This document shows positions 1-64,000 of a DNA stretch of 64,000 nt, piece by piece. Origin of the DNA: Brachyhypopomus gauderio (taxonomy: Eukaryota; Chordata; Actinopteri; Gymnotiformes; Hypopomidae); NCBI RefSeq assembly GCF_052324685.1, contig NC_135225.1, positions 4,478,129-4,542,128 of the forward strand, in the 5' to 3' direction. The position numbers and the translations under genes were made by a program. The notes beneath the pieces are model-generated. The model saw nothing but the letters and a program-made list of their open reading frames with translations. It searched no databases and was not told the origin of the DNA. The first letter of the stretch is position 1. Every line of letters starts with the position of its first letter.

Positions 1-3000
1 GTTTATGTCCACACTCCAGTCCTTTGCATCACAGACAGTACAAGTAATATCTGATTATTATCAGTTCACAGGTCAGCCACCATCCCCCAAAAAACACAGT
101 TGAATACAGATGTCCCTACAGTTTTAGAAGAATCATAATATATCCACGGACACTCTGCAAGTGTGCCTACAAATATAACAGAATGTTCTGCTTATATTTC
201 AGTAGCTAATACATTATTTGACATGCTAACTTCATAATATACTTGCTAAGTTGTTTTACTTTGTGCTAAAGTACAATATCAAAGTGTGAAGTCATCTCCT
301 GGCAGGCTCCAAGACCTTTGAGGGCATTCCCAAACACACTGACAAGGCATTAACAAGAATTCTAATTTCACAGCAGAAGCAGCAGATGCTAGCTACCTTT
401 CAGAAGTCCAAAAATGGAAGTGCACACCAGTAATAAAGGTTTGCTATGCTATCAAGCAGCTCTAAGTACATGCACAATGTGTATGAGGAAATGATAATGG
501 CTTTAATGCCAGAGATCCATTGTTTTGCTGAACACCAAAAAAAGGCTTGCTCTGTGCTGGTCTTTGTTAACGATTAGATTCCTAGGTACCATAACTAATG
601 AAATACAGTGCACACCATTCTGTTTTCCAGAAGTTGGTTTTACAGTCCATTTTCTAAGCACCCTGCTGCTTGTCTGCACACAATCTGAATCTCGACTCAT
701 TCGAACATTCCCATGGGCTGCTGAAGTCGAGACCCAGTGCCAGTGCTCATTGTCTTGTTTTTTCTTGTTCTTTCACTTCCCCGGCCATGAAAGAGCCTCC
801 CCCAGCAGCACAGTGACCCAGTGCTGGGCCATCTGTTCCTTCACCCATCTGGTGGTCCTAGTAGGTAAAGCTTGTGTCACAGCAGAGGAGGCAGAGGAAA
901 AGACACAAAGACCCAGTTTTCACCACTTCAGTTCCACAAAAAGCCAGAAGCAGCCATCCCTGCTGGGCCAGATACCCCAGTGCCGCCCTCTCTCCGGGGT
1001 GAGCCATACATGCCAGCCTTTATCTCAGCCTATGGGACTTCCATCTTGTAATGTGTGCAACCATCCAGATGCTACTGAACCAGAGAGCTGAGCTGTGCTT
1101 TCTACAACTAGGAACAGTGTTTCTCAGAGGCCTTCTCAGTATGTATGTTTTTTCCTTTATCTTGGTTTTAAGCCCACTACAAATATCCCACCGTATGCGG
1201 GCATGAAAACGTGTTTTTTTACTCTAAATACCAAAGACATTTGAGTGTGTTATGGTTGAATTTCTCACTGAAGCCAAGGTTTGAAGTATGCTCTCCGACT
1301 ATGCGAGCTTGTACCATATCTAAGATTTATTAGTCAGACAGTGAGTGTGGTGAGACAGTTGTGAATGATTAGGATAAACTGTAAATCTGTCTCCTTGCGG
1401 GAATTATGGTTCTGGAGAAGAAAAAAACCAGCCAGTGTCTTTGAGGGACATGTAACAGATGCAAGCAGCTGGAACCATGAGCAGGTCTACTTCAGACCTT
1501 CCACGCTCCTCCTGCTGGTGCCTTTTGAAACACGACCACATACCAGGAAGAAGGAAAAGATGGATCAACTGCAGTTCAAATTTCTCAAGTTTAGATAAAT
1601 ACATCACAAAACAAGGGTATGAACTGAATCTTGTGTCAGAGACGTTGGATCATGGATAATTAATTTATTGTGTGTTTTCCTGTAAACTCATTCTGAGCAT
1701 TATTGCTGGATTATATAACAACTCAGTTGGCAAGGTGACATAAACCTCTGGCAGTGGCCTTATTTACACATCATGATGCTTGGCTTTATCTCTAAAGCTG
1801 CTGCACTAACAGGATGTATCTTGTTTCTTGTTATGTAAGTGATATGGTTCAACGAAGATTAAGAGGATATTGCTTTGGAATTGTGATCAGAACTACGTTT
1901 CCCTTTGTTGTTTTATTCTGATCACAAACCTTTATAGACAAAACACTGACAACAAGGACCAAAATGTTGTGCTAAAAGCGACATATACAAACATATTAGA
2001 GACATATTAGAGTTAAAGGAACCCATTCTTGCATATGAAAATCTATAGATTTACTGTTTAATATAAAAGGTTACGTGTAAATGCACACAACACTTCCCTT
2101 AATTCATCTGTTAATCTGACTGAAACATATGAGATTAGATGTTCACTTGCAGTGCTGCGTGGTGTATATGCCATTCAGTCCCATTTTGAATGCAAGTGAT
2201 TGGAATTTTTTTATTCTCTTTTAAATACAATGTGCATGCCATCCCAAAGTACAAATCCTATATTTTATATGCAGGAGGAACATGACCATTGATCACTGGG
2301 CCATTGCTAGATGTCTGGGGCAAATTCCACATGTGATATATGACACAGCACATTTCTTGGGTAGTGATGCTTCACTGAGTCAAACCGCAGCAAAGACACA
2401 ATATCGCCCCAAATTTGCTATCAGTGATGACAATGAAACAAATAAATGCCCCCCCCCCTGTGCTTCTTAAGCATTGTGGCATCTGCCACACCATAGAACA
2501 TGGTACATCACACAGGGTGACTTGGTCTGCCGCTTAAATCATTGTCGTTTATATTGACCGCAGCGGTTTTGCAGAGAGTTCCAATGACATTCCTGACAGA
2601 CTCTCAAGATTCTCCACTTTGTGTTCATGTTTCCGACAGTGTGGGCCGGGACCGTGCTGCTCCCTGTTCTGCCTGTAGCACACATACGTCCCGCATTACC
2701 TCATTAGAATTCCATCTAGTGCGGGAAGGTGAGAACCAAGATGTGCTGGCCCACATCAACAAAACTGTGGTCAGGTTGTTGACTGCATATATTGTTCCCA
2801 ATACGCTCGTCGAAAGGCACGAACATCGGCGATGACGGTGGGGGGGAAGAGGTGGCGTTTTTATTTGCCTTCGCAATCAAAGTCTTCTTTGATCTGTGGC
2901 GCTTGGGCCGTCTTCTGGCACGGAGAGGTGGCCGTTCCCCCATGTGTGTGATCCTGCACAGGGGCTTGTCTACACACACACGGCCTCCTCTCTGCCTGTG

Positions 3001-3200
3001 AGATAAGTAAACACAAGCGGGACCTATGCCCCTTCCACGTTTAGCCCTCTCATTTTGTCTCAGGTCCCTTGGTCTCTGGCTCAATTGACTTCATTCACCC
3101 AAGAGTCGTCACCATCAAATTGCAGTTACCATAGATCCACTGACAAAGAAAATGAAGGCTTTTTTTCTCCTTTGGACAAAGAGCAATAGTGGCAGCCTTG

Positions 3201-3289
3201 TACAGGGTCCTACACACAGGGTCATACACACAGGGTCCCACACACAGGGTCCTATGTACAGGGTCCCATGAACAGGGTCCCATGCACAG
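3201..3289. repeat. 15-bp minisatellite
   Basis: About six copies of a unit of roughly 15 bp built around ACAGGGTCC, each followed by variable TAC/CAC/CAT triplets. The copies have diverged slightly, so the array is not brand new. The minus-strand open frames across it are products of the repeat. Confidence 0.85.
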
Positions 3290-5614
3290 AGCTTCTCATC
3301 CCTCAACAGCTCCTGAACCCTAAAGCCTGAGCAGCAAAGAACCATAAATGAATCAGACTGACTGATCTAAATACAATAATCTGCAGACCACAAGAAAGAA
3401 CCTGAAATAACAATAGTTCAGCGTGTATTTACATGCTTCAGTTTTTATCATTTATATTAATCTTTTTTGGCACTTTTTGGCCTTTATCGGTGGCCTGTGA
3501 GTGGAGAGTTGTGTTACTGGTGAACAGGCCTGTCCTTCAGCCCCCGGGCCGTCAGGAGCCCCGCCCCCTCGTCAGCTCCTAACTGTAGCCGGACCCTCAT
3601 TTCCATCCCAGTCAGTGGGGCTGCAAATGAGTGCTGGGCAAAGTGTCCAGGGCAAACAGAACTGAGGCGCCCTGCGGAGAGCCCATTAGAGGGGGCAGGC
3701 CCCTCACTCTCCTCCTGCCTCACTACAACAACACAGCCCAGCGCCCACAGAGCACTCATTTGCATTCAGCCTCCTAAAAATATTTGGTCATCTGCCAGCA
3801 GAAGGACCAAGACGTAAATATTATTATTTGATTCGGCACTGATTGTTTGTGTTACTATATTGGGTTTGTTTAAGTAAATTTCTAGGAAGAGGTTGTGATC
3901 CATACTCCCTAATTTAAGCTTCCATCACAGGGATTGCTTAGATGTTTTTAATAAGAATTGCAATGCTACACAATTTGAGTTTTATCTTATCAGATAAAAC
4001 ACATCTTTCCATTAAATCCAAAATACTTAATTTTGAATTAAAAAATATTTTAAGACATTTGAATCAAATAAAATGATCAGTTATAAATATCATGTTGCTT
4101 CTTAAATGTTTTTTATGTAATAATATTACTCTTAATGAATTATTCATAATGAATCATTATTCACTCTATAACCTCACTCAAACATTGTGTCCTAGCAGTT
4201 GCACACGTGAGGTTGTATGGCAGTCGTAAATATCTTGGTGAATTTTGACACTAATCAGACATTTCAAGAGTCCAGACTCTCCTGAGGACTACACTGCTAC
4301 ACTTTTCAATCTCCAGTTCACTGGAGGGTGAAAAGTACTCAAGTTATCTAAATGTTTTATTTGCAAACAGGAAAAAAGAGGACTTTGCTTTACTTTGTCA
4401 AATGCTCAGAGCGGGCACTGGAGTTGAGTGTTTTGATTTGACGAGGACTGGCCAGCTGCCTTGTGGTCTGGAGCTTGAGCGGGTCTGCAAGGAACTCCAA
4501 CACTCCCCGTGCAGGTCTGGAGACAACTAGGCTGGGTAAAACCCCATCAAGCCCCATGAGTGTTGCTGATAACACCTCTGTCTCTCATTCGCTTTGACCC
4601 CAGGGTTACTTCTCTCAGGAGTGTTGACCAGCAAGGACCATCATGCAGGACTTAGATGTGCAGGGGGTGATCTGAGACCAGCCTCACACTTCATTGTAAA
4701 TGGCATTTCCCTCATTAAAGGCAGATGATAACCAGAACAGTTAATGAGCTTTAATCCAGAGTTGCCAAAGAGTATCACATTACAATGACTCTTGGCAACA
4801 CTTTCTCCTAAAGTTATTTCAAATGCATTGATGATATAAAATTACTTAAATGCAATGATTTATTCCTGGCATTTCACTCCTTTGGAAGACATTTTAAAGC
4901 ATTAAAAGCAGAATAATTTGACTCATAATCATTATATTAGCTGGTCTAGTCTCTATTTTAAAAGGAAAAGAAAAGCATACATTGCAAAGCAAATATCTAT
5001 TAACAGATCCTGAGCTGCTTTATGTCACACAAAAGACAAAAAAAAACATTATAAAGGAAAGTGGAGGTTTAATATGGTATGAAGGCCTTTTCACTGGCCT
5101 ATATTACCACTGAAAGTTAACAAATCAAAGGATTATTTTTAAAACCAACTGCAAACATTCACGAGTTACCATCAGAGAGTAAAATCTTTTAAAAAAGCAC
5201 TTTGACTTTCCATCATGTGTTCCAGACTAGTCATACTAGCAGGTTATCAGCCCAGATCTCCTGCTAAACATTTAAGTTTCATATTAGAGCGCACAGATGC
5301 TTAACGGGGCTAAATAAGTCCCACTGTGTTTGTTAGACATGGTTGGGGTTGTTTAACAAAGCACATGAGACCGCACTGTGCAAAACTAACATTCCACAAT
5401 TGTTACATTGAAGGATAACATTCAGAGATTGCAGTAAACTTTTTACCAGTGACTTTTTTCCTGCCAAAGCTGCAGCTGTGATGACACACATTTGCCTTGG
5501 TCTTTGGGTCAGCATATGGCTACAGTGTTCAACCATGAGTGAGCCGCGGAAGCTACAGGACAGTGTGTGGACAGGAGGACGTCTCCTCTTTTCAACATCA
5601 GTACCAAATAATCA

Positions 5615-5646
5615 CTAACCCTAACCCTAACCCTAACCCTAACCCT
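5615..5646. repeat. Interstitial telomeric repeat (CTAACC)5
   Basis: Five uninterrupted copies of the vertebrate telomere hexamer (C-rich strand) lie in ordinary intergenic DNA. The block is far too short for a chromosome end and is flanked by unique sequence. Short arrays like this are usually explained by insertion at a repaired double-strand break. Confidence 0.9.
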
Positions 5647-6437
5647 TAAAAAATGAAAACAAGTCAAAACAGACACACACACAAACAGCTATTTTTCTCT
5701 TAAAACAGTCACTCAATATAGAAATTACAATTATACTGAAGTGCAAACAGATTGTCTTTTAGTCAAACAGCAAATGCTTTTGGGATTTTACATTTTGTAA
5801 TGATTTGACTGTGAATGCTGTTCTGTCTGCAGCACTAATAAGATTTAAATCCAAGCAATCCTCTGTAGTAACTTCTTGGGAAGGGATGAGTGACTCTGGG
5901 CCGGTGGGCCGATTCAGACTGACTTTACTCTCCTCTCCTAGTGTAGGAGAGAGGCTTGGCAGACCACACTCGCCCTCCTGGAAACTGATCTCACATCTGC
6001 GTCCTGTTATACATCCTAATCCCCCTCCTCTTCCCTTCCCTCTCATCGCCACTGGGCTCAAATGAAACTGGCAGGCCTAATGGAAAGTCCTAGCCCAATC
6101 TAATGTGTAATGGTTTTTAAACCCAGGGTCCTTCCTTTACACTTACGATCAACCTTTGTCCGAAATCCTATTTTGTCAGTTTGCCACAGCAGGTGATGAG
6201 GTATATTTCCAAACGCTTTTATGCAGAACCTGAGTGCAGATTACAGTGAAATGCTTCAGTCGTGGCTTTAGCAAATGTCTTCGTAGTGGTGTGTCAGTGA
6301 AATTCAGCCAGACATGTAAATGACACTGGAAACTGTTTAATGCAAAACGAAGACAGAGCACAAAATGTTCTGATTTGGAGATAAAATAGATGTGTTAAAT
6401 CAGTTTCAGGCTCTACCTACAGATGCAAAGTGGACTT

Positions 6438-6444
6438 TATAAAA
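6438..6444 (+). promoter_or_regulatory. Candidate TATA box of cxcl12
   Basis: TATAAAA lies 231 bp upstream of the cxcl12 start codon. If it is used, transcription would begin near 6468 and the 5'UTR would be about 200 nt without an intron. No other core promoter element is obvious, so this is a positional guess. Confidence 0.35.
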
Positions 6445-6674
6445 CCCCAATCAAAGTTTCAACACGGTTTTAGAGACAATAATAGTTTGACTTGATCCCA
6501 GACATGTGTGCTTGTAATGCCAGCTAACAAATCATCGACGGAACACCCACTTTCACCCTCAGAAAGGGGGCAGGTACCGCTGTCGAGTTGCGGATTTAAC
6601 AAAAGGACACCGTTACTGCGTTGTGACAGTTCATTCTGGATTCTACGTCGTGCGGATCTCTCCACACATGCAAC

Positions 6675-6741
6675 ATGGATCTGAAAGTGATCGTAATTGC
6701 GGCGCTGATAACGGTGACAATGTATGGGTCCGTTTCACAAG
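6675..6741 (+). CDS. cxcl12a: cxcl12 coding exon 1 (signal peptide)
   Basis: The first ATG is at 6675 in the context CAACATGG and begins MDLKVIV. The exon encodes 22 codons plus one base of the alanine before the mature N-terminus. The donor is G|GTGAGT at 6742. Using this start gives a signal peptide of normal length, 23 residues. Confidence 0.93.
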
Positions 6742-7702
6742 GTGAGTTACTTTGCAGTCTCTTATATGGAAAGGGAGTGTGCGCAATTGCACACATTATG
6801 CCGCCAAAAGTTTGATAAAAAATAAATAGTAACTTTATAAAACTGTTTACACATAAAAAAGAAAAAAAATCAGCAATTCGGTTACATAGTAATTTTATTT
6901 ATTTAGACCTATTTTATGAACCCTTATTTATGGTGATGATCGTTGTGTATTTGTAATTCTTGGGAACCAAATTTGAACCAAGAAAATTTTTTACCTTTCA
7001 TGATGTTTTATTATTATTTTTTTACTTTCAATTCCATCGAATCTCCCTTTTTAATGTAATATTTATTTTGCGGATTTTGCAACTTGTGTAACGTGTTGGG
7101 ACATCATCCTCACACGCATCATGCGATCGACATGAGCAGAGCCCGCTTTCGGGGCGCTGATTAACGTGTGTATTTGTAACCCTTTTTGTTTTTATTTAAT
7201 TACCCGCAAATTAGGGGATAAAAAACAACAGCAGAGATAGCGCCAGTCTGTAGTTCATTCAAACAAAAGCGCCCAGTCCCTATCGCCTGTCTTTTAGCAT
7301 CACAATAGAGAGAGATTACCTGACAGGCGTTTGCAATTTTTAAGTAATCTAATAAGGTGCTGGAGTGAATGGCATGTAGTTCTCACCCCGGACTCAGTGA
7401 GTGGGCGATGTCCGTTTGGGTTTACAAGCCTACAGCATTGGAGCAGCACTGGTCACGTAGGATGAAATGAAAAGCTGCTTGATCTGATGCCTTCGTTCAT
7501 AAAACTGTTGTGAAGAAATAAAACATTTGGATAGCAGCCCACGACTTTCTGCTCCTAGCAGAAAGACCATTAACTACACACCCCCTGAAGCTAAGTATTA
7601 CACAGTGGAGAACTGATTTTCTAGCATTTTAAGTTAACCTGTCATCAATTTCCATAAACATCGAACTTTCAAAATAAACAATAATAGAAGTATTAAAAGT
7701 GG

Positions 7703-7753
<51 letters not shown>

Positions 7754-7831
7754 GATTGCCCTGAATGTGAACTTGAAAATGGCTTTTCCGTTTCCGTTTC
7801 ACTCACTGCGCAATCTACATTTGGATGCATT

Positions 7832-7917
<86 letters not shown>

Positions 7918-8682
7918 GCAGTTGTTTTAAAATAGATTGGAATAATTTTTATGATTGGTGGGATTCCTATTAAAAGATGTTTTTCAAAAGCCTTCATAAA
8001 GGGTTTCCTCTCTGTATCTCTCTTCTTCTCTGCTCCTGTACAGCCAAGCCCATCAGTCTGGTTGAGAGGTGCTGGTGTCGTTCTACTGTGAACACAGTGC
8101 CACAGAGGAACATCCGTGAGCTTAAATTCGTCCACACACCCAACTGCCACTTCCAAGTCATGTGAGTATCTTCTACAGTGTTTTTCTCACGCACTCATCC
8201 ATCCTGGCCCTGCACTGCTTCACGGGGGGTGTCTTATCAAACTCTTTACCCGTCAATGCACACCATCAATCTCCCACTGCTGAAGGAGCATTGAATGGTG
8301 CCAGAACCGGCCTCCCCTGTCTGGCATTGTGCTGTGGAACAAGCTCTCACAATCAGACACATGTAGAGGAAATGCTACGGGTGGCGGGGGGCTTCCAGCC
8401 CTGGATGGAGCCTTGTTCTATTCTATGGAAGACGTAAGGATCCAAAAGACGTTTTCTTGAAGTGATTTTTCACCAGTTATGACCGCTGAACTTTTCCTAC
8501 GTCATTTCCATAAAAGCCTTTCCATACTGTTGACAGGAGTAATACATATCTCCAGTTTACACCAGAGATGAGTTTAATGCTTGTAACACAGAGGAAGTTA
8601 TAGTAACATAACAGCAAAAACTACAAAACCACATTTCACCAGTACACAAATTCGAGGGTTCTGTGAAGGGTGATTTAGGGGG

Positions 8683-8726
<44 letters not shown>

Positions 8727-11538
8727 CAAAGTTGACACAGGAATTATCATGAAGTCCCCCGAGTACAGATCAGACCCGAAACGGTGCTGTTGAGTGAAGC
8801 TGGTAACATTATATGACAAGGTTTCTGTCGACCTTCACTTGCTGTGGAGTAATTACTGCCTGCTGTCCCACAGTCCTGACAGTCCTGCCCCACAGTCCTG
8901 ACTAGGACAACCTAGAACACTGAGGTCCTGATACACTGCTGAGAAAGTGGAGGACATCAGAGCATTGCGTAGATTTTGTGAAGGAAGCAGATAATAGTCA
9001 TGATGGACAAATGTTTGAACCGTTACTGCTTCTTTGTTAATTGGCACGCAGTTATTGCATTTTTTTTAAGTTAATGGGTTTTAAGCTTTTGATGAAGGAG
9101 AATCTTGTGAAGTTACCTGATGAGTGTTTACTTCACAAATTGCTGTGAGGTGGTTTGGATAACAGCTCCTAACACATGCCTTTGTCATGACTGTGTGACT
9201 TCCATGACTCATTTGAACCTTAGATTTAAAGCATGGGGTTCAGTAACATGTTTGAACATACCTCCCTAACTTTGTTTAAGAAGATAAGTGTGATAAGTGT
9301 GTATTTAGGTCACCAATCTAAAACTTCCATGTGCTAAGAAACTAGAGGTCAGTGATTGTCTTTATGGATTAAGATTTAATTACTTTGTGATTACTATTGG
9401 CACAAAACGTGAAGAAAGCAACAAACTCTGTTTACCACTAAACCTGTTACCACACAATGACTAGAATTGCACTTTGTAGCTTACTTTATGTAGACACACA
9501 ATTATCCAGTTAAAACAATTTAAAACTAGCATTTAAATAATCGATTGTTTGCAGCCTGAAAAGAAGTGGTTAACATCTAGTTAAGCGAGATATACACACA
9601 AATCTGACTAAAACCTCTGTAATTCGCAGCACTTCCTAAAGGCATAGGAGGGTCCACAGTCTGACGGTCTGTCAAGGGAATTTGGAAAAGAGACAAAGGG
9701 GGTAGAAAATAGCAGTAGTTGAATATCACTTACCCTGGGAGGGTAACGGGCGGAAAGGAACTGCCTCCCCGAGCTCCTCACCCTGCTCCTTCACGCTCCC
9801 TTTCCCGCGTGTCATTGTGTGGTTAATGCCGACTATCACATATCTATTGTGCTGCATTCCCAGTTCCTTCACAATAGGCAGCCCGATGCTTCAAAAGGAA
9901 CATCATCAAACGGCCTGTGCAGTTCCATGGCTGAGCCGTATGGGCGAGTGACTATTAATAAGACGTCTAACCATTTTTCTGGTCTGTTTTCTTCGCAGTG
10001 CCAAGCTGAAGAACAATAAGGAGGTGTGCATTAATCCTGAAACCAAATGGCTCCAGCAGTACCTGAAGAATGCCCTTGAAAAGTAAGAAGAAAAACTCTT
10101 TAGACAAGCACAAGCACTACTGCCATGTGTCCCTCGGCATGTAACCAATCAGATCTAAGGTTCTCACATATGGAACTGCAAATGTACAATTTATTTATTT
10201 TTTGATCTACACATTCCAAAACATCATATGTTTCTAAAAATGACTCATGCACAGTTTTAACATTTAAAAAGCTAATTGAAGAGACACTGGTATTTCCCTA
10301 TTTCCTGTTTCTCCCATATATCCCTAACGTGCAGGCAATCCCTTGCCGTTGTGCTTTATGGTCCTAAACCCTGACTTTATTCTTCCAGTGGAGCTGTGAA
10401 GTGTGTATACTTTTGGTTGCTGAACATAATTTTAATTCTTACCAGCCCTTGTAACTTACTAATGCAAAGCATGTTCTCCCACTGTGGTCTTGGCTTAAAA
10501 CCAGACTGATGCTGATCATAAATCAAACATCCCTGCTATGGTCACTTTGGATCATGCAGCTAACATGGAATTCACCTATTTTTAATGTAACATCTTCTGA
10601 AAAGTGGAATAGGCGATGCCTCTTTTCATTTGTTCTTGAAGTTGTGCCATTTTCTGCTGCCTTCATCGGGCACATGGTTAGGGCTTTTGTGAGCTGCTGA
10701 GCAGTACCGGGTCTGCGCTGGCGCACACCGATGTCTAATTGGATTGCATGCTGTACACATACGTGCCATATAAAAGACAGAGAGGCGTGAACAGTCCGTT
10801 CTACAGAACAAAACAGCCGTGGCTTGAGGTGGACAATGTCTCTGCAGGACAGAAGGCCTGTGAACAGCTGCAAGGCACAGATGAGCCCACACTGTGAGCT
10901 CTATTGGGAATATGATTTAGTATGGGAAAGGGAAGATGGACATCTGATGAAAAAATCTGGTACATCTCTGTTGAGATATCACCCATTCAGCTCTCTGATC
11001 ACTAGTTTTTTTAACGGACTAGATTCTCTGCTCACAGGACTGCTGGACTGCACAGTGCAATGTGTCTTATGTCTTGTTGGGAAACACAAAACTCTTGTAT
11101 AATGAGCTACCTATGTGATTAAAAGCACAAACTGCCTATAAAACACGCTGACATGCCTGTTGCAGAGTATGGCCTGGAGCAGATATTTGGCTCCAAGTTC
11201 TAAGTGCTTTCACAGAGAGAGTTTGGCAGAGCGTTAAATGGTCCTGCTTCCCATCAAATGTCACTTTGGGCTAAAGAATCAGAACTCATTCAGAAGCAAC
11301 TCACGGTCATTAATCACACCGTGCTGCATGCTCACTATCGCTGAGATCTGCTTGGCTCAGGCATTTTGGGAGGAAACAGCAGAAAACGTCCAGACCGTCC
11401 ATATGAAACAACTCAGCTTTAATCTGCTTCCCTCTTTGCAGCCTACTGTTGATTTCAGGGCTTCATTTCAGTCTCACCCTAAATGCATTTCTCTCTCTTT
11501 TTGCCGGCAGGATGAAGAAGGCCAAACAGGTGAACTGA
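6675..11538 (+). CDS. cxcl12a: C-X-C motif chemokine 12 (SDF-1), probably Cxcl12a; 4 coding exons
   Basis: Coding exons are 6675-6741, 8044-8161, 9999-10082 and 11511-11538; they join in frame to 98 aa. Residues 1-23 are a hydrophobic signal peptide (MDLKVIVIAAL...SQA). The mature chain starts KPISLVERCWC, which is the CXCL12 N-terminus that activates the receptor CXCR4. The four cysteines are C32, C34 (CXC), C57 and C72. The C-terminal helix carries KWLQQYLKNALEK, and exon 4 adds the basic tail MKKAKQVN. The protein is secreted, binds Cxcr4 and Ackr3, and guides germ cells, lateral line and other migrating cells in fish. All three introns are GT-AG. The residues RSTVNTVPQRNIRELKF resemble zebrafish Cxcl12a more than Cxcl12b from memory, so the a/b call is less certain than the family. 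No other gene lies within 30 kb downstream. Confidence 0.95.
7706..7753. repeat. (ATT)n microsatellite
   Basis: About 16 pure ATT/TTA triplets in cxcl12 intron 1. Confidence 0.95.
7835..7916. repeat. (AT)n microsatellite
   Basis: About 40 AT dinucleotides, broken once near the right end, 128 bp before the acceptor of cxcl12 exon 2. The array is self-complementary and may extrude as a cruciform. Confidence 0.95.
8044..8161 (+). CDS. cxcl12a: cxcl12 coding exon 2 (CXC motif and first strands)
   Basis: The acceptor is TGTACAG at 8037-8043 and the donor GTGAGT at 8162. The exon encodes KPISLVERCWC through TPNCHFQV, which holds the receptor-triggering N-terminus, the CXC pair and the third cysteine. 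The exon ends two bases into an isoleucine codon. Confidence 0.95.
8162..9998 (+). other. cxcl12 intron 2
   Basis: GT-AG intron of 1.84 kb. It contains a CA microsatellite at 8684-8728 and a small direct repeat of CAGTCCTGAC around 8872-8903. No gene is seen in it. Confidence 0.85.
8684..8728. repeat. (CA)n microsatellite
   Basis: About 22 CA dinucleotides with one CG interruption, in cxcl12 intron 2. Confidence 0.95.
9999..10082 (+). CDS. cxcl12a: cxcl12 coding exon 3 (C-terminal helix)
   Basis: The acceptor is CTTCGCAG ending at 9998. The exon encodes AKLKNNKEVCINPETKW and the helix that follows. The donor GTAAGA at 10083 overlaps an in-frame TAA at 10084-10086, so an unspliced or polyadenylated message would end in ...NALEK, 90 aa, like the mammalian alpha isoform. 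Confidence 0.95.
10083..11510 (+). other. cxcl12 intron 3
   Basis: GT-AG intron of 1.43 kb. If it is retained, translation stops at its second base triplet (10084-10086). A message ending here would need a poly(A) signal inside the intron; I see no AATAAA in it. Confidence 0.8.
11511..11538 (+). CDS. cxcl12a: cxcl12 coding exon 4 (basic C-terminal tail)
   Basis: The pyrimidine-rich acceptor TTTTTGCCGGCAG ends at 11510. The first base completes the lysine codon, and the exon then encodes MKKAKQVN and TGA. The added lysines correspond in position to the extra tail of beta-type isoforms and would raise heparan sulfate binding. Confidence 0.88.
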
Positions 11539-11622
11539 GGAACAAGCTGGATGCCAAGCCAGTTTGTCAGCCCACCACCACAGATATGTACCACACTCTC
11601 TTCTGGCATGCTTGCTGATCCA

Positions 11623-11629
11623 GCACTTA
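11623..11629 (+). promoter_or_regulatory. Candidate miR-430 site in cxcl12 3'UTR
   Basis: GCACTTA lies 85 nt after the stop codon. It contains GCACTT, the seed match reported for zebrafish miR-430. Zebrafish cxcl12a is a known miR-430 target during germ-cell migration, so a site in the orthologue is expected. The seed match alone does not prove use. Confidence 0.5.
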
Positions 11630-12660
11630 CTCGGCCAAACATCCACCTCTCTGAGTGACTCAGAGAACGGCACACCAAACCACCGTCACAAACTCCGTCA
11701 CCGCTATAGGCACCTCCTATGTTAGTGTAATGTGCAATTATATATGTATGAGTGTGTTTTTTATACATATGGTATGTATATACAATGTTTTATATCAACG
11801 TTATACAGTAAAGAGCTATTTTTGGAGTTGTGTTTGCTCCTTGCCTGTGTGTTGTAATGAGTTAGGCAGCACTGGATGAACTGGTGAAGAGTTTGGAGCA
11901 AACATCCAAAACTGCAGACACTTGTGATTTTCACTTTTCACCACATGACAAGAAGGAAAAGCCGTAAATGTGGTGCAGAGCAGTATATGACACAAACCTT
12001 TACAGCACACAGAGGAAAGGGACCTGGCGTTCACATTCATTTTAGCATTGTTTTTAAATAATCCATATCTTACATTTTTGTAACACTGCATATTGCATGA
12101 GTCATATTATACAAATATGTATCAAAAGTGAAAAGTTGCTTGTTTTTTTGTCCGGCGATAAATAGGGTTTTATTTTTATGCAGATGTAAACCAGTAGCAG
12201 AGTACAAAAGCATTGAACAAAACTTTATGAATGTATGTACATGGTGCCCAACAGCATTAATACGAGAAAGATCATTTAAAATTGTAACCACATGAGATAA
12301 GAAACTCACCATAACCAGAAAACAATACAGTGCAACTTAAAAAAAAAATCATGTTCATGTATTAATAGTTTGATACAAAAATAAGTAAAACGTATTAGAT
12401 GTAGGACTATTATTGACATTAAAGAGGTAGAGTTTTAAAAATGATAAATACTATCACTAAAAGTTTAGAAATGCACAGTATTTATTTCATTCAGTTGTAG
12501 ACATTACAAATCTGTTTTCCACAAACTTAGTGACTACTTCACATTCACTGTTCTGCGGCTGGAAATAGTACATAGAACGAAGGCTTAAAATTATTGAATG
12601 CAATGAACAACAAATTTTCTAACCACAATCAAGCACTTTCATGCAATACGTCATTGTGAA

Positions 12661-12666
12661 AATAAA
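12661..12666 (+). terminator. Candidate poly(A) signal of cxcl12
   Basis: The hexamer is AATAAA, followed by a T-rich stretch (GATATTTTCTG). It is the first canonical hexamer after the stop codon. Confidence 0.45.
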
Positions 12667-14134
12667 ATCTGTGATATTTTCTGTAAATGATCAATGATAA
12701 AAAGAGGCACTTAAAACTTGACCTCTTTTACATCAACATTCAAAAATGAAAATGAAAATATTTTGTGTTTTTGTCTCCGGCAGTGCCTTTGTTTATAGCT
12801 ATTCTGGCCACAAAGAAAACATACCATGCCCTCCAAAACAAACATACAATCCAGACTGCCCAAGTTAAACTCAGAGTTAAACACTCAAAAAAACACAATG
12901 ATATATGGAGTTCATCTGGTACACCACTGGCAGTTTCACCCTATCAGCAAATTTAGTGTGGTGCTATTAATACAGGTAGGCGTCTTTTCCAGAGGCAGCC
13001 CTCAGGCACACATGCATAATGCCTGTTTAAAATTAGAGAGGAAGGGGCTGCATGCTCTGTTCAGGAGGTGAGGCCCCCAGTGACGCTGCATGTCATACAG
13101 CTGTGGAAAAACACATGAATCTAACTAATCCTATCACAGAGGCAAAGAAATTCTGAATGACAGGCACATCTTTTAACTCTCAACTGGTGCACCTCTGAAT
13201 TCTACGTCAAAGAGAGTTATTTTGTTTTTGTATGGAAGAACATCCAATTTGCTATTTGACTATTAATTTTAGGCATGAACAAAACATTTGTGATGTCTCT
13301 AGAAAATATGGCAGCATAGGTATTCCCATCAAAGATAATCTCAGAAGTGTCGAGAATGAGCCTCATAGGTTGTAACTGAGGAAGGAAGTAAATATTTGTT
13401 ATATTGCTGTAATTGACTTAGTAGAATAAAAGTATTTGTATTTGAAATGTTTTTTTTTCTAGCCAAAGTGCTGTGATATTTGCTTGGGATATTTAACCCA
13501 GTTTTGTGGAGAGGTATCAAATGATACAGGGCAAATTCATATAATTCTCTCATGTTTTTAGAAGCCCTACAGTGCAGAGCCTCTGCAGTGTTTGTGTGTG
13601 GGTGTCTGTGTGTGTGTATGTGTGTGTGTGTGTGTGGGGGGGTGTCATGACCATCTTCTTTTCTGCAAATTACAAGAGACTTTTATTTTGTAAATCAGAA
13701 AATGGTTGCGCATACACATCAGAATACACCGGTACTGAATGACTACATGGCTTCTGTCACACTGATCTATCTGGTAGTGTTGAAACTGTATCTGCAGATA
13801 ATCTCCATGTCCACTGGCTATAGCAGCATCCATCAGTCCTGATTGGAGAATGGTTTTAACATTGTTCCATCCGTTCCCTCAACAGGGAATTCAGCCATTG
13901 AAGTATATCATTTTCCCCTCATAACTCCCAAATAATGTGAAGACCTTCTTTATAGATGGTTCTTTATAGATGGCAGCTTTTATTTACTATATATCATGTA
14001 TTTACAAGTTTGCAACTATGTTTTTGTGTATAAATTTCATTTATAAATTTATTATTTTTAAATAAACCATCAGGAAATCATTAATTCTGTTTACAGTATT
14101 AATTTAATATATAAGAATATACATACTAGTATTT
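12667..14134. other. Sequence between cxcl12 and the LTR element
   Basis: No gene is seen. It includes a TG-rich microsatellite at 13592-13643. It may include a longer cxcl12 3'UTR: AATAAA recurs near 14060. Confidence 0.5.
13592..13643. repeat. (TG)n microsatellite
   Basis: An interrupted TG dinucleotide run ending in a G tract. Confidence 0.9.
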
Positions 14135-14139
14135 ATATG

Positions 14140-14435
14140 TGTGACGGGCAGGGTGAGCGAAAATAAATGGAAGCGATCACGCCAAGTCTCAGGGAAGTAG
14201 GATGGTTTAATATGTAAAGTGCGCAAACCAAAACCCGTGAACTGATCCGAATTAAGGATATAATAACCAGCAGTCAACTGGTACAAAGACAAGACATATA
14301 TAGACAAACAAACGACCCTCAGGTGAGACGGATCGCGGGCTCCGCCCACCTGAGGGACGAACACAACGCCACACCCACAGGACAAGCTGCTGCTGTAGAC
14401 GGGGGCGACCAGTAGGGGGCCGCCGTACCGTGACA
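14140..14435 (-). repeat. LTR, 3' copy on the minus strand
   Basis: 296 bp with TG...CA type ends, identical to 16053-16348. On the minus strand it lies directly after the polypurine tract. Confidence 0.93.
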
Positions 14436-15315
14436 GATCCCCCCTCCAAGCCGCACTCCCCTCCACCGGCTGTGCGGCCTACAGCAGCAGCACACAAAAC
14501 AAAGGGGCAGGCAGGCAGGGACAAGGGACACACCCCTTGTAGTCCCGGAGCTGAAACACAAAACACAAACAGGTTAGCTCACCTACCTGGGCGGGACCCT
14601 GGACCGACTGGGCCGTCAACAAGACAAAACCACGCCCCGGTCGGTCACAGGGCCCTCACGCCCTAACCGGCCTTAAGCCGCATAGCCCCACAGGTGCGAG
14701 GACGGCGGGCCACGGCTCCGTGTCCGTCCGGGGTGTATGTGTGCAGGTTACCTCCCTGGGGCGTGGCCAAGTCACCTCCTGGACCTACCTCCTCCCGGAG
14801 CTGGCCCCTGCCTTCTGCTAGGGGCCACCCCAGCCTCCTGGGGAGTCAGCCCCAGCCGGGGCCTGACTTTACGAGGTGGACTCCTCCACCAAACCCAGGA
14901 GCGCCAGAGACCGAGGCCCAGAGCGCCCTTATCGCGGGCTGGGGAACAGCCCCCAAGGGCCTCCTGGTCACCCCGAGCAGGAGGGAGGGTCTCCATCTTC
15001 AGCAGGAGCTCTTCGGACCAGAGCCCTATCGTCCCCAAACATCCGGGGGCCCCAGCCCTCTAGGGAGGGGCTCTTTCCGACCGGGCTCCGGTCACCCCAC
15101 AACATAAGGGGGCTCCTGCCAGTTGGAGACCCCCACAAGGTCCAAGACTGCCACGATCCACCGCCAGGGAGAAGCACCTGCACATAAAACACAAAATGCA
15201 CACACACACCCACACCAACACAAAACACATACGCGCACTTACCCTGACCATCTCGGCACCCCGCATCCGGGGGGAGGGGTCTCCATCTCAGCAGGAGGGG
15301 ACACCAAACAACTCA

Positions 15316-15329
15316 CCTGATGCATCAGG
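15316..15329. repeat. 14-bp perfect palindrome in the LTR element
   Basis: CCTGATGCATCAGG, in the internal region of the young LTR element. Its role is unknown. Confidence 0.7.
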
Positions 15330-15772
15330 AGAGGGGCCCCTACCGGCTCCGGAGAACACCCTCGACTCCCTGGTCAGGGCCTCCCTTAGGAGCTACGCCC
15401 TCCGTGCCATATTCCGTGGCACGGGACCACCACTGGTCCACCCCCAACACACATTCAAGGGGAGGAGCATGTGTGGAATTACACACAACATAATCACGGG
15501 CACGCAAGAACAACACACACGCAAAGACTAGACAAACAAAAAACAGTGTACAAACAACGAACGAACGGAACTCTTACATGCGCGCTCGGTATGTTGTGAC
15601 GTGCCGCTCAGATTCGCAGTCGCTCCCCCACACAAAACACAAGACGACAGGGGAGCGAGGCGACAGTGACGAGCGGCACCCGGGTCACACACGAAACACT
15701 AAACACAAAACGCCACGAGCACGCACACAGGTCCACACGCCCGTTCACATGTACACTTCACCCACACAACAT

Positions 15773-15952
15773 GAAGAGTTTTACAGGGAAGACGCCCTGG
15801 TCCTCGCCGTGCAACACACAAAACAAACGCACGGCGAAACTCTTCAGACAGACAAACGACGGACATGAAGAGCTGTCTCAGGGCAGACTGCCCTGGTCCT
15901 CGCCGTGCTACGCACACACAAAACACAACACAAAAGCACGGCGGAGCTCTTC
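15773..15952 (-). other. Tandem pair of three-way RNA folds in the LTR-element leader
   Basis: Two adjacent units of about 75-95 bp each have the same plan. Unit 1: outer arms GAAGAGTTT (15773-15781) and AAACTCTTC (15837-15845), an inner hairpin CAGGG...CCCTG, and a second hairpin CGCCGTGC (15805-15812) with GCACGGCG (15829-15836). Unit 2: outer arms GAAGAGCT (15867-15874) and AGCTCTTC (15945-15952), an inner hairpin CAGGGCAG/CTGCCCTG (15879-15895), and CGCCGTGC (15901-15908) with GCACGGCG (15936-15943). The outer stem differs by a T-A to C-G change that keeps pairing. On the minus strand the pair lies about 100-280 nt after the 5' LTR, where LTR elements carry packaging and dimerisation signals. 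That role is inferred. Confidence 0.75.
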
Positions 15953-16052
15953 AAACAAAACACCACGCAGACAAACACTTACCACGAGACATGACCACGA
16001 ACGAAGGAGAAAGCAAAGGAGACTGGCGGCTTCCGAAGGTGGCTGGTTATTC

Positions 16053-16348
16053 TGTGACGGGCAGGGTGAGCGAAAATAAATGGAAGCGATCACGCCAAGT
16101 CTCAGGGAAGTAGGATGGTTTAATATGTAAAGTGCGCAAACCAAAACCCGTGAACTGATCCGAATTAAGGATATAATAACCAGCAGTCAACTGGTACAAA
16201 GACAAGACATATATAGACAAACAAACGACCCTCAGGTGAGACGGATCGCGGGCTCCGCCCACCTGAGGGACGAACACAACGCCACACCCACAGGACAAGC
16301 TGCTGCTGTAGACGGGGGCGACCAGTAGGGGGCCGCCGTACCGTGACA
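16053..16348 (-). repeat. LTR, 5' copy on the minus strand
   Basis: Identical to 14140-14435. On the minus strand this copy would supply the promoter; its TATATA lies near 16211 on the + strand map. Confidence 0.93.
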
Positions 16349-19300
16349 ATATGTAATGCAAAGTCAACTTGCATTATTTCTGTATGGAGCAGACATGTTT
16401 CATGTATTTGTTTGCCAAGAAATACCATGTCAGATAATCTATGTAAGTTCATTTTGTAAGACATCCAGGTATATACATTACTCACATAAAGTATTTGGGT
16501 TTCAGGTCAAATTTATGGAAAACATTAGAGGTTCGCACTAGAGTGATATTATATCATGAATATTTTAAAGTAGAAGCATGCAATGATAATTCCTCATCTC
16601 ACACACTTAATTGAAATAAAAGCCATCAACAGTGGTGGGTAAATCCCATGTCAGTGTTTCAATAACTTCTTGTGTGTTCATGCAGAAGCACAATAACTGG
16701 ATTCATGATGTTATTCAAGTAGTAGGACTTGTCACTGTACTTTTCACAAACTGTAGGGCAGTTCTGTATTGACTAGACACACCTGCCCACATACTGTAAC
16801 ACTACCACCACCACCAATGGCTCGTCTGGTGACAACAGTTGCTGATGCATAACGCTCTTCTTGATATCTCCAACATCACTGGCGGCCATAATTTCTGCTC
16901 TGTGTGAATCAACTTTCATAAGTGAACATCAGTGAGGCCCACTGGTACCTCGTCCAGCGCTAATGCTCCCTGGCCCATGCAAGTAGATGACGCCTGTTAT
17001 CTAGCACGCAGGCCACTCCGATGTAAACATTGTTTTGAATCTGATTTAGAATCTGACATGAAGCTTAGGAGCCTCTCAACTCGCTTAAATGTGCCTGGAG
17101 TTGTTTCATTGTCTGGTTCTGCAGGACACTGTTCACAATGAAACAGTCATCAGTGTGGGATGTGGCCTAAGGACGTCCACTTCTGTACCTTTCTGTGACT
17201 CTTCTCTCTGTATCTCTGTTGCAACATTAGCAGCACTTAATATGAGATCTTAATAATCACACGACTACTTATCTCTCAATAATGTCTCTTAACTGTTATT
17301 TCCTGTCGAAACACTGTGTTCTTGCTTCAGTGTCACCCTAACTGTGGATAGGAATATTCCTCCTCTGCACACAGGCCATGCTTCCAAAACGCAGTTTTTA
17401 TCAAGCTTAAATTAATCAATCAATTATCGATTGATTATAACTGTAGGCAAATGTGACACAACTGGAGAAAGATCGCATGAAATCAGGTGACCAAAAAAGG
17501 AATGTGTGTTTATGTACTCAGTCATTTAATCACCATGGCTCCCGGACATGGGCCGTGAGCCAAACACACAGCACCTGACCCACAGTCTCGTTTTCACCCC
17601 AGGTCAATTCAGCAGTACCTTAGATGTTGTCGCTTTAACATAAAATGAGTGCCTACAAACTTCCATGTAATAGTCCCATTAAAGCACACTGTCGTAGTGT
17701 ACAACTGTTTACTCAATGTCACAGGTTTCACATGAAAGGTGCACTAAATAACCTCTGAAATTTTATTTTCAAATGTTATGTGAAATAAACCTTCGTAATT
17801 TTCCATTTTGATCCATGAAGGTCTTGAAACGTCGCCTCCCCCGCTGTGGGAGATGGTTAAGGTTGAGCTTAACAGAGGAAGAGAAGCTATAAATACAATA
17901 TCAGGTGACATCATGGTAGTTTATAGTCTTTTTCTTCCCTATTACTGCAAAAGTTTAAATGTGGTATGAGCAGGAAACAATGTTCAAAATGTCTGGCCTA
18001 TTTCACATTCACTTTACAGGATTTCCTTAGGCTGGATATTGTGGAGGTTCAATGACCACCAAATGTGCACATAGCAGTGACAGGAAATGTTTAAATATCA
18101 CATTTACACTGCTTCATTATCTGCCTATTTTACCAGCTTAACCCCATTCTCCTGAGTGACAACGCTATTATCTCAATAATATCTGGACAGCAGTGCTCCA
18201 GTGATAAACAGGCTACCTGGTGTCTGACAAATTGCGCATCAGAAAATATGGGACAGATTCTTTATGTGCACATAACATATGTGTAATAAAGGGATGAATG
18301 CCCTGAGCCAAAGAGTTAATTCAAAATAAAAAAAAATCTATTTTTAATGTACATACCTGTACAGGTACACTGAATGGCTCCATGTAGAATAGAATTGTTC
18401 AAGGTTCAATGTTAAATGTAGCTTTGCAGAAACACAGCTTATAACAAAACATCACCTGACTACTAATTCTGTCCATCTGTGATCACTCAGGCACCAGCGT
18501 AATACTCGTGTTCCCTGTTGTCTTTGTGAAGGACCGTTGGCCTCAGGTCAGCATATGGAGTGTTGACTGGTTTTCCACTAATTACCCCAGTTTCTGTTCT
18601 TTGCCCTGTTGTTATTGCACCTACCTTGTTTGTTTTTTTTGTTATTATTATTTAAATTGTACTTAACAATTGGATTGTCCAGGTTCTTTCAACATGACAC
18701 TAATAAGAGATGAGCAAAGAATCATGTGATAATATTCACAAACGATTACTTCCCTCCTGACCTTTTAAGTGAAATTGCATAGCCCAATGAAGTATATGCA
18801 GATTTATGGGCAAGAAAGAAAGAACATTTGTGGACCCAGTCTATATTCTCATTAGTACTGATATTGCTAAAGTTGGAATTTTGTAACTTTAATTACAATA
18901 TTAATATTAAAGAAGAGTCTCTTAGGTCAAATGTGAGGCATTTCATCTATGCTCATTTCAAATCAACACGTAGCAGCCAGCTTAACAACGGATATCAGGG
19001 GAGGGGTTGGGTGCTTTAAACCATCAAATCTGTTACAAACCTCATAATGACATCTAAGCACATGTTATTTATCCATCTTTTCCTCCATACTCTTCTTTTG
19101 AGTGCCAAGACAGTGGGTGAGAAAAAAAACCGATGGGGATGTGTCTGCACACATACTTAAATCAACACCAAATAAGGGGAAACAGGGGAAGACAATATGG
19201 CATGATGCTTAAGAATACTGCCACGAGACAGTAATAAATTACAACTTCAGAGAAGAAGGATAAGACCACTGGAAAAGTGTCCAATATTCAGCAGTAGCAT

Positions 19301-22300
19301 GAGTGGCATGTAGCATGAGTAGCATGTGTTGACTGCTTGATGGACTGGGGCAGTAGATTTATGTTTGCTGGGCGTCCTCCACACGAGGCAGGTGCAGATT
19401 AGTGTGGAACTGGTTTTAAGTGTATGTGTCTAATGTTTTATATGTGCGTTAGTATGTCTGTGAGTGAACTTTTAGTTGTTTCTGACCTATACTTTCTGAA
19501 TTATATAATAAAAGAAGCTAACTATATTTGTGTATGTGTTCAGGTGATGCTATCTGTATGTTGAAGTGGTGGCGTATACTTACTCCGTGCCGTCATCTAA
19601 AAATGTCAATCTTTACTCTTATAATTTGAACTTACTCCTGGTTGTGTTACAGCATACCCCATAACTCTGCACACACATTGTATTTGGTATTCATTCCCAA
19701 ATTCTGTCATATTCTAGGAGAAATGTGAAAGGTTGTTTGCAGTAGACAGATAAGGGTACTTATCAGTACTTACAGATAAGGATCAAAATGTGAGAGTTGT
19801 AACATAAATATTCTGCAGGTTAAAGGTGCTGAAACAAAACATATTAGAGCCAACCCTGGTCTTCCTCAAACTAATAAAGTCATTTGAGTCAAAGAAATGA
19901 ATTTATTGTGGTTTAATAGTGTAATCTACTAAAATATTGAGCATGCATACCGGTGCAGTCAGTCAGTGTCCTGTTTCTTGTTCTAGAATTAGGCTTTTAA
20001 TTAAACAGACCACTGGAGAATGATGTCTTTAACAGAGAACAAGAACAAGGCGGATTAAGTAATATATTGTCCGTCTGCCTTCTGTGCCAGAATAAGTAGG
20101 GCCTATTTGAACTTAACGTGGGCCTGTATTGTAGAGCAGCATGTGAGGTACGTCTAATTAAGTTATAAACACTTTTCATAGGTGCTTTTATGCAACCTTC
20201 TGAATGAAGGTAGAATGTGATGAACATTTATGGAATACACCCCACAACAGGTCTTAAAGCAAAATGAGATCTGTAAGATACAATGTAAAACCTGCATTTT
20301 GCTTTTATTTAACTGTTTTTGCAGTTTTTTCCTGTTTTCCATATGTAATGTGCCCTAGGTGACCAGCTTGTCAGAATGTGTTTTTGTATTCATATCTGTT
20401 CTGTGAATCTCAAAAACAATTTTTCTTTCAATTTGTCAGGTCGTTGACTTTCCTAGGACTATATGATGAAGTGAAGGTGTATTTAACATATGCAATTGCC
20501 TTGGTAAATCCCAACGAAACAGAAAAGGCCACAGAACATTACTTTCTGTGCATTCACTCAAATATGGCTGCACTAAATTTTCCCACATGTAGGCACATTA
20601 TATAATTTATTACAGGTGCAGTTTGTATTAAGCCTCCCCCCCCCCCTCCCACTTTCATACCAGCAACCCACATTGTGTTGTTATGTGTGTGCAGGCATAG
20701 AAACTGCTCAGACTACCTGTGTTGTTGCTCAGCAGGTCATTTAAGTGTTGAGAAGAAATGTAGCGAGTCGCTAATGAAAACAACTTACAGCCAAGATGTG
20801 AAGCCAACAAATATCACAACATGCGTCATCACTGGAACACTTCAGAAGACATTATCGTCTTTCTAAACATTTTCAGTGAAAGAAAGTCTTTCTGCTGATG
20901 TAATGCCTGCTATGCATTGTGAGAATTACAACATGCAGCATTTGGCCTCATCATTTCACTTGAGTTCAGTTGAGTTCAGTTGAGTTTTGTGTGGTCTAAT
21001 ATATTAGACATTATGCAGTGTGCATAAGAACATGCATTACTCCCTGCACATATCATACATATAGCATTTGTTAATATAGTAAATAATATAACATAGTAAA
21101 CAGCCATCACCAAGATGTACATATGAACAATCTATTTCATTCTATTCAAATGAGTGACCAATGATGGGTTCTGTATCAAGCTCTATGTAATCTTGCAGAG
21201 TATTTAAAACCTGATTGCATCTCTAGGGAGGAGACAGAGCCTGGACTACTTTCTCACCAAAAGCTCTCTAACATTTTGCGACGTAACATGTGGCCATTTA
21301 GCTTCCTCCACAACCGTGCCACATTGCAAGCATGTGCCCAAGGCCTGGGGACGTTTGTGCGACAGTCCTCTGGGTAATCGGGTCACATTCACAGGTCTTC
21401 CTAGACCTGATGACCTTGTGTGATATTGTAGGCGTATATGAAATGGCAGTAATGATTTTAAAATGGCCGTGCTTGAAACGCTCACTGATTGCACAGAGTT
21501 GAAAAGGCCATGTAATGCCTGTAATTGTGCTCATATTGTGCATAACTGGGAGAAACATAAATCAGTTTTGGAACAAAATTCATGCTAATGTCTCAGAAGA
21601 CCTGTGAGAATTATTGTAGGCAACCTGACCAGGGCCGAATCTTAGAGTAACAGTGATACATATGAAGCTCAGATCCAGAGGCTTTTCAGAACAAGAGCAA
21701 CCACCGAAAATAAACCTTTATGACTGCTTTAGCTTTCATGTGTTAATATGAGATGGAGGTTACTAGATTTAATGTCATGCATCTCTACAGAGGAGATAAG
21801 GCTCCAATGATTAATTGAGTGTAGAGCACTTCAAGAAGCTCACAGAGCAGAATGGGGTCCGGCCACCAGACAAAGCACTGCAGGGTTAGACTCTTTTGCC
21901 ATGATTTAGCTTCAAACGGAGTGCATGTGAGCAGGGTTTTCCATTGATTGACCGGTCAGATCTTTCACTCCAATGGTTTAGCTTCATTTTGATTAAACAT
22001 ACAAAGGGGGCGGCAACCAATGGCGATCTTGTTCTCTGGGACCTACAGAGTTCTGAAGAGTGTTGTGTTTCTGTGTCCTGCTTTGAGTGGCAGCTGGCCG
22101 ACTGGGGTTGACATGTTCATAAATCAATTATAGTGGCTAACAACTGGATCCAAACTGGGACAAGCCCAGAACAGCAAACAGTTCACAGAATCCCTGAAGT
22201 GCAGCTGCTTTGTGCTACCTGCTGTTCTTCTTGTCTGGAAAATATTCCTCTGGCTAATTCTTTTTATATTGTGACTACATGGTGATTTACAGAAGAGCTT

Positions 22301-23176
22301 CTTGCGTCTCGATTCTCATGAAGTGTAAAGACATCCAGGTTTAGAGTGCGGGAATACCCCAAAGGCACAGAAACACGGTGGCTAAACCAGTTAACCGGTG
22401 TTTATACTGAATAAGGGTGGTCTTAATTGTATGCACAACGCTTTAAAACCTGACCTCGATAGAACATGACCCATAAGGTGCACTAACTGAAAATGACATG
22501 AATGAAGAAATAATGCAGTTTATATGAGAAAGGATGATGTTTGTTTCTTCTGGGCTACTCTAGCTCACTGACATATCAAATAAAGACTATAAACATAGTC
22601 ATCATCGTAGCTTCTGGCCCTTGTGCAACTTCTCCTTGTCCAGCATGCTTAAAATAAAAGACAACAAACACCTAAAGTTGATCCAGATGTTATAGAAAGT
22701 CAGCATAAATTCAAGCACAATAAGTTGAATACAAAAATAAATAAATAGAAAACTCAGGAGCCATATTTTAAAATCCTGATGCTTTAAATGCAAGCAAAGC
22801 TTGTTCATGCAGAGATTGTACATACCGAATGTTGGGAAAAGGATAATGCTTCTCCTTTGCAATATTATTACACCTATTAATTCTAGTGTACACCCTCAGG
22901 AACTTAGCTAGAGAGAATAGGTAAACCACAGAGAGTTTATCCGGCCCATTAGCTATAAGCGAGTATTCAATGCAAACAAGGAAACAAGAAACAAATGTAT
23001 AATTTATAACCTGCCTGAAGACATGTAATTTGGGTGACCAAATCGTTGTCAGGTTTTCAAGGAATGAGAATAATCAAATGTGGTATGAGAAACCAGCTGC
23101 ACCAGGGAAACGTTTGCTTTGGTAACATTTGGTGTATGTGGATCTAGTTAGGGACCGGTTTGAGTCATGATGTAAG

Positions 23177-23225
23177 TACTACTACCACTACTACTGCCAC
23201 TACTACTCATATTACTACTACTAAT
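23177..23225. repeat. (ACT)n-like microsatellite
   Basis: Imperfect ACT/CTA triplets. Confidence 0.85.
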
Positions 23226-23846
23226 TCAGAAACAGCTCTAACTTTGTGTAGATTTAGACGGGCAGTTCTCTGCTCAGATCCAAAAAGGAAACATTGTGAC
23301 CTTGTAAATCATCACGTGATCAAAATGTACATCACAACTGACACCAGAAAGTGTACGTGCATATCTACCTGTTTCCTGTCTTATAAAGGTACTGCGTGTG
23401 TACCTTGATGGGCTACATTATTGACTCAACAAAGTGTTACACATGGAGGATCTCCAACAAAGCACAGCCTCTATCCCACAGTCATAGGTGGTTTGACTTA
23501 AGATTAGGGTGTCTTTTAATATCAAACAGCTTGTGGGGTGGGGGACTTCATGCTCTGCTGTGCGTCTCAGCAGGAACAGTGATTCAGTTATGTAACGGCT
23601 AGACAAGCATAGACTGAGGCGGTTATGCAATCAGCTACATTTATCATAGACTCAAAAGGCAGGATGCAGGCACTTGAGCAGGATGATTTTGAAAACAGTA
23701 AAGCAGATGAGCGAATCCAAGTGTCACACAGGCAGAAAACAAACAGAAGCAGCCAACCTACACAGCGCAAGAAACACAAATCGGAGGTCATAGACTCGGA
23801 CCGGCTCATGTGAGACTTTGCATAGAGGCAATGAAGGTGCATTTAT

Positions 23847-23876
23847 GGGGAGGAGGGGGGGGGGGGGGGGGGGTGG
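23847..23876 (+). repeat. Long G tract
   Basis: About 25 G in 30 bases, with a single A and T interruption. It could fold as a G-quadruplex and is a likely site of sequencing error. Confidence 0.85.
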
Positions 23877-24429
23877 CAGATGCTGCCAGTGGTTATTAAG
23901 CAGGCAATAACACAATATATCAAACTATCACATACAATAACATCAAGTTATCATGTGCAGTATATTATACCCTAAAGATACTTTGTAATCAACATAATGC
24001 AATTATATTCAGCCGTCACTTTTATGCAGAACATTGTACAATAGTCGACAATACAGAGAATTCCTCTGAATACATTTTGGGCCTGGCAGATCCTGCAGTC
24101 TGGAGTGTCCTTCTCAACATCCACCTGCTAGCAGCTGCCTCGTCACTCAGCCCAGTTATTTTAATGGTGACACACTCATCATGGCAGTCGCCACTGAAAT
24201 GATTTCCATGAAAATATTCAATCGGGATTTGGTATCTGAATTTGGATCTGGGTGACCTGAATGCCCCCACTATCCATCCATTATGTGATTGCATCACACT
24301 AGTAAAGAGCTGCGCGCAACCCGAGGTCAATACAAATTCTGCTCCTCCCTGGGAATCAGACACCGTTTGAAGCCGTAGCCTGTGACTCACCATGTCTGTC
24401 TTCTGAAGACTGACTCCGCAGGCTAAATA

Positions 24430-24700
24430 ACAGCCTCTACATGTACTGCAGTGAACTGGGTCATGTGCTGTGTGACGGTCATGCCAGACTGACATCTCGC
24501 TCCACTTCAACCACTAGAGAGCATGTGGGATGAACTCCACGTGCTACCTTGGTGACTGCGTCCATGAAAAGGCTGAACTCTAAATCTTTTGCCATGATCG
24601 TTTCCCTGTACTGTCCTAATCCTGTGTCTGTTCCAGCACTGATTGACTCTGGCACCGAGGAGAATTTTTATCCACACCAAGCTCGCTCTTCCTTGACGAC
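24430..24700 (+). pseudogene. Ty3/gypsy gag zinc knuckle and protease remnant
   Basis: On the + strand near 24433-24478 the translation reads SLYMYCSELGHVLC, a retroelement CCHC knuckle whose first cysteine is now tyrosine. About 150 bp further on, 24633-24670 reads VPALIDSGTEENF, the active-site D-S-G box of a retropepsin. Frames shift between them, so nothing here is functional. The order gag then protease and the chromodomain further downstream fit one decayed gypsy element. Confidence 0.7.
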
Positions 24701-24844
24701 CTGTACACTTCCATGACACTGTTCACCCTGCATGTTAAACTGGTAAGATGGTATTTGTTTTCTCTCATCAAACCTGTGTGGGTGAATTGCATTGCACTCT
24801 GAAATCATCTCATTGTTTGTCATAAATTTTACAGACATCAGATC

Positions 24845-26097
24845 TGTCACAAAGTATTCCCTGACTCCCTTGGGCATGTGTACTGTATGTGTGGTCTGCG
24901 TCCATATTGTAACGTTGGGGTGGTGACGTGGTCAGGGGGCGGACGCACTGGCGCTGGAGAGCAGGACTCAAGGCTACTAGCAGTAGCCATACTAGCTAAC
25001 TGCATAGTGTTTGCTCGGAGCACTCTACTTTTGCGCGGCATGAATAAACACTAGAACAACACAACCACTACAGACCAAGCAAACAAGAACGCGACACATA
25101 CCAAAGTAAACTCAAACAACGGTATTTACAAGAAGCACATCAGGATGAACACACACAAAGAAACAAAACATACGACAAGAGGTAATACGGAAACGAAGAC
25201 CATAAGAAACCTATACGACACCCCGAACCAGGAAACACAGAACACGTAGGCTACTTAAACTAAACACAATCACACTGGACAACACACAGCTAGACTGCAA
25301 CGTAAGGAAGCGTAACTCAACCACAACCACAACACCTGGCAAACCGAACACCCAAAGGGAAACGTGATAAAACATAAACAAACCTTACACACTGACACTA
25401 TAACGAAGTACACACAGCAAATATCAACATGGAGCAATACAACCAAATTGTAGCACAATCAAAACCTAGCTAAGACACAAACAGAAGTAAAGACTTTCGA
25501 CATCAACATGGAAGCACACGCAAACCCTAATCCACACATTAACATACAAACAGTAGTACTTGCAAGAACCAGATAGAAACACAAACCACAGCAGTATAAG
25601 ACTCTGACTTCGACATAAACATTGACCCACAACGAATACCCGAAACACAAGCAATATATACAAACCCAAATGAACACAAAACAAGCGACAGCTGAAATCA
25701 ATGAGACAAGAACAGAAGCTGAAAAGACCAGAGAGGAGGAGCCAGGCTACACAGACAGGGAGGGGGCGGAGCCAGGTGTGACACATATATGTACTTCCTT
25801 TGGGGTGCTACTGCTGTATGTGCGTACGTTCATTCGTCTCACCTGTGTCTCATCTCACCTGTGTCTCGTCTCATCAGTGTCATGCAGTACACTTGGGGCG
25901 TGTTTATTTTACAGTATGCATATATACATCCGTCAAGGTTGTCAACTTTGCTTGTCTTTCTTGGGTCCTTGTGAGTGTTGTGTCTAACGACGCTGACGTG
26001 TGAAGTGTTTAAAGCGCTAAACTGTGCAGCTTTCGAGCTGAAGAAGGCTGATTAAATGTATGCTCGTCTCTTTGTCCTGCCTCCCTCGTTCGTTACA
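24845..26097 (+). mobile_element. Solo LTR interrupted by a second solo LTR
   Basis: The outer element starts TGTCACAAAG at 24845 and ends CGTTACA at 26097. It is flanked by the 5-bp duplication AGATC (24840-24844 and 26098-26102). Without its insert it would be 372 bp. A possible poly(A) signal ATTAAA lies near its right end, which supports + orientation. It sits inside the gypsy relic, between the protease and chromodomain remnants. Confidence 0.78.
24908..25783 (-). mobile_element. Inner solo LTR, 876 bp, nested in the outer LTR
   Basis: It starts TGTAACG and ends GGTGTGACA. It is flanked by the duplication CATAT (24903-24907 and 25784-25788). The ends resemble those of the solo LTR at 35210-35864, which shares GGCGGAGC near the right end. 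Minus orientation is inferred from TGTCAC at its start on that strand. It has no coding capacity. Confidence 0.78.
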
Positions 26098-26539
26098 AGA
26101 TCACTTTAATTTTAGTGATACTAGATCTCGTCTGGTTCCAACTCCACAACCATCACACATCTTTGCATGCTCTTGATTTTGACTCTTGGTCATCATATTA
26201 TTTTAAAAACTGTTTATTTTCCATGCCCATTGAAGGTCCTCACGTCCATTCTTACTGTAGTGGATATGTTTTCCTAGGGAGTCCAGTTTTTTTTCCTTCT
26301 GAAGGATTGCAACCACATTTCAAACAGCGGATACTCTGTTTATTAATGTTTTTATGTTTTATTTGCTATCCCCAAGGACATAGTGTCTGATTGCAGACCC
26401 TAGTTTACATCATGAATCTGGATCACATTTTAGAATGCCAAGGATCAATGGTTATCCATTATTCCCACCATTCAGCGGCCATTTTCTTTTCCCATTTCCC
26501 AAACAGAGTCCAAATCTGAGGGTGCCCCAGTCTGTGCCA

Positions 26540-26694
26540 TCTGCTGGTTGCTGGACTGGAATATGACTGGTCAGCTGCAATACTTGGTGGACTGGGAGAG
26601 TTACGCTCCCGAGAAAAGATGCTGGATGCCTGTGTGGGATATCTTAGATCTGTGGTTGGTGGCCGATTTCCTTCAACTCCATTCAGACCCGTAA
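26540..26694 (+). pseudogene. Ty3/gypsy integrase chromodomain remnant
   Basis: The + strand frame reads [19 protein letters not shown], then [15 protein letters not shown] and [11 protein letters not shown] followed by a stop. This is the C-terminal chromodomain of fish chromovirus-type gypsy integrases, where the usual form is close to YLVDWEGYGPEERSW. The reverse transcriptase, RNase H and integrase core that should precede it are missing. Confidence 0.85.
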
Positions 26695-26882
26695 CCTTGG
26701 AAGCGTGCCTGTAACCCTACCGTGGAACCTGGAACCATTTGTTTGTTATCTTCTAACCTCATCTGTCCTGTGCTGCGGTGGGTCAGGTCTCCAAACCTGA
26801 GCCTCTTCTGGGAATGGGGTTGGCAGTCCACTCTGGCATCGTAGCTCCTCTGCTGTCTTGGACTCCTTGGGGTAAGGAGTAC

Positions 26883-27060
26883 TGTCACCCAACCTAGGCT
26901 GGACAACATCCACCTGTGAGCAGCTCCCCTGGTCACAAGTTCATCATATCTGTCTCTCCTCATTACAGACTTTGTCACCTGTTTCTTATTGCTCCCATGT
27001 CTATTTAAATCTAATAGTTTCCTCAAATTCTCTGCAAAGTACTGCCATGATTTTTACATG
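26883..27060 (+). mobile_element. Putative start of the gypsy relic's 3' LTR
   Basis: After the chromodomain comes a purine-rich TTGGGGTAAGGAGTAC and then TGTCACCCAACC, the usual layout of a fish gypsy polypurine tract followed by the 3' LTR. The LTR's right end is not recognisable, so the end given is approximate. Confidence 0.5.
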
Positions 27061-27306
27061 AGTAGTGAGCATCATTGTTTGTCTTTCTGGTTCTTTGCTG
27101 GCTCTGTTAGACTAGGCATTGGCTGTGTAGGTTTGGGACTGTTTTACTGATTACCCGTTTGCCTGTTCCATATGAGCTGTGGTTAACAATCTTTGCATGG
27201 CTTATGTCCCTGGGTGGCTCCTTTATAACTGATTTGAAATTGATGTGTTCTTTGTTTACATCCCCACACCCCTTTTAGTAGCTTTCTGTCTTCACCTGTG
27301 TGTCCA

Positions 27307-27359
27307 TGTGTGTGTGTGTCTGTGTGTGTGTGTGTCTGTGTGTGTGTTTGTGTGCGCAT
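27307..27359. repeat. (TG)n microsatellite
   Basis: TG dinucleotides with a few C interruptions. Confidence 0.9.
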
Positions 27360-30300
27360 GTCCCATTGCTTGTTCTGACCTTATTATTCAATCTTTTGTA
27401 AAATGTATAGCCATCGTGACTTTATATGTAACTGCTGTGATCCTTTCATCTATGTCTACAACATATGAAGTAACATGTATGTGCCTTCGTTGGTCATCAT
27501 GCTGTTTTTGTTTTCTATTAAAGGCTGTTCAGTTTTGGGACACATGCTTAGATCAAGCCCGTTTTCAGCCACTCGCTATTTCATCATCTTATTTTAAGAG
27601 CCACATAAAGCGAAGAATCTGTTAACTTATGTCAGGCACATAAACCATCAAAATTAAACCACATAAACCACATTATACACCGAAGCTAGCCACAGCTACT
27701 GTGTGTGAAGGAATCATGTGGATTCAAGTTTCTGACCCAAATATTCTCAGGGCCTACGAAATGCCCCGGGTCAAATCTCCGCTAGTGGAAATGGAGATAA
27801 AAGTGTTGTGAGGTCAAAGTTCATATAATGTCTCCCTGGGTGGCTTTACAAACACTGACCTCTCAGAGGTTAACAATGTGTTTTAAACATATAGAAATAT
27901 TTAAAGCCACAGATCATTAACACAGTCATATGCTGTAAATAGTAAGCTGTAGTGCTTGGTCATGTTGTAACCATACAGCATGCTAATAAGGATCGATGCA
28001 GGGCCACGCATGTCTTTTCTCCCTCAAACTGTGGAGACGTGCTTCCCACTGTAGCACAAATGTTCTTAATAAGTTTTAAAAGTAAGTGCTTTCCAAACAT
28101 CTGACCAAACCACAGCACTAGAAATGACCTTGGGAAAGACAAAAATGAGACAGAAACTGCTGAGATGAGGCAAGTGTGGGATGAGAATATACCAAAGAAT
28201 GCATTACAGTACATAAAGTAATGCAAAGTTAGCATGGTTACCATTTACACTGAGAACACAACGTCTACCAACTTGACTCATTTGCAAGACACAACAATAG
28301 CTTCAAAATATTCAGTTATTTTCAAAGTGCCTTTTCATTTTAAATCATAATAGTTATGATAATAATATATCATATATATAGTTATAATAACTATAATAAT
28401 AATAGTTTACAAACTTTTAAACACTCACTTTAGGAGTGTTTTGGGATTGAAAGGAGTTGGTGTAACTAGAGAGGCATTCGGTAGTGAAACAGCCCACAGC
28501 CCTACTTGTGAATTCACCCCTCCAGAAGACCATGCTACTGGGTTCTCAGACCTAATTAAAAAGGGATTCAGGTGCACCTTCAGCATTGAAAACACATTTT
28601 CAGACAATTTGCATTTCATCTCTTCTCAGATGCTGAAACCAACAAAGGACTTTTTCCACTTAGACACTGACATTTTTCTATCGTCAGGGGGCCATTGTTA
28701 TTCTGTAGCTCCAAGGATTGCCACTTTCCATGCAGGACGTCCAGGAGGAAACGCATTTGGCCAGAGGGGGTGGATTACTCCCTGTGCTTCCAGGACAGGG
28801 TGACACACCGACTGATCCACTGAGTCACATGGCCTGTGTGTTGCACTCTTCATACTTCATACAGAAATACTCTGCAGGAAGTGCCTCCACATACAAAAGG
28901 ATCATCTGAGAACCCATTAGAGCATTCAGAACAATTTAATATTTGACATCCAACACTCAGGTAACAAAGAATACAGGATTAGAAGTAAACGAGAACATAA
29001 TGCCTACCTTTCACTGCATGTGATGTTAAGCAGGGTTTTGGATTTATTTGGGAAAGGCAAACAAAAGTCCTCAGTGCCATGGATTAAAGAAAAACTGGAA
29101 TATGGTGCAAGGAATAAAAGGATAGAAAGCAAGATAGATGGATGAAAGATTAGAACACAAAAGAAAAATGATACAGAATATAATAGCACTTGGCATAGAT
29201 CCCTTAGGATATAACTCAGATTTATTGACTGAGAGCTTAAAGCCACAGTAAAGGATGTTAGAACAGCAAAGAGTTGACACAGCATTTACTAAACATATTG
29301 AAGAAAGGGTGCGAGTTCATTTCCAGTTCTATTATTCAAATCTGCAAGGACTGGTGATGTTTTTGGCTTCGAGAAGAAGAAAGACAGAAGTGAAATAGGA
29401 ATATAGAAAAAGGTTTATGTGGGTAAGACTCTCCAAAGAGGTTCCAAATAGGAAGTGAATTTCACATCGAACTCTTGGAAAAACTAGCATTACAGGCACA
29501 TTTCCTCATCCTCCTATGTTGTAGCTATCATGACTTATTAATTGGTCTTTCTCAGTTTGGACCTAGAATGGACCTTTTCACCAAACACTGAGCCAGTGAC
29601 CAGCTGGCTATGTAGCCCAGCTGCTGTTTGCGAACCAGACATGCTATTACGGGTTCAAATAGGACAAGCCACTGAAAGCATAAGGCAGAAATTCTTCTGT
29701 GCAAAGATATAGACCTTCAGACTCCAAAATAAGTTCATCAAAAGCCGTTCGTGTTTCTAGTTGTTCCGGGAAATGCATGCTTCGTTCCTGTTCATTTGTG
29801 CTCTTTGTCACTGAGCCCAGATAGCGTCACAGAGATCAGATAGGATCCACGCCCTCAGCATCCATGCCTTTAGGAGAACATGTATCACTGCTTGCTGTGT
29901 TAAAGAACCCTCTTACTTCAAAGGGGGGGCATGGACAATCCTACTGTAATCACATTTAAAGGCCATATGGTCTCTGTTGGAGCAGTTTCTAAATGGACCA
30001 TATCCAAGTGTGTTTACAATAACCACAGGGTAAAACTGGGACTGCTGTAAGCTATCAGAATCCATAACGCCCCTAGGACGGAGTTAACACGTTTGACTCA
30101 TAGACAGTTTTGAAAGAGATCTATGGGAAACTCAAATACAAAAAGGTTAACATTTTTAAAACTCTCCTCTTCAGAAATATAGTTGTAATCTATGCAAATG
30201 TGTCCCTTGGTAAGAGGTCTTTTTGTTTTGATCGCTGTGCATCTGTGGGTGAGACGAAGGTTTTCATTTCACCAAGAGTGGACAGGAGGTCAGGAGGAAT

Positions 30301-32118
30301 GCCCATTCGTCTTGATTTATGCTATCAATCACTGCAGTTAGTGCCTTAGTGGAATAGAAACAATTCATCAAATCAGTTCTGAAGGTTACCCATGGTGAAG
30401 AATTAATTTACTGATACTAGAAAAAAAAACATTCAATACTTTGAGAACTGCAGGATAGCAGGAATGCAGCTGATCATGAGTTGATAAGAATTATGACAAG
30501 CGATGAATTCATAAACATAAATTAACACTGTTGATAGAAAAGCAACAAGCATAACCAGCACATATCTTTAAAATATACAACTCTGCAAATGTTCACTTAA
30601 TGCAAACAATCTTAACATTTGCAGGTTTTCTAAAAATATATATTTATTCAAGCATCTGTTCTCAATGAGGCTTTAGTCTTATTTTGCATCAAGCCACAAA
30701 ACTAACAGAAAGCAGATTAGCACAAACATGGCACATGAGCTGTAAGGTGTGCCATAACCAAAGACTGTCTCAGCTTTCCGATCAGGCCCAGCCTCACTCA
30801 CTCTTTAACTGGCCCTAGGAAACTGGGAGGAAGTCAATTCCCCTTTCATGGTGCCCAATATTATCTTGGGGGCATCGTGATGTATCCCACTGCCGTGTGC
30901 TCCCGACCTTTGGCTCGGGGCAACTAGGTTTCCTAAAACACTGGTGTTTTGGGATTTCACACTGTGGAGAGCAACGCTAAGCAGGCGCTTGTTTTCCTGA
31001 GAGGGAGATTTCTGTGAGAGAGCCCAGCAATATTTTGGAGGTGTAAAGGATAACAAAGGAAGTCTTAGACAGCTTAAAGAGGCTTCCACCTTTTTAGCAA
31101 TGTTACAAATTGGACAGTGTTGCCCCCTATGTCCAAAAAAAAGCTTTACTAGGCCCAGCTGAGTCAATAGCAGTCAGACAGGAAATCTACCTGATGGAGG
31201 TCAGACTGGATACAGCAGAACGAACACAAGCAGGGCAAAGGTCACATAATTCTCAAGGTTTTCAAAGCAGTGTAAGAATGATCTGTGTAGATTAGGATAA
31301 CCATTCCATATGTACACTTTAGCCATATACTAGGGCTGTATATATGAACTAAATCACTGTATTTCAATTACTTTCCTACATTCTGCAATCATAATATACA
31401 TTGAAATATATTTTAAACATCCTGATGAGTGTCTTATGTAACACATGTGGGCTTATGTCCATGTGCTACTCTCATTTACAAATCAAAGAATTGTACAGTA
31501 TTGTACAGTATTATGCTTTCATTCAGTTCCACCCACAGGATTACAATAGGAATATTTTCTCCTATTCTCCTATTCCTATTTCTATTATTATCATATCATA
31601 TTATTTCCTGTATTTTCTGCTATTATTTTAACTGGAGTAGTTGTAAATAAAAAAGCAAAAGAAAGAAACATTGATTACCAGCAGTGAAATGAAAGAATAA
31701 AAGTACCTCTCTGCAGTCATATTCTTTAAGTAAAATAATTATTATATTATTATTAAAGTTATTCTTCATATATTCATATATTGTGTCCCACATTTTGTTT
31801 TCTTTGTCTGAAACTACCTCTTCAGAATTAAACGGGTGGACATCTTTTGTCGAAAATCAGATGAATTTGGATTGTGGGTTATCCACATGTTTATCAGGTA
31901 TCATCACCTGGACATGCAGGTACAAAGCAAACAAACAGACTCATTTGGGTCATATTTAAAATAAATCATATTTGTCTAGTGAATCAGTTAATCACAAGAA
32001 AAGGGAAAGTGTTTTGGCCTTCTTCCATTATATGGAACCAACCAGAGCTTCTTCTTTGAGTATCACAGTTAAATCGCAACAAACCCATCCTGAGCAGATC
32101 AAATGAGAACAGCTGGAA

Positions 32119-32216
32119 CCCCAGCTGGAAACCCAGCAGGAGACCCAGCAGGAGACCCAGCAGGAGACCCAGCAGGAGACCCAGCAGGAGACCCAGCAGG
32201 AGGCACAACAGGAGGC
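32119..32216. repeat. 12-bp minisatellite
   Basis: About seven copies of ACCCAGCAGGAG. Because the unit is a multiple of three, every frame stays open and the minus strand gives a repeated GLLL peptide. That is a product of the repeat, not a membrane protein. Confidence 0.9.
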
Positions 32217-34969
32217 CAAGCTCTGCGTTCCACTGGATGTAGGAACAGCACCAGCTCTAAGTAATCATTTGCCATCCATATTTCACCTGCACCCTCAGAC
32301 CTCTAAAACAAGCCCAAGAACTCACCCGAAGGTCACTGTGCTGACAGCTGAATAAATCTCTTTAACGTTATTCCATCGCTGTTCATTTGCTAAAGATGTT
32401 CTATCCCAGTGGCAAGGCATTAATCTCCCATAATGTGTGACAAAAATCAGTGTTTGTGTACTCAATAAAGGAAATGTGCACTAAACATCATTTCTCACTG
32501 ATGTGAGCACCTCATGTCTCTCAGCTTCAAACACTGAAGTATCTTATATCAACTATCTTCAGTGATGCCAGTTCTCCATGGAAGACTGTGTCCGACTCCG
32601 CAGCGAAGACAACAAAAACATAATTATTTCTTAGTGAAAATGTTTTCATGAATTACAGTGAATAGAGACAAAGATCTTTGCCAGTGATACTGAAAGGAAT
32701 TACAAAAAAATAATTTAAACATTTTTCATTCAAATTGAGATCTTGTATAAAATCAAAGCTCTCTCTTATATAGAAACAATATGGTAATCGAATGGTTTGA
32801 GTTTGTGCTCTCCCAGTGTGGTCTTGCCTTTGCAAATTCCTAGAGATTTGCACAAATCAACCCATATGCAAAGTTATGAAATGCCTGATGTTTTATATTC
32901 ATACATGTTCCATTGACCATTATGGACTCCAACAATATTGCTGTAGCCTAATATAATAATAATAGTTTTTAACAAGATTATGTGTTTTTAGTGAGACAAA
33001 TTCCTTTGGATTTAGGTGCAATAATACAAGCACACTGAATTAGATATATGTCCAAGCACTTATTGAAATAATAATAAAACCTTGAATTAACCAAACATCA
33101 TAACCTTCAGCTAAATTTACTGGAAATTACATGAGCAGCATACGCCCCATAATTTTGGGAAAAATCAGAAAAATGGAAAATCCAGATGAAGTGTGGGGGC
33201 TCCCTTGTGAGGAAGGACACGCGTTGTGCATGTGTTACTGCTGGTATCAACCGCCAAAATCAAATTAGGAAACCACACACAACTAGAATGACATGGATAT
33301 GATAAAACAAAGGCGCTAATATGATGTGCTGATATAATCATTATGAACAAGACTCCAAGGAGAAGTATATGGCCCAACGGTCACACTGGAAACATTCATA
33401 AAGAGCAAGGCCACAGGCCAAATTTCCACTGACCCCTCTGGACCACCGTAGGGAATACAGTGCCAGGTGCTGACTGCTGACACCTCAGTCACTCAGCAGT
33501 AAAAACAGGAGATGCGGCGAAACCCAGCCAAGAACAAACCGTTCCATGGTGCCAACCTGACATGCACTCACAGCACTTCCTTCCTGCCTGCAAAAGATGC
33601 TACAGGCTTGCTTTTGTTTTTAGGTGTTTTTAAATATCTTTATATGCCTAAGAGTGGTTTGTTCTCCCCTGTTTCATTCCATCAAAATCACGCCACTGAA
33701 CTGCAGTGGTGCATGCAATTCTGCACCCTCTGTGAACGGTCTGTCTAAAATGTAATCATGTGTTACACAGGAAAAACCCCTGTGTTGTATTAACACCTCC
33801 AGAGTTTATATTAGTCCAGCTGGACACAGGTGAACCCTGCAAGGTTTAATTGAGCAATGTAGGAATTGAATGGGGGCTTTTGCTGTGCAGAAATGTGTTG
33901 TGTTTGCTCTAAGTGCTTCCCTAAGCAATTTATTGTGCTTGAACAGTTGGGTAATGTGCTAAGGTCAGTTTGGGTTACACCCTTGTCATGTTGTAAAAAT
34001 GAATGTTATGTAACCTGGATGTTGTTTGCTTGACTCTTGGGCCACTATTCTCCAGAGCTTTAGCCCTTGTTTTCTGTTGCTGTTTGCCTGTGCTAATTAT
34101 TAATGATCTTTTGGATGCATCATGACACGTTCTTTTAGTGCAGCGAATGCAAAAACAGCAAGACCCTCACATGACCTTTCACCCATTCCTGCAAAATATT
34201 CTGTCCTATTATTAGATGTAAACTTGCTCAAACTGTTTTCTTGCCCTCCTATTGCAAAACTGTCCTAGCAACCATATGAATTATAACAAGGAAATGTAAT
34301 TTCCCCCCTGAGGCTTTAATAAAGGTTATTGCAGAAATGTGAATGATAATGTGGTTTTGCTAAAAACCATGAAGATTTTGTACCTGATGATTTTGGAGAT
34401 GACTAATATATTAAGAAAGTCCCAAACTCCACACACTAGATACACTAGAAACTCAATTTTCATAAGAACATTTGATTGCAATTACCTGACTGATTTATTT
34501 TAAAACAGCACATAAAGACTTACTCAAAAGGAAAGACACTGGGTTGCCAGCTTAAAATGTACAAAACCACAACTTCACACAAATTGTACATTATAATAAG
34601 CCACATATATACACGTATAAAGTAGTATAAAGTTATATAAAGTCGGCTAGTGTTTGACTCAGTAATGAAATGGCAAAGTGTGTAACAATAGAACAGGGAT
34701 ATCCACGTTTACAGAGCCAGAGTGAATGCAGGATTATAATATAAGTTTGTTAACCCTTGCCCTAAAGCGACTTTAACATAACATGATAGGTGCCAAATGT
34801 GTGAAGTGTAAAACATGTGCAATATTTGATGATGATCTTTCATTTCATATTCACATAGACAATGATACAACGCTGATAAGACATTACTAGAAATTGTGCA
34901 AAGCTGAGAAGCTGTTTCTGAGTTACAATGCTGTAGTCTGGATGGTCCATTAGGTGAATAAACAAGTTA

Positions 34970-36690
34970 TAACTAGTCCAGAATTCAGCAGAAAGAGTCG
35001 TGCCTAGAACCCAAAAATGTAATCATATTGGTGCCATTCCCCATTCTGACACTGCACTGACAGTTACACTTCATAATGACTATAAAATACTATCAGTAAC
35101 CTATAAAGCTCAAAATCTTCTTGGCCCATGTAGTTAAGTAGCCGTATTCTCCAGTATGATCCACCACAAATGCTACAATCAAGGTGCAGGCTCCTTTGTA
35201 CTAGAATTATGTAACGATTTCGACGGGCAGGCATGACGCAAACGCAGGAATTTAACTAATTTATTCAAAAGATAACCAAACTACCTACAATACACAGAAC
35301 CCAGGGAGAGAACCAGAAACGCAAAACAGAAGGAACCAAACCATAGCCAACCAGACAACACTCATACGGGGAATACTTAACAAGAACCAATACTACAATA
35401 GATAAACAAAGGAAAATAAACCCAGTGCACACATACGTAACAAGGAGGGCTACAGAGCTAAGGACATGAGCAGGCTACAATGTAAAACACAAACCAAGAC
35501 AGGAACTAGGGTATTAACTAGACAAGAAATAGCGGAACACAATGCTTGAACACAGAGAAACAAAGGAGCTAAAACACACAGAAAACATACCACCAAGGAA
35601 CGAAACAACCGGGACTGCAAAACACACGGAACATAAAGTAGCAACCGGAGGGAGAGCAAGGCAAAGAAGCAAAGAGACCTGGAGAACATACAAACAATGA
35701 CCGACAAGGAGGAATGGGGCAGGGGAACCTAAATACACAGAAAACAGGGAGGAGAAACGAGACACAGGTGGAAATACTAAAGACGTGGGTGTGACAGACA
35801 GAAAGGACTAAGGCAACAAGGAAACAAGGCGGGACAAGGGAGGAGGGCGGAGCTGGGCGTGACAAATTATGAAAACTACAGCAGGGGGCAAAGCCTTTTC
35901 TTATATAGAACCTCAGCTATGGAAAAATCTCCCTGAAAATGAGTGAAACTTAAACTAACCAGTAATCTTTAAGTCTAGGCTGAAAACATACCTGTTTAAA
36001 CGAGCCTTTGGTTAGATGAATACACACTAAAAACCAAATTTGCTGTATTCTTATGTTCTTCATATGTCCCTGATCCTGGCCCTCTGTCACACCAGATGTC
36101 ATGATGTCAGTGCCTAAATTGCATCCATGTTGCAAAATGACACATCTATGGTATAATATGCACATGTATGTGGATACTAGCAAACCCAGAATAACAATCT
36201 GTTATGTCTCCCTGCTGAGCTACAAGTGTGTCCTTGCTGCCTGGCCGTGAGACTGTGGCGTGCTAACTCGGATGTCATGATGTCAGCGCCAGTGAGATTC
36301 CTCCACCTGGACCCACTTGACCTGACACTTAATTATTGTTGTGATAATTATTCATCTGGAAATGAACAGGCTATCATACTCTCTTGATGTCCTTTCATAA
36401 TGTCCTATCATAATAAGGCCATTATTTACCTCATTCAAAGTGTATCTTCATTTCCACTCATTCCTGCTCTTATCTGTATGATCCAGCATTGTCCATTCAG
36501 CATTATCCAGAGGCAAATCCTTCTCGTTTGACGCTGATCCTGCCAAGCCTTCCTCATACCCACAGGGGTTTTTCTTTGACACTGTAACCCAACTTGTGTC
36601 TTACCCATTAAGGATTTATTGCAAAGCTGCTTTGAGACAATGTGTGATACTGAAAGTGCTACATAAAAGGCAAATTGAAAACTGAATTAA
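34970..36690 (+). mobile_element. Decayed L2-like LINE 3' end, split by a solo LTR
   Basis: Upstream of the LTR insertion the + strand reads a decayed ERVVPRTQKCNHI, then YKILSVTYKAQN, which fits the C-terminal end of L2-clade reverse transcriptase ORFs in fish. Downstream of the insertion are the usual closing sequence and, near 36610-36685, a tail with GCAAAGCTGCTTTGAGACAATG ending in AATTGAAAACTGAATT. Stops and frameshifts interrupt it. The left border is approximate. Confidence 0.65.
35210..35864 (-). mobile_element. Solo LTR, 655 bp
   Basis: It starts TGTAACGATT and ends GGGCGTGACA. The target duplication is AATTA (35205-35209 and 35865-35869). On the minus strand AATAAA lies about 50 nt before the end, as expected for an LTR, so minus orientation is likely. 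GACGGGCAGG near its left end recalls the LTRs at 14140 and 16053. The insertion split the LINE relic. Confidence 0.82.
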
Positions 36691-37810
36691 ACGTTGCCTC
36701 AAATGGACTACAGCAGCCAAAAACCGGGTCAGAATCCAAGGCTTTTAGGGAAAACACAAAAGTGGGCTTATGCAAAGTGGGGAAAAAGCGTAGCATATGA
36801 GAACATTCTAGCTGTTCAAGCTGAATCATTCATGGCTACAACACTTGGACAGACATTTACAGCAATGATAATATCGAATATACCCATATGAATACCCATA
36901 TCATCATAGTTTTCATTGCTTCAGTGGTCTGCATTTGTCTTTGGCTGGAAAAAGCTACTGCTGTGTTAAAGCATGCCTAACATCTCTGTTGTATGATTTT
37001 CATGCTTCTGGTTGTTTTCGCCAGTTGTGTTTCGCTGTTTAAATTTTACTTTTGTTTTCATTAAAGCACCATTTTAAGTCTTTTATTTGAATGGAAGGAC
37101 CCAAAAACATACGGCAAAACTAACGTTTACCATTTCCTGAACATAGAGTGTAGTGTGTGACACACATTGATGAAGCATTAAAAATGTCTGACGCAATCTA
37201 GTAGAGAACACGAATACCGTGGACCAACCCTTGGGCACGGAAATTTGTACTTATGTAATGAAGCCAATACTAAAGTAATTGTAAACAAGTTCCAAAAAAG
37301 ATTACTAATAACTGGAAGATGTTAGATTTACAGTAGATGATCTAACTGGGATAAAGACCCTCTTTATTATCTCCAAAGGCAGTTTTCATTCCCCATAGGC
37401 AAAGGAGGGCATGTTACTTTATAATTGAAGAGAAGAGAAGGTTTGCCTGACTTCTGAACCACTGCCAGTCTCCAGTAGAAGCCAAATCCTCCCATAAACC
37501 ACAGAGGCATGGGTGATAGAGTAGACCTGCCTCTAGAACACATGAGAGTAATGGGCCACTGATGCCTGATGCTGATCCGTTGCCACAGCGAGTCGTGTGG
37601 AGTTCTGGGCCTCCTCAGCGTGCTAGCAGATCCAGCAGCTGACGCTGGAAGAACACCTGAAGATGACCAAACTACTTCCCCTTGGCCCTGGACTCACTCA
37701 GCAAAACTCTGACTAGCCTTGTGGGGGCAAGGACACGGCTTATCCTTGATCCTGAAGCCCAGGCAAATATTTATGTTCCTTGCCTGATTTAGAATGAAGG
37801 ACATTCAGCC

Positions 37811-37838
37811 ATTAATGTCACCATAGGGTGACATTAAT
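37811..37838. repeat. Perfect inverted repeat, 12-bp arms
   Basis: ATTAATGTCACC, a 4-nt spacer ATAG, then GGTGACATTAAT. No element around it was recognised. Confidence 0.8.
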
Positions 37839-39610
37839 ATATGGAGTGAAAGAAAACACAGTTTAAAACCTAGACATGAGGCACAAGGCCCACAGCTGTC
37901 TCCTCTGCCAAAAACATAGCTATTCTAGCCCTAACCCTAGGTATTTTGGAACACAGCGCATATGAACAGAGCATAGTGAAGAGCTAAGCAACATAGTGAA
38001 GAAACACAATATTGAACATCCAGAGCACATCACGACTGCAAAAGCAAAGTTTAGAGACAGAGAGACATTGTGTTAGACACTCTGAAGTGACCTATAGTGA
38101 AATGTTAATTCTACTGAGAAAAACAAATGACCCCTTGCCAAAAATGCAATGAACAAAGCTTAAGTAAGTCCAATGACCCTTAGATAAACATGTGGAAGAT
38201 GCAGCATTAGTTTTTGTGTTTCCCAAACACAATTGCCCATCAGCAAGTAGAGGATGTGTGAGCGTGAGAGCAATCCCCAGGCTAACACAGCGTTCCCGCA
38301 CGGGCTCCTCAACCTTTCACAACCCCATTTCCTGCACCATAAGCGAGCTGGGTGTAATCTTTATGGGGACATCAGGCTTTTGCTGAGTCACAGCCGTAAA
38401 GGACAATGCCACCCACGTGTCTCATTAGACATAATGGAGACTCAAGATGTTGGCAGTGAACCAAGTGCGCTTTCTCTTCTGCAAAGCATAAACAATTTAA
38501 CCTGCATGACCCACTCCTCCGCCTTATTGTGAAATTATAATTATTCCCATAAATATAATAGTAAAGGCAGTAATTTGATAGGTTTGCAACATTAAATGCA
38601 TAAATTGTTCAGTGGGCTTCTTTTTCATAGTATACCACATAGCAAAGCGACATTTATATATGTATATGCATATATATATATAGTCACTTTAGAGAAGGCA
38701 CAGGATAAACAAACTTTGTTTAAGTATAAGTACAAAGGGGTGTCACAGATGATATATAATCATTTGACATAATTTTCAACCATCCAGTGAGCACTCCTAG
38801 TAATTATGACATAACTAAATGGTCATAAAAGAAAAAAAAACACATTTTCAGATTATTGCCTAGCCTTGCTGATTATTAGAGAAAGGGGATATCTTAGTTG
38901 TGAAGAATATTTCTACTTTTTAAATAAAAACCACTGTGCTCTAATCAATCAGAACAGAAACTAAGCGTACATGGGTGAGAGATCCTATTTTAATCTGCAG
39001 GAATTTGGGAAATATACTGATGGTTCACATCTGAGTGTGGAGCAGCAGGGAGCACTAGAAACCACCCAATTCAACAGGAGTGATATGTTACCATAGCTGG
39101 ACTACCAGGGTCTTACTGGCAGGAAAATATGCATAAGAGACTAATAATCAGCAATAAGTTAAGCTAAATCTGCATAAACCCAGATCTCATTTTCTTGTAA
39201 GAACAAAAGACTGCTCATGATTAATCTTCATCCATCTGCACTATAACAGAAAATGAAATGCAACACAAAATGCCCTGGGGACACAGGCATAGATGAGAGT
39301 TATTTAATAGTGTTGAGACTTGAGTTCTCTCATAAAGGCAGACAAGAACATAAAGAGGAAGTGTCACAAGGGAGAGAAGAAAAACAAGTAAAAATCAGGC
39401 TTCCAACTGCAGAACACAGCGCACGGTCCACAGGGTCTGTCTGAAGGCCACAACCCCCCCGAGCTTATCTTAAACGTGACCTCTTCTGTGAGGAGGTTAA
39501 GGATGCAAGTCTACTGCGTCCCTTTAAACTATGTTAGAAGGATGTGGTCCCCATGTGCCTGTGTGATGTCTATGGTCCTCACTCACGGCGCTGAAGTGGC
39601 CAATGGTGCA

Positions 39611-39640
39611 AACACACGCACACCCACACGCACACACACA

Positions 39641-39689
<49 letters not shown>

Positions 39690-39697
39690 CACACACA
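39611..39697. repeat. (CA)n microsatellite
   Basis: About 40 CA dinucleotides with few interruptions. Confidence 0.95.
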
Positions 39698-40239
39698 TTT
39701 TATAAAAACAGTGATGTATCAAAATAATGAAGTAACAAATGACTTTGTTAAACCAAACTAGATGGTTTAATAGATGGCTGTATATTGTAAAGTTCTTCAG
39801 AGTTGCCCATTACTGGACAGTTTGGGATGATGCTCTGTGGTTCTCCTAACCAGCTTCATGAGGCAACACCTGTGATGCCCCAAAATCATACTCATGTAAC
39901 CTGAGCATTCTCATTGTAAGATGAAGGGCACAATTTATTAATTTTTTGAGGAGGCAATTAAAATTTCATTATATATACATGGTTTTGGGAAAAAATCATA
40001 TACAGGCCATCAACATTAACTATATTTGTCTTAGAAGCAAATTTAAGTATAGACCATTAGCTAAAAATGACTTTAAGACAATGAAGAACATATATTCAGT
40101 CATGTGTAGACTGGCAGTGTAAATATTCCACGAGAGTAACTGCAGTGAACTTTAGTAAGATACATAGAGACTTAATACGTATCAAAATGATGAAGCTTAT
40201 GAAGTGTCTCTGTCCATAATGTTTCTCTGGATACCTTTT

Positions 40240-40240
<1 letters not shown>

Positions 40241-40280
<40 letters not shown>

Positions 40281-40289
40281 CTCTCTCTC
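40241..40289. repeat. (CT)n microsatellite
   Basis: About 23 CT dinucleotides with one CAGT interruption. Confidence 0.95.
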
Positions 40290-42484
40290 CTATATATACT
40301 TCTCCTCCACACAGATGCTGATAGACCCGCCACCCCTAATCACTGCTTTCACTGGGAACAAAGAGCTCTCTATTTTGTTCTGAACTGAAGCATTCAGCCC
40401 GTTCAGAATCATGCAGGCTTCAAATGGCAGTTCGGGACATGTTGTGTTATGGTTGTTCATTCATTTCTTTGGTTATTAATCTCCCAACAAGCAGCTCCCT
40501 CAAACTAGTAACTCTACTCCTCATTGTCCAGCCAGTGAGTGGGGTCGTGCACGTCACTGATACACACACAGACACACACAACCACAGACTGCCTTCCAAC
40601 TCAGCAGCCAGAAGTCTAGTCATCTGGATAATCATTATTTAGACTACAGCTGCTTTGGCTCATGTTTCATGAACCGTAGTGTCTCCACTGGGTGACGGCA
40701 CTGTCATGTCACATGAACATAGCTACGATATGATTTGTGTTATATCGCTCCAGTCATGTGCTGTACATTACATAGTTTTCGGGTGAAGGCACGTGCTAGA
40801 AGGTTCCGCCAACCTGAACACTGTGCACTGTACACGTGGTGAGTTAGAGAGGCTGTTGGAGTGGCAGGCACCTCCATTAGAAGACCAACGCAGGTCTGCA
40901 GAGAGACCAGACCTCTGCGCTCCGTTAGCACTACGGATGGAAGCGTCAGGTCTGAGGAGCATCCAATTCACCTTTCCTTTCCTAAATGGTTTGCAGATGC
41001 ACTTTTAATTAACTCAGCACTGGCGGCGAAATGGCGAGGATGTTTTATAGGCCAAACATGCTGCAAAAGGGCCAAGCCATCCATCAGTTAGCTGTTGACC
41101 TCAAGCACGTGACGAAGCATTCTGCTGTAGGTAAAGCGATGACATCATGCTTTAGGTATGCGTGTCAGAATGAAAAAGCAGATAATTTGTCAACAACTTT
41201 GTAATTGATATGCTGATAAATGTTATTGTTCCAATCAGGAAGCTCCAGAGACATCAGCTCCACTAAAATAAAAGCAGTGAAGAGTAAGAGTAAAAGCCTT
41301 TTATGTATTCCAAATGTAAGTTATGGCTGTAATATTACAGTGTTATTACAGTAATATTACACACAGCACCAGTTAAAGACCAGGCAGTGCGGGGACTGGC
41401 AGTGGGAAAACTACTCTAACTTTAAGAGTAAAAGCAGAGGTATTCAAACTTTTTTCTCGTGAGTCCCCCTTCAGGTTTTTTTTTGAGTGGGCCCCATGAA
41501 CTAAAAAAAATTCAATATACAAACTATCATTCAAATTTCCTAGAACCTTTATTATTAATTTGCTAAAAGAAAAAGAAAAACACCCATGAAAATGATCTGC
41601 ACATATGAACATAACACATTCTCCTGCTCTGGGTGGTTTTCAGAAGTGTCCAGAACTAGCCCAAATTCCAATCCCCTTTTCAGCTGCACCGTCACCAAAA
41701 ATTCCCCTGCACATGTGGATAGGTGGAGGGGGAGCAAAGGTCTCTCCTGTGGAGGCTTTTTGTCTTTGCAATATGGCATGCGGCATCATTTTAGAGAATG
41801 TTTAGAGGACTTTGTGGAAGCTTTAATAGCACCCCTCTTTGTGAGTTCAGGTCACTCAATTTCCATTCAAATACTCTTTACTTTTTTCCAGAGAGATTAC
41901 CATGTTTCACGCAATGCCTTCGAGGCCCACTAGTGCCTCACAGTTTGAGTAGTTCCGAGTTAGAGTTATGAGGAGTAGGTTTGGGTAAGAAACACATCTT
42001 CAGCCTCAGACATAGCCATGTGACTTTCATTTCCTTAATTTCATACATAATTTCTGTATGACAGCTCTGTTTGGCTGTGGCTATCTAATCCACTGCATGA
42101 ATATTCCAAGAGTAACAGTAGACCCCTGTCATTTCTAAAGTTACCTGCAATGGATTGCCTGCAACTTTTACTAATAATCACCCACTAAACACACCAGCTC
42201 CACACCAGATTCTGTAGAGGAGGCACAGATCCATCTAGCATCTTTTATATTGACTTTACATTGATCACAGTTATAACAACCTGTAAGTTCTGTGTTGGGA
42301 ATCAGACTGATCGAAGGGGATGTAGAAGCAGTGATGAGGGAAATAAAGAATGGTGACCATGAACCAGCCAGAGTGTTACAGCTATGTGATGCTGACTGGA
42401 CAATGATAAAAAATGTTTCATTGCTTATTATTAATAATAAGAAGAAGAAGAAAAAGAAGAATATTTATTATTTATGCCATATTT

Positions 42485-42755
42485 GTCAATTATAATTTTT
42501 CACTGCAATTGAAATTTGTCCTCCGCATTTACCCATCTGTGCAATTAGAACACACACACTAGTGATTACTAGGGGGCTGTGGATCACACTGCCCAGAGCG
42601 GTGGGCAGCCCTAGCCCGGCACCCGGGGAGCAGTTGGGGTTAGACGCCTTGCTCAAGGGCACCTCAGTCATGGCCTCAGGCCTGGGAATCAAACCCAGGA
42701 CCCTCCAGTCACAAGACCAGTTCCCTAACCACAAGACCATGACTGCCCCCCAGAA
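42485..42755 (-). mobile_element. tRNA-derived SINE inserted in a GAA microsatellite
   Basis: On the minus strand it begins GGGGGGCAGTCATGG, then CTTGTGGTTAGGGAACTGG (box A-like) and GGGTTTGATTCCC (box B-like), the internal promoter of tRNA-derived SINEs. The rest is a familiar teleost dispersed repeat that contains GCCCAGAGCGGTGGGCAG on the + strand. AAG-rich runs followed by AATATT flank both sides, which fits a target duplication in a microsatellite. Confidence 0.65.
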
Positions 42756-43749
42756 GAAGAAGAAGAAGAAACAGGAATATTCTGTGTCTGTCATTGCTGG
42801 CTCCGCTGTTCATTTGCACAAGCTTTCTCAGGCTGCCCAGCCACACTACAGCAGATCAGGGCCGTGAACATTCCCTCCCTGATCCACGTCACTTGGTCTG
42901 CAACCTGTATCAACTTGCATTAACAACCATGTAAACTTTCATGTTTCTCTCTTCTCAACTGTCAGCTACATGCATTATATACACACAGGTAAACATTGTG
43001 ATTGTTTCTTCTTTGTCAAAGCGATTCAAAGTTAGGAGAGCAATGATGAGAACCTGTGACCCAAATCATCAAATCTTCACATTCATGCGGCCATGATGGG
43101 TGAAGACTTTTATACTAATGTACGTGATTCACTTTCTCTCACTTATCACAGCAACCACAGAGACTTCCATAGAAGCCAATTAAATTACACTATTAGAGTA
43201 ATTTAAGCCACATGATTTCTTCAAACATTGTTTTTTTGCTTTTCATATTTTGAGCTCTATGGGATGAAACAAAGGGAAAAAGAGTTACACTATTCTTAAA
43301 AGATTTGATACTCTCCTCCGGTCACAGATTAATCAATGAGAATTTGGATTCCCACCAGAAAGTAATTTTATCCCCAATATGATGTAACTTCAGGGCTAAA
43401 AACTACAAAGTGGTGTAAAGAGATGACAGTTTAATTGATAGCATAATCAGAAGGATTTTGCCTTCTAAGACTTCTCATATGTGTAGCCTAATACAAACAT
43501 GCTAAAGAAGATGCACAGAAAACATAACAACATCCAGACATTTCTGAGAGAAGGGAATTCAGATCCATAACGCTGTTGTACTGTATACAGACCCTGTTCA
43601 TAACAACTAACTAGGACTCTCCAATTGCACAATAGTCTCCCATGTAGACAATGACCTTTTATTCAAGTTGTCAATCATGCAGTGTCATAGGACATAACAG
43701 TAAGAGATGCATGTGACTGAGTAGCACCAATCTGGCTGTCACAGAGGGT

Positions 43750-43878
43750 TAAACCATTCTAAAGCCATTCTAAAGCCATTCTAAAACCATTCTAAAGCCA
43801 TTCTAAAGCAATTCCAAAACCATTCTTAAAGCAGTCTAAAGCCATTCTAAAACCATTCGTAAACCATTCTTAAAACAC
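43750..43878. repeat. 11-bp minisatellite
   Basis: About eleven diverged copies of CCATTCTAAAG. Confidence 0.88.
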
Positions 43879-44889
43879 CTAGACACCAGGACCAGTCCTG
43901 CTCTCATGGACTCTCAGCTGTGATCATGTTTGGCATAGTTGTGCTCAGATCCTGGCAATGGAATGCAACCCTTTTAGGCACTGTTAAGTACTAATGATGT
44001 ATCTATGTATGTATTTCATGTTTATTATTTAAACAGTTTTGTAAATCAAATTCAGATATCCAAAATAATTTAGAACCAATGATCTTCTAAAACATCTCCA
44101 AATGTATGGGAAACTCATTTTGTAAAAATGTTAATATTAAATTGTGTAATTCTTAATTATGCAATTATATAAAACTTCCAAAATGCCCAGGTTATTTGTG
44201 TAGCAAAAATGACCATTTTTACAAGGTTCAACATACACATGGAGACATCAGTCAGTACTGCTTCACACTCCTGATCTCTTAAACTCCACAAAACTAGTTT
44301 ATTTCCTCTCTGCTTTAAAAAGGAAACATTAAGCCTGCTAAACCTCTGACATCATACCCAAGGTTGAGGATATTTACATCATCTGAAACACTTCAGAGCT
44401 GTGAATTCTATTATGCATTAAGTGTAACAGCTAGCCATTTAGTGCAGTAGTTAGCCATACAGCCACTTTCTGATATTTTATTAATGTAAAGAGCTTTATG
44501 TTCTTGATGTCCTGTAGGGCTTAATTTGCTAATTATCTTTAATAGTGAACAGGCCAACTGATTAGACATACAGCATAGTTCATAAAATAAAAAAAAAAAC
44601 GAGGAGCATTGAGTTGGTGTGCTTTTTCACAACGACAGTCAAAATTTAACAAACAAATAAATACATGGACAAACAAACATATATCACGAGATTTTTTGTG
44701 AGTAGTCCAGACAGCGTAATATGAAACAGCAGTAAGGTAGCAGCAGGTGACTTGCGCCATCTAGAGTTCATTTGAGAATCTACATCAATTCACTACGTCA
44801 GTGTCCGTTTCTCATGCAAGACATGCATCTAAATTCATCAGACTTTGATTGTGGAATTACCCGAACACGGACGTAACGACAAAAACACA

Positions 44890-44942
44890 AGATTATGTAT
44901 ATAACTTCACAAGATTATATATATAACTTCACAAGATTGTGT
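44890..44942. repeat. Short tandem repeat, about 24-bp unit
   Basis: Two and a half copies of ACAAGATTATATATATAACTT-like sequence. Confidence 0.75.
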
Positions 44943-45444
44943 CCAAAACAATTGCAGCAGTGATAACCGTGTACACCTTGCTTCCGGCATCATGTTTTGA
45001 CGTGGATATTAACCATGGAAACGAGCTGCTTAACAGACTCGACGTGATGACGTTGACTACTACGTCAGAGTTCCGTAGTGTCCGAGGTTGTACGCATACT
45101 GAAAAAAACGTCCTGCTTTAACGGTTGAGCAAAACGTACTACAGAATCTAGTGCGTACTGCTTACGTATGCCATATACTTATATAGCTTTCGTCAGAATC
45201 CACGGGTCCGCACTAACCGATATTTAGAGTGGGTAAAGGTCTCAGATGTTCACAATCACTTAATATTTTGTGCTTGGCACGATGAAACAAAATGATCCTG
45301 TTGCTTTTACTTTTTTATATACAAAAATGTCTATACATATTGTCTATACATATTGTGCTCCTAAAATAGCCATGCTACACGCGAACAACTTATTTGACAC
45401 GTTTTATTATTATCATCATATTATCATCAATACGATCATAAATC

Positions 45445-45445
<1 letters not shown>

Positions 45446-45526
<81 letters not shown>
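45446..45526. repeat. Compound (ATT)n-(AGT)n microsatellite
   Basis: About 16 ATT triplets run directly into about 11 AGT triplets, and AGT triplets reappear after the retroposon tail at about 45631. Confidence 0.93.
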
Positions 45527-45547
45527 ATTTGGACCCATAGTATAGTT

Positions 45548-45631
45548 AACCTTGTAAATCCTGTAAAGCGCTTTGTGACAACATATGTTGTGAAAAGCGC
45601 TATACAAATATATTTGATTTGATTTGATTTT
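45548..45631 (+). mobile_element. LINE/SINE 3' tail fragment
   Basis: It contains AAAGCGCTTTGTGACAAC, then AAAAGCGCTATACAAATA and ends in a TTTGA repeat. This is the conserved tail of L2-clade LINEs and the SINEs that borrow it in fish. AGT triplets flank it on both sides. Confidence 0.6.
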
Positions 45632-45959
45632 AGTAGTAGTAGTATGGTTGTTGTTTTGCCCTGTCTTTTGCATATCATGGTCATGTTGAGTGGCATACAA
45701 ACAAAACCGCTAATGGGTTCAAAATCATTCCATTGGCGCTAATGTCTTGAGTAAGAAAGGCTTAGGCAAGGGTGTAACGACATTGTTTTTCAAATATTCT
45801 AGGTCACGAAGACAAGAGAAGAGATTAAAAAAATATAATGTATCCTTTATGTTTGTATATGTTTTGTGTTGCAATAACTTTGAAGTATTTGATCAGTGGT
45901 GGGAAGCAATTTACTTACCTGTGTTCCAGCCAGAGACCGGTCTCTGGTTCCAGCCCCTT

Positions 45960-46585
45960 TAAAGATAGGTACTTTTATTTTGAATATTTTCTGGTATCAT
46001 CATGGTAGCGGTTTCACACTTCACGCTGCTGTACGTGGCTCGCTGGTTGTGTAACTAGCTTGTCTTCGTGCTATGTGAGAGTAGTACACTTAGGGGTAGT
46101 CTCCAAATGGATATCATTGTATAACAATAAACGTTTAAACAGATTGGGGTCGTCTGAAAGGTTTGTTGTTGTCTGAAAACAATCTTGTTCACCAGTTAAC
46201 GGTATATCAAAAGCTTGTAGGACGCTTAAATATAAAGTTTTTTTTGTTAACTTGCTATGGTAGGTTAGCAAGCAAGGCTAGCTAGCTAGCTAACAATAAC
46301 AAGAAAGTAGCAGTTCGCACCCACATCGAACACAGGAGAGAAATAACGTGATTGTAGTTCACCAGGTAGTTATATACAGTCAACTTTGAGTTTAGATTCA
46401 TTTGACGTCTTTATATTTGCTTCCTTTATCTTAGTTAATTGGGTTTCGCTAGTTAACTAGCTAGATATAAAGCATTTTGAATAGGAACAATGTGTTTATG
46501 TCCACTAGGTGATGTTATGACATAATACTGTCAATTACAACGAATTCCTCATACTACATTTTGATGTCACCATCCCTGTTTGCAG
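45960..46585 (+). promoter_or_regulatory. Putative promoter and non-coding first exon region of ercc6
   Basis: The ercc6 start codon lies in an exon with a clear upstream acceptor (TGTTTGCAG ending at 46585), so a non-coding first exon must lie upstream, as in human ERCC6. I cannot place its donor or the transcription start. The region has a run of GCTAGC motifs near 46280 and no TATA box at a convincing position. Confidence 0.4.
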
Positions 46586-46595
46586 CTATATTAAA

Positions 46596-61529
<14,934 letters not shown>

Positions 61530-63153
61530 AGGAAGTAGCACACACACGCTGTGGTGCAGATATTTCAATAATGTCTAAAACGATTTCCTACCATCTGTGG
61601 CAGGGCTGGACACTCCCATCTATGGCACTGCAGTTGTTTTTCATGAAATGTTACCTGTTTCAATTTAATGTGTTTTAAAAACATTGCATAGTTTGGAATT
61701 CACCTATTGCAAGGTTTGAACTTTATTACTGATTATGTAATTGGTGAGGTGTTTATTTCTTTCTGGTCTGCATTAATTTATTTTTGTGTTAAACCTGGGA
61801 TTTACTTGATGACTATTGGTACATTACTGTAAAAGGAAAACATCATTCAGGGAGAAAATGCTACGATACAACTGTGATTTACTGTAACTTACAGTTCGTT
61901 TTCTTAAGCTCGCAGCTTTGAGTGAGTCATTCAAATCTACATTACCTCTTGCAAAAAGGTTTATGTTTTGAACCAATGTGTACAAATAATGTCTTCATTA
62001 ATATTTGTTCATTTATTGGTTTAAACATTCCAGTGGTGTAAATATATCTACCTGAAATCATATAATCTGTTTATGATGAAAACTTGGTTCTTGAATGATT
62101 TGCAAGTCAGTACAAGTAATATTATACACATACATGCAACTCAAATGATCCCGAATGTCAGGGAATGTATGGTTGGTTTGTTGTTTAATTTTTTTTGTTT
62201 GTTTTTATTGCTTTTTTATTATTGTCGAGCTGTTAAAGGATACCTGTGGTCCAAATATATTTATACATTTTTGCTCAGAACTTCCCTGTTTTGCCAGTTG
62301 AATGTTTTAAGGCTCATATATTACACCCTTACTAAGATGAGGATGAGGACCTATTGATGACAGTAGATTTCACTGGCTAGGGAATAATTGCAGCATTCTG
62401 TGTGAGTTTCTTGTGTTGACATTGTCATGCTACTCGAAAAACAATTATTCATCACAAGTTAAAACGCATAATATTTCAGTTGAAAAGTTACTAGTTCCTG
62501 ACATAGATTCTTTCTGGAAATCATCCGTGCAATCTGTGACATTTGGGAACTAGAAATTGCAGTTGCTATGTTATCGTTTGCCTGGATTGTCCTTGAATGT
62601 GTGTTGGCTTTTGGACTGCAGTAACCAATAAGAACAACTTAAAATCGCACTTATATGTCATGAAATGCACGGGTAATTTACAGTCAAACTCTGGAACTAT
62701 AATATTCTGAGTTATGAATTTACGGAGTTTGTGAATATGCAATTGCCTGTCATGACGTAAAACTTTGCAGAGCAGAAGCTGCTGACCGTGGTGCTGAAAC
62801 GGCGCGTGACCTGTAAGACAACTGGCCTTAAATGTTCAGATATTACGACAAGTACCTTATTTTGTCATTAGGTCAAAATGCAAAATGCTTTAACGAAATG
62901 GCCGAAATATAGTTTGTAAGAACGATAAAGTTTGTAGTTGAAGATTGATCAAAGGATATCACTATTAAACAAATAAGTGCAAATTCAGCAGGCTTAATCT
63001 GCGTCCACAATTGTATATTATTATTATAATTATAATAATTAATAATAATATGTGGCACAAATGCTATTTATGTATGTACATATTACCGACATCGAAATCA
63101 ACTTTTGAGCAGCGGAGTAAATGTTATTTTAGAACGACTAGCTGCAAAATAAA
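61530..63153 (+). other. ercc6 3'UTR and downstream DNA, end not certain
   Basis: No AATAAA follows the stop codon within the first kilobase. Candidates are ATTAAA at 62964-62969 and AATAAA at 63148-63153. The 3'UTR may end earlier at a weak signal. No other gene is seen. Confidence 0.4.
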
Positions 63154-63299
63154 CATGTAAAAAATCACCCTGAAGTTCTGAAGTTATTTGATTTCAATTT
63201 TTCTATGCTTTCTGCCGAGGTCATAATACCAACTTTATTTTCAGCGGTGCATAAATTAATTACATGCATTTAATAACCAAAATATCATTATATTCCCCC

Positions 63300-64000
63300 C
63301 TTAATATCGTAAACGTTTTACGCCAGGGAAGCGCTTAATAGTGCAGGGGGCCGTAACAGGCTATTATCCTTGTGTAATGCTATTAGAGAACCAATTATGC
63401 GCCATTATACTTCCTTTTTTGCCGTTTATGTGATTTCATCCAATCGCGCCCTTGACTTCAAAATTTCAGCTGGTACTTGGAGCCTCATCTCCAGCGCCGA
63501 GGTGCGACCGTGTCTGTGCTAGGAGTCCCACATGCGTTTTAAAAGTAATTGAAAGGGTCCCGCTGCATATCATTTACGCAAGAAAGGAAAATAAATCCTT
63601 GGACCCCGTGCTGTGAACAAAATCAAAATTTGGACGTACGAGCGCTCAGCAAGTGGATCCCCGCGTAAAGTGGACCCTTAACCCATATAACGAGCAATTA
63701 TTGGTCTTACAGCCAATTTAAAATCCAAAAACAGTCATCTGGATTTTTAATATAAAAAGCGACTGTGGAAAAAAATGCACCAAGCGTGTGTGGTTATGAT
63801 TTGGGAATAACAATACGTAACACGGAGCAATTGGCGAAGTAAAGGTACACATTGCAATTCAGAGATGCCGTTGAGAGTTTGACGTTCACCACCACGTGTG
63901 TCATTCGGTGTGCCGGGCGGACCTATCCAAACGACTTGGAGAAGTCAACACAGGAAATAATCAGATTAGGTCCAGTTACGCGAAAGATTATAAAGGCAAG
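63300..64000 (+). promoter_or_regulatory. Putative regulatory DNA of the next gene downstream
   Basis: The composition changes here: more CpG, fewer simple repeats, and several homeodomain/POU-like words (TAATTGAAAG, CCAATTATGCGCC, ATGCATTTAATAA). TATAAAG at 63989-63995 lies at the window edge. In human, DRGX follows ERCC6 on the same strand, so the next gene may be drgx. This is inference from synteny only. Confidence 0.3.

Follow-up and report, generated by a model that had tools for sequence, protein, structure and literature searches.

A young, apparently non-autonomous LTR retrotransposon with a putative self-priming site and a duplicated folded unit in its leader

We analyzed a 64-kb stretch of DNA (the window), with a GC content of 42%. 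Judged by the general look of the sequence, the host is probably a teleost fish. One ORF, at 57758-58129, matched ERCC-6 (CSB) PDB chains (3.3e-34), and Pfam returned nothing for it at an E value of 0.01. Other ORFs on the + strand, between 46.5 and 61.5 kb, resemble the same ERCC6 gene by eye, and a minisatellite at 53904-54748, in which a 22-bp unit is repeated about 39 times, apparently lies within this gene, judging by its position. Among the other ORFs in the window, we tested 10 of the 45 listed (at least 110 amino acids), and none had a Pfam match at an E value of 0.01.

Positions 14140-16348 contain a 2,209-bp LTR retrotransposon that is read on the minus strand. Its two direct LTRs are identical at 296/296 positions. 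The features that delimit it are the following:

14135..14139, no strand: target site duplication ATATG, low-coordinate side (sequence)
14140..14435, minus strand: 296-bp 3' LTR (in the element's orientation), with TG...CA ends
14436..14447, minus strand: polypurine tract GGAGGGGGGATC adjoining the 3' LTR (sequence)
16053..16348, minus strand: 296-bp 5' LTR (in the element's orientation), identical to the 3' LTR
16119..16124, minus strand: ATTAAA, a possible polyadenylation signal in the LTR, at LTR position 225 of 296
16208..16215, minus strand: TATA-like box TATATATG at LTR position 134, its first base 31 nt before the predicted start
16349..16353, no strand: target site duplication ATATG, high-coordinate side (sequence)

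Paired direct LTRs, TG...CA ends, the ATATG duplication, and a polypurine tract identify the locus as an LTR retrotransposon. An earlier, sequence-only reading of this DNA had placed such an element on the minus strand, and the position of GGAGGGGGGATC before the 3' LTR and the signals within the LTRs bear this out. Because the LTRs are identical over 296 bases, the insertion is probably recent.

The same reading had held that the element encodes no proteins, and our results support it. We listed 31 stop-to-stop ORFs of at least 50 amino acids that overlap the element and tested 10 of these, on both strands, against Pfam; none had a match at an E value of 1. For short ORFs such a negative carries little weight, because Pfam at an E value of 0.01 also missed the genuine ERCC6 fragment. 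The length of the internal region makes the stronger point: it is 1617 nt, and therefore a full gag-pol cannot fit. In Rfam, no family reached its gathering score in the 64 kb, and none was found up to an E value of 1 in 14140-16348. The element thus reads as young and non-autonomous, with no recognised protein. Self-comparison of the 64-kb window gave no second copy and otherwise short matches only, mostly GT/AC repeats. Scans with a 24-nt pattern gave 0 matches in IMG/VR and 0 in a collection of prokaryotic contigs. Patterns of 18 nt gave 8 and 2 matches in IMG/VR, with similarity spanning 18 to 24 nt in the 8 and at most 18 nt in the 2, and we took these as chance.

The best clue to what kind of element this is was missed by the sequence-only reading. 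It lies at the edge of the 5' LTR:

16042..16051, minus strand: putative self-priming primer-binding site (PBS) AATAACCAGC, 1 nt (G) past the 5' LTR
16175..16184, minus strand: GCTGGTTATT, predicted RNA 5' end and putative self-primer, LTR positions 165-174

AATAACCAGC is the exact 10-nt complement of LTR positions 165-174, which lie 31 nt away from the start of TATATATG. A match of at least 10 nt anywhere in the LTR occurred in 77/20000 shuffled LTRs, and 10 of the 1581 other internal 16-mers match the real LTR over an equal or greater length. The predicted leader fold pairs GCTGGTTATT with AATAACCAGC. The mean pair probability of this duplex was 0.98 in the 420-nt leader, 0.95 in the 1,749-nt RNA, and 0.17 in a 595-nt stretch. 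The TGG with which a tRNA-type PBS starts was absent from the first 6 nt past the 5' LTR. Complementarity between the PBS and the 5' end of the element's own RNA is what defines the self-primed Tf1/sushi type, and it is what we find here with the predicted RNA start. The suggestion that primer signals sit inside the folded units described below did not hold up: the likely primer site is instead 1 nt past the LTR, where it would pair with the predicted 5' end of the RNA.

In the sense direction, the folded units come after the putative PBS and a donor-like GTAAGT, at a distance of about 100 to 280 nt from the 5' LTR:

15977..15982, minus strand: splice-donor-like GTAAGT (putative), 24 nt before U1
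15867..15952, minus strand: U1, with an outer stem, a 7-bp inner hairpin, and a longer U/G-rich loop with two copies of UUUUGUGU (sequence, fold, pattern scan)
15773..15845, minus strand: U2, with an outer stem, a CGCCGUGC hairpin with a U/G-rich loop, and a CAGGG hairpin (sequence, fold, pattern scan)
14756..14855, no strand: third three-way pattern (pattern scan)

We confirmed the coordinates previously given for U1 and U2, the three stems in each (an outer stem and two hairpins), and their location just after the 5' LTR. In retroviruses, packaging signals sit past the PBS, near the splice donor. U1 and U2 are homologous, with 83.6% identity over a 67-nt alignment (E value of 1.4e-9). We scanned for a three-way pattern, defined as an outer stem of at least 7 with hairpins of at least 8 and at least 5. 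It occurs at three places in the 64 kb, all within the element (14756-14855, 15772-15846, and 15866-15953). Block shuffles of the window (100) contained a mean of 0.63 and a maximum of 3 patterns per 64 kb; when the element alone was shuffled, one pattern was present in 32/2000 sequences and two or more in 0/2000. U1 and U2 are duplicates and therefore not independent events. The pattern counts strongly support a single structured unit that was duplicated, not two independent origins. Dimerisation, another role that had been proposed for the units, is disfavoured in its kissing-loop form, because the four loops tested contain no 6- or 8-nt palindrome. A protein-coding reading of the + strand ORF that spans U1 and U2 was rejected, as no homologue was found at an E value of 0.001 among 37 candidates scored.

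We then asked whether pairing is kept between the units, using a hand-set alignment register and taking the sense-strand fold of U1 as given. Of the 27 pairs in the minimum free energy (MFE) fold of U1, 22 are unchanged in U2, 2 are changed on both sides, 1 is changed on one side, 1 is broken, and 1 falls in a gap. The two pairs changed on both sides are an outer-stem C-G that becomes T-A and a hairpin-end T-A that becomes G.U. Changed columns made up 6/53 in stems and 5/20 elsewhere, so that they are not significantly fewer in stems (Fisher P = 0.16). Random substitutions kept the folding energy as well as U2 does in 465/5000 trials (9%). The compensatory changes claimed in the sequence-only reading are therefore real in part. 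The outer-stem C-G (U1) and T-A (U2) is such a change, but the extension of the inner hairpin is not compensation: CAGGGCA/TGCCCTG in U1 reflects gain or loss of pairs, with one pair broken and one in a gap in U2. Covariation is weak, with one clean compensatory pair that is real yet not decisive.

The strand on which the units fold best is the antisense strand of the element. In 100-nt windows over U1 and U2, z was -7.6 and -6.9 on the + (antisense) strand and -4.1 and -2.5 on the sense strand. Over 15700-16052 (353 nt), the + strand gave a z of -4.45, and 0/100 shuffles folded as well. The minus strand of this stretch, which the sequence-only reading had put forward for the fold, was not unusual (z of -1.37; 9/100 shuffles folded as well). 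In two contexts, the closing stems had + strand probabilities of 0.96 to 0.99. Those that each unit forms from its own arms on the sense strand, in competition with arm-swapped pairing, had probabilities of 0.59/0.63 in the 420-nt leader, 0.42/0.50 in 595 nt, 0.12/0.05 in 353 nt, and 0.01/0.05 in the 1,749-nt RNA; in the two units alone, they had 0.21/0.21, with 0.79 for the swapped arms. Since the sense closing stems are partly populated (0.01 to 0.63, depending on context), a rigid three-way junction on the sense strand is not supported. In these models the sense-strand outer stems are bistable, with arms that can swap between units, and clean folding is predicted on the antisense strand only. 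The CGCCGUGC hairpin has a probability of 1.00 in U2 in five sense contexts and of 0.32 to 0.97 in U1. Stems look cleaner on the + strand because A and C neither pair with each other nor form G.U. The cleaner folding of that strand is thus expected from composition and is by itself no argument for antisense function.

Beyond the two units, the element contains further folded modules and a recurrent loop motif, UUUUGUGU, that the sequence-only reading had missed:

15598..15684, minus strand: M3, an outer stem and a hairpin whose sequences are unrelated to those of U1 and U2, with an apical UUUUGUGU partly paired in the sense MFE (fold)
14585..14668, minus strand: M4, a long stem with a U/G-rich loop on top (fold; the strongly folded stretch was noted as 14561-14680)
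14810..14905, minus strand: M6, an outer stem CTCCTGGG/CCCAGGAG that encloses two hairpins (fold)
15935, 15923, 15823, 15710, 15637, 15225, 15196, 14563, and 14499, minus strand: first bases of the nine TTTTGTGT copies in the internal region

The 1617-nt internal region has nine copies of UUUUGUGU in the sense orientation and none in the antisense orientation; the rest of the 64-kb window has 12 on both strands. In 500 dinucleotide shuffles, the motif occurred a mean of 0.43 times and at most 3 times. Nine copies were reached in 0/5000 order-2 and 0/5000 order-3 Markov sequences, and each of 72 control stretches had at most one. When corrected for the choice of the best 8-mer, the excess is weaker, as some 8-mer occurred at least 9 times in 7/500 order-2 simulations (about 1.4%). 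Four of the nine copies lie in apical segments: two in U1 and one each in U2 and M3. The stems of M3 are unrelated to those of U1 and U2, so that the duplication does not account for the presence of UUUUGUGU there. On average, the nine UUUUGUG sites have a higher unpaired probability (mean of 0.30) than all 7-mers (0.08). The copies in loops are unevenly open, with unpaired probabilities of 0.20 and 0.59 in U1, 0.85 in U2, and 0.10 in M3.

Across the window, 12 of 852 sampled windows (64 kb, both strands) had a z of -4 or below. Four of these are in the element, three on the + strand and one, in an LTR, on the sense strand. Both LTRs also carry a U3 hairpin, CCCTCAGGTG.../...CACCTGAGGG (14261-14400 and 16181-16320), whose z on the sense strand goes down to -7.0.

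These results can be explained in several ways. It is somewhat unlikely that the units have no present function and are a GC-rich hairpin segment, duplicated once and carried by a recent insertion. The frequency with which random substitutions held the energy fits with this, as do the stem columns, which are not significantly more conserved; the LTRs being identical, this copy also had little time to show selection. However, such an explanation has to face the three three-way patterns in the element, where two or more were seen in none of the 2000 shuffles, and the same 8-mer, UUUUGUGU, borne by M3 on unrelated stems. We consider it very unlikely that the functional fold is the antisense one, whether in an antisense RNA or in the first-strand cDNA, which has the + sequence and its A/C-rich open loops. 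Although both units fold cleanly on that strand (0.96 to 0.99; z of -7.6 and -6.9) and less well on the sense strand, any such stem would be cleaner with A/C loops, and the sense-only orientation of the nine UUUUGUGU copies would be left without account.

The units might instead aid nuclear export of unspliced element RNA or control of its splicing, which we regard as quite unlikely. Known export elements include the constitutive transport element of simian type D retroviruses and the direct repeats of Rous sarcoma virus, and a duplicated unit architecture is found there as it is here. The signals on the minus strand would also suit such a role: the units lie just past the GTAAGT at 15982 (another is at 15242; 5 donor-like matches were listed) and ahead of acceptor-like sites, U-rich tracts that end at 15528, 15178, and 14551 (14 acceptor-like matches were listed, many of them in the LTRs). 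The element RNA might thus be spliced. However, two or more GTAAGT occurred in the internal region in 185/2000 simulations, which is not beyond chance, and no Rfam family was found at an E value of 1.

The explanation that we prefer, tentatively and with slightly less than even confidence, is that this is a Tf1/sushi-like element that is non-autonomous and self-primed, and that its leader consists of folded modules whose U/G-rich loops plausibly bind Gag for packaging. The RNA of the element would start at GCUGGUUAUU, fold back, and pair with its own primer site. It would then prime its own reverse transcription inside particles supplied by an autonomous partner of the Tf1/sushi type. Past the primer site and the donor-like GTAAGT, U1, U2, and M3 would serve as stem scaffolds that display U/G-rich UUUUGUGU loops, and the nucleocapsid of the partner's Gag would bind these loops so that the RNA is packaged. 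In this explanation, the anatomy and the primer complementarity rest on the sequence, while the RNA start, the priming, the partner, and the Gag binding are what we infer. HIV-1 nucleocapsid is described as favouring UG-rich single strands (PMC8609798). PEG10 is described as homologous to the Gag of sushi-ichi (PMC10570562) and as using parts of its UTRs to package RNA (PMC8569846). As a counterpoint, an eCLIP study of PEG10 describes no common motif in the bound 3' UTRs, and its authors suggest that structure may decide (PMC6450627). A bolder version, which we think improbable, is that of a vertebrate LTR element that has lost its protein genes and lives on RNA alone, with a self-primer and folded modules that show UUUUGUGU for packaging by a sushi-class Gag, and with units that may switch between own-arm and swapped-arm folds. 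If this were true, the switch could separate packaging from reverse transcription.

Protein-free LTR elements (LARDs and TRIMs) and self-priming of the Tf1/sushi type are each already known. As in the Tf1/sushi group (Tf1, Tj1, and the vertebrate sushi-ichi), the primer site beside the LTR is the complement of the RNA 5' end, which here is predicted. A 5-bp target duplication is typical of that group and is also what we find. For self-priming of the Tf1 and Tj1 type, reports range from fungi to vertebrates (PMC4600332). The LTR ends fit by eye the Sushi integrase motif, TGTYANR/CNTNACA, and fit equally the rGmr1-clade motif given in the table of the same source (PMC3601003). The Sushi LTR model published there has a clear AATAAA nearer the 3' end, whereas here we find ATTAAA at 225 of 296. 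No Gag, reverse transcriptase, integrase, or chromodomain was found in the 10 tested ORFs of this element, which leaves it without a phylogenetic placement.

Like LARDs and TRIMs, the element has LTRs, a PBS, and a polypurine tract without protein genes, although a putative self-primer here takes the place of their tRNA site. LARDs are described as longer than 4 kb and TRIMs as shorter than 4 kb, typically 0.5 to 1 kb (PMC4558846). At 2,209 bp, the element is below the LARD size and within the TRIM limit but above the typical TRIM size. Both classes are said to carry well-conserved RNA structures (PMC7215508). Retrozymes (PMC4918200) and Helenus and Ajax (PMC10886601) are likewise described as small non-autonomous LTR elements with structured RNA; however, the hammerhead, tRNA, or 5S sequence that marks them was not found here, as Rfam gave no match up to an E value of 1 in 14140-16348. 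Retroviral psi, which binds Gag and is needed for packaging, has leader stem-loops after the PBS, near a donor-like site, with U/G-rich single strands; the units have a similar predicted arrangement but differ in having no Rfam match. Among the literature matches listed, taken by titles and abstract openings with Repbase and subscription papers outside the search, there was no protein-free self-primed vertebrate element.

How protein-free LTR elements are recognized by the Gag of a partner is hard to work out. The packaging signal of TRIMs is called difficult to identify, and partners that mobilise them are hardly named, in the account of PMC4558846. A self-primed, protein-free element would provide a compact test RNA that acts purely in cis and whose distinct modules can be deleted individually. 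Binding of a sushi-class Gag to the loops, if it occurs, would also bear on how cargo RNA is chosen by mammalian PEG10, a domesticated Gag of the sushi class.
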